64,000 bases of DNA from Gilliamella sp. ESL0405. GTDB taxonomy: Bacteria > Pseudomonadota > Gammaproteobacteria > Enterobacterales > Orbaceae. The stretch spans positions 620,001 to 684,000 of the forward strand of contig NZ_CP048265.1 in the NCBI RefSeq assembly GCF_019469205.1, written 5' to 3'. This document shows, one piece after another, positions 1 through 64,000 of the stretch; the stretch's first letter is position 1, and the number at the start of each line of letters is the position of its first letter. A program made the position numbers and the translations under genes. The notes below the pieces were generated by a model. It searched no databases. It was not told the DNA's origin and saw only the letters and a list, made by a program, of their open reading frames with translations.

Positions 1-2
1 AA

Positions 3-389
3 GTTTCACCGGGGTTAAATTATGCCACTGCCTTAGAGTCTTATAATGAACAAAATCCAAATAATCCGGTCAAAATTGTTTATAGTGAAGCCGAGTTATT
101 GCCGGTATTGCAACATGTTGAAAGCGGGCAGTATGATTTTCAATTAATCGATAAAGTCATGTTGGCGCAATATATCAATGAACATCAACTGAATCTTAAA
201 ACGATTGAACTAAGCAAAGAAGATGCTGAACGTATCGCATCCCCATACAGTTATTTGCTTATCAGTAAAGGGGCACAAGGGCAGCAGTTAACTCAGGATA
301 TTAATCAAGCCATACAAAAGATAATCCAAAATGGCGAATTATCAAAAATTAGCCAATACTATTTTGGTGCTGATTATTCACCTAAGTAA
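3..389 (+). CDS. Amino-acid ABC transporter substrate-binding protein, C-terminal part
   Basis: The reading frame is open from the window edge to a TAA stop, so the start lies upstream of the window. The visible ~128 residues resemble the C-terminal lobe of family 3 periplasmic solute-binding proteins (polar amino acids or cystine): a YATALESY segment, an FQLIDKVML stretch matching the region where the chain returns between lobes, and a closing helix ending in ISQYYFGADYSPK, typical of the final residues of this family. The protein would bind its ligand in the periplasm and deliver it to an ABC permease. Substrate cannot be named from this fragment, and no permease or ATPase gene lies downstream on this strand. 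Confidence 0.75.
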   Translation, partial: VSPGLNYATALESYNEQNPNNPVKIVYSEAELLPVLQHVESGQYDFQLIDKVMLAQYINEHQLNLKTIELSKEDAERIASPYSYLLISKGAQGQQLTQDINQAIQKIIQNGELSKISQYYFGADYSPK

Positions 390-466
390 GTTTTTTGATA
401 ACAATTTGTTGAGTTAGGCTAGGGAAAGATAGCCGATTTTAATCTGAAAGATTATAGTTTGATAAA

Positions 467-489
467 GATGACGCTTTTAAAGCGTCATC
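467..489. terminator. Hairpin between convergent genes, likely bidirectional terminator
   Basis: A perfect inverted repeat, GATGACGCTTT/AAAGCGTCATC, lies between the stop of the binding-protein gene and the stop of bglA on the other strand. There is no long T tract after it, so the terminator call rests on stem strength and convergent position. Confidence 0.6.
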
Positions 490-518
490 TGACAATAAAA
501 TTGCTCTTTAGTTAATAA

Positions 519-1922
519 CTAGTCGATAATGCCATTGTCCTTAATCACTTTTTGATACCAATAAAAACTATCTTTTTTGATACGATTAAGGGTTTTTAAA
601 TCATGGTCATCTCGATCAACATAAACAAAGCCATAACGCTTTTTAAAGCCTTGATGAGAGCTTAATAAGTCGATCACTGACCATGGACAATAGCCAAACA
701 ATTCAACGCCGTCTTCAATGGCATCATGGCAGGCTAAAATATGGGCTTTGATATAATCGATCCGATAATCGTCGTGGACTTTATTATCTGCGGTTAATAC
801 ATCGGGTGTACCTAAACCATTTTCTGTAATAATCATGGGTAAACGGTATTGTCGATAATATTCATTAAGCACTAAACGTAATCCCATAGGATCGATTTGT
901 GCGCCATAAGTTGACGCCGTTAAATTTGGATTTTTCTCGATTTTAAAATAGCCATAAAGGTTAAAATCGATATCATTCTCTTTAGTACCAAATGGATGCG
1001 CTTCATCTTCCGGTAAATAGCTGGCAACTAACGTACGATAATAGTTAACCGCAATAAAATCGGGTTTTGCCTGTTTTAAAATTTCGGCATCTTCCGCTTG
1101 CGTGATAGGATAGATACCACAGCGGTTAAGATAGTTTTTATAATAACCGGGATAATCACCAAAACAGTACATTTCAAGGGCATAATTGGTTTTGAAATTG
1201 TCATTCATTTTCGCTGCCCAAACATCTTTAGGCTTATTACTGGCCGGATAAGTCATCGTTGAGGAAACTGCCGGTCCTACTTTACTGCCCGGGATCAAAT
1301 CATGGCAATCATTGGTTGCCATAGCATGAGCAACGAACATATGATAATCCATTTGCGCTCTGACTTTTTCAGCATCTTGAGGCGCAATGTGATACATATT
1401 CATTCTTTCGTTAACCCGAATCATTAGATTTTGTTCGTTATTAATTTGCCAATGTTTGACCCGATCGCCAAACGCTTGATAACAGATTTGCGCATAACGT
1501 CTAAACGCATCAACACAGCGGCGATCTTGCCAACCGTTATATTTTTCGACTAAAGCAAAAGGCAAGTCAAAATGATAAAGTGTAATAAAGGGTAAGATAT
1601 CATTTTTTAAAAGCTCATTGATCACTCGATTATAAAAATCGATACCAGCTTGATTAATTTGTCCATCACCGTCCGGAATGATTCTTGCCCATGAGATTGA
1701 AAAGCGATAGGTTTTGAGTCCTAATTGTTTAAATAAAGCGATGTCACTTTCTACATGATGATAAAAATCACTGGCGACTTTGCTATCGGCTTGTATAGCT
1801 GAACGTTGGAAGGAATTATAATCTGCAACAGTCATTCCTTTACCGTCAGCATCCCAGCCACCTTCAATTTGAAATGCCGAAGACGATGCTCCCCACCAAA
1901 AATCCTTAGCAAACGTTTTCAT
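519..1922 (-). CDS. bglA: 6-phospho-beta-glucosidase, glycoside hydrolase family 1
   Basis: Cytoplasmic GH1 enzyme that hydrolyses phosphorylated beta-glucosides (cellobiose-, arbutin- or salicin-6-phosphate) delivered by the PTS. The 467-residue length is normal for the family. The N-terminal GH1 signature FWWGASSSAFQIEGG, the acid/base glutamate in NNEQN (about residue 160) and the nucleophile in ITENGLG (about 364) are all visible. A KKRYGFVYVD segment near residue 430 supplies the Lys/Tyr that bind the 6-phosphate in phospho-glucosidases. It lies 10 bp after bglF, with GAGG before the ATG, so the two form one operon. The NEQ after the acid/base Glu differs from the common NEP. AscB/BglA-type naming is by family; substrate range is unproven. 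Confidence 0.93.
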   Translation of the reverse strand: MKTFAKDFWWGASSSAFQIEGGWDADGKGMTVADYNSFQRSAIQADSKVASDFYHHVESDIALFKQLGLKTYRFSISWARIIPDGDGQINQAGIDFYNRVINELLKNDILPFITLYHFDLPFALVEKYNGWQDRRCVDAFRRYAQICYQAFGDRVKHWQINNEQNLMIRVNERMNMYHIAPQDAEKVRAQMDYHMFVAHAMATNDCHDLIPGSKVGPAVSSTMTYPASNKPKDVWAAKMNDNFKTNYALEMYCFGDYPGYYKNYLNRCGIYPITQAEDAEILKQAKPDFIAVNYYRTLVASYLPEDEAHPFGTKENDIDFNLYGYFKIEKNPNLTASTYGAQIDPMGLRLVLNEYYRQYRLPMIITENGLGTPDVLTADNKVHDDYRIDYIKAHILACHDAIEDGVELFGYCPWSVIDLLSSHQGFKKRYGFVYVDRDDHDLKTLNRIKKDSFYWYQKVIKDNGIID

Positions 1923-1932
1923 ATGTTAACCT

Positions 1933-3795
1933 CTAAACTTGAATAAATAATAAATTGTCTTGATAACTCACTTCACTTTGTTGCGTAGTTTGAACGCTTT
2001 TATATTGTTGTGAATCGACGATAATAATCGATGTTGTTAAATCATAATTTTTCTGTTCAATGCGATGAATATCAAACGACACGATTTTACTGCCTTTAGT
2101 AATATGCTCACCCGCTTTAACATGCGCTGTGAAATATTCGCCTTGTAGATTAACCGTATCAATACCGATATGAATTAAAAGTTCAACCCCATTATCGAGT
2201 TTTAAACCTATCGCATGTAAAGTAGGATAAAGCACCGTCACAGTACAATCAGCCGGTGCGATAACTTCGCCTGTTTGTGGGTATATTGCAATCCCTAATC
2301 CCATTGAGCCGGAGGCAAACACTTCATCTTTGACCTCGTTTAATGGCACAACCCGCCCTTCGATTGGCGCAGCAATGGCATCATCGGTTGTTAAGTTATT
2401 TTTAGTATTAGGCGCTGTTTTTATTGAATCTTCATCGTTTGGAATATCGTTAAAACCAATCATCATTGTCATTAGGCAAGAACCAAAAAAAGCAAAAGCA
2501 ATGCCGATTAAGTAGCATAAAAATGCTTTACTGCCCGCTTCAGCATAGACCGGAATAGTTAATACGCCTTGATTGGCAAAAGCGGTACCGTAAGAGCCAC
2601 CCCAGCCCATAAATCCGCCAGCAATAGCACCGCAAATGACGGCGCAGATCATCGGTTTTTTCAGTCTTAAATTAGCACCATAAATCGCCGGCTCAGTAAT
2701 GCCAAACAGGGCGGTAATGGTAGCGGATGCGGCAACAGTCTTTAGGTTTTTATTCTTCGTTTTAAAAAATACCCCTAAGGCAGCGCCAGCCTGTGAAAAG
2801 TTCGCCGCACCGGCAAAGGCTAATAGGTTTTGCCGGCCTGTTTGCGCAACATCATTGATGCCAATTGGTACAATTGCACGATGCGCACCAAAAATAACTA
2901 AGATACACCAAATGCCGCCAATAAAGGCACCTAATAAAATAGGGCTCACTCCCATAATGTAGTAATAGATCCAGTTAATAAATTCGCCGATATAGATTCC
3001 AATAGGTCCAAAAATTAGCAATGTTGCAGGTATCATGATCAACAAAGAAAATGTTGGAACCATAATTATTTTTAAGACTTCCGGGATGATATATTCTAAG
3101 AATCTTTGCACATAACTTAAAATAAACACCGCTAAAATAATTGGAATAACGCTTGAAGTATAACTGGCTTTAGTAAGTTCGATAGCAAATAAAGTCACCT
3201 CATTTTTGCTTGCCATTAAGCTCACGATTGAAGGGTAACATAGTGTTGCCCCTATAATCATGGAGATAAATTCGTGCGCTTTAAACACTTTAGCGGCGGT
3301 ATAGCCTAATATTATCGGCATGAAATAAAAAACAGCATCCGATGCCGCATGTAAAATGGTATAGGTGCTATAGGTTTTAATATCGGTTTGATAGTAGTAT
3401 TGACCAATCATTACAGCAACGGCTAAAATTCCTTTTAACATGCCCGATGCCGCAATAGCGGGAATTATTGGCGTAAAAATGGCAGCAAATGCATTGAGTA
3501 TCTTTACCCCAATTGAGACTTTAGGGTCAGGTTGATGATGTTGTGTTGATTTGTCAATTAACGGTGTGAGCACATCATAAATGTGTGTGACTTTGTTGCC
3601 TAGCACAATCTGATATTGTCCACTGCTTTCAACCACCGATATCACCCCTTCGGTTTGCAGCAACTTTTCACGATCTGCCTTGTTATTATCATTTAATACA
3701 AAGCGTAAACGCGTAAAACAGTGGGTCACACTAACGACGTTTTGTTCGCCACCCACGAGCTTTAATATTTGTAGCGCAATTTTTTGATAATCCAT
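1933..3795 (-). CDS. bglF: PTS beta-glucoside transporter, fused IIBCA
   Basis: Inner-membrane permease that imports and phosphorylates beta-glucosides using phosphate from HPr. Domain order is IIB (phosphorylated Cys at about residue 26 in THCFTRLRF), IIC (about ten membrane segments, residues 100-450) and IIA (active His at about 541 in LLIHIGIDTV). The length of 620 aa is usual for BglF. An upstream in-frame ATG exists at 3807, but the GGAG at 3802-3805 sits inside that extension and is properly spaced for the ATG at 3795, which I chose. It is transcribed first, followed by bglA. No BglG-type antiterminator gene or recognisable RAT/terminator leader was seen nearby, so control differs from the E. 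coli bgl operon or is encoded elsewhere. Confidence 0.92.
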   Translation of the reverse strand: MDYQKIALQILKLVGGEQNVVSVTHCFTRLRFVLNDNNKADREKLLQTEGVISVVESSGQYQIVLGNKVTHIYDVLTPLIDKSTQHHQPDPKVSIGVKILNAFAAIFTPIIPAIAASGMLKGILAVAVMIGQYYYQTDIKTYSTYTILHAASDAVFYFMPIILGYTAAKVFKAHEFISMIIGATLCYPSIVSLMASKNEVTLFAIELTKASYTSSVIPIILAVFILSYVQRFLEYIIPEVLKIIMVPTFSLLIMIPATLLIFGPIGIYIGEFINWIYYYIMGVSPILLGAFIGGIWCILVIFGAHRAIVPIGINDVAQTGRQNLLAFAGAANFSQAGAALGVFFKTKNKNLKTVAASATITALFGITEPAIYGANLRLKKPMICAVICGAIAGGFMGWGGSYGTAFANQGVLTIPVYAEAGSKAFLCYLIGIAFAFFGSCLMTMMIGFNDIPNDEDSIKTAPNTKNNLTTDDAIAAPIEGRVVPLNEVKDEVFASGSMGLGIAIYPQTGEVIAPADCTVTVLYPTLHAIGLKLDNGVELLIHIGIDTVNLQGEYFTAHVKAGEHITKGSKIVSFDIHRIEQKNYDLTTSIIIVDSQQYKSVQTTQQSEVSYQDNLLFIQV

Positions 3796-3807
3796 TATTT
3801 TCTCCAT

Positions 3808-4053
3808 TGCTAAAAGAATGGTTAAACACTAATAAAAGACAAAATAGACTAAATGTTGGTAACAAGTAATATCAGTTATCGTATGATGTCTGAAATTATT
3901 GATGTTTTTTAGTAAAAATTAACTTTTATCGTTTGACTAACTGACTCCACGCTAGCATAGTTTAAAAATTTAGACAAGGTCGAATTGGTAGTTGCTAAAT
4001 CGCTAATTTAGATATATTTTTATACAACTAGTTGCCCATGAAATTGTCTACAA
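3808..4053. promoter_or_regulatory. Divergent intergenic region between bglF and an MFS gene
   Basis: About 245 bp of AT-rich DNA must hold the promoters of both divergent units. I see a short inverted repeat CTAAAT-N5-ATTTAG at 3995-4011 that could be an operator, but no convincing -35/-10 pair and no CRP-like palindrome. The position supports shared control of PTS and carrier only as inference. Confidence 0.3.
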
Positions 4054-5211
4054 ATGAGATCTGCCAAAAAAAAGTCCTATTTACTCTTAACAATTGTGTT
4101 TTTCTTCTGGTATGCCCAATATATCTATATTCCTTATCAAACGCCTTATCTGGCTGCGATAAGCTTGTCGACTCAATTTATTGGTATCGTGATCAGTGCT
4201 TACGGCATTTCACAATTAGTGTTACGCCTTCCGGTCGGCTTAATCGCTAATGTTAAAGAGAAGCATAAAGCGTTTATTATCGTGGGATGTTTCTTAGCCG
4301 GTTTTGCCTCAGTTATTCGCATAATACAGCCCAATGGCATGGGATTTTTAATCGGTAATATTATTTCTGGCTTTGCCAGTGCTATGTGGATTTCATTTAT
4401 GGTGCTGTTTTTAGGATTCTATCCCAAATCCAAAAGGGGGTATGCCACCAGTTTAATTATTATGGTAAACAATTTAGGTATCTTTTTGGCCTTTTTAACC
4501 GGTATGCTATTTTTTGATTTTTGCGGCATGAAATTTATCTGTTTACTCAGTTGTTTAAGCGGTTTAATTGCTTTTATATTAGCAACCCAACTTAAATACC
4601 CTGAAAAAATACATCATCATTTTCAATATCACCATTTATTTAAAGTCTTTTTTAATTCTAAGTTACTCTTTTTTTCGTTATTGGCGCTTATTCAGCAGGG
4701 TATACAAATGTCTACTACCATGTCTTTTACCAATCAGATATTGAGTGAACTGGGCGCAAACTCTGCAATGATTGGTCTGTCTGCCATTATTTATATGTTA
4801 TCTTCGGTCTTATTTGCCAAACTCGGCGCCAGTAAGTGGATCGATCGATTAAGTGTATCGGTTTGGATTATGCTCGCTTTTCTGCTTTTGGCGCTGTATT
4901 GCGCTTTAGTTCCTATTGTGGCATCGAGTTATTTAATTTTACTGCTCCAGATCATTCCCGGTATGGCAACAGGTATTTTGTTCTCATTGTTAACTTTTGA
5001 AGCGATGAGCGATATTCCGGCAGATGTCCGCTCGGCAGCAATGGGCTTATTTCAAGCAATTTATGCTTTAGGGATGACGCTATTTCCGGTGATTGTTGGT
5101 TATGTTAGCTTGCAATATTCAATGACTTTAGCTTATTTTATTTTAGCTATAAGCGCTGTGTTGGGCGCTGTTTTGTACTGTTTTTACGTTAAAAGACAAC
5201 CAGCAAAATAG
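4054..5211 (+). CDS. MFS transporter, substrate unknown
   Basis: A 385-residue integral membrane protein with about 12 hydrophobic segments in two halves, fitting the major facilitator superfamily. The loop between segments 2 and 3 carries LRLPVGLIANVKEKHK, a variant of the MFS motif A (G-x-L-a-D-r-x-g-r-k), and the halves are joined by a His-rich cytoplasmic loop near residue 188. The ATG at 4054 has no strong ribosome binding site. It is divergent from bglF, so it could move a sugar or an export product, but nothing in the sequence fixes a substrate. It stands alone; the next gene is convergent. Confidence 0.8.
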   Translation: MRSAKKKSYLLLTIVFFFWYAQYIYIPYQTPYLAAISLSTQFIGIVISAYGISQLVLRLPVGLIANVKEKHKAFIIVGCFLAGFASVIRIIQPNGMGFLIGNIISGFASAMWISFMVLFLGFYPKSKRGYATSLIIMVNNLGIFLAFLTGMLFFDFCGMKFICLLSCLSGLIAFILATQLKYPEKIHHHFQYHHLFKVFFNSKLLFFSLLALIQQGIQMSTTMSFTNQILSELGANSAMIGLSAIIYMLSSVLFAKLGASKWIDRLSVSVWIMLAFLLLALYCALVPIVASSYLILLLQIIPGMATGILFSLLTFEAMSDIPADVRSAAMGLFQAIYALGMTLFPVIVGYVSLQYSMTLAYFILAISAVLGAVLYCFYVKRQPAK

Positions 5212-5284
5212 GGAATGGCAAAAGCGGCTAAACTGCAAGCAACCAATTATGCTCTTATTTTATCAACGGATATTTTACGATGAT

Positions 5285-6181
5285 TTAAGCATTTGGGTAT
5301 TGAGATAATAACCACGTAATAGCAATCAAATCGGCCGAACCGCCAGGGCTTAAATTGCGTTTTATTAGCTCAAGATCGAGCTTATATAGGTTTTCTCGCC
5401 CATGATGATCAACCATTCCACCTTGATCAATCAAAGTTTTAGCGTGTTGTTGAACATAGTTTAATCCTTCAAGCCCGCCACGAGAGACAAGATTGGTGTC
5501 TTGGTTAAAAGCCAGTAAATATAATAAAGCTTGTAATAAGCTAGTCTCTTCATCGTAACCGCTGTTTATCATCTGTTGATATATTGGCAGTGATACTTGT
5601 CGAACTGTGGCATAACCTGATTCAGCTTCTCCGCGAGCACCGGCTAAATTGTGGCGTTTAAACAGCTTTTCACCGACGGAATGTGTCGGGTTGTTTTGTT
5701 TAAGTTCGTTATTGACGATACCTTGACAGATAGTGGCGACTTGCTCACAGATACTTTGTGCATTAAGTGGCAAGCCTTGCTGTTCAATTCGACCAATAGC
5801 ACCGAGTAATAAACCAAAAGCGAAGATGCCTCCTTTGTGGGTATTGACTTGATGCGTTGCGCCAAACATTGCTTTTTCACATTGTAATCCAATCGGTCTA
5901 ATGCCCGATAAAAATTGGTTAACCGGCCTATTAGCGGTGTTTTTTCCGTATTGGTAAAACTGTTCAAACCAATGTGTAATGGCTTGAATACTGGAAATGA
6001 AGGTTTGAAAATCCATATCCCGATGTGCGCCATTATTGTTCATATCCACCAGACCGGGTTTAGGTGACAGGCAAATTTCTTTGATTAACGCCTTAATCGC
6101 AAGCTGTGTCGCTGGGCTTAAATTTTTATTATCAATTATTTTGGCTTCCAATAAAGCCACTTGCTGTGAGTAATCACTCAT
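5285..6181 (-). CDS. citG: Triphosphoribosyl-dephospho-CoA synthase
   Basis: CitG/MdcB-family enzyme making 2'-(5''-triphosphoribosyl)-3'-dephospho-CoA from ATP and dephospho-CoA, the prosthetic-group precursor for the acyl carrier subunit of citrate lyase or malonate decarboxylase. The family core LSPKPGLVDMNNNGAHRDMD is clear near residue 40, and the C-terminal LSPGGSADLIAITWLL also fits. The frame extends to a TTG at 6238, but the ATG at 6181 (preceded by AAGG at 11 nt) gives 298 aa, close to the usual ~290. No citCDEFX or mdc genes are in the window, so its partner enzyme is elsewhere or the gene is an orphan. Confidence 0.88.
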   Translation of the reverse strand: MSDYSQQVALLEAKIIDNKNLSPATQLAIKALIKEICLSPKPGLVDMNNNGAHRDMDFQTFISSIQAITHWFEQFYQYGKNTANRPVNQFLSGIRPIGLQCEKAMFGATHQVNTHKGGIFAFGLLLGAIGRIEQQGLPLNAQSICEQVATICQGIVNNELKQNNPTHSVGEKLFKRHNLAGARGEAESGYATVRQVSLPIYQQMINSGYDEETSLLQALLYLLAFNQDTNLVSRGGLEGLNYVQQHAKTLIDQGGMVDHHGRENLYKLDLELIKRNLSPGGSADLIAITWLLSQYPNA

Positions 6182-6307
6182 TGTCTGTGTTACCTTGCGG
6201 GTTTTAATGCCTTGCTGTGCAAAATTAGCGATTTTCAATTAATTTAAGTTAACAGCAAAGTTTGGTTACCCTAGTTAATATATTTGCGGGTTATTACCTT
6301 CAAGCTT

Positions 6308-6336
6308 GCCAGCTTATTAGATACTCATAAGCTGGC
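6308..6336. terminator. Hairpin downstream of ftsK
   Basis: A perfect 10-bp inverted repeat GCCAGCTTAT/ATAAGCTGGC with a 9-nt loop lies 10 bp beyond the ftsK stop. It lacks a T tract on the ftsK (minus) strand, so it may be an mRNA 3' stabiliser or a weak terminator. Confidence 0.5.
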
Positions 6337-6345
6337 GTTATCACT

Positions 6346-9327
6346 TTAAAAATCGTGTTGTGATTGGGTTGCTAAAACTTCACGATTGCCATTATGACTA
6401 GGCGGACTAATAATGCCTTCCAGCTCCATTTGCTCAACAATGCGAGCCGCTCGGTTATAGCCGATTCTAAATTTTCGTTGAACGCTAGAGATTGAAGCCC
6501 GACGTGTTTCAACAACAAAAGCCACAACCTGATCAAATAATGGATCGAGCTCTTCGTCAATACCGTCTAAGCTGCCACTTTCACTGTCATCGGTTGAAAC
6601 GGTCACGTTTTCAATATATTTTGGTGTGCCACGTGCTTTCCAATCTTGTACAACGGCATGAACTTCTTCATCACGGACAAACGCACCATGAACACGAATT
6701 GGTATAGAGCTATTAGGTGCCAAATAAAGCATATCCCCCATACCAAGCAAGGATTCGGCGCCCATTTGATCTAAAATCGTGCGTGAGTCAATTTTACTCG
6801 AAACGGTAAAAGCAATACGAGTTGGAATGTTAGCTTTAATCAAACCGGTAATGACATCAACCGACGGTCGCTGAGTGGCTAAGACAAGGTGAATACCGGC
6901 CGCCCGTGCTTTTTGCGCCAGTCTTGCGATTAACTCTTCGACTTTTTTACCTACCGCCATAATTAAGTCAGCAAACTCATCAACCATAACAACGATATAC
7001 GGTAATTTTTCCAATGTTGGCATGTTCAGATCCATGCTGTCGGTTGGTTTCCATAATGGATCGGGGATTGGTCGACCCATTTCTTCTGCCAGTTTGATTT
7101 TTTCGTTGTAACCGGCAATGTTTCGTACCCCTAAAAATGACATTAAGCGATAACGTCTTTCCATTTCATTGACACACCAATTTAGCGCATTGGCCGCATC
7201 TTTCATATCGGTAACCACTTGAGTGAGTAAGTGTGGGATACCTTCATAAATAGACAGCTCAAGCATTTTAGGGTCAATCATGATAAAGCGAACATCTTCC
7301 GGCTGTGATTTATATAAAATACTTAAAATCATCGCATTAACGCCGACTGATTTACCGGATCCGGTGGTACCTGCCACTAACAGATGTGGCATTTTGGCCA
7401 AATCCGCCACTACCGATTGTCCGGCGATATCTTTACCCAGCACAACAGTTAGTGGTGATTGGGCATTTTTAAATTGTGGGCTATCAAGCACTTCCCTAAA
7501 ATAGACGGTTTGACGGTTTTTATTCGGTAGTTCGATACCGACATAAGGTTTGCCGGGAATCACTTCAACCACACGCACCGACGGCATTGACAAAGAGCGA
7601 GCCAGATCACGATCCAACGTTGAAATACGGGCAGCTTTAATCCCCGGCGCCAGTTCGATTTCAAAACGGGTGATGACCGGACCCGGCATATAATCGACCA
7701 CTTTGGCTTTAACACGATAGTCAGCTAAGCTTTTTTCAATTAATTCAGCCATGGCATTTAAGGCAGCATGGTCGACTTCAATTCGAGTCGTTGGCGGTGC
7801 GGTCAATAAATTCAAAGACGGCAATGGTGTGGTTGGTTTTGCCCGTGGCGTATCATCACGTCTGAGTAATGGATGAATTAAGCTATCTTGCTCATCGTCC
7901 GCTATCGGCTCAAACGTCTGAACTTTTTCATCGGTGGTTTCGACTTGATAGATATCTTCAATAACCGGATTTTCTTTTTTCAGTAAATCTATATCCACAT
8001 CGGTGGCTGGTATCCGCTCAGGTAGCTCAACATCCGTCATGATTTGAGGCGTGATGAATAGTGGCTCAGGCTCATCGGCTGAGAGTTCGATGATAGGATC
8101 AAATGCACTCTGTTCATTCTCTTCGCCAATCTCACTATCATGTTGTAATGTGATGGACGGTTGATTATCATTCATGATAAACAAAGGTTTACTTGGCGCA
8201 TCAGAAATAGTGTATTTGTCGTGCTCAAAAGGGTCTACCGTTGCTGATTTATTTAGTTGAATTTGTTCAACTAACGATTTTACTGAATCAGAATCACGTT
8301 CTTTCATATTTTGTAAAATCGATTCAATGCGAGTTAAGATATCATCAGATTCTAGTTGGTTTTGCGTTTTATTTGAACTATCTTCAGCAGCAGCTAGCGA
8401 TCTGGCATTAAGCTCTTGCAGCGCCTTGACTAACTCCATTGTTGTTTGTTTAAGTTTGTCATCTTCCGTTTTAGGCGATAAGGTTGCTTCGGTTTGAGGT
8501 TGTTTATCAATCTTAATTGCAGCCTCAGCTTGCTGATCATCAACCTTGATATTAAGAGGGGCAGTTTGTTGGATATTGACTGCATCATGATCAAACGGGA
8601 TAGTAAACTGAGGGTCTTGCTCTTGTTCAGCTGATTGTGGGTTTTCTGGCGCATCATTTTCATCGTCAGCAACGTGTCTTGATTTACGCAATGAAAATAA
8701 CCATCTAATTGGTGATAACAACAGCATAACCAGCGCACCTAATTTTTCTATTAGATACAACCATGAAAGCCCGGTTAATAGTGTGACACAGGCAAAGTTG
8801 GTTGCCAGTAAAACCAGTGAGGTGACAAGGTTGCTCATCACCGGTAACAGACTTTCAATAACGATTGAACCTAAATAACCGCCGGCTTCAAATTGTTCGG
8901 CATCTTGAATATTTAAGGCAAAAAAACCAGTGGAACTGAAAATAAACGCTAAAATACCAATAATTCGAAATGAGACACTAAAATAGTTAATCGGATCATT
9001 GGCATGCCGATAAAAATAGTGCATTAATTGCAGACAAAAGAAAATAAAAATAACGGGTATGCTAAAAGCCACAAAGCCCAAAAATTGGAATAACACATCG
9101 GAAACATAAGCACCGAGATAACCGCCAAAATTGCTTATCGGTGTATGCCAAGCGGTGCGAGACCAGCCCGGATCAGAGGGATTGTAAGTAAACAGCGATA
9201 AAAATAAGCAAACGGATAACCCTATTATCGTTAATAGAATCAGTTGCGCTATAATCTGCCTTCTCGTAATTTTTGACTTTTTCAAACACGTACCTAAATA
9301 GCGATTTTCAGTTAAAATTATTGGCAT
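6346..9327 (-). CDS. ftsK: DNA translocase FtsK
   Basis: Septal DNA pump that clears chromosome ends and activates XerCD at dif. Residues ~20-210 contain four to five membrane spans; a ~300-residue acidic, low-complexity linker follows; the RecA-like motor has Walker [11 protein letters not shown] near residue 655 and Walker [11 protein letters not shown] near 780. The C-terminal ~65 residues form the winged-helix gamma domain ([18 protein letters not shown]) that reads KOPS polarity. At 993 aa it is shorter than the 1329-aa E. coli protein, the difference lying in the linker. The ATG has no obvious ribosome binding site. Lrp and lolA, its usual E. coli neighbours, are absent here. Confidence 0.96.
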
Positions 9328-9343
9328 TTTACCATATATTGCG

Positions 9344-9358
9344 CCCTCTGAGAGAGGG
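9344..9358. terminator. Short GC hairpin between the gamma-carbonic anhydrase gene and ftsK
   Basis: Perfect stem CCCTCT/AGAGGG with a GAG loop lies downstream of the carbonic anhydrase-like gene and just before the ftsK start. On the minus strand it is a candidate terminator, though no T run follows. Confidence 0.4.
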
Positions 9359-9389
9359 AATAAAACATAAAAACGAATTTATTATTGGA

Positions 9390-9914
9390 CTAGTTGGTCA
9401 TCGCAACTAAAGTTTGTTTAAACCGTTTGCCATTTTCGACGTATCTGTTGGCATTTTCAATATTGGCTTGAATTTCGGCATCGGTCAATTTGCGGATAAT
9501 TTTAGCCGGCGAGCCCATGATAAGACAACCTTCTTCATATGGTAAACTGTGGGTGACAAGTGAGCCTGCTCCAACCAAACAATTTTTAGCAATTTTAGCA
9601 TTGTTTAAAATGGTGCTGCCCATACCAATTAAGGCATTATCTTCGATAGTGCAGCTATGCAAAATCACATTATGCCCAATAGTGACATTTTCACCGACAA
9701 CACAAGCAATATCTGTTTCAATATGAATCGTTGTATTATCTTGAACATTGCTATTTTTACCAATATAAATTGCGGCGATATCGCCACGCAAAACAGCATT
9801 AAACCAAATTGATACGCCGGATGCTATTTCGACATTACCGATAATATCGGCCGAATTTGCGATAAAACAGTCAGAGGCAATGTTAGGGCGTAAATTATCG
9901 AGTTGATAGATCAT
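9390..9914 (-). CDS. yrdA: Gamma-class carbonic anhydrase-like hexapeptide protein (YrdA family)
   Basis: A 174-residue left-handed beta-helix protein with repeated hexapeptide turns (VEIASGVSIWFNAVLRGD, VVGENVTIGHNVILHSC). Histidines expected to bind metal are present in the IHIE and IGHNVILHS segments. Members trimerise; some are Zn/Fe carbonic anhydrases but E. coli YrdA activity is not established, so hydration of CO2 is only possible. The ATG has AAGGAAAG upstream. The start overlaps the end of the Bcr-type transporter gene by 4 bp, so they are co-transcribed. Confidence 0.85.
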   Translation of the reverse strand: MIYQLDNLRPNIASDCFIANSADIIGNVEIASGVSIWFNAVLRGDIAAIYIGKNSNVQDNTTIHIETDIACVVGENVTIGHNVILHSCTIEDNALIGMGSTILNNAKIAKNCLVGAGSLVTHSLPYEEGCLIMGSPAKIIRKLTDAEIQANIENANRYVENGKRFKQTLVAMTN

Positions 9915-11158
9915 GATTCTTTCCTTTTGATGTTTTTCACCGTCAAGTATAAACCAACTGCTAAAAAGTTACATATCACCATTGAGCCAACCATGAGCCA
10001 TTCACTCATATTATCATTCACCGCAACACTATTATGCGTTGAAACTAAGCTCGAAAGGATTACACCGATTGCGCCGGCAACCGCAAAACGAAGCGTGCCG
10101 GCCAGTGATGAGGCGGTTCCTGCGATATGGGAGTAAAGGTCTAAGATAACCGCCATGCTATTGCCACCAATGGTTGACATGCAGCCAATATAACCGGCAA
10201 CACAAATCACTAAACAGACAAAGCCTAAATTACATAAGGTAATAATTGCCAGTCCAATTGCCATAATAAATTGGATTAATAACCCTAACTGCATCATCTT
10301 AATGGCGCCTACACGTTTTACTAAACGGCTATTGAGGGTATTCATAAATACCATAACTAAAATATTGAGCGCAAAATAGTAACCAAAATTGATTGGTGCA
10401 ACGCCATGTAAGTTCATATACACAAAAGGCCCTAAACTTAAAAATGAAAACAGGCCAGCGCCGGAAAATGCACCAATCATCATATAAGTAAATACTTGCC
10501 TGTGACGGAATAGGGTAATGAAGTTACTCAATATACGCCTTAAGCTAAATTTACTGCGTTTAACTTTAGGTAGTGTTTCGGGAATGGTTGTGAATACTAA
10601 AATGATTGACACAAGGGCGATGAAACTTAAGCTATAAAAGTTAGCCTGCCAATTGAACCAATACAAAATAAAACCGCCAATAATCGGGGCGAGTAGTGGG
10701 GCAACATTGGAGATTAACATCACAAACGACATCATTTTGGAAAATTCATCACGATCACGAAAGATATCTTTCATTAAGGCATTTACTACAATAGCAATTG
10801 CCGCAGCCGCAATACCATGGAAGAAGCGAGCCGTAATTAACTGATGAATCGTTGCGGCTATCGCACAGCAAAATGCCGCCACAAAGAAGATAGTTAATCC
10901 GGCAATTAACACCTTACGGCGACCATAACTGTCGGTCAGTGGACCAAATAATAGCTGCCCGACTGAGAAGCCTAATAAATAGCAACTAATCGTTAACTGC
11001 ACCGTTGCATCAGCAACATTAAACCGCTGGGCGATAGTTGGCATACTGGGTAAGTACATATCTATCGAAAGCGGCATTAACATAGACAGTAATCCAAGAA
11101 TAAAAATGAGTGCGCTTTTCGAAATCTTAATTGTTACGGGTTGATCAGTATTTTGCAC
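9911..11158 (-). CDS. Bcr/CflA-family multidrug efflux MFS transporter
   Basis: Twelve-segment inner-membrane drug/H+ antiporter, 415 aa. The motif A loop appears as GPLTDSYGRRKVL near residue 72, and the N-terminal LPSMPTIAQRFNVADATVQ is characteristic of the DHA1 Bcr/CflA subgroup (bicyclomycin, chloramphenicol or sulfonamide export). Translation starts at GTG, with AAAGGAAA placed 9 nt upstream. It is followed with 4-bp overlap by the YrdA-like gene. A specific drug cannot be assigned from sequence alone. Confidence 0.85.
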   Translation of the reverse strand: MQNTDQPVTIKISKSALIFILGLLSMLMPLSIDMYLPSMPTIAQRFNVADATVQLTISCYLLGFSVGQLLFGPLTDSYGRRKVLIAGLTIFFVAAFCCAIAATIHQLITARFFHGIAAAAIAIVVNALMKDIFRDRDEFSKMMSFVMLISNVAPLLAPIIGGFILYWFNWQANFYSLSFIALVSIILVFTTIPETLPKVKRSKFSLRRILSNFITLFRHRQVFTYMMIGAFSGAGLFSFLSLGPFVYMNLHGVAPINFGYYFALNILVMVFMNTLNSRLVKRVGAIKMMQLGLLIQFIMAIGLAIITLCNLGFVCLVICVAGYIGCMSTIGGNSMAVILDLYSHIAGTASSLAGTLRFAVAGAIGVILSSLVSTHNSVAVNDNMSEWLMVGSMVICNFLAVGLYLTVKNIKRKES

Positions 11159-11285
11159 GTACTTTTTCCTTTATGGATTTTAATTTACAACATTATTTAA
11201 ATACCATTAATTAATCGTAAGCGCTTATTGGTTTCGCATAACAATTTTATTAATAGGTTTTATTGATTAATAATATGATTCGATA

Positions 11286-11975
11286 TTAACTAAATGAATT
11301 GATTTCATCTTGTGTTAGTAAGCGATATTCGCCTTCGGGTATATCAAGAATGATATTGCCAATTTGCTTGCGATGCAATGCAATCACATGATTATTTACT
11401 GCCGCAAACATCCGTTTTACTTGATGATAGCGGCCTTCGCTAATCGTCAATTCGGCATGATAATCATCAATAATCGTTAACTGCGCCGGTTTAGTTAGTG
11501 ACTTCTCACTTTTTAACTTAATACCCTTTGCAAATAGTTCAATCAGATCAGGGCTTAGCGGCTGTTCGACGGTAACTTCATACACTTTTTGGCAATGGTG
11601 TTTAGGCGAGGTGATACGGTGTGACCACTTACCATCATCGGTTAACAGTACAAGTCCGGTGGTATCAAGATCTAATCGACCCGCTGCATGCAGTTTTTCC
11701 GGCATGGGTTCATCAATAAAATAGAGTATGGTTGGATGATCCGGATCATCAGTTGAACAGACATAGCCTTGAGGCTTATTGAGCATAAAATAACGATTTT
11801 CAGTAACCGGGGTAATGATATAGCCGTCATACTCAACTTGTTGCTGTGGAGTAAGCTGATAGGCACCGGATTTAATAATTTCACCGTCAACGGTGACTTT
11901 TTTGGCTTTTAATTCTTTACCAACAATGGTACGGCTAATGCCTAAATGGTGAGCGAGAAATTTATCTAATCGCAT
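11286..11975 (-). CDS. rsuA: 16S rRNA pseudouridine(516) synthase
   Basis: Isomerises U516 of 16S rRNA to pseudouridine. The N-terminal S4 RNA-binding domain ([15 protein letters not shown]) is followed by the RsuA-family catalytic motif [17 protein letters not shown], whose second Asp is the nucleophile (about residue 104). The length of 229 aa matches E. coli RsuA (231). It lies 15 bp after rsmJ, so two 16S-modifying enzymes are adjacent and probably co-transcribed with prlC. RluB/E/F paralogues are the alternative, but length and the ending favour RsuA. Confidence 0.88.
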
Positions 11976-11990
11976 AATTTTTTATCATTC

Positions 11991-12728
11991 CTATAATGCA
12001 CTAACAGGGGTATATATATCAAACCGGTGGTTTTTAGTTTTAATCTCAGCGGTAGGTTTTTCATTAGCTAAAAAGGGCGCATAGTCCGGTCTTTTTACTA
12101 CAACCCGTTTTTGAGCTAGTCGCCTTGCCGGTTCAAGTAAACTATCTGCATCACTATCACTGCCCACTAATTGCTGAAAAACGCGCATCTCCTTTTTGAC
12201 CAGCGCACTTTTTTGCCGATGCGGAAACATCGGATCAAGATAAACGACATCGGGCTTATCGGTATAACAATCAAGGCCGTCGATACTCGAGTGATAGATA
12301 AGCTGTAAATGCTGTGCCAGCCACTGACCTATAGTTGGGTCTTGATAGGCACGCTTTAAACCGTCTGCCAACAGGGCGGCAACGACCGGATGCCTTTCAA
12401 ACATTGTCACATGACAGCCGATTGAAGCTAATACAAATGCATCACGACCAAGCCCGGCTGTTGCATCAATCACTTTCGGAAGATAACTGCCTTTAACCCC
12501 CACCGCTTTGGCAATGGCTTCGCCCCGACCACCACCAAATTGACGACGATGTGCCATTGCGCCTGACACAAAATCAACCGTAATGGCACTGAGTTTTGGC
12601 TCGTCAGTTTTTTTTAACGCAAGTTGCTGATTTTGATACGTCAGTGCGAATGGCAGATCGGTATGGTGAGATAACCACTGCTCAGCTAATTGGATTAGCT
12701 GAGCTAAATTCGAACTAGGAGATACCAT
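11991..12728 (-). CDS. rsmJ: 16S rRNA (guanine(1516)-N(2))-methyltransferase
   Basis: SAM-dependent enzyme that methylates G1516 in 16S rRNA. Seen are the SAM-binding [16 protein letters not shown] near residue 84, a [15 protein letters not shown] acidic ribose-binding loop, and the catalytic-type DPMFPHR motif (about 165). At 245 aa it is near the E. coli YhiQ length (250). It overlaps the 3' end of prlC by 14 bp, the same pair order as E. coli prlC-rsmJ. Confidence 0.93.
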
Positions 12729-14742
12729 AATGATGTAGTAGTGCCTCTAGCTGTGGCTCACGTCCACGGAAGTTTTTAAACAGCGTCATCGGTTCATCAC
12801 TGCCACCTTGTGACAAGATGTGATCAAGGAAAGCATTACCGGTTTTGGTATTAAAGATGCCTTCTTCTTCGAAGCGTGAAAAAGCATCGGCAGATAGCAC
12901 TTCAGCCCATAAGTAACTGTAATAACCTGCTGCATAACCGCCGGCAAAAATGTGACTAAATGCATGTGGGAATCGTCCCCAGTCAACTGTTGGCACAACC
13001 GCCACTTGTTGTCTAACTTGTGCCAATGTGTCAAGTATGTCGGCGTCTTTCTGTGAGTGTAATTTGAAGTCAAATAGCCCGAACTCTAACTGACGTAAAA
13101 TAAACAGTGCCGCTTGATAATTTTTGGCATCTAACATTTTTTCAAGCATTTGCGTTGGTAACGGTTCACCGGTTTGATAATGACCGGAGATAAATGCCAA
13201 TGCTTGCGGTTGCCAGCACCAGTTTTCTAAAAATTGACTCGGCAACTCAACCGCATCCCATGGCACACCATTAATACCGGCCACCGATGATACATCAATT
13301 TCGGTTAGCATATGGTGAAGACCGTGACCAAACTCATGGAATAAGGTTGTTACTTCATTATGGGTAAAGAGTGCCGGTTTATCACCGACCGGGCGATTAA
13401 AATTACAGGTTAAATAAGCAACCGGTTTTTGTACATGACCGTCCGCAAAACGCATCCGACCAATACAATCATCCATCCAAGCGCCGCCACGTTTATGCTC
13501 ACGAGCATATAAATCTAAGTAAAAGCTTCCTTTCAACTCACCATTGGCATCATAAAGATCGTAGAATTTGACTTGCGGATCCCACACTTCAACGCCATGA
13601 CGCTCTTTGGCCGTAATACCGAAGATGCGATGAACAACTTCAAATAAGCCGTTAATGACACGTTGCTCCGGAAAATAGGGGCGCAATTGTTCGTCATCGA
13701 TCGAGTATAAATACTGTTTTTGCTTTTCGCTGTAATATGCAATATCCCACGGTTGAATATCACTTGCGCCAAAAAACTCATAAGCGTAACGTTTTAAATC
13801 GGCCAGCTCTCTTTCGCCTTGCGGTTTGGCTTTGTTAGCAAGATCGGTTAAAAACGCTATAACTTGCGAGGTTGATTGTGCCATTTTGGTGGCTAAGGAT
13901 TTATCGGCATAAGTGTCAAAACCGAGTAATTTAGCCAATTCATCACGTAATGCTAAAATCTGTTTGATGATTTGGGTGTTATCCCATTTGCCGGCATTTG
14001 GACCTTGATCAGAAGCACGAGTATTATAGGCTTGATAAAATTCAAAACGTAAATCTCGATTATCACAATAGGTCATGACAGGTATGTAACTAGGCATATC
14101 AAGGGTTAATAACCAGCCTTCTTGTCCTTTCGCTGTCGCTTGCTGCTTAGCTGCACTAAGCGCACTTTCCGGTAAGCCCGCTAGCTGGTTAATATCGGTA
14201 ATTAATTTTGACCAACCCATAGTGGCATCAAGCACATTATTACTATATTGTGATGAAAGTTCGGAAAGTTTCGCAACAATTTCACCGTAGCGTTTTTGCT
14301 TATCATCCGGTAATCCGATTCCCGATAGATCAAAATCACGCAAGGCATTGTCGATCACTTTTTTTTGTGCTTTAGAAAGGGTGTTGTAGTGCTCGCTTTG
14401 TTTGAGCTGTTTATAGGCTTGGTAAAGCGGTTTGTGTTGACCAACCCAGGTACTGTATTGTGAAAGCAGTGGTAAGCAAGCTTCATAAGCTTGACGTAGC
14501 TCAGGGCTGTTTTTCACTGAATTGAGATGACTAACAGGAGACCATGCCCGGCCAAATTTTTCGTCCATTTCATCAATCGGTTGAATTAAATTGTCCCATG
14601 TATATTCACTATTTTGTTTAAGTACTGTCTCAATGGTATTGCGACAATTATCTAAAGTCTGTTTTATGGCTGGTAATACGTGTTCAGGCTTAATCTGTGA
14701 AAATAGCGGAAGAGGTGCATCTGTTAGTAATGGGTTTGTCAT
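12715..14742 (-). CDS. prlC: Oligopeptidase A (M3 metallopeptidase)
   Basis: Cytosolic zinc endopeptidase that degrades short peptides, including cleaved signal peptides. The M3 zinc motif [10 protein letters not shown] lies near residue 467, with downstream [10 protein letters not shown] supplying the third metal-ligand region. The length of 675 aa matches E. coli PrlC (680). It is first in a prlC-rsmJ-rsuA series on the minus strand. The C-terminal [17 protein letters not shown] is characteristic. Confidence 0.96.
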
Positions 14743-14836
14743 GTTGCGATACCTTATGCATTGATTTCGTCTATAGATAGAACGTAATTTAATGGCAAAA
14801 AAGGGCTATTGAAGTCTATTCTAATCATCGAATAAC

Positions 14837-15094
14837 TTATAAGCCCATTAGTTTTCTTTCACGTTGCCATTCAGTGGGTGTATAAGTTTTAATTGATAAT
14901 GCATGAATACGATTATCGTTAATAAACTCAGCTAATGGCGCATAAATTGCTTGTTGTTTTTTTACCCTGCTTAATTGCCCAAAAAAGTCGGCAACAGCAA
15001 TAACCTGAAAATGACTTCCGTCAGTTGTCGTGACATGAAGATCATCAAGATTAAGTGAACTGTTTAATTTATCAATGATTTGTTGTTTATCCAT
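14837..15094 (-). CDS. ibaG: BolA-family protein IbaG (YrbA)
   Basis: An 85-residue BolA-like protein that partners monothiol glutaredoxins in Fe-S handling and acid response. The BolA core appears as DGSHFQVIAVADFFGQLSRVKKQQAIYA (conserved H and VKRH-like helix), ending IHALSIKTYTPTEW. In E. coli ibaG follows mlaB and precedes murA. Here it follows mlaB at 86 bp and is succeeded by prlC, so murA is not at this locus. Confidence 0.88.
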   Translation of the reverse strand: MDKQQIIDKLNSSLNLDDLHVTTTDGSHFQVIAVADFFGQLSRVKKQQAIYAPLAEFINDNRIHALSIKTYTPTEWQRERKLMGL

Positions 15095-15132
15095 TATTAA
15101 AACTCATTGTTGTTAATGATTATAGTGACGTG

Positions 15133-15175
15133 CTGTCAAGATCTTTCAGAAATTGTATACGTTTAAGTAAAAAAA
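15133..15175. repeat. Solitary copy of a ~44-bp dispersed motif
   Basis: Matches the core of the 22.9-23.9 kb tandem array: CTGTCAAGATCTTTCAGAAA, then GTATACGTTTAAGTA and an A tract. It lies between mlaB and ibaG, 38 bp upstream of the ibaG start. Read on the minus strand it ends in a perfect TTGACA. Confidence 0.8.
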
Positions 15176-15180
15176 CTAAT

Positions 15181-15453
15181 TTAATCGGCAATAACCGGCT
15201 GCAAATCATACAGTGCAATTAAGGTTTGTAGCTGAGGGTTTATGCCGATTAGTTTCGTTCCATACTTAATGCAAAAGTAGACGAGTGTCGCAAGTCCCGA
15301 AGAGTCAACCCGACTAAGTTGTGCTACGTCGATACTGTCAGTACCAATAAAGAGCGAATCTGGTTTTGACCACAAATCATTTAATGAGTGAGCATCAAGC
15401 TCACCAATTAAATGTAATACTGTTTGTTGCTTTTCTACTTGAATTTGCGACAT
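15181..15453 (-). CDS. mlaB: MlaB, STAS-domain subunit of the phospholipid transporter
   Basis: Small cytoplasmic STAS-domain protein that binds MlaF and stabilises the MlaFEDB complex. The STAS core is seen as VAQLSRVDSSGLATLVYFC near residues 45-62, including the conserved DSSGL. A TTG two codons upstream is possible, but the ATG at 15453 with AAAGG about 10 nt before it is preferred. The gene starts 6 bp after the mlaC stop and is the last mla gene before ibaG. Confidence 0.88.
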   Translation of the reverse strand: MSQIQVEKQQTVLHLIGELDAHSLNDLWSKPDSLFIGTDSIDVAQLSRVDSSGLATLVYFCIKYGTKLIGINPQLQTLIALYDLQPVIAD

Positions 15454-15459
15454 GTTCAA

Positions 15460-16104
15460 CTAACCTTTTGGTTTGGCGTTAGGATCGATTTTACGATTGG
15501 ATAGGTCGATTAACTGTTTTGTTAACGCATCGATACCTTCCTGACGTAAAGTGGTAGACCATTCGTTTTGCTTAGTGGTAATCATACTGACCCCTTCAGC
15601 AATCAAATCATAAGCTTGCCATTGACCGGTAACGGTGTTTTTGCGCCATTGGAAATCGATACGAATCGGTTGTTGGCTCTTATCCGGTTGAATAAGTAAT
15701 ACACGAATCGATATCAAGTTTTTACCGGTTAAATCTTTTGCGGATTCAACTTCATACTGTTGACCATTGTATAGGGTCAATGCTTGGGCAAAAGCTTGCA
15801 CTAAGTAGCCTTCAAATGCATCAAAATAAGCTGTACGTTGAGCGTCGGTTGCTGATTTGTAGTAGTTACCTAAAATCAGTGCACCAGCATATCTTACTTG
15901 GACATAAGGTAATAAATCTGTTCGTACAATATCTTTTAATTTATCCGGATTGGCTTTTAAGGTTGCCGCTTGTGCTTTCATTGTGCCGAAGATTTTATCA
16001 GCGGCTACTTGCATATCTTGATACGGATTGTTTTCAGCCAGTACTAGGCTACTAAATAATAAAGCGAAGACTAATACAATGGCTTGCTTAAATTTGGTTA
16101 ACAT
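15460..16104 (-). CDS. mlaC: MlaC, periplasmic phospholipid-binding protein
   Basis: Soluble periplasmic shuttle that carries phospholipids between the outer-membrane MlaA complex and MlaFEDB. The N-terminus is a clear signal peptide (KFKQAIVLVFALLFSSLVLA, cleaved before ENNPYQ), followed by an MlaC/Ttg2D domain with VRYAGALILGNYYKSATDAQ and FQWRKNTVTGQWQAYDL. The 214-aa length matches E. coli (211). It lies 16 bp after mlaD in the operon. Confidence 0.93.
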   Translation of the reverse strand: MLTKFKQAIVLVFALLFSSLVLAENNPYQDMQVAADKIFGTMKAQAATLKANPDKLKDIVRTDLLPYVQVRYAGALILGNYYKSATDAQRTAYFDAFEGYLVQAFAQALTLYNGQQYEVESAKDLTGKNLISIRVLLIQPDKSQQPIRIDFQWRKNTVTGQWQAYDLIAEGVSMITTKQNEWSTTLRQEGIDALTKQLIDLSNRKIDPNAKPKG

Positions 16105-16120
16105 GTGAACTCCTTACTTG

Positions 16121-16702
16121 TTATTTGTTTTCTGTATTTTCTGTATTTTCGGTTTTATTTTTGTCAGATGAACCAACTGAGTAAAGGAATTTTCCGATTA
16201 AATCCTCGATGACCATAGCCGGTATTGTGTTATGTATTACAAAACCTTCTTCGAAATAAGGGGGTTGTTTGTCTTTACTCGGGTTAACCGGTGTAGAATT
16301 ATTTGCAGAATAGGAATCGATATCAAATACGGTTTGATTATCAAAACTTAAATTGATATCGATGTATTGCTCACCTAAAAGACCGGATGTTTTTATCGAT
16401 AGTGAGCTTGAACTAGGGATTTTGTCATATGATATATCAATATCCATTGTGACATAAGGTTTATATTGTTCAGCATCGGTTGATTGTAATGTAATGTTAC
16501 TTACTCGCCCAATCACCACGCCACCAATTTTTATCGGTGATTTGACTTTTAATCCGCCAATATTATCAAATATCGCATAGACACGATAAGAGTTATGACT
16601 GACAAATGATGTCGGGTCAGTGACTCTAAAGCATAAAAATAATACTGATGCAATGACCAGTAGCATAAATAATCCAACTGTAATTTCAACTTTACGACTC
16701 AT
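16121..16702 (-). CDS. mlaD: MlaD, MCE-domain membrane-anchored subunit
   Basis: Inner-membrane-anchored periplasmic MCE protein whose hexamer forms the lipid channel on MlaE. One N-terminal membrane segment (VGLFMLLVIASVLFLCF) precedes the MCE domain (VYAIFDNIGGLKVKSPIKIG). The frame can extend to a TTG at 16717, but the ATG at 16702 has GAGG 9 nt before it and clears the mlaE stop, so I chose it (193 aa). The C-terminus has repeated Asn/Thr/Glu codons, a low-complexity tail. Confidence 0.92.
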   Translation of the reverse strand: MSRKVEITVGLFMLLVIASVLFLCFRVTDPTSFVSHNSYRVYAIFDNIGGLKVKSPIKIGGVVIGRVSNITLQSTDAEQYKPYVTMDIDISYDKIPSSSSLSIKTSGLLGEQYIDINLSFDNQTVFDIDSYSANNSTPVNPSKDKQPPYFEEGFVIHNTIPAMVIEDLIGKFLYSVGSSDKNKTENTENTENK

Positions 16703-16713
16703 GTTTAATGACC

Positions 16714-17493
16714 TCAATGACTAAACATTAATGCGGTTAGAATAAAATCTAACCCCAAAATAACTAATGATGAATAGACAACAGTATTGGTTGTTGCCCG
16801 ACTAATTCCTTCTGATGTTGGTACACAGTCATAACCATTAAAAAGTGCAATCCAAGTACTGGCAATTGCAAATGCAAAGCTTTTAACAAAACAGTTACCT
16901 AAATCATGCCACCAATCAACGTTGTTTTGAATCGATGACCAAAAAAATCCAGAATCAATACCTTTCCATTCAACACCCACAAGCACGCCGCCCAGTATTC
17001 CGACGGTGACAAATATAGCGGTTAAAAAAGGCATGCTAAAAAATCCAGCCCAAAAACGTGGTGCAATAATCCGTCTTAGGGGGTCAATTGCCATCATTTC
17101 CATACTTGATAACTGTTCTGTGGCTTTCATTAAACCAATTTCAGCGGTTAACGCTGAACCGGCTCGCCCGGCAAACAGTAATCCGGCAACCACAGGTCCT
17201 AACTCACGAAGTAGCGCAAGGGCTACCATCATCCCGAGGCTAGCTTCGGCACCAAATGTGGTAAGGATAAAATAACCTTGTAACGCCAATACCATGCCAA
17301 TAAATAGGCCAGATACAATAATAATTGTCAGTGATTGTACGCCGACAAAATAGAATTGTTTGATCAGCAGTGGAAATTGCTTTTTAAATTGTGGACGACC
17401 AATGAGCGCACCAAATAGCATCACACCTGAACGACCCAGCATTGCGATAGTATTAATGACTGATTGCCCCAGTTTCGCAATTAAATTCAACAT
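16714..17493 (-). CDS. mlaE: MlaE, permease of the phospholipid ABC transporter
   Basis: A 259-residue integral membrane protein of the MlaE/YrbE family, with about five membrane segments and the family motifs [14 protein letters not shown] and [20 protein letters not shown] that contact MlaF and MlaD. The start overlaps the mlaF stop by one base (TAATG), implying translational coupling. It forms the lipid path in the MlaFEDB complex. Confidence 0.95.
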
Positions 17494-18308
17494 TATTTTG
17501 CACCTCTGCTTAGGTCTAATTTGTAATCATCTGCTGGATAATGGAATGGCACAGGGCCGTCAGCTAAGCCTTCAAGAAACTGTTTCACACGTAGATCCGG
17601 GTTGTCTCGAAGTTGCTGTGATGTTCCACCGGCAATGATATGTTGTTCTGCAATAATATAGGCATAATCAGCTATACTTAGTACTTCTTTAACATCATGG
17701 CTTACCACAATGCAGGTTAAGCCTAGTGATTGGTTGATTTCGGCGATGAGTTTGACAATCACGCCCATTGAGATAGGGTCTTGACCGGCAAAAGGTTCAT
17801 CGAACATGATTAAGTCGGGGTCAAGCGCAATTGCTCTGGCTAGCGCTGCACGCCGAGCCATACCGCCGGATAATTCCGAAGGCATCATATGCGCTGCGCC
17901 TCGTAGTCCGACCGCTTGTAATTTCATCAAAACTAAATTATGCAATACCGGTTCGGGCAAGTTGAGATGTTCACGCAATGGGTAAGCTACATTATCAAAG
18001 ACATTGAGATCGGTAAATAATGCGCCCGATTGAAATAACATACTCATGCGTTTACGCACTTCATATAATCTTGAACGTGACATACTGGGAATATCTTCAC
18101 CGTCAAATAAGATTTGACCGGATTGTGGTTTAAGCTGACCACCAATAAGCCTGAGTAGTGTTGTTTTACCAATTCCGGATGGACCCATAATGGCAGTCAC
18201 TTTGCCTTTTGGCACATTCAGGCTCATATTTTTATAAATAGGTCTTGTTCCCCGATAAAAGGACATATCGTGAATTTCGACTATATTTTGCTGTAATGTG
18301 TTTGTCAC
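17493..18308 (-). CDS. mlaF: MlaF, ATPase of the phospholipid ABC transporter
   Basis: ABC ATPase energising retrograde or anterograde phospholipid transport at the inner membrane. Walker [11 protein letters not shown] (about residue 42), signature [14 protein letters not shown] (about 144) and Walker [15 protein letters not shown] (about 166) are intact. It begins at GTG with TAGGAAA about 8 nt upstream. It is first in mlaFEDCB, so the operon promoter should lie in 18309-18588. Confidence 0.95.
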
Positions 18309-18526
18309 TATGATTTCCTACACTACCATGATTAAATTTGAAGTTATTTTACTTGATATTTTAGAATAATGAAATCTATTAAACATATAGTTGATTTAAC
18401 TGACATTTTAGCCAATTTGTCGATATTTTTTGGTAAGTTAGCTTATTTTATCAGCAGTTCCATGCTTTATCACTATTGGTTGGAAATAGTGTTCATTACT
18501 ATCCTTTATTTTCCCATTATTTTATT

Positions 18527-18557
18527 AGGGAAAAGTGCTTTTAGCTGGCTTTTCCCT
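18527..18557. terminator. Hairpin downstream of metI
   Basis: A perfect 9-bp inverted repeat AGGGAAAAG/CTTTTCCCT with a 13-nt loop sits 32 bp beyond the metI stop on the minus strand and upstream of mlaF. No T tract follows, so this may be a weak terminator separating the met and mla units. Confidence 0.45.
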
Positions 18558-18588
18558 GTTATGTAAATAATGTACGCTAGGATTTTGG

Positions 18589-19287
18589 TTATTCGTGCCG
18601 AGCTTTACGTGCTAAATAGTTTCCTAAACTTTGGACAATTTGAATGACGATAACTAAAATGACCACGCAAATATAGGTCACGGTGGTATCAAAGCGTTGA
18701 TAACCGTATGATACTGCCAAATCGCCAATACCACCGGCACCGATAGCGCCCGCCATGGCGGTGGCACCAATTAAACCGATTGTGGCAGTCGTTAGGGTTA
18801 AAATTAAGGAGCTGAACGCTTCGGGTAAAATAAAATACCAAATAACTTGTACCGGTGTTGCGCCCATAGATTGCGCCGCTTCAATAATCCCACTGTCGAC
18901 TTCCAGCAGTGAATTTTCAACCAGCCTTGAAATATAAGGCGCCACGTAGCATGTTAAAGGCACAATGGCCGCCGTTGTACCAATTGAGCTACCGACAATC
19001 AATTTCGTTAACGGAACAATGGCGACTAATAGAATAATAAAAGGCAGTGAGCGCACCAGATTAATGATTGGATTAATAATGCGATAAACCCGACTATTTT
19101 CCAACAGCCCGCCCGGACGAGTTGTCACTAAACAGATGCCAAGGGATATGCCAATTAGCGATCCCAATAATAATGCAAAAAACACCATATAAAAGGTATC
19201 GTAAGTGGCTTGAATAAACTGATCGACGGTCACTGATGTTGAGAAATTAGTTTTCAGGTAATCACATATGTTGGTTAATATTTCCAT
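18589..19287 (-). CDS. metI: D-methionine ABC transporter permease
   Basis: A 232-residue inner-membrane permease of the MetI type with five to six membrane segments and the ABC permease EAA loop (EAAQSMGATPVQVIWYFILPEA, about residues 135-156). It imports methionine together with MetN and MetQ. The ATG directly abuts the metN stop (TAA then ATG), so the pair is translationally coupled. Confidence 0.93.
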   Translation of the reverse strand: MEILTNICDYLKTNFSTSVTVDQFIQATYDTFYMVFFALLLGSLIGISLGICLVTTRPGGLLENSRVYRIINPIINLVRSLPFIILLVAIVPLTKLIVGSSIGTTAAIVPLTCYVAPYISRLVENSLLEVDSGIIEAAQSMGATPVQVIWYFILPEAFSSLILTLTTATIGLIGATAMAGAIGAGGIGDLAVSYGYQRFDTTVTYICVVILVIVIQIVQSLGNYLARKARHE

Positions 19288-20331
19288 TTAGTTTATCTCC
19301 CAATGTTTAATTTCAGTGACTTGTACGCCGTTTTCACGTAAGTAATGCACTGATTGTTCGATGTTTGTTTCACTGCCTTTTAGTTGTACAAACATGCTGC
19401 CTAATACCGTTTTTTCAATTTCAGACATATGGGCAAACAGGATATTGACGACAACTTTTTGTTGTAATATCAATGAGTTCATGACCGGCTCAGAAGCAGA
19501 TCGCCCTAAAAATTCCAGTTTGAATAGTTTGATATTCTCTTTTTTGCCTTCTATCTCTAACAGATTTTCAACGACCCCTGTTGGGATTTGATCGTTAATG
19601 ACCGAACTGACAAAGTTGCGGGTCGTTTGATGTTTAGGGTGCCCAAACACATCAAGCACATTACCATGTTCAATGATCTGGCCTTTTTCCATCACCGCCA
19701 CTTTATTGCAAATTTGTTCAATAACATGCATTTCATGGGTAATTAAAACAACGGTTATTTTATACTTTTCGTTGATCTGTTTGATGATGTTTAAAATAGC
19801 TTGAGTGGTTTGCGGATCGAGCGCAGAAGTGGCTTCATCACAAAGTAAAATAGTCGGGTCGTTGGCTAAAGCTCTGGCAATACCGATGCGCTGTTTTTGC
19901 CCGCCGGATAGCTCTTTGGGATAGCTATTGGCTTTATCACTTAATCCAACAAATTCCAGCAGTTCATGGACTTTTTGTTTGATTGTTTGCTTATTTTTTT
20001 TATTTAAGATAAGTGGAATCGCTACGTTGTCATACACGGTTTTTGATTCAAGTAAATTGAAGTGTTGGAAGATCATGCCGATTTTTCGTCTGACTTGACG
20101 TAATTCACTGTTAGATAATTGATTTAACAGTTGGTTTTCAATAATAACTTCACCTTGAGTGGGTTTTTCAAGAAAATTGATCAATCGCACTAAGGTGCTT
20201 TTACCGGCGCCGCTATAACCGATGATGCCGTAAATATCGCCTTTATCGATAGTTAAATTGATATTGTTTAATGCTTGAGTGGTGATGCCGTTGCGCTCAT
20301 ATTGCTTAGAGACGTTTTCAAATCTTATCAT
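19288..20331 (-). CDS. metN: Methionine ABC transporter ATP-binding protein
   Basis: ATPase of the methionine uptake system. Walker A GYSGAGKSTL (about residue 38), signature LSGGQKQRIG (about 140) and Walker B ILLCDEATSALDP (about 160) are present. Residues ~270-347 form the NIL regulatory domain (FVQLKGSETNIEQSVHYLRENGV) that in E. coli MetN binds methionine and inhibits transport. The gene lies between an M20 peptidase and metI on the minus strand. Confidence 0.94.
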   Translation of the reverse strand: MIRFENVSKQYERNGITTQALNNINLTIDKGDIYGIIGYSGAGKSTLVRLINFLEKPTQGEVIIENQLLNQLSNSELRQVRRKIGMIFQHFNLLESKTVYDNVAIPLILNKKNKQTIKQKVHELLEFVGLSDKANSYPKELSGGQKQRIGIARALANDPTILLCDEATSALDPQTTQAILNIIKQINEKYKITVVLITHEMHVIEQICNKVAVMEKGQIIEHGNVLDVFGHPKHQTTRNFVSSVINDQIPTGVVENLLEIEGKKENIKLFKLEFLGRSASEPVMNSLILQQKVVVNILFAHMSEIEKTVLGSMFVQLKGSETNIEQSVHYLRENGVQVTEIKHWEIN

Positions 20332-20341
20332 TATTTCGTTC

Positions 20342-21481
20342 CTATCGATTCTGTGCTAATTGTATAAGTGCTTGCTGCGCCAATTGGGATAAATAGTTGG
20401 CTGCGGGCATTATCATGTCTTGATTTATTTGGAATTTTGGATGATGAAGCGAATAAGAACTTTGTGAACCAAGATTGATAAATGCACCCGGCAAATGATG
20501 TAAATAGTGGGCAAAATCTTCACCGCCAAGTTGTGGTTTAAAATCAATAATATCATAACCAACTTGTTTGGCAACTTTTTGAGCAAATTCAACCCATTCG
20601 GCCACATTGATAATGGAAGGCGGGCCGTCAAACCACCTTAATTCGGCTTTACCGCCCATGGCAATGGCGATATTTTCAATAATAGTCGCCAACTGTTGTT
20701 TTACTTTGGCACGAATTTCAGGGGTTAATGTTCTGACAGTACCTTCCATTTCAACTTTTTCAGGTATGACATTCCAAGTATTTCCGCCTTGAAATTTGGT
20801 AATGCTGACAATGACCGCATCTAATCCACTGACCGTACGGCTGGAAATAGTCTGTATTGCACTAATAATTTGTGCGCCAATGACAATCGGGTCAACGCCC
20901 GATTCAGGCCTTGCCGCATGCGCACCGACGCCGGTTACGGTGATTTCGATTCGATCAACATTAGCGGAAAATGCGCCGGCTCGTGATGCCATTTGATTAA
21001 TCGTTAAGTTGGGATTATTGTGCAGACCTAAGATAGCATCCACCCCATTTAGGGCGCCAATGTCGATAAATTGCAAGGCGCCGGTGAAGTTCTCTTCTGC
21101 CGGTTGAAACAGTAAGCGAACAGTGCCTTTTAAGTGTTTTTCTTGCTGTTTTAATAAATAAGCTGCGCCCATTAAAATGGTGGCATGCACATCGTGTCCA
21201 CAGGCATGCATGACATCGGGTGTTTTAGAGCGGTAGGCGCAATTGGTTTGCTCATTAATCGGTAACGCATCAATATCTGCCCGCAGTGCAAGCACCGGCG
21301 AGCCGGTGCCAATTTCGGCAATAACGCCGGTTTTAGCGCCTAATTCTAAGATGCGGATGTGTGCTTTTTCCAAATAAGCGCGTAGTGTTTTTGTTGTTTC
21401 AAACTCTTGATTGGATAATTCAGGATGTTGATGCAACGTGGTAAAAAGCTCTCTAAGCGTATCTGCAAGTGACGAATTCAT
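20342..21481 (-). CDS. M20-family metallo-amidohydrolase
   Basis: A 379-residue M20D amidohydrolase (hippuricase, N-acyl-amino-acid deacylase or N-acetyl-diaminopimelate deacetylase group). Family motifs are LHQHPELSNQEF, metal-binding HACGHDVHATILMGAA (about residue 92), the catalytic-Glu AEENFTGA (about 128) and the C-terminal GGEDFAHYL. No signal peptide is seen, so it is cytoplasmic. It starts an M20-metN-metI unit with 10 bp to metN. The context suggests release of methionine or another amino acid from N-acyl or peptide-like conjugates taken up by the Met system; that role is inference. Confidence 0.85.
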   Translation of the reverse strand: MNSSLADTLRELFTTLHQHPELSNQEFETTKTLRAYLEKAHIRILELGAKTGVIAEIGTGSPVLALRADIDALPINEQTNCAYRSKTPDVMHACGHDVHATILMGAAYLLKQQEKHLKGTVRLLFQPAEENFTGALQFIDIGALNGVDAILGLHNNPNLTINQMASRAGAFSANVDRIEITVTGVGAHAARPESGVDPIVIGAQIISAIQTISSRTVSGLDAVIVSITKFQGGNTWNVIPEKVEMEGTVRTLTPEIRAKVKQQLATIIENIAIAMGGKAELRWFDGPPSIINVAEWVEFAQKVAKQVGYDIIDFKPQLGGEDFAHYLHHLPGAFINLGSQSSYSLHHPKFQINQDMIMPAANYLSQLAQQALIQLAQNR

Positions 21482-21664
21482 GTTATACCCAACGCTAATT
21501 AATTATTGATAGTTTTTACAGTAACATAGCTTAATTTGTCACCCTAATAATCGTTTTTTATATCTTATTCCTAAAAGTTATAAGTTAGAAGAACATGGAA
21601 TAACTGAATAGTTTTTTCTATGTTAGAGTGTGTTTATGTTTTTAGACTGTTGAGGGTTGTTCAA

Positions 21665-22513
21665 ATGAAAGCGGGATTTATCAAACAAACATTTATTAAG
21701 CGTGCAGCCGTGGTCGCTTTATTTAGTACAATATTTTTAATCAGTGCATGTGATAACTCATCGGGAAAAGCCGATAATCAAACGAAAAAAGAGATCAGTA
21801 TGGGCGTCTCACCCGGTCCTTATAATGACCTTTTTAAAGATGCCGTCAAACCGATCCTTGAATCTGAAGGATATAAAGTAAAATTGGTTAACTTTCCGCA
21901 TTTGTTAGAGTCAGATGTTGCCTTAAGTGAAGGAAGTATCGATCTAACTGTGGCACAACACACCGCCTATATGAATGTGTTTAATGCACAGCGTAAAGCG
22001 AATTTAAAACCTGTTGTGCATGTTCCTTCTGTGCCGGCGGCGATATTCTCTAATAAATATACTTCGTTAAATCAGGTTTTTGCCGGCGCTAAAGTGGCTA
22101 TACCACAAGATGCATCAAATGCCGCCCGCTCTTATAATTTGCTTGAAAAAGCCGGTTGGATAAAGTTGAAACCGAACAGTAATCCGATTATTGTCAGTAA
22201 AAATGATGTGGCGGAAAATATTGCCGGTATTGAAATTATTGAAATGGATTCGGCGAATATTCCTAGGGTGCTTAATGAAATCGATTTTGCGGTTATACCC
22301 GGCAGTATTGTCTATTCAGCCAATATTGATTCAAAAACCGCATTATTATCAGAAACCATTATTCCGGATTTAGAAATCATGGTTGTGGTAAATGGCGGTA
22401 ATGAAAATAGCCAGTGGGCTCAAGATGTGAAGCGTATTTATCAATCGCAACAATTTAAAGATTATATGAAAACCCATAATCAAAACGGTTATTGGGTAAT
22501 GCCACAAGAATAG
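21665..22513 (+). CDS. metQ: Methionine-binding lipoprotein
   Basis: Substrate-binding lipoprotein of the NlpA/MetQ family, 282 aa from the chosen ATG at 21665, which has GAGGG 8-10 nt upstream. A lipoprotein signal ends in the lipobox LISAC, with the lipidated Cys near residue 29, followed by the family core MGVSPGPYNDLFKDAVKP. It delivers methionine to MetNI. Unusually it is divergent from the metN-metI unit, 183 bp away across a shared promoter region, instead of downstream of metI. No clear MetJ operator (AGACGTCT repeats) was found in the gap. Confidence 0.92.
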   Translation: MKAGFIKQTFIKRAAVVALFSTIFLISACDNSSGKADNQTKKEISMGVSPGPYNDLFKDAVKPILESEGYKVKLVNFPHLLESDVALSEGSIDLTVAQHTAYMNVFNAQRKANLKPVVHVPSVPAAIFSNKYTSLNQVFAGAKVAIPQDASNAARSYNLLEKAGWIKLKPNSNPIIVSKNDVAENIAGIEIIEMDSANIPRVLNEIDFAVIPGSIVYSANIDSKTALLSETIIPDLEIMVVVNGGNENSQWAQDVKRIYQSQQFKDYMKTHNQNGYWVMPQE

Positions 22514-22544
22514 TCAAGTTAAAGCCCGTTGCATTACGGGCGTT

Positions 22545-22877
22545 TTAATATCTTGGCATCAGCTTATCAACGGTTAACGCCCACGCATCGATCCCACCAC
22601 TTAGATTGTAAAGGTGTTGAGTTTCAAAACCATTCTCAGCTAAATAGTTGGCAACATTCAGGCTTCTTACACCATGATGACAATAGATCACAATATCAAT
22701 TTCATCGGGGATTTGATCAAGATAAAGTGGAATTAAATTCATCGGAATATGAGTTGCCCCCGCAATTGCGCAGATCGCAACTTCGTTAGGCTCGCGTACA
22801 TCAAGTAAAAATAACGGAGTTTTCTGATTTAGTTTTTCAGAAAGCTCGGTAGCTGTTAGTGTGTTTATATTATTCAT
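22545..22877 (-). CDS. Rhodanese-domain sulfurtransferase
   Basis: A single-domain rhodanese of 110 aa starting at the ATG at 22877; the frame continues upstream into the repeat region but the conserved domain starts at INTLTATEL. The catalytic loop YCHHGVRS (Cys near residue 70, then R and S) and the LLDVREPNEV motif are intact, so thiosulfate or persulfide sulfur transfer in the cytoplasm is likely. It is most like GlpE/PspE-type or YgaP-type small rhodaneses without the signal peptide of PspE. It is convergent with metQ (32 bp gap). Its leader lies within the first unit of the tandem repeat array. Confidence 0.85.
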   Translation of the reverse strand: MNNINTLTATELSEKLNQKTPLFLLDVREPNEVAICAIAGATHIPMNLIPLYLDQIPDEIDIVIYCHHGVRSLNVANYLAENGFETQHLYNLSGGIDAWALTVDKLMPRY

Positions 22878-22894
22878 TATGTCAAACTCATTAT

Positions 22895-23870
22895 AATTCT
22901 TGTCAAGAAGTTTCAGAAAATACCTATGTTTAAGTATAAAACACAATAGCTTCTGTTACTGCACCAATAATACTATCTTTCTATTTTAATTCAGCTAAAA
23001 GCCCTGTCTGTGTTTGTCTTAATTATTGGGTTAAATTCATTTTAATTCTTGTCAAGAACTTTCAGAAAATACCCATGTTTAAGTAAAAACACAATAGCTT
23101 TTGTGACTGCACCAATAATACTATCTTTTTATTTTAATTCAGCTAAAAGCCCTGTCGGTGTTGGGCTTTTGTCTTAATTATTGGGTTAAATTCCTTTTAA
23201 TTCTTGTCAAGAAGTTTCAGAAAATACCCATGTTTAAGTAAAAAAAGTAATAACGCTTATGTTACTGTACCAATAATACTTATCTTTCTATTTTAATTTA
23301 GCTAAAAGCCCTGTCGGTGTTGGGCTTTTGTCTTAATTATTGGGTTAAATTCCTTTTAATTCTTGTCAAGAAGTTTCAGAAAATACCCATGTTTAAGTAA
23401 AAACACAATAGCTTTTATTACTGTACCAATAATACTTATCTTTCTATTTTAATTCAGTTAAAAGCCCTGTCGGTGTTGGGCTTTGCCTTAATTATTGGGG
23501 TAAATCCATTATAATTCTTGTCAAGAAGTTTCAGAAAACACCCATGTTTAAGTAAAAACACAATAGCTTTTGTGACTGCACCAATAATACTATCTTTCTA
23601 TTTTAATTCAGCTAAAAGCCCTGTCAGTGTTAGGCTTTTGTCTAAATTATTGGGTTAAATTCAATTTAATTCTTGTCAAGAACTTTCAGAAAATACCTGT
23701 GTTTAAGTAAAAATACAATAGCTTCTGTTATTGCATCAGTAATACTTATCTTTCTATTTTAATTCAGTTAAAAGCCCTGTCGGTGTTGGGCTTTGCCTTA
23801 ATTATTGGGGTAAATCCATTATAATTCTTGTCAAGAAGTTTCAGAAAATACCTATGTTTTAGTATAAAAC
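22895..23870. repeat. Tandem array: six ~155-bp units plus a partial seventh
   Basis: Units begin at 22895, 23044, 23199, 23358, 23513, 23668 and 23823 (partial), spacing 149, 155, 159, 155, 155 and 155 bp. Each starts with the ~44-bp core (TTGTCAAGAAGTTTCAGAAA then ATACC, ATGTTTAAGTA). An AT-rich linker follows, then a terminator-like stem AAAAGCCC/GGGCTTTT, and an ATTATTGG segment that can pair with an upstream CCAATAAT. Units 4 and 6 share tail variants (GCCTTAATTATTGGGG), suggesting duplication of a dimer. No open reading frame is conserved. It fills the gap between pepN and the rhodanese gene. The regular period without variable spacers excludes a CRISPR. Confidence 0.95.
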
Positions 23871-23890
23871 CCTGGTTTTACACGCCATGA

Positions 23891-23922
23891 TCTCATCATG
23901 CTAAATCATTAACATGATGAGA
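23891..23922. terminator. Hairpin downstream of pepN
   Basis: A perfect 10-bp inverted repeat TCTCATCATG/CATGATGAGA with a 12-nt loop lies 10 bp beyond the pepN stop. A second small stem AAAACC/GGTTTT follows at 23866-23879. Together they probably end pepN transcription. Confidence 0.55.
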
Positions 23923-23931
23923 TAGGGGGGA

Positions 23932-26568
23932 TTATGCCGCTAGCGCTTTGCTGATTTTCTCAAATAAATCTTTTGATAGATTGTCCAGTTTTAGCAATGA
24001 TTCCAGTGCTTTGCGCATTTGTTGTTGGCGTTGTTGGTCATAACGTTTCAATCTGATTAATGGATCGATTAGTCTTGCTGCAACTTGTGGATTTTTTTGA
24101 TTTAGTTCTGTCAAAATTTCAACTAAAAATTGATAACCACTACCGTCAGTCGCATGGAATGCAACCGGATTATTATTCACAAAAGCACCGATGAGTGAAC
24201 GAATCCGGTTTGGATTGCTGAGCGTGAACGAGCGATGGGTAAGCAGTTTTTTAACCGTTGACAGGACATGTTTGTCCGGACTGGTTGCGTTTAACGATAA
24301 CCATTTATCCATAACCAAACCATCTTGGTGCCATTTATTGTCAAAATCGGCTAAAAGTTCTTGCCGGCAATCAAGCTGCGCTTTGACCGCAGTCGATAGT
24401 GCGGCAATTGAATCGGTCATATTATTAGCCTGATAATATTGTTGGCTAACTAACTGATTGACTTGTGCGCGCTCATTTGAATAAGCGAGTAGCATCAAAC
24501 AGGCATTTTTTAAAGATCGTTTAGCGATATCGTTATGCTCTATTCGATAATTGTCGAGTTTATTATGGCGGTAAACGGCTGTTAATTCGTCATATAACGC
24601 ATTGCCAAAACGAGTCAATAAAAACTGGCGGACTTGGTAAATGGCAATTGGGTCAACGATGTTAAACAGATTTGCCAATTCGTTTTCTGAAGGTAGTGTA
24701 ATGATTTGAGCAATTAACGCCGGATCGGTTGATTCAGACAAGAGCGTCGCTCTGAAAGCATCAACGACAGCATCCGGTAGGGTTAGCGCTCTATTTTGTT
24801 GGTAATTTTCAACATTGGTTTGTACATATTTATTTAACAATATTTGTGCTGCATCATAACGACTAAATGCATTGGTAGCATGTTGCATCAAGAAAATTAA
24901 GTCATTATCTTGATAATCATAGTGCATTTTAACCGGTGCGGAAAAATCTCGGAGTAGTGAAATAATCGGTTTTTGCTCGATATTATCAAAAACAAACTGT
25001 TGTTTGGCTTCGGTTAAATTTAATACATGATTAATCGCTTGCTGATTATGTGTCAGGGCAATTGTTTCGCCATTATGTTGATACAACTCGATATCAACCG
25101 GAATATGCAGCGGGCTTTTTTGTGCTTGATCTTGCGTCGCTGGGGTTGTTTGCTCAATGGTTAAGGTGTACTGTTTGGCGTTTGCATCATAACTATCGGT
25201 TATGGTTAATTGCGGTGTGCCCGATTGGCTGTACCATAATTTAAATTGCGTTAAGTCAATACCCGAAGCATCTTGCATTGCGGCGACAAAATCGTCACAA
25301 GTCGCTGCGCTGCCGTCATGACGCTTGAAATAGAGTTTCATTCCGGCTTGAAATTTCTCTTCACCTAATAGGGTGTGCATCATGCGAATAACTTCAGCCC
25401 CTTTTTCATAGACGGTGACGGTGTAGAAATTGTTCATTTCAATCACTTGATCCGGACGAATAGGGTGCGACATTGGGCTGGCATCTTCGGCAAATTGTAC
25501 TGTACGCAGTAGTTTGACATCGGCAATACGCTTAACCGCTCTTGATCCTTGATCGGCAGTAAACTCTTGATCTCTAAATACGGTTAAGCCTTCTTTTAAA
25601 CTTAGTTGGAACCAATCCCGACAAGTGACCCGATTGCCTGTCCAGTTATGAAAATATTCATGACCAATGACCGATTCAATGCCGATATAATCATCGTCAG
25701 TGGCGGTTTGTGGTTTGGCCAATACATATTTAGAATTGAAGATATTGAGTCCTTTGTTTTCCATTGCGCCCATGTTGAAAAAATCAACCGCCACAATCAT
25801 GAAAATATCTAAATCGTATTCTAAGTCAAATCGGGTTTCATCCCAGCGCATGGCATTTTTTAAACTGGTCATTGCCCAGTGCGAACGGTCTAAATTACCT
25901 TTATCAACGTAAATTTCAAGCTCGACTTTACGATTTGATCGAGTGATAAACTCATCTTTTAAAATATCAAAATCTCCGGCAACTAAGGCAAATAAGTAAG
26001 CTGGTTTTGGAAACGGATCTTGCCATTGTACCCAATGACGTCCGTCAGCAAGTTCACCTTGAGCAATGCGATTACCATTGGAAAGCAGATAAGGATACTG
26101 TTGTTTATTGGCTGTGATTCGAGTTGAAAAACGGGCTAAGACATCTGGTCGGTCCAGATAATAAGTGATGTGGCGAAAGCCTTCGGCTTCACACTGTGTA
26201 CATAGCGCTTCGCCGGAAACATATAATCCTTCCAGTGCGGTATTATCAATCGGTTTAATTTCATTAACAATTGTTAAGGTAAATTCATCTGAAGGAACAT
26301 GATGAATAATGATGCCACTATCGGTGATTTGATAATCTGTCCAAGGTTGTTCATCAATATTTATAGAGACTAATTTTAAATCTTCGCCATCTAACACCAA
26401 ATCTTTTGCTTGTGCATTTTTTTGGATAACCCGGCTACGAGCGGTTACAGTTGTAATGTCGGCTGACAGATTAAAATCAAGATCGATGTCAGTAATGGTA
26501 AAATCCGGCGCCTTATAATCCAGACGATATTTTGCCGTTGGTTGGGTATGGGGTTTGTTTGTACTCAT
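23932..26568 (-). CDS. pepN: Aminopeptidase N
   Basis: M1 zinc aminopeptidase, the main broad-specificity cytosolic aminopeptidase of enteric-type bacteria. GAMENKGLN (about residue 265) binds the peptide N-terminus, and HEYFHNWTGNRVT (about 300), with a Glu ~19 residues on, holds zinc. The length of 878 aa matches E. coli (870). It is divergent from pncB, as in E. coli, and forms one end of the conserved pepN-pncB-asnS-porin block. Confidence 0.97.
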   Translation of the reverse strand: MSTNKPHTQPTAKYRLDYKAPDFTITDIDLDFNLSADITTVTARSRVIQKNAQAKDLVLDGEDLKLVSINIDEQPWTDYQITDSGIIIHHVPSDEFTLTIVNEIKPIDNTALEGLYVSGEALCTQCEAEGFRHITYYLDRPDVLARFSTRITANKQQYPYLLSNGNRIAQGELADGRHWVQWQDPFPKPAYLFALVAGDFDILKDEFITRSNRKVELEIYVDKGNLDRSHWAMTSLKNAMRWDETRFDLEYDLDIFMIVAVDFFNMGAMENKGLNIFNSKYVLAKPQTATDDDYIGIESVIGHEYFHNWTGNRVTCRDWFQLSLKEGLTVFRDQEFTADQGSRAVKRIADVKLLRTVQFAEDASPMSHPIRPDQVIEMNNFYTVTVYEKGAEVIRMMHTLLGEEKFQAGMKLYFKRHDGSAATCDDFVAAMQDASGIDLTQFKLWYSQSGTPQLTITDSYDANAKQYTLTIEQTTPATQDQAQKSPLHIPVDIELYQHNGETIALTHNQQAINHVLNLTEAKQQFVFDNIEQKPIISLLRDFSAPVKMHYDYQDNDLIFLMQHATNAFSRYDAAQILLNKYVQTNVENYQQNRALTLPDAVVDAFRATLLSESTDPALIAQIITLPSENELANLFNIVDPIAIYQVRQFLLTRFGNALYDELTAVYRHNKLDNYRIEHNDIAKRSLKNACLMLLAYSNERAQVNQLVSQQYYQANNMTDSIAALSTAVKAQLDCRQELLADFDNKWHQDGLVMDKWLSLNATSPDKHVLSTVKKLLTHRSFTLSNPNRIRSLIGAFVNNNPVAFHATDGSGYQFLVEILTELNQKNPQVAARLIDPLIRLKRYDQQRQQQMRKALESLLKLDNLSKDLFEKISKALAA

Positions 26569-26677
26569 TATTATTAACCTTATTAATCAAACACAATTAA
26601 TCTTCAATTTAGTTTACTAGTATAGCCTAATAAAAATAATCTTATTAGATAATTGATCTATCTCTTCACTATTATTC

Positions 26678-26686
26678 TGCTATAAT
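26678..26686 (+). promoter_or_regulatory. Extended -10 promoter of pncB
   Basis: TGC followed by the perfect TATAAT forms an extended -10 element 38 bp before the pncB start. No good -35 at 16-18 bp is seen, as is allowed for extended -10 promoters. Confidence 0.5.
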
Positions 26687-26723
26687 CTTTGCAATTTTAT
26701 AAATGTACTGATAATAGATTCAC

Positions 26724-27917
26724 ATGTTACCAGCTATAATTACATCAATACTTGATACTGATGCTTATAAATTGCATATGCAACAAGCTGTTTTTCATCA
26801 CTATCCGAATGCGACTGTGGTTGCTGAATTTCGATGCCGTAGTGATGATTTATTAGGCCACTATGCAGATCAAATAAAGCATCAAGTTAAATTAATGGAA
26901 TCATTAACTCTCACTGATGATGAGTTTAACTATTTGTCCAACATCTCTTTTTTTCAAGCTGACTATTTGAATTGGTTAAAAAATTGGCGATTTAATAGCG
27001 ATTTATTAACTATTCGCAATGAAAATGGCCGGTTAGTTATCCGAATTGAAGGCAAATGGTTAGATGTGATCTTATGGGAAGTGCCACTGCTGGCGGTTAT
27101 CAGCGAAATTGTCCATCATGATCGTTCGCCTCATATCGGCGTAGCTGAGGCAATAGATCGATTGAAAGACAAACTGGAAATATTTAACCAGCAAACGGCA
27201 AATATTGATATGTCCGGGTTTAATTTAATGGACTTTGGTACACGTCGTCGCTATTCATTTGCCGTGCAAGAAGCCGTTATCGGTTATTTAAAAGACCATT
27301 TTGATAATTTTCATAGTACCAGTAATTATTTATTGGCTTATCGTTTAGGGCTGACGCCGGTGGGTACGCAAGCGCATGAATGGTTTCAAGCGCATCAGCG
27401 TTTAAGTCCGTCTTTACCAGATTGTCAAAAAACTGCGCTACAGGTGTGGCTAGATGAGTATCCTAATGATTTAGGGGTGGCTTTAACCGATTGTATTACC
27501 ATGGATGCGTTTTTGCGGGATTTTGATTGGCATTTTGCCTCTCGCTATCAAGGACTGCGCCATGATTCGGGTGATCCGATTCAATGGGGTGAAAAGGCGA
27601 TCAGCCATTACCAGCAGCTGGGTATCGATCCTAAAAGTAAGTTATTAGTCTTTTCTGACAGCCTCAATTTTGATAAAGCGCTGAAAATTTACCAGCATTT
27701 TAATCAGCGAGTAAAATTGGCCTTTGGCATCGGCGGTCATCTGGCATGTGATATTCCCTCGACAGTGGTAAATACGAAAGCCTTAAATATTGTTATAAAA
27801 TTGACTGAGTGTAATCGTCAGTCAGTCGCTAAATTATCGGACAGTCCCGGTAAAACCATATCGCAAGACCAAGCTTTTATCGATGAATTAAAGCGTACTT
27901 TTAGGGTTAAGCATTGA
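26724..27917 (+). CDS. pncB: Nicotinate phosphoribosyltransferase
   Basis: Converts nicotinate and PRPP to nicotinate mononucleotide in the Preiss-Handler NAD salvage pathway. The N-terminal [12 protein letters not shown], central [17 protein letters not shown] (containing the autophosphorylated-His region downstream) and [15 protein letters not shown] phosphate-binding motifs match the family; 397 aa is typical. It is divergent from pepN and followed by asnS. Together with the NadR-like gene at 38 kb it is the window's evidence for NAD synthesis by salvage. Confidence 0.96.
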
Positions 27918-27941
27918 CAATTAACGTTATGTTAATGTCAA
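27914..27941. terminator. Hairpin overlapping the pncB stop
   Basis: TTGACAATTAAC pairs with GTTAATGTCAA (one bulged A, loop of 5). The stem includes the pncB stop codon. On the plus strand it is followed by A residues, not T, so termination is uncertain. Confidence 0.35.
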
Positions 27942-28079
27942 AAAAATCAGTAATTACGTTTTTTGCATATCAACTTATTTGGGTGCTTACTTAATCAAGT
28001 TGCGAAACATCATTTAGCAAAAACACGATTACTTAAATTATGATGAATAGATAAATTAATATAGAGATGGATAATTAAA

Positions 28080-29483
28080 ATGAATTCAGTTGCACCTATT
28101 GTTGACGTGCTTCAAGGCAAAATTGCTGTTGGGAGCACTATTTCTGTACAAGGTTGGGTAAGAACCCGACGTGATTCTAAAGCCGGCATTTCATTTTTAG
28201 CTGTTTATGACGGGTCATGCTTTGATTCTATCCAAGCTGTTATTGAAAAAGATCTGGCAAATTATGAACAAGATATTTTACGCCTAACTGCTGGCTGTTC
28301 AGTCAAAGTCACCGGTAAAGTGGTTGAATCACCGGGGCAAGGTCAAAAATATGAACTGCAAGCTACGCAAGTTGAAGTTTATGGTTTTGTTGACGATCCG
28401 GAAACTTACCCAATGGCGGCAAAACGTCACTCCATTGAGTATTTACGTGAAGTTGCCCATTTACGAGCCAGAACAAATATTGTTGGTGCGATTACTCGTG
28501 TACGTCATACTTTAGCGCAAGCTATCCACCAGTTCTTTGATGAGCGAGGCTTTTTTTGGCTTTCAACTCCGATTATTACCGCATCGGATACCGAGGGGGC
28601 TGGCGAAATGTTTCGTGTGTCCACGCTCGATATGTTAAATCTGCCAAAAACGGATAGCGGTAAAGTTGATTTTGATAAAGACTTTTTTGGTAAAGAAGCA
28701 TTTTTAACCGTATCGGGGCAATTAAATGCTGAAACTTATGCTTGTGCATTGTCAAAAGTGTATACCTTTGGTCCAACTTTTAGAGCTGAAAACTCCAACA
28801 CAACCCGCCATTTAGCTGAGTTTTGGATGATGGAGCCGGAAGTCGCCTTTGCTGATCTTGATGATAACGCTAAACTTGCTGAAGATATGCTTAAGTATGT
28901 ATTTAAAGCGGTGCTTGAAAAACGCGCTGATGACATGCAGTTTTTTGCTCAGCATATCGATAAAGAGGCAATTAATCGTCTTGAAAGCTTTATTAATGCC
29001 GATTTTGCTCAAGTTGATTACACTGATGCAATTACCATTTTACAAAACTGTGGGGCGAAATTTGAAAACCCGGTGAGTTGGGGTATCGATTTAGCGTCGG
29101 AGCATGAGCGTTATTTAGCTGAACAGCATTTTAAAGCGCCGGTAGTGGTAAAAAACTATCCGAAAGATATCAAAGCGTTTTATATGCGCATGAATGATGA
29201 CGGCAAAACGGTGGCCGCAATGGATGTGTTAGCGCCCGGTATCGGTGAAATCATTGGCGGTTCACAACGTGAAGAGCGTTTAGACATGTTAGATAAACGT
29301 ATGGATGAAATGGGGCTGAAAAAAGAAGATTATTGGTGGTATCGTGACTTGCGTCGTTATGGCACTGTACCTCATTCTGGTTTTGGTCTTGGTTTTGAGC
29401 GACTGATTGTTTATGTAACCGGGGTACAAAATGTAAGGGATGTGATCCCATTCCCGAGAACACCACGTAATGCGCATTTTTAA
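28080..29483 (+). CDS. asnS: Asparaginyl-tRNA synthetase
   Basis: Class IIb aminoacyl-tRNA synthetase that charges tRNA-Asn. An OB-fold anticodon-binding domain (residues ~15-110, [20 protein letters not shown]) is followed by the class II core, with motif 2 [19 protein letters not shown] and motif 3 [15 protein letters not shown] near the C-terminus. The 467-aa length is standard. It lies between pncB and a porin, the same order as E. coli pncB-asnS-ompF. Confidence 0.97.
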
Positions 29484-29490
29484 CGTAAAA

Positions 29491-29519
29491 ATAAACCGGC
29501 AAAATTGCCGGTTTATTTA
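29491..29519. terminator. Rho-independent terminator after asnS
   Basis: ATAAACCGGCAA/TTGCCGGTTTAT is a strong stem with a very short loop, starting 8 bp after the asnS stop and ending in TTTATTT. Confidence 0.85.
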
Positions 29520-29684
29520 ATCTAACTTATTGTAGTGTAATTTGATTTTTGTAAAATTTGTAAAAATAGTTGAAAAAGTAATCAAACGGTCGATATTTTA
29601 GACTTAGACACTGCATTTAACGAAAAGTTCACTTGATTTTAAAAAAAATTTATACATAATTTACAGTACTTGAATAAAGTACAT

Positions 29685-29711
29685 AAAAATAATAATCGAA
29701 TTATTATTTTT
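29685..29711. other. Perfect 12-bp AT palindrome upstream of the first porin
   Basis: AAAAATAATAAT and ATTATTATTTTT are exact complements separated by CGA. The site lies ~80-100 bp before the porin start, where regulators or promoter elements are expected. The rest of the 29520-29787 gap is AT-rich leader DNA with no open gene. Confidence 0.4.
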
Positions 29712-29758
29712 GGATGAATTATTGTAATGAAATTGACACTAAACTTATGGGACGTGTC

Positions 29759-29787
29759 TTTTTAGAAAATAACCATGAGGGTAAGAA
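29759..29787 (+). promoter_or_regulatory. ompF-like 5' leader and ribosome binding site
   Basis: The leader reads AAATAACCATGAGGGTAAG directly before the ATG. From memory this is nearly the E. coli ompF leader (ACCATGAGGGTAATAAATA), the stretch bound by the sRNAs MicF and MicC. GAGGGTAA is the ribosome binding site. A GTGTC a few bases upstream is also shared. Conservation over such a distance suggests post-transcriptional control by an sRNA, which is inferred. Confidence 0.55.
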
Positions 29788-30894
29788 ATGAAACGTAATC
29801 TATTAGCAATCGCTATTCCCGCGCTTTTAGTAGCAGCTAGCGCAAATGCATCTATCGAAGTTTGGAACAAAGACGGTAATAAAGTTGATTTTTATGGTCG
29901 AGTAAAAGCAGCTAACAACATTACTGATCGCGGACAAGTTGGTGAAGGTGATGATACTTCAGCTCGTTTAGGTATGTCTGGCCAAACTCAAATCACTGAC
30001 AGCCTTACTGGTTATGGCCGTTGGGAATACGAAGCTAAAGCAGGTAAAGATTCACATAACGAAGTTCGTTATGCATTTGCTGGTTTAAACTTCGGTGATT
30101 TAGGTTCATTCGACTATGGTCGTAATGACGGTGTAGTTAAAGCAATCACTGCTTACACTGACGTATTACCACAATTTGGTGGTGACGCAGCTAACAACGA
30201 CTGGAATGTGTTATCTGCACGTACTAAAGCCGTTGCTACATACCGTAACAACAACTTCTTCGGTTTATCTGACGACTTCAGCTTTGCTCTTCAATATGCA
30301 GACAATGGTGATAACTCAAATACAAAAGACGCTATCCATAGTGGATCAAGAGAAGCTTACGGTGCTAACGCTCAATGGCGTATTTTTGACACTGGTCTAA
30401 CTGCTGGTGCAGCTTATGCTCAATCATCTTCAAGCTACTACCGTCATAATACTTGGGCTGCTGGTCTTAAATATGAAAACTACGATTTATATTTAGGTGC
30501 TAACTACTTCCAAAGCAAGTTAAAAAATCGTGTAGATTATCGTGATGGAACTGAAGATCTTAAAGTTAAAGGTTTTGAATTAGTTGCTCAATATGGTTTC
30601 GACTTAGAAGTGGGTCGTTTAACTCCATCTTTAGCTTATGTTTATCATAAAGTAAGCGGTGATCATTTACGTTTCCACGATAATTCACATAGCTCACCTT
30701 TAGTTAAATATGTATCTTTAGGTGCAACTTATGATCTTAACAAAAACTTCAGCGCAATTGTTGAATACAAATTCAACTTACTTGATCGTAAAGACGTTGG
30801 TGCAGCTGAAAACACTAAAGTACAACGTGGTAAACATGAAAACAAACCAGGTACTAAAGATGTGTTAGGTGTTGGTTTAATTTACCAATTCTAA
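29788..30894 (+). CDS. Outer-membrane general porin (OmpF/OmpC family), copy 1
   Basis: A 368-aa trimeric beta-barrel porin for small hydrophilic solutes. The signal peptide MKRNLLAIAIPALLVAASANA is followed by a mature start IEVWNKDGNKVDFYGRV, which matches the first strand of OmpF/OmpC. The constriction-loop region SFDYGRNDGVVKAITAYTDVLPQFGGD and the C-terminal ...GLIYQF with terminal Phe (BAM signal) are present. It sits directly after pncB-asnS, exactly where ompF is in E. coli, so it is the positional counterpart of ompF. Its own SD is GAGGG. Confidence 0.93.
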   Translation: MKRNLLAIAIPALLVAASANASIEVWNKDGNKVDFYGRVKAANNITDRGQVGEGDDTSARLGMSGQTQITDSLTGYGRWEYEAKAGKDSHNEVRYAFAGLNFGDLGSFDYGRNDGVVKAITAYTDVLPQFGGDAANNDWNVLSARTKAVATYRNNNFFGLSDDFSFALQYADNGDNSNTKDAIHSGSREAYGANAQWRIFDTGLTAGAAYAQSSSSYYRHNTWAAGLKYENYDLYLGANYFQSKLKNRVDYRDGTEDLKVKGFELVAQYGFDLEVGRLTPSLAYVYHKVSGDHLRFHDNSHSSPLVKYVSLGATYDLNKNFSAIVEYKFNLLDRKDVGAAENTKVQRGKHENKPGTKDVLGVGLIYQF

Positions 30895-30924
30895 TTGCTT
30901 AAGACTTAATTCTTAAAACTTAAT

Positions 30925-30953
30925 AAAAAGGGCACTTCGGTGCCTTTTTTTTC
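30925..30953 (+). terminator. Rho-independent terminator of porin 1
   Basis: AAAAGGGCACTTCGGTGCCT followed by a run of T is a stem GGCAC/GTGCC with a stable TTCG tetraloop. An almost identical terminator follows porin 2. Confidence 0.93.
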
Positions 30954-31213
30954 GCCTTCTATTAATCTTTTCAAACAAAAACACATTTTATGCTTAAAAA
31001 ATTTGATATTTAAGATTAAAATAAACGTAAATTCGCAGAATTAATCTAATTATCATTGTTAAATAGATAGTGTGTACAATAAAATCTATATACTACATAT
31101 TAAGAATAGATATCACAGTAATAATATAATTGCTATTAGCTAGCAGTTATTTATTAAATCGAGAGCAAAGTAATTTGCATCTTCAATAATAAAATACCTA
31201 AGAGGGTAACAAA
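30954..31213 (+). promoter_or_regulatory. Promoter and leader region of porin 2
   Basis: About 260 bp of AT-rich non-coding DNA. The only clear element is the ribosome binding site GAGGGTAAC just before the ATG at 31214. I could not pick a reliable -35/-10 pair. The upstream part does not resemble the leader of porin 1 except around the SD. Confidence 0.4.
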
Positions 31214-32353
31214 ATGAAACGTAATCTATTAGCAATCGCTATTCCTGCGCTTTTAATTGCAGGTACTGCTGGCGCTTCTATCGAAGTGTGGAATAAAGAC
31301 GGTAATAAAGTTGACTTTTATGGTCGAGTTTATGCCTTAAACTATATTACTGATCGTAACAACCAAACAGGCGAAGGCGACAAAACTACTGCACGTCTAG
31401 GTATGTCTGGTCAAACTCAAATTACTGACAGTTTAAGTGGTTATGGCCGTTGGGAATACGAAGCAAAAACAGGTGCTGATGCAGATAACGAAACTCGTTA
31501 TGCTTACGCCGGTTTAAACTTTGGTGACCTTGGTTCATTCGATTATGGTCGTAATGACGGTGTGTTAAAAACCTTAACTTCTTATACTGACGTTTTACCT
31601 GAGTTTGGTGGTGATGCTTCTGATAACAATCTTTATGCATTAACTGCACGTACTAAAGCGGTTGCAACTTACCGTAACTCTGACTTCTTCGGTCTAGTAG
31701 ACGGTCTTCGTTTTGCTGTTCAGTATGCGGATAATGGTGATAATAGTTCAACTGGTCGTTTCAATAAACACGATCGTAATGGCCACAATAGTGCAGAAGC
31801 ATGGGGTGCCGTGGTTGATTGGGATGTGTTAGAAACTGGTTTATCAGTTGGTGCCGGTTATGCACAAACTGGTGGTCATAAAGATGCTAAAGCTTGGTCT
31901 GCTGGTGTTAAATATGCCAATGATAACCTTTACTTAGCTGCATTATATATTCAAGGCAAACAAAAATATGGTTGGGATAATGGATCAGCGTCAACTAATG
32001 CTGATGATTTAAAAACCAAAGGTTATGAATTTGTTGCACAATATGGTATCGACTTCGAAGTGGGTCGTTTAACACCATCTGTTGCTTATATTCAACACAA
32101 AGTAAGCGATGCATCTCGTTATTCAAGCGATGCTGGTCTTAAAGGTAATGACTTAGCAAAATATGTTGATGTTGGTTTAACTTATGACTTCAACAAAAAC
32201 TTACAAGCTCTTATCGATTATAAAATCAACTTGTTAGATAAAGATGATATCGGTGCTCGTCGTGCTTTATATAATGACAGCACATTTAGCAAATCACAAA
32301 TCAAAGCTACAACAAAAGATACTGTAGCACTTGGTTTAATTTACCAATTCTAA
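31214..32353 (+). CDS. Outer-membrane general porin (OmpF/OmpC family), copy 2
   Basis: A 379-aa paralogue of the preceding porin. The first ~30 bases of the two genes are identical and the proteins share signal peptide, first strands, SFDYGRNDGV loop-3 region, EFVAQYGIDFEVGRLTPS/ELVAQYGFDLEVGRLTPS strands and the terminal GLIYQF. Differences concentrate in surface-loop segments, for example the Gly/Asn/Asp-rich stretch near residues 185-200. The pair is a tandem duplication, presumably giving channels with different pore properties or surface exposure. Confidence 0.93.
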   Translation: MKRNLLAIAIPALLIAGTAGASIEVWNKDGNKVDFYGRVYALNYITDRNNQTGEGDKTTARLGMSGQTQITDSLSGYGRWEYEAKTGADADNETRYAYAGLNFGDLGSFDYGRNDGVLKTLTSYTDVLPEFGGDASDNNLYALTARTKAVATYRNSDFFGLVDGLRFAVQYADNGDNSSTGRFNKHDRNGHNSAEAWGAVVDWDVLETGLSVGAGYAQTGGHKDAKAWSAGVKYANDNLYLAALYIQGKQKYGWDNGSASTNADDLKTKGYEFVAQYGIDFEVGRLTPSVAYIQHKVSDASRYSSDAGLKGNDLAKYVDVGLTYDFNKNLQALIDYKINLLDKDDIGARRALYNDSTFSKSQIKATTKDTVALGLIYQF

Positions 32354-32376
32354 TTGATTGCAATTTGCTATCAAAT

Positions 32377-32401
32377 AAAAGGCACTTCGGTGCCTTTTTT
32401 A
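32377..32401 (+). terminator. Rho-independent terminator of porin 2
   Basis: AAAAGGCACTTCGGTGCCTT with a T run; stem GGCAC/GTGCC and TTCG loop, duplicated together with the gene. Confidence 0.93.
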
Positions 32402-32489
32402 TTGGGTTTATTTTAATCAAATATTTCTTGCACTTTCGTCGATACTCTGTTAAAAATTGCAAAGATAATAATAGATTAGGATAAAATCA

Positions 32490-32948
32490 ATGCGCTTAAC
32501 CACCCGTATATTACCTGCCAAAAAGAGTATCGCTTTAGTCGCTCACGACCACTTAAAAGATTCACTGCTTGAATGGTGCAAGAAAAATTATCATGAACTG
32601 ACTCATCACCATTTATGTGGCACCGGCACTACCGGTACTTTAATTAAAAAAGAGACGGGACTTGAAATTACCCCTATGTTAAGTGGACCAATGGGCGGGG
32701 ATCAACAAATAGGCGCTTTAATTGCAGAAGGTAAAATCGACATTCTTATCTTTTTTTGGGATCCACTTAATGCTGTTCCGCATGACCCCGATGTTAAGGC
32801 GTTGCTTCGCCTGTCAACCGTCTGGAATATACCGGTGGCGACTAATCAAGCAACAGCTAACGCTTTAATACAATCATCTATTTTTGCTCAAGAGGTCGAA
32901 ATAGAGATCCCGGACTATCAAGGTTATTTAGCGCAAAGAGTCAAATAG
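32490..32948 (+). CDS. mgsA: Methylglyoxal synthase
   Basis: Converts dihydroxyacetone phosphate to methylglyoxal and phosphate, a bypass that relieves sugar-phosphate stress. The family motifs [24 protein letters not shown] (phosphate binding) and [14 protein letters not shown] with the catalytic Asp are seen, followed by [17 protein letters not shown]. At 152 aa it is the same length as the E. coli enzyme. It directly abuts the mdtH-like gene (TAG then ATG), so the two are co-translated. Confidence 0.96.
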
Positions 32949-34160
32949 ATGCCAATTCCTTCGCAAATCCGTAAAACCGGTCGAAAAATATTATTATTTG
33001 ATAATTTATTTATCGTATTAGGATTTTATGTCGTTTTTCCGCTAGTTTCGACTCATTTTGTCAGTCAAGTAGGCTGGAGTGCATTATTTGTCGGTTTTGC
33101 TTTAGGATTTCGGCAATTTGTACAACAAGGCTTTGGTATTATTGGCGGTGCCATAGCCGATAGATTTGGCGCTAAGCCAATGATCGTCACCGGTATGTTT
33201 TTGCGCTCCATTGGTTTTATCTCTATGGCAGTTGCCAACGAACCATGGTTATTACTGCTATCGTGCTTGCTCTCGGCACTTGGCGGTTTATTGTTTGATC
33301 CGCCACGTATGGGATTAACCATTAAATTTACTCGACCGCATGAGCGTGGCAAGTTTATCTCTTTGCTAATGATACAAGATAATGCTGGTGCGGTGATAGG
33401 TGCCTTAATAGGCGGTTTGCTGATCGATTATGATTTTCATCTGGTCTGTTGGTGCGGCGCATTTATCTTTTTCTTATGTGGCATTTTTAATGTTATCTAT
33501 TTGCCGGCCTACCATATCGCAATTGGTAAAGCGCCCATTATCAATGGGATGAAAATGGTTGTCAAAGATCGCAAATTTACCCGTTATGTGTTGACCTTGA
33601 CCGGTTATTATGTGCTTTGGGTGCAGATCATGTTGATGTTGCCTTTAACTATAACCAATGTGTCGGGCAGTCCTGGTTATGTCAAATGGATGTATGCCAT
33701 TCAAGCTTGCATATCATTAGTGTTACTTTATCCATTGGCGCGATTAAGTGAGCGCTATTTTCGATTAGATCAAAGACTTAAATTTGGTCTGTTTCTGATG
33801 ACTTTTGCCTTTATTATCATTGGCTTTACGCATCATTTATCTATCTTATTGTCTCTTATTGCACTGTTTTATTTAGGGGCAATTATTGCTGAACCTGCGA
33901 GAGAAACACTATCAACAGTATTAACCAATCCGAAAGCAAAAGGAAGCTATATGGGATTTAGTCGATTAGGCTTAGCTTTAGGCGGATTTATTGGCTATAC
34001 CGGTGCCGGCTGGTTATATGATGTTGCGCAGGCGATAGGTTTCCCGCATCTTCCATGGATAGTCCTAACCTTTGTCGGCTTGCTGACTTTGGGTTATTTA
34101 CAATATCTATTTAAAGATGAACAACCTATGGTACGTATTAAGACCAGGAAGATTGGATAA
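32949..34160 (+). CDS. mdtH: MdtH-type MFS multidrug transporter
   Basis: A 403-aa 12-segment inner-membrane transporter with close resemblance to E. coli Mdt[41 protein letters not shown] (motif A region), [12 protein letters not shown] and the late [12 protein letters not shown] and [15 protein letters not shown] stretches. MdtH overexpression gives resistance to some fluoroquinolones in E. coli; native substrate is unknown. It begins directly at the mgsA stop and overlaps the convergent yafJ gene by 23 bp at its 3' end. Confidence 0.88.
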
Positions 34161-34917
34161 TCTCACCATTTTTAAATAACATCGCATCGCCGGTATTTAA
34201 TTTATGCCATGTTTCATTCGAAGTTAATGGCAAAGTCGAAATAATAGTGACCACATCATTAGGTGTGGTATGTTTTTGAAAATCAATTTCCACATCTTCG
34301 TCAATCAATTTTGCTTTACCAAATGGTGCTCGGCGAGTGATCCAATGTAAATTGGTTGAACAATAAGCAAAAACATATTGTCCGTCAGACAGTAACATAT
34401 TAAATATCCCTAGCTTATTTAACTCATCAGCGCACTGTCTAATGTCATTAAAAAGTTTGATATCATCAGTCGGTTTTTCCGGATATTTTTTAAGTAATTG
34501 ATTGATCAAATAGCAAAAAGCATACTCGCTATCGGTCATGCCTACCGGTTCAAAAATCCCCCTGTCTAAGCTTTCATAATCGGTTAATTGACCATTGTGA
34601 GCAAATGTCCAATTTTTCCCCCATAATTGTCGAGTAAAAGGGTGGGTGTTTTCTAATGCCACTCCACCCCGATTCGCTTGACGGATATGGGCGATAACTG
34701 CGGTGGATTTGATTGGGTAGTTTTGTACCATTTTAGCGATAGGCGAATAGCTACATGGCTCCGGATCTTTAAATGTCCGGCAGCCTTTTCCTTCATAAAA
34801 AGTGATGCCCCAACCATCTTTGTGGGGCCCTTTATCGCCGCCACGTTTGATTAAACTGGTAAAGCTAAAACAGATATCGGTTGGTACATTGGCACTCATA
34901 CCCAATAGTTCGCACAT
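34138..34917 (-). CDS. yafJ: Class II glutamine amidotransferase domain protein (YafJ)
   Basis: An Ntn-hydrolase type glutamine amidotransferase domain of 259 aa. The chosen start gives MCELLGM, placing the nucleophile Cys at residue 2, as required after Met removal; an upstream in-frame ATG at 34938 would bury it and lies inside gmh[18 protein letters not shown] and HIRQANRG...NTHPF are family motifs, and AHNGQL is the oxyanion-type loop. It begins 1 base after the gmhA stop. The gmhA-yafJ order is the same as in E. coli. The acceptor substrate is unknown. Confidence 0.87.
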
Positions 34918-34918
34918 T

Positions 34919-35494
34919 TTAAGCCATCTCTTTTTCAATTAGCATTATAAGAATATGGATAACTTTGATATGGATTTCTTGTACTCGATCGGCATAGCCA
35001 AAGTGTGGTACACGAATATCGACATCAGCCAGTCCATTCATTTTTCCACCATCTTTACCGGTTAAGGTGATAATCTTCATGCCTTTTTGTTTTGCCGCTT
35101 CGATGGCTTTTAGTACATTTGTTGAATTGCCGGAAGTTGAAATACCTAACAGCACATCGCCCTTTTGTCCAACACCTTCAACGTAACGAGAAAAGATATA
35201 ATCGAAACCAAAATCGTTACCTACGCACGATATATGGCTAACATCAGATATGGCAATGGCCGGGTAGGCAGGGCGGTTATCACGATAACGGCCGGTTAAT
35301 TCTTCAGCAAAGTGCATTGCATCACAATGAGAACCACCATTTCCGCACGATAAAACTTTTCCGCCTTGTTTAAAACTATCAGCAATTAAAATAGCGGCTT
35401 GCTGAATTTGTTCAAGATTTTTATTATCCGAAACAAAATTGGCTAACACGTCAATAGCTTGGTTTAACTCATCACGAATATTATCAATGTACAT
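34919..35494 (-). CDS. gmhA: Phosphoheptose isomerase
   Basis: SIS-domain isomerase converting sedoheptulose 7-phosphate to D-glycero-D-manno-heptose 7-phosphate, the first step of LPS inner-core heptose synthesis. Motifs [20 protein letters not shown] and [19 protein letters not shown] match GmhA; the length of 191 aa is typical. It works with hldE at 42.8 kb. Transcribed ahead of yafJ. A copy of the dispersed ~44-bp motif lies 86 bp upstream. Confidence 0.95.
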
Positions 35495-35892
35495 TAATAT
35501 AACCTCATAAATAGAAATTCTGTTTAGTATTGTAAATCGTTCAAAATAGCTTGCAAGTGATAAAAAATAAAATGTCTATCCTTGTCAAGAACTTTCAGAA
35601 ACAACCTACGTTTAAGCATAATTTTTCTGAGAAAAATCCTAGAGTTAAACAGCTGTTATTTTTGCCTTACTCTTTTTCCAAAAATAAAATGATTTGATTG
35701 GTTAAATGTTATCGATCAATTTTCAAAAAATTATTTATTAAAACGTTGTTGTAGCGTTATATCCTAATAGGACAAGCCTTTAAATTGTGATAAAATAGCA
35801 AGATTATTTTCGCTTACCGTAATAGTTAAATAAGTGGTAATTAGATAATTGTGAGTTAAATAGCATTTAAAATTAATCTATAAGGAATTGAT
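35495..35892. promoter_or_regulatory. Divergent gmhA/ribH intergenic region
   Basis: About 400 bp without a gene. It holds a solitary ~44-bp motif (35581-35622) on the gmhA side and, on the ribH side, an extended -10 candidate TGATAAAAT at 35788-35796. No FMN riboswitch signature was recognised, and no open frame has a credible start. Confidence 0.45.
35581..35622. repeat. Solitary copy of the ~44-bp dispersed motif
   Basis: CTTGTCAAGAACTTTCAGAA followed by ACAACCTACGTTTAAGCATA matches the array core over its whole length. It lies 86 bp upstream of gmhA and has the same orientation as all other copies. Confidence 0.8.
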
Positions 35893-36363
35893 ATGCAAAC
35901 AGTAAAAGGTAAAGTTGCGGCTCCCAAAGCTAAAGTAGCTATAATCGTCGCTCGTTTTAATCATTTTATTAATGACAGTTTAGTTAATGGCGCTGTTGAT
36001 GCATTGACCCGTATCGGGCAAGTTGATGATAAAAATATTACTGTAATTTGGGTTCCGGGCGCTTATGAAATTCCACTTGCTGCTAAAGCCGCAGCACAAT
36101 CAAAAAAATATGATGCTATTGTTGCTTTAGGCACAGTGATTCGTGGTAGTACTGCGCATTTTGATTTTGTTGCCGGTGAGTCAAGTTCTGGCTTATTAAG
36201 TGCCAGTTTAGATTTTTCAATTCCGGTAGGGTTTGGTATTTTAACAACTGAAAGTATAGAACAAGCTATTGAACGTGCAGGCACTAAAGCCGGTAATAAA
36301 GGCGCTGAAGCTGCTTTAACTGCACTGGAAATGCTAAATATTATTAAAGCAATTAAGGAGTAA
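35893..36363 (+). CDS. ribH: 6,7-dimethyl-8-ribityllumazine synthase
   Basis: Condenses 5-amino-6-ribitylaminouracil with dihydroxybutanone phosphate in riboflavin synthesis; the enzyme forms an icosahedral shell in many bacteria. Motifs [37 protein letters not shown] and [16 protein letters not shown] are complete; 156 aa equals the E. coli length. AAGGA precedes the ATG. It is followed 4 bp later by nusB, the usual ribH-nusB pair. Confidence 0.96.
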
Positions 36364-36367
36364 TTTA

Positions 36368-36787
36368 GTGGCGTTAGTGAATCCTCGTCGCCGTGCAAGA
36401 GAGTGTGCCGTTCAAGCAATTTACTCTTGGCAAATTTCACGCAATGATCTTGCTGATGTTGAAGCAAGTTTTATGGCTGAGCAAGATATGAAAGGTGTTG
36501 ATGCCAAATATTTTAGAGAGTTACTTAGTGGTGTGGCTAAAAACACCGCTGAACTCGATGAAAAAATGTCACCTTATTTGACCGAACGTAGTGTTGATGA
36601 GTTAGGGCAAGTCGAGTTAGCCATTTTAAGAATTGCACTTTATGAATTAATGAAACGTCATGATGTGCCATATAAAGTTGTGATTAATGAAGCTATTGAT
36701 CTAACCAAAACGTTTGGCGCTCAAGAGAGCCATAAATTTATTAATGGTGTTTTAGATAAAATTGCACCCACTATACGTACTCGCTAA
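36368..36787 (+). CDS. nusB: Transcription antitermination factor NusB
   Basis: All-helical factor that with NusE (S10) binds boxA and promotes rRNA antitermination. [16 protein letters not shown] at the N-terminus and [16 protein letters not shown] near residue 100 are family signatures; 139 aa matches E. coli NusB. Translation begins at GTG with AAGGAG 7 nt upstream. Confidence 0.95.
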
Positions 36788-36808
36788 CTGAACAATATTG
36801 AGACAAAT

Positions 36809-37861
36809 ATGAACGATAATACTGAAAAAAATAAACCCACTGTTTACTATGCTAAAAAACAAGAGAATCCAAAACACTCTTTTGCGACTAAAGAGAAATC
36901 GAAAAATAGCCGAAATAAGCATAGGGAAGATTCTTTTCAGTCTAATTCAAGAAGCAAACGTGATTTTAATGATCGCATTGAAACATTTCGACCTAATGTT
37001 AGTGGCAGAAAACCAGATAACAAAGCTCGATCCGATCAATCTCAATATGATTTAAATGATTCACCATGGCAAAAGAAAGTTCGTAATAATGAGCAGACTC
37101 CGACTTTTGGGTTTGATGAGTATCGTCAACGTAAAGAAGAGTCTTTAGTCTATAGTGAAAACAGTTGTAAAGCGGTGTTTAAACATCGTCGTTTAGCGAT
37201 AGTCAAACTGTTCATTACTCAAGAGATGACTTATCAATTTAAAGATTTAATTAATTGGTTAGTCAAGCAGCGTTTGGGCTATGATGTTGTATCATCTGAG
37301 CAAATCACTAAAATTACCCAGACTCCTCATCACGGTGGTGTGTGCTTAATTGTAAAAAAACGTGTTCCACTTAGTTTAATTGACTATTTAGCTAAACAAA
37401 GTGATAAAACTCAAGATTGCCTTTTGGCTATTGATGATGTGAATAATCCTCATAACTTAGGTGGCTTGATTCGTAGTGCGGCTTTTTTTGATGTAAATGG
37501 TGTAATGTTACGTCAAACCAATTTACTCGATAGTGGTGCAGCTATGCGGGTTGCCGAAGGGGGTATTGAAGCGGTTGAATCAATCAAAAGTGATGATTTT
37601 ATTGCTTCGTTAGATCTATTAAAACAACATGGCTATCAAGTTGTTGCGCTATTACCGTGTCAGGTTAAATCAATGGCATCAACTGAGCTACATAAAGCAC
37701 ATTTTAATCAAAAAGTTGCTTTGGTCATTTTCCAGCAAATTAATTTAAAATTAGTTAATTGTGCTGATGTAGTTGTTCATCTTAAAGGAAATGATAATAT
37801 GCCTGCACTCAATATTTCAGTTGCTACAGGGATTGTATTATCACATCTGCAAAATCAGTAG
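36809..37861 (+). CDS. yfiF: SpoU/TrmH-family RNA 2'-O-methyltransferase, YfiF-like
   Basis: A 350-aa protein with a ~100-residue disordered, Lys/Arg/Asn-rich N-terminal tail, an RNA-binding substrate-recognition part (about 115-190), and a SPOUT methyltransferase domain. The trefoil-knot motifs are LAIDDVNNPHNLGGLIRSAAFF (motif 1, about residue 208) and a C-terminal LKGNDNMPALNISVATGIVL, where SPOUT enzymes have the SAM-binding loop (usually G-x-E-x-x-G-(I/L)). The acidic loop reads KGNDN instead of GxExxG, as in YfiF-type members. Its RNA target is not established. It lies 21 bp after nusB. Confidence 0.8.
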   Translation: MNDNTEKNKPTVYYAKKQENPKHSFATKEKSKNSRNKHREDSFQSNSRSKRDFNDRIETFRPNVSGRKPDNKARSDQSQYDLNDSPWQKKVRNNEQTPTFGFDEYRQRKEESLVYSENSCKAVFKHRRLAIVKLFITQEMTYQFKDLINWLVKQRLGYDVVSSEQITKITQTPHHGGVCLIVKKRVPLSLIDYLAKQSDKTQDCLLAIDDVNNPHNLGGLIRSAAFFDVNGVMLRQTNLLDSGAAMRVAEGGIEAVESIKSDDFIASLDLLKQHGYQVVALLPCQVKSMASTELHKAHFNQKVALVIFQQINLKLVNCADVVVHLKGNDNMPALNISVATGIVLSHLQNQ

Positions 37862-37988
37862 TGTTTATGTTGCAGATGAGTTGGATTAGCTTTTTTGTCA
37901 TTTAATATTTCTAAATAGCATCATTTGAATAGAAAATGGTTATTTTTTCTGTACATTGGTAGCTAGTTATTCTGTTCTGGTAATCATT

Positions 37989-38924
37989 ATGGTGTTGAAA
38001 CATAAAGTTGGTTTAATTTTTGGTAAGTTCTATCCTTTACATTGTGGTCATATCTATCTGATTGAAAAAGCGATGAGTCAAGTTGATGAATTGCATATTA
38101 TCCTTGGCTGCGAGGCTGAACGTGATAAACTCCTTTTTCAAAAAAGCCAATTACCAAAACAACCGCAAGTCTACGATCGCTTTTCTTGGTTACAAGAAAC
38201 CTTCAAAGATCGTCACAATATTCATGTACATATTTTAGATGAAGCCGGTATTGAATATTATCCCAATGGTTGGCAAGATTGGAGCGATCGTGTTAAACAT
38301 ATTTTAGCTGAGCACAAAATTGAACCTACCGTCGTGTTTACCAGTGAGCCGCAAGATGCTAAAAATCATGAACACTATTTTGGCTGTCCGGTTGTGATTG
38401 TCGATGCCGATCGTGATTTTGTTAATATTAGTGCGACAAAAATTCGTGAAAATCCTTATAAAAATTGGAATTTCATTGCAAAAGCGGCTAAACCTTTTTT
38501 CGTTAAAAAAGTCGCTATTATCGGACAAGGTAAATTTAACGATTTACCCCTTCAGCTTGCCAATATATACAATACTCAATATGTTTCTAATGGCTATATT
38601 AATTACATTCAACGCGAAATAACCACACCGCAACATCAGCGTTATTTAAGTGAAAATGATTATATGCGAATAGCTATGCTTCATGTTGAACGTGTGGCGA
38701 AAGCGGTCGAAACTGCCAATAAACTGGTCTTTACCTCGATTGATTTTGATAGTTTAGCGAAAAACTACTATCAGATTTTCAATAAACAAAGTGATGCGTT
38801 AAGAGATTTAAAAATCAATTGTCCTTTTGATTTAGTCATACATGAGTCAGATTTACCCGCAAATAGCTCACCTTTAGAGCATTTTGAAACGGTGACGAAA
38901 ATGGTTGAGTCATTATTGATTTAG
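37989..38924 (+). CDS. nadR: NadR-like NMN adenylyltransferase with degraded ribosylnicotinamide kinase domain
   Basis: Residues 1-165 match the NMN adenylyltransferase half of NadR: GKFYPLHCGH (nucleotidyltransferase H-x-G-H, residues 12-21), GIEYYPNGWQDWSDRVK, TSEPQDAKNHEHYFG and the ISATKIR motif near 147. The second half aligns with the ribosylnicotinamide kinase half of Haemophilus NadR (KPFFVKKVAIIG ... LANIYNT), but where NadR has the P-loop GGESSGKS this has GQGKFND, with no GKS/T. The Walker-B-like FIDTDF is FTSIDF. The C-terminus is also short (311 aa). The N-terminal HTH repressor domain of E. coli NadR is absent. I chose the ATG at 37989; an upstream TTG adds no conserved sequence. 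Adenylyltransferase activity is likely, kinase activity unlikely. Confidence 0.82.
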   Translation: MVLKHKVGLIFGKFYPLHCGHIYLIEKAMSQVDELHIILGCEAERDKLLFQKSQLPKQPQVYDRFSWLQETFKDRHNIHVHILDEAGIEYYPNGWQDWSDRVKHILAEHKIEPTVVFTSEPQDAKNHEHYFGCPVVIVDADRDFVNISATKIRENPYKNWNFIAKAAKPFFVKKVAIIGQGKFNDLPLQLANIYNTQYVSNGYINYIQREITTPQHQRYLSENDYMRIAMLHVERVAKAVETANKLVFTSIDFDSLAKNYYQIFNKQSDALRDLKINCPFDLVIHESDLPANSSPLEHFETVTKMVESLLI

Positions 38925-38986
38925 TTCATCACATTTATTAATGCTTATGCTAAAATACCCTAAATCTTTACGATAGGTGTATTTTT

Positions 38987-39763
38987 ATGTCTCAATCTTC
39001 TGATAAACAAGATAATAATAATCAAGAGAAAATCGATTTCGGTTATACCCAAGTTTTAAAACAAGATAAAGTCAAACGTGTAGCAGAAGTTTTTCATTCG
39101 GTTGCAGATAAATATGATGTAATGAATGATTTGATGTCATTTGGGATTCATCGTATCTGGAAAAAAAACACCATTGAGTATAGCAGTGTCCGTAAAGGTC
39201 AAAAAGTTCTCGATCTCGCTGGTGGAACCGGTGACTTAACCGCTAAATTTGCCCAGTTAGTCGGTGATGATGGCTTAGTTGTGCTTGCCGATATCAATGA
39301 ATCGATGTTAAAAGTTGGTCGTGATAAGTTACGTGATAAAGGCTTATTTAAAAACATTGAATATGTGCAAGCAAATGCTGAACAATTGCCGTTTGCCGAT
39401 AACTATTTTGATTGTATTACTATTTCTTTTGGTTTACGAAATGTTACCGATAAAGAGAAAGCCTTGCGTTCGATGTGGCGAGTTCTAAAGCCGGGCGGAC
39501 GATTATTAATTCTTGAGTTTTCCAAACCTCAATATCAAATCTTAAATAAAGCGTATGATTTGTATTCTTTTACCATGCTGCCATTAATGGGCAAGTTGGT
39601 GGCAAATGATTCAGAAAGTTATCGCTATTTAGCTGAATCAATTAGAATGCATCCGGATCAAAAAACGTTGAAAAAGATGATGGAAGATGCCGGATTTGTT
39701 GATGTGAAATATCACAATATGACCGGTGGCATTGTCGCTTTACATATTGGCTTCAAATTTTAA
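38987..39763 (+). CDS. ubiE: Ubiquinone/menaquinone biosynthesis C-methyltransferase
   Basis: SAM-dependent methyltransferase acting in both ubiquinone and menaquinone synthesis. SAM motif [16 protein letters not shown] (about residue 72), [14 protein letters not shown] and the UbiE signature [17 protein letters not shown] are intact; 258 aa is near E. coli's 251. A TGC-TAAAAT extended -10-like element lies ~35 bp before the ATG. It is followed by ubiB after only 14 bp, with no ubiJ in between. Confidence 0.96.
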
Positions 39764-39777
39764 TACGATAAAACATC

Positions 39778-41319
39778 ATGACATTTTTTCGACTTTATAA
39801 AATACTGGCAATTTTTCGGGCTTATCGATTAGATGAGTTGTTGCCCGCTCATCAGTCATCCAAATGGCTGCGATTTTTATTGATCTGCTTATTTTGGGTC
39901 AGACCGAAAGCGAAACATCAACCAATTGGCGAACGCTTACGTCAAGCCCTTCACGAACTTGGTCCAGTTTGGATAAAGTTCGGGCAGATGATCTCGACAA
40001 GGCGTGACATATTACCTAAGCATATTGCCGATGCGCTGGCTAAGTTGCAAGATCAAGTCCCACCTTTTGACGGGAAGATAGCGAAACAACTCATTGAGTC
40101 TGCTCTTGGTAAGCCGATTGATACCTATTTTTCCGATTTTGATGAAATTCCATTAGCTTCAGCGTCCATTGCGCAGGTACATACTGCGACATTAAAAAGT
40201 AGTCAAGCTGAAATAGTGATTAAGGTGTTGCGACCGAATATTCTGCCCGTGATTCAATCCGATATTCGATTGATGTATTGGGTGGCAAGACAGCTAACTA
40301 AACGCATCAAATTTGGTGAAAGGTTGCGTGCGGTTGAAATTGTTAATAATTATGAAGTAACGTTACTTAAAGAGCTCGATTTACAGCAAGAAGCTTATAA
40401 TACTATTCGCCTGCGTGAAAACTTTATTAATAGCGATATTCTTTATATTCCTTACATCTATCAAGAGTTATCTCGTAAAACGATTTTAGTTGAACAGCGA
40501 GTTAGAGGCGTTGCGATTGCCAATATTGATGAGCTAAAACGCAATAACGTTAATATGAAATTACTCGCCGAGCGTGGTGTTCAAGCCTTTTTTACACAAG
40601 TATTTCGGGATAATTTTTTCCATGCAGATATGCACCCGGGCAATATATTTGTTGATATCACCGATCCGCAAAACCCTCGCTATATTGGTATTGATTGTGC
40701 CATTGTTGGCATTCTAACTGAAGAAGATCAGCGCTATTTAGCTGAAAATTTTCTGGCCTTTTTTAATCGTGATTATCGTAAGATTGCTGAAACTTATATC
40801 GCATCGGGCTGGGTACCGGAGACAACCGATCCCGCTGCGCTTGAAATGGCGATGCGCAATGTGTGCGAACCGGCTTTTGCAAAACCACTGGTGGAGATTT
40901 CGTTCTCACAAATATTATTGGATTTATTTCAAGTTGCCCGTCAGTTTGAAATGGACATTCAGCCGCAATTAACGTTGCTGGAAAAAACGTTATTTTATAT
41001 CGAAGGATTAGGTCGTCAGTTATATCCTGAATTGGATTTGTGGCAAACAGCCAAACCTTTTTTAGAAAAATGGTATGAAGATAAATACAGTGCCAAAAAG
41101 ATCTTACAACAAGCCTGGGCTTCACTGCCGGAATGGCGGGCAATTTTACCCAATTTACCGGCAAAATTGAATGATCAATCACGAATCACAAAGCAGATTA
41201 ATCAACAATTAGTCAGCATCAATCAACAATTACAACGCAATAAGAAAAGCCAACGTTATTTATATTGTATCATTGCTGTTGTGAGTACTTTATGTGTTGC
41301 ATTATTGATACTTCGCTAA
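39778..41319 (+). CDS. ubiB: Ubiquinone biosynthesis atypical kinase UbiB
   Basis: Membrane-anchored ADCK/UbiB-type protein kinase-like ATPase needed for ubiquinone synthesis. The family KxGQ motif is WIKFGQMISTRRD (about residue 62), with the A-rich loop ASASIAQVHTA, the catalytic-loop-like FFHADMHPGNIFVD and the metal-binding GIDCAIVG. One C-terminal membrane segment (YLYCIIAVVSTLCVALLIL) is seen, against two in E. coli. At 513 aa it is slightly short of E. coli UbiB (546). Confidence 0.95.
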   Translation: MTFFRLYKILAIFRAYRLDELLPAHQSSKWLRFLLICLFWVRPKAKHQPIGERLRQALHELGPVWIKFGQMISTRRDILPKHIADALAKLQDQVPPFDGKIAKQLIESALGKPIDTYFSDFDEIPLASASIAQVHTATLKSSQAEIVIKVLRPNILPVIQSDIRLMYWVARQLTKRIKFGERLRAVEIVNNYEVTLLKELDLQQEAYNTIRLRENFINSDILYIPYIYQELSRKTILVEQRVRGVAIANIDELKRNNVNMKLLAERGVQAFFTQVFRDNFFHADMHPGNIFVDITDPQNPRYIGIDCAIVGILTEEDQRYLAENFLAFFNRDYRKIAETYIASGWVPETTDPAALEMAMRNVCEPAFAKPLVEISFSQILLDLFQVARQFEMDIQPQLTLLEKTLFYIEGLGRQLYPELDLWQTAKPFLEKWYEDKYSAKKILQQAWASLPEWRAILPNLPAKLNDQSRITKQINQQLVSINQQLQRNKKSQRYLYCIIAVVSTLCVALLILR

Positions 41320-41328
41320 TATGGTCAC

Positions 41329-41357
41329 TTTAGAATCTTATTATTTAAGTGTATAAT
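41329..41357 (+). promoter_or_regulatory. Sigma-70 promoter for tatABC
   Basis: TTTAGA, 17 bp, then a perfect TATAAT at 41352-41357, with ~36 bp to the tatA ATG. It separates tat expression from ubiEB. Confidence 0.5.
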
Positions 41358-41392
41358 TTATTTATTTAACCCCTTTGGAGATAGTCATTATT

Positions 41393-41617
41393 ATGCTAAG
41401 TATGCCCAAACTCCTTATAATTATTGCCGTTATTGTATTATTGTTTGGAACGAAAAAACTACGCTCTTTAGGATCAGATCTTGGCGCATCGATTAAAGGT
41501 TTTAAAAAAGCCATGAATGATGATGACGAACAAGATAGCAAAAAAGAGGCAAGTGACAGTTCAGCAAAAGTTGAAGATCTGACTTCAACTGATGATGACA
41601 ATAATAAAAAAGAGTAA
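41393..41617 (+). CDS. tatA: Twin-arginine translocase subunit TatA
   Basis: A 74-aa protein with one N-terminal membrane helix ([17 protein letters not shown]) and the [24 protein letters not shown] hinge and amphipathic helix typical of TatA, then an acidic tail. It oligomerises to form the pore for folded Tat substrates. The frame extends to TTG at 41375, but the ATG at 41393, downstream of GGAG, is preferred. It heads tatABC. Confidence 0.93.
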
Positions 41618-41620
41618 CTT

Positions 41621-41959
41621 ATGTTTGACATAAGCTTTGGTCAATTATTATTAGTGCTCATTATTGGACTGGTTGTGCTTGGGCCTGAGCGCTTACCTGT
41701 GGCGATTAAAACCGTCGCTGGTTGGATTAAAGTTATGCGCCGCATGTCTGCAACCGTGCAATTAGAGTTAAGCAAAGAGCTGAAACTACAAGAGTTACAA
41801 GACAGCTTAAAAAAAGCTGAACAAAGAGGTTTAAAAACCCTTACCCCTGAAATTCAAGAATCAATTGATGAATTAAAACGGGTGACCGAATCATTACAAA
41901 AAGAGATTGATTCGGCTACCCATATAGATATTGAACACTCAGACAAAGATAAATCATGA
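41621..41959 (+). CDS. tatB: Sec-independent translocase subunit TatB
   Basis: A 112-aa TatB with [31 protein letters not shown], i.e. a membrane helix followed by the GPERLP hinge, then an amphipathic and coiled helix. With TatC it forms the receptor for twin-arginine signals. It is shorter than the E. coli protein (171 aa), missing much of the variable C-tail. Its stop overlaps the tatC start (ATGA). Confidence 0.94.
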
Positions 41960-42726
41960 CAGACGACGCAACTCAACCTTTAATTGGACATCTTGTTGAA
42001 CTCAGAACACGGCTACTACGTTGCATAATCTGTATTTTAATCGTACTGGCTTGCTTACTCTATTTTTCGAATGATATTTACCATATTGTTGCTAATCCTT
42101 TGATTAGACAATTGCCTACCGGCAGTAGTATGATTGCAACTGACATTGCAGCGCCTTTTTTTACCCCAATAAAGTTAACTGCGGTTGTGGCAATATTTGT
42201 CTCGATTCCCTATGTGCTTTATCAAGTTTGGGGATTTATTGCCCCGGCACTTTATCAGCATGAAAAACGCTTAGTCATGCCACTGATTATATCAAGTACG
42301 ATTCTATTTTATATCGGTATTGCTTTTGCTTATTTTATGGTCTTTCCATTGGCATTTTACTTTTTTATTCATACCGCACCAGTGGATGTGGCAATTAATA
42401 CCGATATTACCAAATATCTAGATTTTGTCATGACGCTTTTTGTTGTATTCGGATTTGCATTTGAAGTACCGGTAGCCATTATTTTACTTTGTTGGACAGG
42501 GGTGACAAATCCCCAAAGCCTACGAAAAAAACGCCCCTATATTATTGTTGGGGTTTTTGCCGTTGCGATGTTTGTTACACCACCGGATGTATTTTCACAA
42601 ATCTTATTAGCAATACCAATTTGCTTATTATTTGAAATCGGTACTTTTTTTGCACGATTTTACCAACCACGTAAAAATAGCCAACTTGACAATGAAAGCC
42701 AACAAGATTTAAATGAAAATCAATAA
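41956..42726 (+). CDS. tatC: Sec-independent translocase subunit TatC
   Basis: Six-span inner-membrane receptor for twin-arginine signal peptides, 256 aa. [30 protein letters not shown]-type ([15 protein letters not shown]) and [11 protein letters not shown] motifs match TatC. It overlaps tatB by 4 bp. tatD, present after tatC in E. coli, is not here; hldE follows after 47 bp. Confidence 0.96.
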
Positions 42727-42773
42727 ATAGTTAAGTTATAGCTTAAATGACTAGTAAAGGATAACTCATCATA

Positions 42774-44198
42774 ATGAAAACATCATTACCAGACTTTAAT
42801 TTTGCCAATATTCTTGTTGTTGGTGACATTATGCTAGATCGCTACTGGTATGGCGGCACTAATCGTATTTCACCTGAAGCGCCGGTTCCGGTTGTGAAAA
42901 TTGATGCGCTGGAAGAGCGTCCAGGTGGCGCTGCGAATGTGGCGATGAATATCACAGCGCTTGGCGGTCATGTTCGGCTCATTGGCTTAACAGGCATTGA
43001 TGAACCAGCTAAAATCCTTGATGAACAATTAACCCAATACCATGTGCAATGTGACTTTGTCTCCGTTTCAACGCATCCAACGATTACTAAATTAAGAGTG
43101 CTTTCTCGCAATCAACAGCTTATCCGAATTGATTTTGAAGAGGGCTTTGATAATGTTGATCCTTCGCCAATGCTCGAACGTATTAAAACCGCACTCGCCA
43201 GCCATAATGTATTGGTGCTGTCAGATTATGCCAAAGGAGCATTATCTTCTGTTCAAGCTATGATTCAACTGGCTAATCAAGCTAATGTGCCTATTTTAGT
43301 TGATCCTAAAGGAACAGATTTTGAACGTTATCGAGGCGCCACACTACTTACGCCAAATATGTCCGAATTTGAAGCGGTAGTGGGGCATTGCCATAATGAA
43401 GAGCAGATCATCGAAAAAGGCTATGAGCTAATTAAGCGATTTGATCTCAAAGCATTACTGGTCACCCGTAGCGAAAAAGGCATGACGCTACTCCAGTTAG
43501 ATAAGCCGGTTTATCACTTACCGACTCATGCCAAAGAAGTCTTTGATGTGACCGGAGCAGGCGATACCGTGATTGCTACATTAGCTACAGCGTTAGCCGC
43601 AGGCCAATCTTTAGAAGAAAGCTGCTTTTTAGCCAATGCCGCCGCAGGTGTGGTTGTGGGTAAACTAGGAACTTCAACCGTTTCTCAAATTGAGTTAGAA
43701 AATGCCATTCGAGCCCGTAAAAATAATGGTTTTGGGGTGATGACTGAAGATGAGTTAAAAGAAGAAGTCCGAAAAGCAAGGTTACGTGGCGAAAAAATTG
43801 TGATGACCAATGGTTGTTTTGATATCTTGCATGCAGGCCATGTCTCTTATCTTGCTAATGCCAGAAAACTTGGCGATCGCTTAGTAGTCGCTGTAAATAG
43901 TGATGAATCAGTAAAACAGCTCAAGGGTGAATCCCGACCAATTAATCCGTTAAGGCAACGCATGATTGTATTAGGCGCACTTGAATCAGTAGATTGGGTT
44001 GTGCCATTTGTTGAGCAAACGCCACAGCGACTCATTAGCAATATTCTGCCTGATGTTTTGGTCAAAGGTGGCGACTATAAGCCGGAAGATATCGCTGGCG
44101 GTAAAGAGGTCATTGAAGCAGGTGGAACGGTAGAAGTTTTAAACTTTGAAGATGGTTGCTCCACCACAAATATTATCAATGCCATAAAAAATCAATAA
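42774..44198 (+). CDS. hldE: Bifunctional heptose 7-phosphate kinase / heptose 1-phosphate adenylyltransferase
   Basis: Makes ADP-heptose for the LPS inner core. Residues 1-~318 are a ribokinase-like kinase ([34 protein letters not shown] with the catalytic Asp), and ~340-474 are the nucleotidyltransferase ([16 protein letters not shown] with H-x-[21 protein letters not shown]). Both halves look complete; length 474 is typical (E. coli 477). It acts after gmhA, present 8 kb upstream. Confidence 0.96.
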
Positions 44199-44211
44199 AC
44201 CATTCTTAGGC

Positions 44212-44244
44212 AAAATTGGCGACCAACAGGTGGCCAATTTTTTG
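44212..44244 (+). terminator. Rho-independent terminator after hldE
   Basis: AAAATTGGCGACC and GGTGGCCAATTTTTT form a long stem (one internal mismatch, AACA loop) with a T run, 14 bp after the stop. Confidence 0.88.
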
Positions 44245-44245
44245 T

Positions 44246-44501
44246 TTACAATGTCAATTTTCACCATTTTAGCTGTCTGTTGTATTAACAACATGATGTA
44301 CAAATCGTTTAGCTAAACATCTATCCAGTTTTTTAGATTAACAACAATCAGTGGCGCTTCGGTTGTTTAATTAAATAATTATTTATTTCGATAATCAATA
44401 GATAATAACTATTGTTAAATTTTAGAATAAATACTTTTTTTATTGCCCACTTTGTGCAAAGCTATTAACTATATTGAATCAGTAAGCTTAAAGGATAGAT
44501 A
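44246..44501. other. Intergenic region hldE-gor
   Basis: About 255 bp of AT-rich DNA upstream of gor. It contains a perfect 12-bp palindrome GTTTAGCTAAAC (44307-44318) and a looser AACAAC/GTTGTT repeat around a GC-rich loop (44340-44367). No gene or clear promoter hexamers could be fixed. Either repeat could be a regulator site for gor; OxyR is a known regulator in enterics, but no OxyR pattern was recognised. Confidence 0.3.
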
Positions 44502-45854
44502 ATGACCAAACATTATGATTATATTGCTATCGGTGGCGGTAGTGGCGGTATTGCATCGGTTAACCGTGCAGCGTTATATGGCAAAAAATGTGCAATTATT
44601 GAAGCAAAATCATTGGGCGGAACGTGTGTTAATGTAGGCTGTGTTCCGAAAAAAATTATGTGGTATGGCGCGCAAATTGCCGAAGCAATCAATCATTATG
44701 GTCCCGACTATGGTTTTGATACCACTATTAATCAATTTAGTTGGGATAAATTATTAGCAAGCCGTGACGCTTATATCGATCGTGTACACCAATCGTATGA
44801 CCGTGTGCTAACCAATAATAACGTAGATGTGATTTATGGCTATGCAAAATTTGTTGACTCACACACAATTGAGGTTAACGGTGAACAATACAGCGCCGAT
44901 CATATTCTTATTGCGGTCGGCGGAAAGCCAACCATTCCGGACATCCCCGGCGCTGAATATGGTATCACGTCAGATGGATTTTTTGCCTTAAAAGCCTTAC
45001 CTAAACGTGTGGCCGTGGTTGGGGCAGGTTATATTGCTTGTGAAATTGCCAGCGTTTTACATTCGCTAGGTGCGCAGACGCATCAATTTGTTCGTCAGGC
45101 AACACCTTTACGCAGTTTTGATCCACTGATTATTGAAACTTTAATGGAAGTGATTGCCGCTGAAGGTCAACAGTTACATACCTTTGCTATTCCAAAACAA
45201 GTGACTAAAAATAGTGATGATTCATTAACCCTAACATTGGAAAACGGTGAAAGTTATACTGTTGATTGTTTGATTTGGGCAATTGGTCGTCAGTCAGCCA
45301 CTGGTGATATGAATCTAGAAGCTGCCGGCGTTGATGTTGATGATAATGGTTTTGTTATCGTCGATAAGTACCAAAATACTAATGTTGCAGGCATTTACTC
45401 GGTTGGTGATGATACCGGTGCCACCGCATTAACTCCTGTTGCCGTCGCTGCCGGACGTCGCTTGTCGGAACGACTTTTTAATAATAAAAAACATGAATAT
45501 CTCGATTACACTAACATTCCAACCGTGGTATTTACTCATCCGGCTATAGGTACTGTTGGATTGACTGAACCGCAAGCTATTATTCAATACGGTCAAGAGA
45601 ATGTAAAAGTTTATAAATCCACTTTTACCGCTATGTATACCGCTGTCACAGCACATCGTCAACCTTGCCGAATGAAGCTGGTTTGTGTGGGTAAAGATGA
45701 AAAAATTGTCGGTATTCATGGTATCGGTTATGGCATGGATGAGATATTACAAGGCTTTGCTGTCGCACTTAAAATGGGCGCAACTAAAAAAGACTTTGAT
45801 AATACTGTGGCAATTCATCCAACTGCTGCTGAAGAGTTTGTCACTATGCGTTAA
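44502..45854 (+). CDS. gor: Glutathione-disulfide reductase
   Basis: FAD- and NADPH-dependent disulfide reductase that keeps glutathione reduced. N-terminal FAD motif [15 protein letters not shown], redox-active disulfide [13 protein letters not shown] (about residue 42), NAD(P) motif [18 protein letters not shown] and the C-terminal active-site base [10 protein letters not shown] are all present. The 450 aa equals E. coli Gor. Standalone gene ended by a terminator. Confidence 0.97.
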
Positions 45855-45882
45855 TAAAATTAATGACTGCAAACTATAAAAT

Positions 45883-45909
45883 AAAAAGCAGGCTAATGCC
45901 TGCTTTTTT
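45883..45909. terminator. Bidirectional terminator between gor and an MHS transporter gene
   Basis: AAAAAGCAGGC-TAAT-GCCTGCTTTTTT: a 6-bp GC-rich core extended by A:T pairs, with T tracts on both strands, between convergent genes. Confidence 0.93.
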
Positions 45910-45920
45910 GTACTTCTTAC

Positions 45921-47273
45921 TTATCGATTATTAGACTCACTTCGCCAGCCTTGTTTGGCTAATGGATAAAAGCCTACAGCGACGGCGATTAATGCCACAA
46001 ATGAGATATAAATTCCCGCACCAAGATAACTATATTGACCCAGTAAATGATCCGGACTTAATAGATAAATGGTTAACGTTGGCGTAATTGCACTAAACAA
46101 GGCATAGGCTAAATTATAAGAAAATGATAGACCCGAATAGCGGATAGCGGGTGGGAAAGTTCTGGTGCCAATAATTGGTGTCATTGCGATAGAACCAATA
46201 AATAATCCAAATATTGCCCAAATTGAATATAGTTTGCAGAGCGAAATGTCAGGCGATAGACTGCTATAAAAATAGAGGCTAACAATCGCAAGGCCACCCC
46301 AAGAAAGGATAACGGTTTTAGTGGTACCGAGCTTATCTTCTAACCAACCCGAAATAATACAGCCAATGGTTAAGGTTAATGCTGCAATACAACCACCGAT
46401 TCGCCAATCAAGGTTGGCAAAGTGGTACATGCCCCCGACAATACGCCCCGGGGTAATTAAAATGCCGACCATAATGGCTGTTGATAATGACCAAGTTAAA
46501 AGCGCCACAATCATGCAAGCGGTTTTATGTTTTTTCAAAACGGTCACAACCGGAATATTTTTTTCAATAGCTTTACGGGCAGCCAATTCTTTAAAAATTG
46601 GCGTTTCAGATAAAAATCGGCGTAAATAAACTGAAATAACACCAAAAATGCCCCCGACGATAAAGGGAATACGCCAAGCATAATCTAAGATATTTTGGTT
46701 GGTAAAACAGAGATCAATAATAATTGTCACAATAAAACCAAGCAAGATACCGCCAGTTATGCCGGATGTTAAGGTGCCAACGCCAAATCCGTAACGTTGT
46801 TTTGGCACATGCTCTGCAATAAATACCCAAGCACCGGGCATTTCCCCGCCAATGGCTGCACCTTGTAGCATACGCATTATCAACAGCAGTAGTGGCGCCA
46901 TAATCCCAATGGTTTCATAAGTGGGTAATATACCAATAATAAAAGTCGGTAAAGCCATCATGGCTACACTTAGCGTGAACATTTTTTTACGTCCGACTTT
47001 ATCGCCAAAGTGCGCCATGATAATTCCGCCAACCGGACGAACTAAATAACCAGCGGCAAAAATTCCCCAAGCAAAAAGATCCAAGGTTAAAGGTGATAAT
47101 GTATGGGGGAGGAAAAGCGGTTTGACAATAGTGTCAATATAAAGCGCGTAAATAACAAAATCGTAAAACTCTAACGTTCCACCTAACGATGAGAGCACTA
47201 ATGTTTTCAAATCCTTGCAATTTAATGGCCGAGCAACGGGTTGCCATTCGGCGTTGATTTCAGATTGACTCAT
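45921..47273 (-). CDS. MFS metabolite:H+ symporter (MHS family)
   Basis: A 450-aa 12-segment transporter of the MHS subfamily (relatives move proline/betaine, alpha-ketoglutarate, citrate or shikimate). The subfamily motifs are SLGGTLEFYDFVIYAL at segment 1, the motif A loop HFGDKVGRKKMF, and LLLIMRMLQGAAIGGEMPGAWVFIAEH at segment 4-5. The frame runs to an upstream GTG at 47279, but the ATG at 47273, with AAGG 8 nt before it, is preferred. The sequence does not fix the substrate; an organic acid is plausible. Single gene, convergent with gor. Confidence 0.85.
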   Translation of the reverse strand: MSQSEINAEWQPVARPLNCKDLKTLVLSSLGGTLEFYDFVIYALYIDTIVKPLFLPHTLSPLTLDLFAWGIFAAGYLVRPVGGIIMAHFGDKVGRKKMFTLSVAMMALPTFIIGILPTYETIGIMAPLLLLIMRMLQGAAIGGEMPGAWVFIAEHVPKQRYGFGVGTLTSGITGGILLGFIVTIIIDLCFTNQNILDYAWRIPFIVGGIFGVISVYLRRFLSETPIFKELAARKAIEKNIPVVTVLKKHKTACMIVALLTWSLSTAIMVGILITPGRIVGGMYHFANLDWRIGGCIAALTLTIGCIISGWLEDKLGTTKTVILSWGGLAIVSLYFYSSLSPDISLCKLYSIWAIFGLFIGSIAMTPIIGTRTFPPAIRYSGLSFSYNLAYALFSAITPTLTIYLLSPDHLLGQYSYLGAGIYISFVALIAVAVGFYPLAKQGWRSESNNR

Positions 47274-47495
47274 GAACACAACCTTATTGTTATTGTTAAA
47301 TAAAGATAACCAAATAATTCATCTTTTTTGACGAAATCCTAAATTGAGACAACATTCTGCCATAAAAATTTGTCCTTTTTTTCATCATAAAAAAATTTCA
47401 TGAGTGAGACAAAACCGGTTATTTGATTTATAATTCTCGGAAAAATTTGGAAAAATTCAGCTTGTTTATAGAAATTTATGTAAGGAGAACTATCT

Positions 47496-48059
47496 ATGTC
47501 AACCCCACAATCAAGGCGCTGTAGCTGGGTATCTAATGATCCTTTGTATATTGATTATCATGATAACGAATGGGGCATTGCTCAATATGATAGCCTTAAA
47601 TTATTCGAAAAGCTCTGTTTAGAAGGGCAACAAGCTGGATTATCATGGATTACAGTGCTAAAGAAACGAGAAGAGTACCGTCGCTGTTTTTTTGATTTTC
47701 AGCCGGAAAAAATTATTCAATTAACGGCAGAAAATATCGAAGCTTTATTGCAAAACAAAGGCTTAATACGCAATCGTTTAAAACTCAACGGAATAGTAAA
47801 AAATGCGCATGCCTATTTAAATATGCAAAATAACGGTGAAGATTTTTCAACATTTATCTGGTCATTTGTCGAGGGAAAACCGATTATTAATCATTTTAAC
47901 GATATGAGTGAAGTGCCTATTACTACCGATATTTCTGACAGCATGTCAAAAGCTTTAAAAAAGCGAGGTTTTACTTTTGTTGGTTCGACTATCTGTTATG
48001 CTTTTATGCAATCAATGGGATTAGTTAACGATCATTTTCAATATTGTGATAAAAAATAA
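47496..48059 (+). CDS. tag: DNA-3-methyladenine glycosylase I
   Basis: Base-excision repair enzyme removing 3-methyladenine. The N-terminal RRCSWVSNDPLYIDYHDNEWG, LFEKLCLEGQQAGLSWITVLKKR and C-terminal KKRGFTFVGSTICYAFMQSMGLVNDH match Tag; Cys and His residues at the ends (SC-W, NDH) would coordinate zinc. The 187 aa length equals E. coli Tag. AAGGAGA lies before the ATG. Followed 8 bp later by the DUF218 gene. Confidence 0.95.
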   Translation: MSTPQSRRCSWVSNDPLYIDYHDNEWGIAQYDSLKLFEKLCLEGQQAGLSWITVLKKREEYRRCFFDFQPEKIIQLTAENIEALLQNKGLIRNRLKLNGIVKNAHAYLNMQNNGEDFSTFIWSFVEGKPIINHFNDMSEVPITTDISDSMSKALKKRGFTFVGSTICYAFMQSMGLVNDHFQYCDKK

Positions 48060-48067
48060 AGGAAAAA

Positions 48068-48673
48068 ATGACTATGCTCATTAAATTGATCAAGATTTGC
48101 TTTATTTTAATCTTTACCTATTTTGTTGTTGCCAATATTGTTATTTATTTGTATGCCAATAAAAAACCGGTATCAAATGCGGATACTTTAGTGGTACTCG
48201 GCTCTCAAGTTATAGGCAAGCCGGCTGTTGCGCATCCTACATTAGCTGTAAGATTGGATGTTGCGTATGATTACTTAAAAGATAATCCCCAAACCAAAGT
48301 GGTTGTTTGTGGCGGGCAAGGTAGGGATGAGTCGGCAACTGAAGCTAGCGTTATGGCACAATATTTAATCGATAAAGGTATCGAACCTAGTCGAATTTAT
48401 CAAGAAGATAAATCAACCCGAACAGCACAACAATTTATCTATGCAAATCATGTATTACCTTTAGGTAATACGGTTGTGGTAACCAATGATTTTCATCTGT
48501 TGCGTTCAATTATGTTAGCCAAACGTTCAGGTATTAGCCAAGTATCAGGGCTATCAGCGCCATTAGCTTGGGATAATATCGATAAATATTATGCATTGAT
48601 TCGTGAGCCACTTGCACTGGCAAACTCCTGGCTATTTGATCACCCAAGCGATGATATGAAAAACGAGCAATAA
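48068..48673 (+). CDS. DUF218 (YdcF/SanA-like) membrane-anchored protein
   Basis: A 201-aa protein with one N-terminal membrane anchor (IKICFILIFTYFVVANIVIYLY) and a DUF218 domain facing the periplasm. Its motifs are ADTLVVLGSQV, RLDVAYDYLKDNPQTKVVVCGGQG, ATEASVMAQYLIDKGI and VTNDFHLLRSIMLAKR, as in YdcF and SanA. Enzymatic activity is unknown; SanA affects vancomycin exclusion in E. coli. AAAGGA before the ATG and the close spacing make it co-transcribed with tag. A second Met two codons in is an alternative start. Confidence 0.8.
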   Translation: MTMLIKLIKICFILIFTYFVVANIVIYLYANKKPVSNADTLVVLGSQVIGKPAVAHPTLAVRLDVAYDYLKDNPQTKVVVCGGQGRDESATEASVMAQYLIDKGIEPSRIYQEDKSTRTAQQFIYANHVLPLGNTVVVTNDFHLLRSIMLAKRSGISQVSGLSAPLAWDNIDKYYALIREPLALANSWLFDHPSDDMKNEQ

Positions 48674-48700
48674 TTTTAAATCAAAACCTTTAATCAATCG

Positions 48701-48733
48701 CGGTAAAGCCATTAGTAGCTAATGTTTTTACCG
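48701..48733. other. Long near-perfect hairpin between DUF218 gene and mnmE
   Basis: CGGTAAA pairs with TTTACCG and inside it CATTAG pairs with CTAATG around a TAG loop, giving ~14 paired bases. There is no T tract, so it may be a factor-independent pause, an mRNA stabiliser or an operator in the mnmE leader. Confidence 0.45.
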
Positions 48734-48783
48734 TGCTTCCATGCTATTATTAATCATCAAATTTTAAATTGTTATAGATAAAT

Positions 48784-50145
48784 ATGAAATCCGATACAAT
48801 TGTTGCACAAGCAACGCCGCCGGGTCGAGGTGGTGTTGGAATTTTGCGTATTTCCGGGCCTCAAGCTCAAACAGTTGCGCATGCGGTATTAGGAAAATTA
48901 CCAAAACCTCGTTATGCTGAGTATCTTCCCTTTTTAGCGTCTGATAATACAACGTTAGATGAGGGGATCGCATTATATTTCCCTAATCCTCACTCTTTCA
49001 CCGGTGAAGATGTGCTTGAATTACAAGGGCATGGTGGGCCGGTAATTTTAGATCTGCTACTTAAACGAGTGCTTGAGATACCTAATGTGCGAATTGCAAG
49101 ACCGGGTGAGTTTTCAGAGCGTGCTTTTTTAAATGATAAATTAGATTTAGCCCAAGCTGAAGCCATTGCCGACTTAATTGACGCCAGTTCTGAACAGGCT
49201 GCAAAATCAGCTATATCATCCCTGCAGGGGGTATTTTCTAAAAAAGTTAATGCGCTAGTTGAATCATTGATTCACCTAAGAATCTTTACGGAAGCTGCTA
49301 TTGACTTTCCTGAAGAAGAGATCGACTTTTTGTCGGACGGCAAAATAGAAGTGCAACTTAATGAAGTGATTGCTCGATTAAACGAAGTTCGTCAAGAGGC
49401 TAAACAAGGCTCACTGTTACGAGAAGGCATGAAAGTTGTGATAGCCGGGCGCCCTAATGCCGGTAAATCAAGTTTACTTAATGCACTTGCCGGGCGTGAA
49501 GCTGCAATTGTGACCGATATTGCCGGTACGACTCGTGATGTGTTACGTGAACATATTCATATTGACGGTATGCCTCTACACATCATTGATACTGCCGGAT
49601 TGCGTGAAGCCAGTGACGAAGTGGAAAGAATCGGTATTGAACGAGCATGGCATGAAATAGAGCAAGCCGATCGAGTCTTATTTATGGTAGATAGCACAAC
49701 GACCAATGAAACTAATCCGGAAAAATTGTGGCCAGAATTTATCGAGCGTCTGCCAAAAAATATGCCTGTCACTGTGATTCGTAATAAAGCTGACTTAACC
49801 GGCGAGGCGTTAGGTTACAGTGAAATAGATGGCTACTCGCTAATTCAACTTTCAGCCCGTACCGGTGACGGTATTGCGCTACTGCGTGATCATCTTAAAC
49901 AAGCTATGGGCTTTAATGCGAGCACTGAAGGTGGCTTTTTAGCGCGCCGCCGCCATTTGCAAGCACTGGAAAAAGCCGCTCAGCACTTAAGCAATGGGCA
50001 TTATCAATTAATGACTTTTCATGCCGGTGAATTACTCGCTGAGGAGTTAAGACTTGCGCAAGAAGCTTTAAGTGAAATTACCGGAGAGTTTACTTCTGAT
50101 GATTTGCTAGGGCGCATATTTAGCTCATTTTGCATTGGTAAATAG
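48784..50145 (+). CDS. mnmE: tRNA uridine-5-carboxymethylaminomethyl(34) modification GTPase
   Basis: With MnmG installs the cmnm5 group on wobble U34 of certain tRNAs. The N-terminal formyl-THF-binding domain ([22 protein letters not shown]), helical middle domain and inserted G domain with G1 [10 protein letters not shown] (about 223), G3 DTAG, G4 NKAD and the C-terminal FCIGK cysteine motif are complete. At 453 aa it matches E. coli (454). yidC, rpmH and rnpA, its common neighbours, are not adjacent. Confidence 0.97.
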
Positions 50146-50357
50146 AAGATGTAATTCAACTGTTAAGCTAAGCTAAATAACCGCTTATTTATCGTTTTAT
50201 CATAGTAAGTTGGTAGTTTGGTTTTAGGCTGTTTTGGCGTAATATATAAAAACTTTTTCATTTTTAGCATAGCGTTTTGTTAAATAGCTAATCTATGCGC
50301 TCAGCCGGTTAATTATTTACAAAACCATGTTATTTCCAATAAAACAGAGGGTTAATT

Positions 50358-50561
50358 ATGAAATTAATAGTCGATAATATGAGTTGTCAGCACTGTGTTA
50401 ATGCTATCACTAAGGCGATTAACGATATCGATCCAAAGGCTAAAGTGACGGTTGATTTAGCTAAACATGAAGTTGATATCGACGGCGGAACCATTTCGCA
50501 AGAAGCCGCTATTGCTGCGATTAATGAAGCCGGTTATGAATTTGTTGGTATTGCCTACTAG
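50358..50561 (+). CDS. Heavy-metal-associated (HMA) domain protein, CopZ-like chaperone
   Basis: A 67-residue free-standing HMA domain. The metal-binding motif NMSCQHCVNAI (M-x-C-x-x-C near residues 9-13) and the GGTISQEAAIAAINEAGY C-terminal helix fit copper chaperones (CopZ) and also MerP-like domains. It would bind Cu(I) in the cytoplasm. No CopA ATPase or CueR-like regulator is adjacent, so the partner is elsewhere. AGAGGG before the ATG is a good ribosome binding site. Confidence 0.85.
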   Translation: MKLIVDNMSCQHCVNAITKAINDIDPKAKVTVDLAKHEVDIDGGTISQEAAIAAINEAGYEFVGIAY

Positions 50562-50583
50562 TTTTAATGATTTCAATTATGAC

Positions 50584-50637
50584 GGTTTCGGGCAAAATTT
50601 CAGTTAAATAAAAAACAGTGTTAATTTGTCCGAAACC
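50584..50637. terminator. Large inverted repeat between convergent HMA gene and thiD
   Basis: GGTTTCGGGCAAA pairs with TTTGTCCGAAACC (one G-T pair) around a ~28-nt AT-rich loop. It is placed between two gene ends and is therefore a likely bidirectional terminator, or a folded 3' end. Confidence 0.55.
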
Positions 50638-50652
50638 TCAGTTATCAATCGA

Positions 50653-51447
50653 TCACCACCATTGGTAAAAATGGTGCGTTGGTCCAATACCTTTTCCGAT
50701 ACTTAAATCATCAGCATGGCTAATGGCGCCATATAAATAATCTTTCGCTTGTTTGACTGCCTGCGCTAAACTGCGCTGAGGTAATAACGCAGCAATTGCC
50801 GCAGATAAGGTGCAACCTGTGCCATGGGTATTTTTGGTTTGAATTCTTGGTGAAGACATAGTGATAATTTCATCATGTGTGATCAAGTAATCCGGGCTTT
50901 CATGCCCCGGCAAGTGTCCGCCTTTCATTAGCACAGCTTGACAGCCTAATTTAAGCAGCGCTTGTCCCTGTTTTAGCATATCATTTTCGTTGCTAGCTTC
51001 GTCACAATCTAACAAGGCAGCCGCTTCCGGCAAGTTTGGGGTGATAACAGTTGCCAGTGGTAATAATTTTTCACGAATTGCAGTGACAGCGTCGGATTTT
51101 AATAAGCGGTGCCCACCTTTGGCAACCATAACGGTGTCTAGCACAATGTTATTTATAGGGTTATTTTTTAATAAATGATAGACCGTCGACACTATCTCTT
51201 TGTTCATCAACATACCGATTTTAACACTGTCGATGTTGATATCCTGATATAGCGTATTAAACTGCGCTTCAACAAATTGTGGCGATATAGCCAGCACGTC
51301 ATCAACGCCTTGAGTGCTTTGCGCAGTGAGAGCAGTAATTACCGACATCCCATAAGCGCCTAATGCTGAAAATGTTTTTAAATCAGCTTGAATACCGGCA
51401 CCACCACTTGGGTCGGAGCCGGCGATGGTTAAGGCGATTGTTGTCAT
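50653..51447 (-). CDS. thiD: Hydroxymethylpyrimidine/phosphomethylpyrimidine kinase
   Basis: Phosphorylates HMP and HMP-P, giving the pyrimidine part of thiamine. Ribokinase-like fold: IAGSDPSGGAGIQADLKTF at the N-terminus, LMKGGHLPG, and TKNTHGTGCTLSAAIAA with the catalytic Cys/Gly loop. 264 aa is normal. It overlaps thiE by 4 bp and is last in thiM-thiE-thiD under the TPP riboswitch. Confidence 0.95.
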   Translation of the reverse strand: MTTIALTIAGSDPSGGAGIQADLKTFSALGAYGMSVITALTAQSTQGVDDVLAISPQFVEAQFNTLYQDINIDSVKIGMLMNKEIVSTVYHLLKNNPINNIVLDTVMVAKGGHRLLKSDAVTAIREKLLPLATVITPNLPEAAALLDCDEASNENDMLKQGQALLKLGCQAVLMKGGHLPGHESPDYLITHDEIITMSSPRIQTKNTHGTGCTLSAAIAALLPQRSLAQAVKQAKDYLYGAISHADDLSIGKGIGPTHHFYQWW

Positions 51448-52100
51448 AATATTTTTTCCTGTCGAGCTTGTTGTATTTTATTAATCAGCGATGCGGTTGC
51501 CTGTGCGACATTTTTTTGTCCACAAATGGCGGAAACCACGGCAACGCCGTCAATACCTGTTTGAATAACTTGGCTAATATTATTGATATCAATGCCACCA
51601 ATGGCTACAGCAGGGCATTTTTTCAGTTTTACTTGTTGAGTCAGCTGCTCAATTCCCATAGCTGTTGCCGCATCTTTTTTGGTTGATGTTGGAAAGATTG
51701 GGCCAATTCCCAAATAATCGACTTGTTGCCAGTCAACCGCATTAAGTTGCTCTTGATTGGAAACTGAGAACCCTAACCATTTATCCTTACCGATTAAACG
51801 GCGAGTAACATCGACAGGCAGATCACTTTGCCCAATATGGACTCCATCTGCGTCAATAGCGAGTGCAATATCAATATGGTCATTAATAAATAGTGGGACA
51901 GGGGTGTCGGCTAGTGCGGTTTTCAGTGCTAAGGCGGCATGATACCACGCTTTACCTGTTAGCGCTTGCTCAGATCTTAACTGCACAGCAGTAACGCCAT
52001 TAGCAACAGCAATTTGGGTCGTGTTTACCATACCATTAATACCACCACACAATAAGGGATCGAGAACTAAATATAAGTCCAAATTCAATTGTTTTTTCAT
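51444..52100 (-). CDS. thiE: Thiamine-phosphate synthase
   Basis: Couples HMP-PP and hydroxyethylthiazole phosphate to thiamine phosphate. TIM-barrel motifs are TAVQLRSEQ, DGVHIGQSDLPV and GIGPIFPTSTKKDAA, with IGGIDINNISQV for phosphate binding. The usual QLRxK is QLRSE here. 218 aa is typical. Overlaps thiD and lies 9 bp after thiM. Confidence 0.94.
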   Translation of the reverse strand: MKKQLNLDLYLVLDPLLCGGINGMVNTTQIAVANGVTAVQLRSEQALTGKAWYHAALALKTALADTPVPLFINDHIDIALAIDADGVHIGQSDLPVDVTRRLIGKDKWLGFSVSNQEQLNAVDWQQVDYLGIGPIFPTSTKKDAATAMGIEQLTQQVKLKKCPAVAIGGIDINNISQVIQTGIDGVAVVSAICGQKNVAQATASLINKIQQARQEKIL

Positions 52101-52109
52101 CAGATTTCC

Positions 52110-52898
52110 TTATCCATGGTGTGAATTAAACAGTGAAAGCGTGTCGATAATTGATACGGCATAACTGCCTAAGCCATGGTGTTTGTTAGCTTGTTCACCC
52201 GCTTTTTTCATCATTAAACAGGCCGAAGCACAAGCTAATAACGTATCGTCTGAGCTAGCGATAAAGGCCGCCACCATTGCCGACAGTGAGCAACCGGTTC
52301 CGGTTACTTTCGTCAATGCAATATCACCCCCTTCAATGCGGTATGTGATTTGACCGTTAGTCACATAATCAATATCACCGGTCATTGCAACAATGGTTTG
52401 ATACTTTTGTGCTAACTGCTTTGCCGCTTCAAGCGCCTGTTCGGTTGAATCTTGGCTATCAGGCCCATTTGAGCAAGATTGCTCACCGCTTAATGCCAAA
52501 ATTTCTGATGCATTACCGCGAATGGCAGTGGGCTGAAATGCCAATAATTGATGAGCTATTGCGGTTCGATAAGGCAATGCGGGACCAACAGCGACCGGAT
52601 CAAGCACCCATGGTGTTTGACTTTGTTGTGCTTGCTTTGCAGCAAGCAGCATGCTTTGCGCAATATTATCCTCAATTGTTCCAATATTAACCAATAAACT
52701 GCTGGCAACGCTAACAAAATCGGCAACTTCTTGCTTGGCAACAATCATTGCAGGTGATGCGCCAATAGCCAGTAATACATTGGCAGTAAAATTTTGTACT
52801 ACATCATTTGTTATACAGTGGACGAGGGGATGTTGTTGTTTAACGTTATTAATAAAGGGGGTGGCTTGGGCTAAATCAAACATTTTGGCTTGTGACAT
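52110..52898 (-). CDS. thiM: Hydroxyethylthiazole kinase
   Basis: Phosphorylates salvaged hydroxyethylthiazole. LVHCITNDVVQNFTAN, a DPVAVGP loop, RGNASEILAL and TGTGCSLSAMVAAF (catalytic Cys) match ThiM. Two in-frame ATGs exist; AAGGA lies 6 nt before the second at 52898 and directly touches the first, so the second is chosen. The gene starts ~60 nt below a TPP aptamer, the arrangement of E. coli thiM. Confidence 0.95.
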   Translation of the reverse strand: MSQAKMFDLAQATPFINNVKQQHPLVHCITNDVVQNFTANVLLAIGASPAMIVAKQEVADFVSVASSLLVNIGTIEDNIAQSMLLAAKQAQQSQTPWVLDPVAVGPALPYRTAIAHQLLAFQPTAIRGNASEILALSGEQSCSNGPDSQDSTEQALEAAKQLAQKYQTIVAMTGDIDYVTNGQITYRIEGGDIALTKVTGTGCSLSAMVAAFIASSDDTLLACASACLMMKKAGEQANKHHGLGSYAVSIIDTLSLFNSHHG

Positions 52899-52959
52899 AT
52901 TCATTCCTTATCATCTATTTATTGGGAAGAATTTGCCAGATTAAGCGCAATGTGGCTCA

Positions 52960-53043
52960 GACTTCCCTACGCTGGTATGATCCAGATCAGGTTCAACGGG
53001 TAAACTCTCAGTTTTTTGCAAAAGGCAAAAAACACCCCGAGTC
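52960..53043 (-). ncRNA. TPP riboswitch (thi-box) controlling thiMED
   Basis: Read on the minus strand the element starts GACTCGGGGTG, has a long P3 arm (GCCTTTTGC flanked by T6/A6), the conserved CTGAGA and ACCCG, then GAACCTGATCTGGATCAT, ACCAGCGTAGGGAAGTC. All universally conserved TPP-aptamer parts are present, with P1 closed by GACT/AGTC. The thiM start follows after 61 nt, suggesting control of translation or of transcript elongation when TPP is high. No T-tract terminator is obvious in between, so translational control is favoured. Confidence 0.96.
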
Positions 53044-53086
53044 AAATTTTTCAGTTATTATGAACTTACTATCGGTTTTAAACAAG

Positions 53087-54448
53087 CTATTGTAATAATC
53101 TTTCGATATCTGTTATCACTTTTCTTTCCGGTAGGAAGATGATTAAATGATCGCCATCTTCAATAGTTAAATCCGTGTTGACGATAATGACATCTTCACC
53201 GCGAACAACAGCCCCAATGGTTGCGCCGGACGGTAATTTTAGTCCGTTGATATTTTTGCCGACCAGTTTCGAGCTCTCATTGGTGCCATTAGCCACCACT
53301 TCGACAATTTCCGATTCGCCTTGTCGAAGTGAAATCACTTTTACAACGCCGGTTTGTCTTACATGACTCAGTAGCTCTGAAATCGTTGCGTGTTGTGGGG
53401 AGATAGCAATATCAATCACACTATCATTAATCAATTCCAAATAAGCCTGTTTTTGGATTAAGACAATAACTTTTTTGGCGCCCATTCTTTTGGCCAGCAT
53501 TGAAGACATAATATTTGATTCATCATCGCTGGTTACAGCAATAAACAGATCGGTTAATTCGACTTGTTCTTGCGATAAAAGCTCTTGGTCGGACGATTCA
53601 CCATGTAAAACGGTGGTATTAACTAACTGTTCAGCAATAAATTCTGCCCGTTCCGCATCCCGCTCAATCAACTTGACTTGATAGTCGTTTTCTAACCGCT
53701 TAGCTAAGGCAACCGCAACCCCGCCACCACCGCTAATTATAATTCGCTTGTAAGGTTTCTCTAACCGTTGTAGCTCGCTGGTTACCGCTTTAATATTCAC
53801 CGGAGGAGTAATAAAGTAGACCATATCACCGGCTTCAATAAGTGTAGAGCCTAATGGACGAATAAAGCGATTTTGGCGATAAATCGCCACCACTCGAGCT
53901 TCAACATGCGGGAGATGCTCTTTGAGTTCGGACAGTTCACTACCGACTAAAGCGCCACCATAATATGCAGTAACAGCAACTAGACAGACCCGATTATCAT
54001 AAAACGAGGCAAACTGTAGAGCGCCGGGATATTGAATTAATTGACTGATATGATTTGTGATTAAATTTTCTGGTGCAATAATGTGATCGATATTAATACA
54101 ATCTTTATTGAAAAAAGGGTATCGTTCATCATTGTATTCCGGCGCACGAATGCGGGCGACTTTTTGCGGAATGTTAAACATGACATGACCAATCTGACAA
54201 GCCATCATATTAACTTCGTCAGAATTGGTAACCGCAACGAGCATATCAGCCGATTCAGCACCAGCGCTTTCCAACACTTGTGGATAAGAAGATTTTCCTA
54301 CAATGACTTGTAAATCAAAACGCTCTTGCAAAGATTGCAATTTTTCGTGATCTTCATCAACCACAGTGACATCGTTTTGTTTATCGGTTACCAGATACTC
54401 TGCCAGCGCACTGCCGGTTTGTCCTGCACCAAGAATTATAATCTTCAT
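53087..54448 (-). CDS. trkA: Trk potassium transporter regulatory subunit TrkA
   Basis: Peripheral inner-membrane NAD(H)-binding subunit that gates the TrkH/TrkG K+ channel. The protein has two RCK halves: MKIIILGAGQTGSALAEYL at residue 1 and RIIISGGGGVAVALAKRL near 230, each a Rossmann GxGxxG, followed by TrkA-C domains. 453 aa matches E. coli (458). In E. coli trkA follows rsmB/fmt/def; here it stands between the thi operon and trpS. Confidence 0.95.
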   Translation of the reverse strand: MKIIILGAGQTGSALAEYLVTDKQNDVTVVDEDHEKLQSLQERFDLQVIVGKSSYPQVLESAGAESADMLVAVTNSDEVNMMACQIGHVMFNIPQKVARIRAPEYNDERYPFFNKDCINIDHIIAPENLITNHISQLIQYPGALQFASFYDNRVCLVAVTAYYGGALVGSELSELKEHLPHVEARVVAIYRQNRFIRPLGSTLIEAGDMVYFITPPVNIKAVTSELQRLEKPYKRIIISGGGGVAVALAKRLENDYQVKLIERDAERAEFIAEQLVNTTVLHGESSDQELLSQEQVELTDLFIAVTSDDESNIMSSMLAKRMGAKKVIVLIQKQAYLELINDSVIDIAISPQHATISELLSHVRQTGVVKVISLRQGESEIVEVVANGTNESSKLVGKNINGLKLPSGATIGAVVRGEDVIIVNTDLTIEDGDHLIIFLPERKVITDIERLLQ

Positions 54449-54469
54449 TGTTAACCCATAATAGTTAAA

Positions 54470-54514
54470 TGGCTTTAAAGCTTACAGTGTCAACTTTTTT
54501 GCTTACTAAAGCCA
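54470..54514. terminator. Inverted repeat downstream of trpS
   Basis: TGGCTTTA and TAAAGCCA are exact complements with a ~29-nt loop in the gap between trpS and trkA, both on the minus strand. It may end the trpS operon or sit in the trkA leader. Confidence 0.35.
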
Positions 54515-54565
54515 ATTAATATTGTTCAATGTTTATCGCGACTTGTGTCGTCTTTCGAATCGTTG

Positions 54566-55561
54566 TTATACAAAACCGATAGCATCGTACACTTTTCTCA
54601 ACGTCGGCTCAGCTTTTGAGCGTGCTTTATCAGCACCTTCACGCATAATTGAAAACAGGTACGTTTCATCGTCACGGTATTGGTGATATTTAGCTTGTAA
54701 AGCCGTTAACATATCAATAACTTGTGTTGCTACTTCAGTTTTCAAGTGGCCGTACATTTTGCCTTCAAACTCTTTTTCAAGCTCAATTATCGGTTTGCCC
54801 GTGATGCCGGTTAAGATATCTAACAGATTAGAAACTCCCGCTTTATTTTTTAAATCATAACGTACAACCGGTGGCTCATCAGAATCGGTCATGGCTCGCT
54901 TAATTTTTTTCTCAATATCTTTTGGATTTTCAAGTAAACCAATGACGTTGTTACGGTTTTCATCTGATTTAGACATTTTCTTAGTCGGTTCTTGAAGTGA
55001 CATCACTCTAGCACCGACTTTCGGAATAAAGGGCTCTGGTACCGTAAATATCTCACCATAAAGCGCATTAAAGCGCATCGCAATATCACGTGATAACTCA
55101 AGATGTTGTTTTTGATCATCACCAACTGGCACTAAATTAGCTTGATAAAGTAAAATATCGGCAGCCATAAGCACCGGATAATCAAATAAACCGGCATTAA
55201 TATTCTCACTATGGCGTGATGATTTATCTTTAAACTGCGTCATACGGCTCAGCTCGCCAAAGTAGGTGTAGCAGTTTAATGCCCAGCCAAGTTCGGCATG
55301 GGCTGGCACATGTGATTGAACAAAAATGGTACTTTTTTGCGGATCGATGCCACAAGCTAAATAGAGTGCTAAGGTATCGAGCGTCGCTTTGCGTAGTTTT
55401 TGTGGATCTTGACGTACCGTTATCGCATGTTGATTGACGATACAGTAAACGCAATCATATTCATTTTGCAACGCCACCCAATTTTTTAAAGCACCTAAGT
55501 AGTTGCCAAGTGTTAGTTCTCCTGATGGCTGAGCGCCACTAAATACAATCGGTTTACTCAT
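54566..55561 (-). CDS. trpS: Tryptophanyl-tRNA synthetase
   Basis: Class I synthetase charging tRNA-Trp, 331 aa (E. coli 334). The HIGH-type motif is [14 protein letters not shown] (Thr for His at its first position) and the KMSKS motif KKMSKSDEN lies near residue 195. It ends the aroK-damX-dam-rpe-gph-trpS cluster, as in E. coli. Confidence 0.97.
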
Positions 55562-55612
55562 AATTTATTCCTAATCTGTTTTCTCTTTATTTGTGCTAAT
55601 TATTTGTGCTAA

Positions 55613-56308
55613 TTATTTTTTTGCGTCAGCTTTGGGCTGAGGTAATAAAGTTAATATATCTTTAAAATCATCCAGTAAAAAATCGGGATGACTGGTTGCA
55701 ATAGATATACCATAATTATAACCATAGCTTAATGCAACTGTTGGGCAATTGGCATTTTTTGCCGCATCAATATCATTTTTAGAATCGCCGACAAATAATA
55801 ATTGCGAGCTAAATAGTCCAAACGTTGCCATAACTTGATAAAGTGGCGCCGGATGCGGTTTTAATTTAATCACATCCCCACCGCCTAGCACTAACGAAAA
55901 ATAGTCTTTAATGCCTAATGAACTGAGCAGTGCAGGTAAGAAATGCGCTGGTTTATTGGTCACTAAAGCTAAAGGGTAGTGATTATCGTGTAGGGTTTTT
56001 AACGTTTCTTTAACATGCGGAAACAGTTTTGTTTGGGCATCCATGACTTTGTCATAGTGTTGATTAAAGCGATCTTTTGCTTGATGAAATAATTCTGTAG
56101 AAGGTGTTACCTCAATGGCTTTAAACACACGTTCTAGCATAACATCAATACCATTACCCACCCAATTTTTGACTTGTTCATTGGTAACTGTCGGCAGATT
56201 TAAGTCGGCCAACATTTGCTTAGCAGCTAAGGCCAGTCCGGGCACACTGTCAACTAAAGTGCCGTCGAGATCAAAGGCAATTGCCTGAATATCATCAAGT
56301 TTAGGCAT
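55613..56308 (-). CDS. gph: Phosphoglycolate phosphatase
   Basis: HAD-superfamily phosphatase removing 2-phosphoglycolate, e.g. from DNA 3'-end repair. Motif [12 protein letters not shown] (catalytic Asp), motif [10 protein letters not shown] and motif [19 protein letters not shown] are present; 231 aa fits. It overlaps the rpe 3' end by 8 bp and is followed by trpS. Confidence 0.93.
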
Positions 56309-56978
56309 GTTTTACTCCTGATAACGCTTTTCGCATGGCATCAATAACGGTTTTATAGTCGGGTTGACCAAATATAGCTGAGCCGGCAACAAACATATCG
56401 GCACCAGCTTTTGCTATTTCGGCGATGTTTTCAACTTTTACCCCGCCGTCGATTTCAAGTCTGATATTTTGCCCTGATTCGACAATTCGCTTTTTCACTT
56501 GTTGTAGTTTTTTTAGCGTTGAGGGGATAAATGATTGTCCACCAAAGCCGGGATTGACACCCATTAATAAGATAATATCGACTTTGTCCATGACATAATC
56601 TAAATAATCCAATGGTGTTGCCGGGTTGAAAACCAAACCGGCGGTACAACCATGATCTCTAATAAGTTGTAATGAGCGATCAATATGAATGGTCGCTTCG
56701 GGATGAATAGATATGTTAGTTGCTCCGGCTTTTGCAAAAGAGACAATCAGCTCTTCAACTGGCGATGCCATTAAATGCACATCAATTGGCGCTTTGATTC
56801 CATAGTCACGAAGTGCCTTGCAGAACATTGAACCCATAGTTAAATTGGGCACAAAGTGGTTATCCATTACATCAAAATGGACTACATCCGCCCCGGCATC
56901 AAGTACTTTTTGGGTATCTTCGCCAAGACGGGCAAAATCGGCTGATAGTATTGATGGCGCTATAATAAACTCTTGCAT
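56301..56978 (-). CDS. rpe: Ribulose-phosphate 3-epimerase
   Basis: Interconverts ribulose 5-phosphate and xylulose 5-phosphate in the pentose phosphate pathway. TIM-barrel motifs [45 protein letters not shown] and the phosphate-binding [13 protein letters not shown] are complete; 225 aa equals E. coli. Sits between dam and gph. Confidence 0.97.
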
Positions 56979-57016
56979 AACATACCTCTACTGATAAAGC
57001 CTTTATCAATATCACT

Positions 57017-57838
57017 TTATGACTTTTGATATAAGGCTAAAATTTCATCAATTTTTTTGCGCCCTTCACCTGCGCAACTAATTGAGCGACGCATTTCAGC
57101 ACGATAAAGATATCGCGCTTTATTGTATAAAGTTCTTGTATAATCAGTATCATGATTAGATACCAGAACCGGAACATTATTCTCATAAGCCATGTTTTCG
57201 GCTAATTGCGATAATTTCTTATGCTCATCAAATCCAAAATTATTGGAGTAGTAAGCAGTAAAACCTGCTGAGTCATTGGGCGAAAGATAGGGAGGATCGC
57301 AATAAATCACTGAATTATGTTTAGCTTGTTTCATGACATCATGATAAGGCGCACAAATAAACTCAGCATCTTGCGCTTTTTTAGCAAAAAAATAGAGCTC
57401 TTTTTCAGGGAAATAAATTGTTTTATAACGTCCAAATGGCACATTAAATAATCCACTGTTATTATAGCGACAAAGACCGTTGTAACAGTGGCGGTTTAAA
57501 TAGACAAACAGAAGCGATCTAATGTACTGATCTTTGCTCCCATTAAACACATCTCTTAACTGATAAAATGCATCAGCTTGGTTATTTTGTTTACTAAATA
57601 GTAATTTAAGATCGCTGATAAACTTATCAGGACTTGTTTTTAATAAGTTATAAAGTGCAATTAAGTCATGATTGATATCAGCTAAAATATAACTTTTATA
57701 ATTGGTGTTTAAAAAAACGGAGCCAGCGCCAACAAAAGGCTCAATGAGTTGATCCCCTTGTGGTAGATATCGCTTAATCGTGTCTACGAGCTCATATTTT
57801 CCTCCAGCCCATTTTAAAAAGGCTCGCTGCTTCTTCAA
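57017..57838 (-). CDS. dam: DNA adenine methyltransferase
   Basis: Methylates adenine in GATC and so directs mismatch repair and replication timing. Class alpha N6-adenine MTase: SAM motif AFLKWAGGKYELVDTIKRY with FVGAGSVFLNT, and catalytic DPPY (YCDPPYLS, about residue 180). 273 aa is near E. coli Dam (278) and the identity along the whole chain is evident. Genomic position between damX and rpe is the conserved one, supporting a housekeeping Dam and not a phage or restriction enzyme. Confidence 0.96.
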   Translation of the reverse strand: MKKQRAFLKWAGGKYELVDTIKRYLPQGDQLIEPFVGAGSVFLNTNYKSYILADINHDLIALYNLLKTSPDKFISDLKLLFSKQNNQADAFYQLRDVFNGSKDQYIRSLLFVYLNRHCYNGLCRYNNSGLFNVPFGRYKTIYFPEKELYFFAKKAQDAEFICAPYHDVMKQAKHNSVIYCDPPYLSPNDSAGFTAYYSNNFGFDEHKKLSQLAENMAYENNVPVLVSNHDTDYTRTLYNKARYLYRAEMRRSISCAGEGRKKIDEILALYQKS

Positions 57839-57887
57839 CGGAAACTCCTATTTTGTTATTGCCAGGATAAATGAACGATATCCTTTA

Positions 57888-58667
57888 TTATTTTGCAGTT
57901 TTTTCTTTATTGATCGTTGCACCAGATTTGATCCATGGTTTGTCGTTTTGTAAAGCATCGGGTAATGATTTAATCGCCTTTTTCGCTTCATCAGCGGTGG
58001 CGTAATTACCTTTAACTAAAATATACCAAGTTTCATTGTTACGTTTGGTTTCGTAAATCTGGTAATTGGTCAAATTATGTTTCTTAACGAGTTTTCTTAA
58101 TCCCTCAGCTGATTTAGACGCACTAAGTTGGACTGCATAGTGTTCGTCTTTAATTATCGCTGAGTTTGTTGAAGTATTAATTTCTGGTTTATGACTAACA
58201 GGCTCAGGCTTCTGCGTAGTTTGTGGCGAAGCTGGCGGCGGTGTAGTCGGTTGGCTAGTGCTTGCTCCATTAGCCGAATTCGGTGCTTGTGTTGGGTTAT
58301 TGCTATTTTCATTGCCGCCAGATTGCGTAACATGGCTCTGTGCACTATTTGAGCTACCATTAGTTGTCTGACTATCAACCGGTTGTGGCGGTTGAATAGC
58401 AGGATTAGGTTGCTGCTCGGTTACGCTATTTGGCTCTTCCGGCGGAACGCCATTGACTACCGGCGGCGTTAATGAAGTTGGTTCGTTATTTGTTGAAGGA
58501 CGAAATACGACTAAGCTAAGTAATAACAGAATTATTACAACTGCCATAAGCATAATAGTCAATTTTCTTTTTGAGTAGTTTTGAAGAAAATTTGGCAATT
58601 GCATTAAAGGCGTAGACTTCTTGTAAGAATTTTCTGATACATATCGATCATTTTTATCTACACGCAT
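57888..58667 (-). CDS. damX: DamX-like SPOR-domain cell division protein
   Basis: A 259-aa bitopic membrane protein: cytoplasmic ~35 residues, one membrane span (LTIMLMAVVIILLLLSLVVF), a ~110-residue Pro/Gln/Asn/Ser/Thr-rich periplasmic linker, and a C-terminal SPOR domain (HYAVQLSASKSAEGLRKLV ... NNETWYILVKGNYATADEAKKAI) that binds denuded septal peptidoglycan. It lacks most of the cytoplasmic part of E. coli DamX (428 aa). Position between aroK and dam supports the name. Confidence 0.85.
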   Translation of the reverse strand: MRVDKNDRYVSENSYKKSTPLMQLPNFLQNYSKRKLTIMLMAVVIILLLLSLVVFRPSTNNEPTSLTPPVVNGVPPEEPNSVTEQQPNPAIQPPQPVDSQTTNGSSNSAQSHVTQSGGNENSNNPTQAPNSANGASTSQPTTPPPASPQTTQKPEPVSHKPEINTSTNSAIIKDEHYAVQLSASKSAEGLRKLVKKHNLTNYQIYETKRNNETWYILVKGNYATADEAKKAIKSLPDALQNDKPWIKSGATINKEKTAK

Positions 58668-58734
58668 ATTCTCTCCTTAACCCAACATCTGGTTTATTGC
58701 TCAACAATTCAAGCCACTGAAGAATGTCAATGAC

Positions 58735-59256
58735 TTAGATTTGCTCTATTTTCTCAATGATATAACCAGCAACACCTTTAGCACTTTGCTCATCAGTTTT
58801 TATTGTGATATCTGCTATCTCTTCATAAAGTGGTTCACGTTCACCGGCAAGCTCTTCATAAAGTTCTCTTGGGGTGTTACCACCTTGTAATAATGGACGG
58901 CGTTTATCTTTTTGAGTCCGTGCCATCTGTTTTTCAATGGTTGTTTCAAGATAAACAACAATACCACGTGCTGATAATCGATTCCGTGTCTCTTTAGATA
59001 AAACCGATCCGCCACCTGTTGCCAGTACAACACCTTGTTTTTCAGTCAATTCGTTAATGACTTTCTCTTCTCTGGCTCGGAATCCGTCTTCACCTTCTAA
59101 GTCAAAAATCCATGCAATATCAGCACCCGTACGTTTTTCAATCTCTTGATCGGAGTCAAAAAATTCCATGCCCAACTGTTGTGCAATTTGTCGGCCTATT
59201 GTGCTTTTTCCTGCCCCCATTGGGCCAATTAGAAAGATATTTCGCTTTTCTGCCAT
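58735..59256 (-). CDS. aroK: Shikimate kinase I
   Basis: Phosphorylates shikimate in aromatic amino-acid and chorismate synthesis. Walker [16 protein letters not shown], the shikimate-binding [18 protein letters not shown] and [16 protein letters not shown] and the lid KRRPLLQGG are intact; 173 aa equals E. coli AroK. In E. coli aroK is followed by aroB; here damX follows after 67 bp and aroB is absent. Confidence 0.95.
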
Positions 59257-59442
59257 TGTAGTTTCATCATCTATTAATTTTGGTTAAAATTTACAACACA
59301 ATATCAACTCGTTATGATTGGTAATATCATTTTGGTTTGTCATTGTGTAACTTTTCTTGGATCTCCGTCTAACGACAAAAATTTAGGTCGGTAATTATCT
59401 CAATAGATAGCCCCTTTTTGCAATAGGTATTTATCAATAGTT

Positions 59443-60405
59443 TTAGCTTATACCTGCTTGGTGCAAATCATGAATGTTTAAAGCACCGACTAATTCCCCT
59501 TCGCTATTGACTACCGGTGCAGCGGTAATGTTATGATCATTAAATGTTTTTAATGCTTCTACTGCTTTCCAGTTTTCGGGGATTCGATAACCCGGGCTGG
59601 TCATCACTTGGGCAATACTATCTTGTAAAGTGCCATTTTTTAACAATAAACGGCGCAGATCACCGTCTGTAAATACGCCGATTATTTGGTTATCGTTATG
59701 GCATATAGCAACCAAACCAACACCGGTACGGCTTAATTCTAGCATAGCATCAAGGACGGTTGCACTTTCCGGCACTTTAGGAATTAAATCACCTGTTCGC
59801 ATGACATCTTTAACTTGATTAAGTAATTTTGCCCCTAAGCTTCCAGCCGGATGTGAACGCGCAAAGTCCTCTTCTTTAAAGCCTCTGGCACGCATGACAG
59901 CAATCGCAAGCGCATCGCCCATTAGCAGCGTGTTAGTTGAGCTTGAAGTCGGCGCCAGTCCCATAGGACAAGCCTCTTTTTCAATTGAGATATCCAGTAC
60001 TGCTTGTGCCGCCTTAGCTAGTGGGGAGTCCAGCCCACCAGTGATAGCTATTACCGGAATATTCATGGCCGATAGTATCGGTAAAATAAAGTTAAACTCT
60101 TTAGCTCGCCCGGAGTAGGATATTAAAATCGCAATATCATTTTCAGTCACCATACCCAGATCGCCGTGTAAGGCTTCAGACGGGTGCATAAAAAAAGCCG
60201 GACTGCCGGTACTGGCAAGCGATGCTGCAATTTTTTTGCCAATGTGACCTGATTTTCCAATGCCGGAAACCACCACTTTGCCTTTGGTCGATAAGATCAG
60301 TTGGCAAGCTTTGATAAAATCTTTACCGAGTCGATTAGGTAACTTTTGTGCTTCTTGCAGTTCGAGCTCAAGCAGTTCTCGACCATACTGTAATAATTTA
60401 TCCAT
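59443..60405 (-). CDS. kdsD: D-arabinose 5-phosphate isomerase
   Basis: Converts ribulose 5-phosphate to arabinose 5-phosphate, the precursor of Kdo in LPS. A SIS domain (VVSGIGKSGHIGKKIAASLA, HGDLGMVTENDIAILISYSGR) is followed by two CBS domains (about 205-320; TGVGLVAICHNDNQIIGVFTDGDLRR). 320 aa fits KdsD (328) and GutQ; the first is preferred. In E. coli it lies beside lptC/kdsC and mla genes; here it is on its own. A copy of the ~44-bp motif is 134 bp upstream. Confidence 0.9.
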   Translation of the reverse strand: MDKLLQYGRELLELELQEAQKLPNRLGKDFIKACQLILSTKGKVVVSGIGKSGHIGKKIAASLASTGSPAFFMHPSEALHGDLGMVTENDIAILISYSGRAKEFNFILPILSAMNIPVIAITGGLDSPLAKAAQAVLDISIEKEACPMGLAPTSSSTNTLLMGDALAIAVMRARGFKEEDFARSHPAGSLGAKLLNQVKDVMRTGDLIPKVPESATVLDAMLELSRTGVGLVAICHNDNQIIGVFTDGDLRRLLLKNGTLQDSIAQVMTSPGYRIPENWKAVEALKTFNDHNITAAPVVNSEGELVGALNIHDLHQAGIS

Positions 60406-60539
60406 TTCAATTAGCCTAGCGTTTGGGTAAATGTGAATGACAACTTTTTATGATTGAAACGATAAGTTAAACGAATATAAAAAGTCTGACTGTCAACAGT
60501 TTAACAATTAACTATTGAATATTCAAAAAGAAACGTTTT

Positions 60540-60583
60540 TTGTCAAGAAGTTTCAGAAAATGTATACGTTTCAGTATAAAACA
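60540..60583. repeat. Solitary copy of the ~44-bp dispersed motif
   Basis: TTGTCAAGAAGTTTCAGAAA, then ATGTATACGTTTCAGTATAA and AAC. It lies between the LysE-type gene and kdsD, 134 bp upstream of the kdsD start. On the minus strand it ends in TTGACA, with AATATT 17 bp further, a possible kdsD promoter. Confidence 0.8.
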
Positions 60584-60605
60584 GATTTTAAATTACGCAA
60601 AATAT

Positions 60606-61229
60606 TTAGAACCCTAATGCGACTTTCGCCCCTAATATAATAAGTATCACACCCAATAATTTATCAATTAAAAATTGAATTTTAAAGTAGCGCCGTTGGA
60701 CGGTTTGGGTCTGAAAAATAAAAACGACAAACGGCCACCATAACACAGCTAAAAGCCAGATAATTAGCGCCACTAAGCATTTATCTAAAAATGAAGATTG
60801 CGCATTGAGTAGTTGGGTAAAAATCGCTAAAAAAAACAGCGTTGCTTTGGGATTCAGTAAATTACAAAAGAGACCTTGCAGAAAGGCTGATTTAGCGGAT
60901 ATTTGGTCTCTAACCACGCCTTGACTGATATAGGTAGTCCCTCCGTTTCGGGCAAGCAGCGCTTTAATTCCCAGCCAAAAAAGATAAATCGCCCCGGCAT
61001 AACGCAGTAAATCATAAATTAACGGTGTGGCAGTAATGAGCATAGCAATACCTGCGACACAATAACTCATATGAATTAAAATTGCCGTTATCACGCCAAA
61101 ACATGTTAGCAGCGCTGTTTTTCGGTTATAACTTAAACTGTTTTTCAGCACCAGAAAAAAATCAGGGCCGGGCGAAACCATACCCAAAAAGCTGACGGTT
61201 GTAACTAAAACGATTGTATCAAGCGTCAT
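60606..61229 (-). CDS. LysE/RhtB-family exporter
   Basis: A 207-aa inner-membrane protein with about six hydrophobic segments. The family N-terminal motif FLGMVSPGPDFFLVLKNSL and AGAIYLFWLGIKALLA, followed by GLFCNLLNPKATLFFLAIFTQ, are the classic LysE/RhtB signatures. It would export amino acids or homoserine lactone-type compounds by H+ antiport. It overlaps the 3' end of the sulfatase-like gene by one base, implying coupled translation, though no functional link is known. Confidence 0.88.
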   Translation of the reverse strand: MTLDTIVLVTTVSFLGMVSPGPDFFLVLKNSLSYNRKTALLTCFGVITAILIHMSYCVAGIAMLITATPLIYDLLRYAGAIYLFWLGIKALLARNGGTTYISQGVVRDQISAKSAFLQGLFCNLLNPKATLFFLAIFTQLLNAQSSFLDKCLVALIIWLLAVLWWPFVVFIFQTQTVQRRYFKIQFLIDKLLGVILIILGAKVALGF

Positions 61230-62680
61230 TATTTGTCCTGTTTATACTCTTGAGCGGCATGATTTAACGTTGCTATATTGGACTTATTTTGTTCAATGAA
61301 CTGTTTTTTATCAAAATTTGGGGTGGTTAAATAGTCCGTTAAAAATTTAGCGTTGGTATTAACTTGTGCGCCGTTTAAGATTAAACGAGGTAGATCAATT
61401 TGATAGATTGTTTGATCAGTTGATTTTTGTAGATTCTCCGTTTTGGCATTAGTTAATAAGTAAAGTTTGCGTTCTTTTTCAGAAAGGCGATTGATTGTTG
61501 GTGTGCCTGACCCCATCATGAGGTGATCGGGAAAGATATAAAACACCGTATCATCTAATAAATTATTTTCTTTTAAATAGGCAATAAATTTCCCTACATT
61601 GTGATCAAGGGATGCGGCCACAAACGACATGTTATCATCTTTTGGTGATATGACTGAGGTCATGCGCTCATCATTAAAACCATTTGGCGCATGCGTTGAA
61701 ATGGTTGAGATAAATAGCGCAAAGGGCTTGCCGGAATTGTGCAACTGAGTAACCTGTTTTTGGGCGATATCTAAGATATCTTTATCGTATAATCCAAAAG
61801 GCGCGACCGGATATTGTCCCACATAATTTTTTTCAGAGATAACTTGCATGCCTAATAGTTCTGCGATGTGTCCAATACCAGCAAAATCGGGGCCAGACAT
61901 AACATAGCGTGTTTGGTAGCCTGCTTGCTGAAGTACATCCCCCAAACTAACCAGCTTAGTTTTGTCCGCTTTCATTAAAGGCGAGGTGCTATATCCGCCA
62001 ATTAAAAACGGCATACCCGTCATATAAGTATACATCGAGGCGGTTGTCCAGCTACTTCCTGCTGCCATTGGCATATTCGGGAAAAAGGTAAACTCTTGGC
62101 GTAATTGTCTTAAGTTAGGGGTGATATCGGCAAAATCAAAAAAGCCTTGCTCGAAGGATTCTAACGATAGAACGATAATATTTTTACCTTGCTGTGTGTG
62201 AACTTGTTGTTTATGTGGATAATCAACCATGTTCATCGATTGTAACGCTTGGTCGAAGGGTTTTTCATCGGCAGTGGTGACTTGATATATTTCGTATAAA
62301 CGACTGAAAGGTCCGTTATGATAACTGAGCGATGCAATAGCTAAAGTGGCTAGCAATAAACGGTAAGGTAGACGAAATTTACGCCTACAAAAGTTCGCCA
62401 ATTTGATTAATCCAATGATTAAGGCAAAAAAAACAGCAATGACTAAGACAGCTTGAAATTTAAAGATGAATAATCCTTCAATAATATCATTTATATTCAA
62501 GTTGACATAGAACTGATAGTCTATAAACCCGCCACTAAAATAGATAGAGGTCAGTTCCATAACAATAAAAACAGTCATTAACACAATTGTGTCTCGTCGC
62601 AAATCTCTGCTGCCAATTAAAGAAGCAGAAGTAATCGCTAAAATAAAAAGGGGTAATACCACCCATGTAGATAAAGGCAT
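61229..62680 (-). CDS. LTA synthase family phosphatase/phosphoglycerol transferase-like protein
   Basis: A 483-aa membrane protein: three membrane segments within residues ~1-130 and an extracytoplasmic sulfatase/alkaline-phosphatase-like domain from ~165. Metal and catalytic sites are NIIVLSLESFEQGFF (metal-binding Glu) and SSWTTASMYTYMTGMPF (Thr nucleophile), and IFPDHLMMG near the end (D-H metal ligands). The family includes LtaS, OpgB/MdoB and EptA relatives that move phosphoglycerol or phosphoethanolamine onto envelope glycans. The substrate here is unknown; decoration of LPS or periplasmic glucan is possible. Confidence 0.83.
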   Translation of the reverse strand: MPLSTWVVLPLFILAITSASLIGSRDLRRDTIVLMTVFIVMELTSIYFSGGFIDYQFYVNLNINDIIEGLFIFKFQAVLVIAVFFALIIGLIKLANFCRRKFRLPYRLLLATLAIASLSYHNGPFSRLYEIYQVTTADEKPFDQALQSMNMVDYPHKQQVHTQQGKNIIVLSLESFEQGFFDFADITPNLRQLRQEFTFFPNMPMAAGSSWTTASMYTYMTGMPFLIGGYSTSPLMKADKTKLVSLGDVLQQAGYQTRYVMSGPDFAGIGHIAELLGMQVISEKNYVGQYPVAPFGLYDKDILDIAQKQVTQLHNSGKPFALFISTISTHAPNGFNDERMTSVISPKDDNMSFVAASLDHNVGKFIAYLKENNLLDDTVFYIFPDHLMMGSGTPTINRLSEKERKLYLLTNAKTENLQKSTDQTIYQIDLPRLILNGAQVNTNAKFLTDYLTTPNFDKKQFIEQNKSNIATLNHAAQEYKQDK

Positions 62681-62872
62681 AAAATGTTGTACTCAAATTT
62701 TCAATAAAGCAATTAGCATCAGTATATACTTAATGATAAAAAAAATAAAAATCGCTATTTATAGATAGTGATAGAAGTTAGCTGGTTTTTGATTAATTTA
62801 CCAACTAAATTTTTAATTTTATCGAATAAATTAGTAAATCCTTATATTTTATAAGGTTGTGTTTAATGATAA

Positions 62873-62914
62873 TTATTGCTATTTAATGTTGATAATTAAC
62901 AATAATAGCAATAA
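62873..62914. promoter_or_regulatory. Inverted repeat and Fur-like operator before the iron/nitroreductase genes
   Basis: TTATTGCTAT and ATAGCAATAA are perfect complements separated by 22 bp. Overlapping them are two TGATAATT stretches (62867 and 62890), which resemble halves of the Fur box GATAATGATAATCATTATC. The site sits ~40 bp before the chosen start of the nitroreductase gene, where an iron-responsive operator is expected. Regulator identity is inferred. Confidence 0.4.
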
Positions 62915-62953
62915 GATATGGCTAAAATTTTATCAAGGTTCCAGAGGTCTGCT

Positions 62954-63592
62954 ATGCCGTGCCTATTACGGAAGATAGTTGTCATATTGTTCTTGTCCAT
63001 TTCTCCTTTGTCTCTCTGTTATGCAGACATGTCTTTGCCTTCTCCTCAAACTCAAGACGGTATGAGTTTATTCGAAAGCCTAAAAAAACGCTCTTCAACG
63101 CCTGGTGGAGGGTTTCCGGCAGGTGCTATTTCAGATGAGGAGCTTTCGAACATACTTTGGGCTGCCAGTGGCTTAAATCGTGGTAAAACGGGTTGGACAG
63201 TGCCAATGGTAAAAGGCAAAGCTCCGTACGTTCGAATTTATGTCACTGGTGAGAAAGGTACCTTTTTATACGAATGGGAAGGACACTATCTGCGTGAAAT
63301 AAATAATCAAGACTTGCGTGGCGATATTGCTATGCAAAATTTCACCAAACGTGCCGCTTACTCTTTAATTTTTGTCTCTGATAGCGAAGCATTAACCGAC
63401 TTTTCGCCTGATCAGGCCAATGATTTTAGTCAGATAGCTGTCGGTGCGATGAGTCAAAATGTCTATCTTGCCGCGACAGCTTTAAAACTCAATGTTAGAT
63501 ATATTCATTCAATCAAACCAGATGTAATATCACAACAATTGCAACTACCGGAAAACAGCAAGCCAATTGGAATAGTGTTACTAGGTAAATAA
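62954..63592 (+). CDS. Secreted SagB-type nitroreductase-like protein
   Basis: A 212-aa protein beginning with a signal peptide (MPCLLRKIVVILFLSISPLSLCYA), so it is predicted periplasmic, followed by an FMN-binding nitroreductase/SagB-type dehydrogenase fold: KKRSSTPGGGFPAGAISDEELSNILWAASGLNRG, RIYVTGEKGTFLYEWEGHYL, and FSQIAVGAMSQNVYLAATALKLN. An upstream in-frame ATG at 62918 falls within the inverted repeat and lacks an SD; the ATG at 62954 has GAGG 6-7 nt before it and gives a normal signal peptide. It lies 11 bp before an FTR1-type iron permease gene, suggesting a redox role in iron uptake, which is inference. Confidence 0.78.
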   Translation: MPCLLRKIVVILFLSISPLSLCYADMSLPSPQTQDGMSLFESLKKRSSTPGGGFPAGAISDEELSNILWAASGLNRGKTGWTVPMVKGKAPYVRIYVTGEKGTFLYEWEGHYLREINNQDLRGDIAMQNFTKRAAYSLIFVSDSEALTDFSPDQANDFSQIAVGAMSQNVYLAATALKLNVRYIHSIKPDVISQQLQLPENSKPIGIVLLGK

Positions 63593-63603
63593 GGAGTAAG
63601 GAA

Positions 63604-64000
63604 GTGAAACGATTTTTAACATTAGCATTGTTGCTTGTTGCCAGTATCGTTACTTTTGTACCAACATCTTATGCCACTGACAAAAAATATGAGTCTTGGA
63701 ATGCCATTGTCGATGAAATGGATATCATTCTAAATGATGCTTATGACATCTACTTTATGAAAGATATTAACAAGGCAAAAGATCGTGTCAATAATGCCTA
63801 TTTTGGCTTTTATGAAAAACATGGTGTTGAACGGGCGGTAATGTCCTATATTTCCGGTAAACGAGGCACCGATACCGAATATCAATTTGCTAAAATTAAA
63901 CGTTTAATGACATCTAATGCACCGAATAAAGTGGTGCGAGCCGAAATCGATGTGATTTTAAAAATGCTGCATGAAGATGCTAATGAATTAGACGGCAAAA
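63604..64000 (+). CDS. FTR1-type iron permease, N-terminal periplasmic part (runs off window)
   Basis: The first 132 residues are visible. GTG start with AAGGAG upstream, signal peptide (RFLTLALLLVASIVTFVPTSYA), then a helical domain with NAIVDEMDIILNDAYDIY, ARVNNAYFGFYEKHG-like (DRVNNAYFGFYEKHG) and ERAVMSYISGKRG. From memory this is the extracytoplasmic domain that precedes the seven-span FTR1/EfeU permease in Pasteurella/Campylobacter-type iron transporters. The membrane part with REGLE motifs is not in the window, so the call rests on this domain and the context. Coupled to the preceding nitroreductase-like gene. Confidence 0.6.
   Translation, partial: MKRFLTLALLLVASIVTFVPTSYATDKKYESWNAIVDEMDIILNDAYDIYFMKDINKAKDRVNNAYFGFYEKHGVERAVMSYISGKRGTDTEYQFAKIKRLMTSNAPNKVVRAEIDVILKMLHEDANELDGK

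Follow-up and report, generated by a model that had tools for sequence, protein, structure and literature searches.

Probable origin of a Gilliamella repeat array by tandem duplication of a gene start together with a recurrent intergenic core

A tandem array of ~155-bp units separates a rhodanese gene from pepN in the genome of Gilliamella sp. ESL0405. We consider it probable that this array is a VNTR that was seeded at a widespread intergenic 43-bp core by tandem duplication of the start of the neighboring gene together with the core, and that amplification and exchange between units followed. The repeat family to which the array belongs is genuine and has received little description, although its general type is familiar. 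Its significance is twofold: the source of the spacers can be traced for one interspersed-repeat array, to decayed copies of the adjacent gene, and a bee symbiont is found to carry a set of position-conserved, homogenized sites at and near which duplications and CRISPR arrays are concentrated.

Structure of the Array

The DNA analyzed here, hereafter the window, is a 64,000-nt stretch of the ESL0405 genome (NZ_CP048265.1, positions 620,001 to 684,000, forward strand); the genome itself (denoted G000) comprises 2,809,609 bp in one contig. TRF returned a tandem array at 22884–23870 of the window with a period of 155, 6.4 copies, 90% matches, and a score of 1545, and its two further entries for the window have a period of 13 and 14, respectively. 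The array consists of seven cores (43–48 bp) and six spacers (101–111 bp, ~107 bp), spans 22895–23870, and has a core at both ends. Core 1 (22895–22942), an A-type core, occupies the same position as the single core of relatives, 17 bp upstream of the likely start codon of the rhodanese gene (ATG, assigned by eye). It is followed by cores 2 (23044–23091), 3 (23199–23246), 4 (23358–23405), 5 (23513–23560), and 6 (23668–23715), and by core 7 (23823–23870), again A-type, which has no spacer copy after it, the downstream sequence being dissimilar to the spacers. Successive core starts are 149, 155, 159, 155, 155, and 155 bp apart, which bears out an earlier note on this DNA that had described seven copies spaced by 149–159 bp.

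The spacers occupy 22943–23043 (spacer 1, 101 bp), 23092–23198 (spacer 2), 23247–23357 (spacer 3), 23406–23512 (spacer 4), 23561–23667 (spacer 5), and 23716–23822 (spacer 6); cores and spacers are all given on the plus strand. To their left lies the rhodanese gene (22545–22877, minus strand; 110 aa, PF00581), which is GlpE-like, yet scores 49.5 bits against a GlpE equivalog cut-off of 102. To their right lies pepN, encoding aminopeptidase N (23932–26568, minus strand; TIGR02414, 1267 bits). A dyad recognized by eye between the pepN stop and the array (23880–23926) is perhaps the pepN terminator and is absent from the output of the terminator scan.

Whole units of the array are 88–95% identical to each other, and the last 45 bases of the spacers are 77–100% alike. 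A false duplication in the assembly is an unlikely source of the array because the units differ by 5–12%. The end cores 1 and 7 both carry ACCTATG and GTATAAAAC, as the earlier note had stated. Its description of the inner copies held in part: ACCCATG is present in cores 2–5 and is replaced by ACCTGTG in the divergent core 6, and GTAAAAAC is present in cores 2, 4, and 5, with slight differences in cores 3 and 6. Likewise, the tails of spacers 4 and 6 are indeed identical, but the duplication of a two-unit block that had been deduced from them is a poorer description, since the tails of spacers 2 and 3 are identical as well, the unit heads group differently, and the identity of units 4 and 6 over their whole length (94%) is exceeded by that of some other pairs. 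These patterns fit better with a mosaic that would have formed by exchange between units than with one clean block duplication.

We rejected a coding role for the array given that the longest ORF listed between cores 1 and 7 is 46 aa, in agreement with the view that no ORF is maintained. The spacers are copies of each other and the array is therefore not a CRISPR, as had also been recognized. No match to the array was found in collections of plasmids and phages, and an origin from either was rejected.

Elsewhere in the window, two neighboring and similar porin-like genes (29788–32353; 368 and 379 aa, named by eye) probably represent a gene duplication, and a TPP riboswitch is encoded on the minus strand at 52947–53049 (RF00059, 75.5 bits).

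The Junction in Relatives and the Origin of the Spacers

The rhodanese-pepN junction of relatives comprises one core-like copy or remnant, and an array was detected in none of 19 junctions with both flanks. Over long alignments, identity to other Gilliamella is mostly 70–85%. A clear core (E <= 2e-4) is present at 14 of the 19 and absent from five, such that relatives do carry a copy, a point on which the earlier note had made its reading depend. Copy number at this junction thus varies between related genomes, from seven cores in ESL0405 to one in relatives, which by this criterion makes the array a VNTR.

The spacers resemble the DNA to the left of core 1, which covers the leader of the rhodanese gene and its initial ~100 bp. 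Alignments of spacers to this DNA score 27–40, compared to shuffle means of −5 to −10, and five of the six spacers exceed all 300 shuffles; spacer 5 is the only one whose score was reached by a shuffle. In a second scoring, the rhodanese side yielded z values of 6.1 for the best copy and 5.4 for the median copy, with none of 200 shuffles as high. The pepN side showed no similarity to the spacers in either scoring. The spacers also align with the start of the orthologous rhodanese gene in other species: across the 14 junctions with a clear core, best-spacer z values range from 1.8 to 5.8, and the best spacer is matched or exceeded by none of 200 shuffles at eight junctions and by 2–11 of 200 at six. 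In both of these 200-shuffle tests the best-matching copies were picked before shuffling, and a median copy is given for the test of flanks in G000 and a second genome, G011, only.

A search for the window spacer showed that it is absent from 34 other genomes of the genus, save for one weak match of 43 bp (in G002). With this absence and the single-core relatives in mind, a foreign cassette was first favored as the source of the spacer, and it was dropped on the gene-start alignment. Collectively, the alignments show that the window spacer, which is joined to the core, arose as a copy of the 5′ end of the adjacent rhodanese gene and has since decayed. We conclude that the array unit is a duplicate of gene start plus core that has decayed outside the core.

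Distribution and Evolution of the Core

The core is bipartite and AT-rich, and its consensus comprises TTGTCAAGAASTTTCAG, a variable center of 10–11 bp, and YGTTTNAGTATAAAA. L044, a wrong stretch, was left out of the alignment from which the HMM was built. When the array was used as a query against G000, 144 matches were recovered, and those outside of the array are short and confined to the core. What other loci have in common with the 155-bp unit is the ~43-bp core alone, and the remainder of the unit is locus-specific. A core model search of G000 yielded at least 170 matches (150 of 3,944 candidates scored). In a profile scan of 1,585,660 distinct bases (56% of G000), 237 cores were identified at 86 sites, where cores <= 1.6 kb apart were merged into one site; these stretches were chosen partly for their cores, and the density is accordingly not that of the whole genome. 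The 86 sites include 52 solitary cores, 34 sites with at least two cores, and 28 with at least three. Three solitary cores lie in the window on the plus strand, at 15134–15174, 35580–35621, and 60538–60581, of which the second has an orthologous site in a diverged genome, G006, that also carries a core. A pattern scan of a genome collection (84,980 species by its description) returned at least 116 stretches, and all 116 among the matches listed fall in Gilliamella; the core is therefore widespread in this genus.

Cores of G000 and G006 occur in mixed gene contexts, convergent gene pairs included, on which grounds a role of the core as promoter was rejected. Among 43 cores in G006, 26 have an upstream gene that is directed away from them, and five are flanked by convergent genes. 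All but one of the 34 multi-core clusters in G000 have their cores on one strand, as direct repeats. Unlike these usual direct pairs, an inverted pair of cores ~520–540 bp apart was observed in three genomes (L099 2587–3170 in G006, 2222050–2222618 in G001, and 2492623–2493188 in G011), and two MAG loci, L221 and L234, contain cores that align with both members of the G006 pair.

At least 11 of 40 core loci in G006 are orthologous to core loci in G000, with flanks that are 67–82% alike. By chance, one or two common sites would be expected, an estimate based on 43 and ~65 sites among ~1,800 intergenic regions. In ten ortholog pairs, mean core identity is 0.81 for orthologous as well as for non-orthologous cores, and identity within a genome (0.88 and 0.86) is above that of orthologous cores. 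In 128 alignments of related Gilliamella loci, divergence is 0.077 in the core, 0.138 in adjacent intergenic DNA, and 0.108 in coding DNA; the pairs behind the comparison of 0.077 with 0.138 overlap and required a detectable core on both sides, which favors conserved cores. These observations show that the position of the core is kept between species and that its sequence is homogenized within a genome. Homogenization could reflect either gene conversion between cores, which would be our reading of the identities, or a binding protein with a drifting preference.

The distribution of cores bears on a second explanation, namely that the cores represent dispersed selfish DNA of MITE or REP type that a transposase mobilizes in trans and that arrays are by-products. 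High copy number, intergenic placement in all gene contexts, and the restriction of all listed matches to Gilliamella would be consistent with such an element. However, the conservation of at least 11 positions between genomes with flanks so diverged argues against it, as does the core itself, in which no obvious terminal inverted repeat or GC-rich hairpin was seen by eye. We therefore regard a selfish element as unlikely. The earlier suggestion that the array has a selected or selfish role is nonetheless reasonable for the 43-bp core, which is widespread in Gilliamella, occupies at least 11 intergenic sites common to two diverged genomes, and varies less among relatives than its flanks do; it is not borne out for the 155-bp unit, the spacer of which arose as a copy of the 5′ end of the neighboring gene and then decayed.

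Other Core Arrays

The duplication of flanking DNA does not appear to be limited to the window. Among 17 simple arrays of at least three cores in G000, similarity of spacers to a flank was reached by none of 200 shuffles in five, involving the left flank in the window array, L017, and L037 and the right flank in L028 and L030. Four more arrays (L015, the second array of L021, L022, and L024) were at 1–3 of 200 shuffles for the best copy, although the median copy of the second L021 array is ordinary (50 of 200). In these nine arrays the similarity is mainly one-sided. The other eight of the 17 have no flank origin detectable by the shuffle test. In a separate comparison, L040 scored 10 on the left flank, below its control maximum of 15, and was not counted as flank-similar. 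Three arrays were tested in G011, of which L256 and L257 resemble neither flank and L258 resembles both, which does not fit the one-edge pattern. Spacers of simple arrays are locus-specific, with matches only within their own array among the spacers of the first locus set compared; the exception is a group of 25 spacers over nine loci that comprises CRISPR-bearing units, shortened forms of these, and two short members (75 and 77 bp).

Comparison of two genomes captures arrays in different states. At the L256/L261 locus, four cores are present in G011 and two in G001, with flanks that are 90–97% alike. The spacer of the two-core locus in G001 is plainly a diverged copy of the DNA to the left of its first core, and, by eye, this copied DNA resembles a gene 3′ end together with its terminator. 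Directly adjoining the four-core array in G011, ~1.4 kb (L256 3596–5025) are absent from G001 and appear insertion-sequence-like by eye. A three-core array with the same three cores is common to G011 and G001 at a locus that is 93.8% identical, and arrays can therefore be stable. Additionally, three cores in Gilliamella bombi (L173 936–2941) enclose two tandem copies of a 118-aa ORF that matched neither NCBIfam nor Pfam.

As a control, 1.193 Mb of G000 away from known clusters were screened, which revealed 24 further cores and one array (at least three copies, period of at least 70) that lacks a core; since control stretches avoided known core clusters, they test for core-less arrays only. Longer tandem arrays are thus rare away from cores. 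Collectively, these observations suggest that events similar to those in the window probably made other arrays in G000.

CRISPR Arrays at Core Sites

The type I-F cas operon of G000 (Cas1f, Cas3f, and Csy1-4) adjoins a pair of cores. CRISPR-like arrays with a 60-bp period were found in 17 cases at core loci. One more lies in the control DNA, at a distance of 1.7 kb from a core; this control figure is the only unselected one, since the core loci had been picked because they contain cores. These 18 mini-arrays in the examined part of G000 are located in L027 (3233–6248), L034 (1438–5939), L010, L013/L097, L025, L026, L078, and L309. Many belong to tandem core-bounded units of ~900 bp that are distributed over several loci, and by eye the repeat stems differ between arrays. 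The units are bordered by an A-type core on one side and by a B-type/A-type pair ~50 bp apart on the other. In L027 and L034, the repeats have matches to Rfam CRISPR-DR4 that fall below the gathering score, and no Rfam CRISPR match was found for the L309 array.

Core-bounded tandem units in G011 (L254 1319–14943 and L255 2130–9501) carry a CRISPR-like array with a 61-bp period and, by eye, a small gene. The repeat of this array, which we take to resemble type I-E, has no Rfam CRISPR match, and csy4 has no match in G011. The GC-rich body of the CRISPR-bearing units matches the TwoAYGGAY RNA (RF01731) just above the gathering score, at L027 4003–4073 and 4953–5023 and at L034 2737–2807, 3746–3816, and 4584–4654. 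One such unit body, compared to a plasmid collection, gave no match.

These units invite a third explanation, in which a recombinase of a site-specific cassette system inserts one-core DNA at resident cores, with CRISPR arrays, small genes, and the 107-bp spacer as cargo. The common body of core-bounded CRISPR-bearing units at several G000 loci, the core-bounded units of G011, and the ORF that is present twice between cores in G. bombi would be expected of such a system, as would the bipartite core with its variable center and the one-strand orientation of 33 of 34 multi-core clusters. However, one-strand clusters are expected from tandem duplication too, and the window spacer is a decayed copy of the neighboring gene rather than foreign cargo. 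Matches to PF00589 in six genomes number three in G000, three in G010, and 7–9 in the others, and beyond two high-scoring matches in each, which in G000 would be XerC and XerD, no common one is evident. Insertion of cassettes may apply to the CRISPR units, but the origin of the window spacer contradicts it for the window array, and overall we judge this system to be quite improbable.

A bolder proposal is that the core is a dedicated recombination site, conserved in Gilliamella, with which the cell duplicates and redistributes modules bounded by cores, chiefly CRISPR arrays and their leaders (two repeat types), thereby copying immune memory around the chromosome; the 155-bp array would then be an idling product. 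We consider this very doubtful.

A Model for the Origin of the Array

We return to tandem duplication of gene start and core as the preferred origin of the array. A segment that spans the opening ~100 bp of the rhodanese gene and the adjoining core would have undergone tandem duplication, its far boundary coinciding with the right edge of the core or lying no more than ~20 bp from it; at present divergence, an overlap of <= ~20 bp beyond that edge would go undetected. The extra gene starts, being functionless, would then have decayed, and the core would have remained intact. Later slippage or unequal exchange between core-spacer units could have produced seven cores and shuffled the variants among them, and we infer that slippage or recombination was the engine of amplification. 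Direct cores provide shared homology, through which the DNA between them, including CRISPR arrays, may undergo duplication and on occasion be transferred to further core sites; such copying would also homogenize the cores within a genome. The frequent proximity of one unit edge to the edge of a core points to the core as a possible trigger of breaks or fork stalling, and the core may accordingly be a protein-bound site at which such events start duplications.

That the array instead encodes a series of small RNAs transcribed from promoters in the cores is highly improbable, since the GC-rich dyad seen by eye in five of six spacers (AAAAGCCC..GGGCTTTT or near) and the weak sigma-70-like match once per unit on the minus strand are set against a tested window spacer that is no more structured than shuffles (z of −0.9 and −1.5), six promoter matches compared to a shuffle mean of 6.1, no terminator that passes the scan, and no Rfam match in the array, on which grounds a structured RNA was rejected as well.

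Comparison With Known Repeat Systems

A survey of the literature on Gilliamella and on interspersed repeats, judged by titles and abstract openings, yielded no description of the core repeat. Several known systems nonetheless share parts of its plan. REP/BIME and ERIC elements of enterobacteria are palindromic hairpins that often occur as inverted pairs. Like them, the Gilliamella core is present in many intergenic copies in all gene contexts, but it lacks an obvious GC-rich hairpin (by eye), and its multi-core clusters in G000 are, with one exception, direct, although an inverted pair is present in three other genomes. MIRU-VNTRs of mycobacteria are dispersed intergenic units, some of which are amplified in tandem to variable number, and most of the unit sequence is conserved from one locus to the next. 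The dispersed intergenic units of Gilliamella, some in variable tandem, are similar in this respect; however, only the core is common across loci.

The closest known kind is the STAR element of Staphylococcus, as portrayed in the part of its description considered here (PMC3532100). STAR elements are interspersed intergenic direct repeats with a short common core and recurring locus-specific spacers, and their loci expand and contract (PMC3532100). The STAR core is a GC-rich 14-bp sequence with the consensus T(G/A/T)TGTTG(G/T)GGCCC(C/A), its locations differ between species, and the origin and spread of elements of this type are called unknown in that part of the report (PMC3532100). When compared to this account, the Gilliamella core likewise forms intergenic direct repeats with recurring locus-specific spacers. 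In contrast to the STAR core, it is 43 bp long, AT-rich, and bipartite, and its profile contains no GC-rich block and does not conform to the STAR consensus; at least 11 of its sites are common to the diverged species G000 and G006; the window spacer can be traced to the neighboring gene; and some of its units carry CRISPR arrays. As far as that account extends, the two are alike in plan and unlike in sequence and positional stability.
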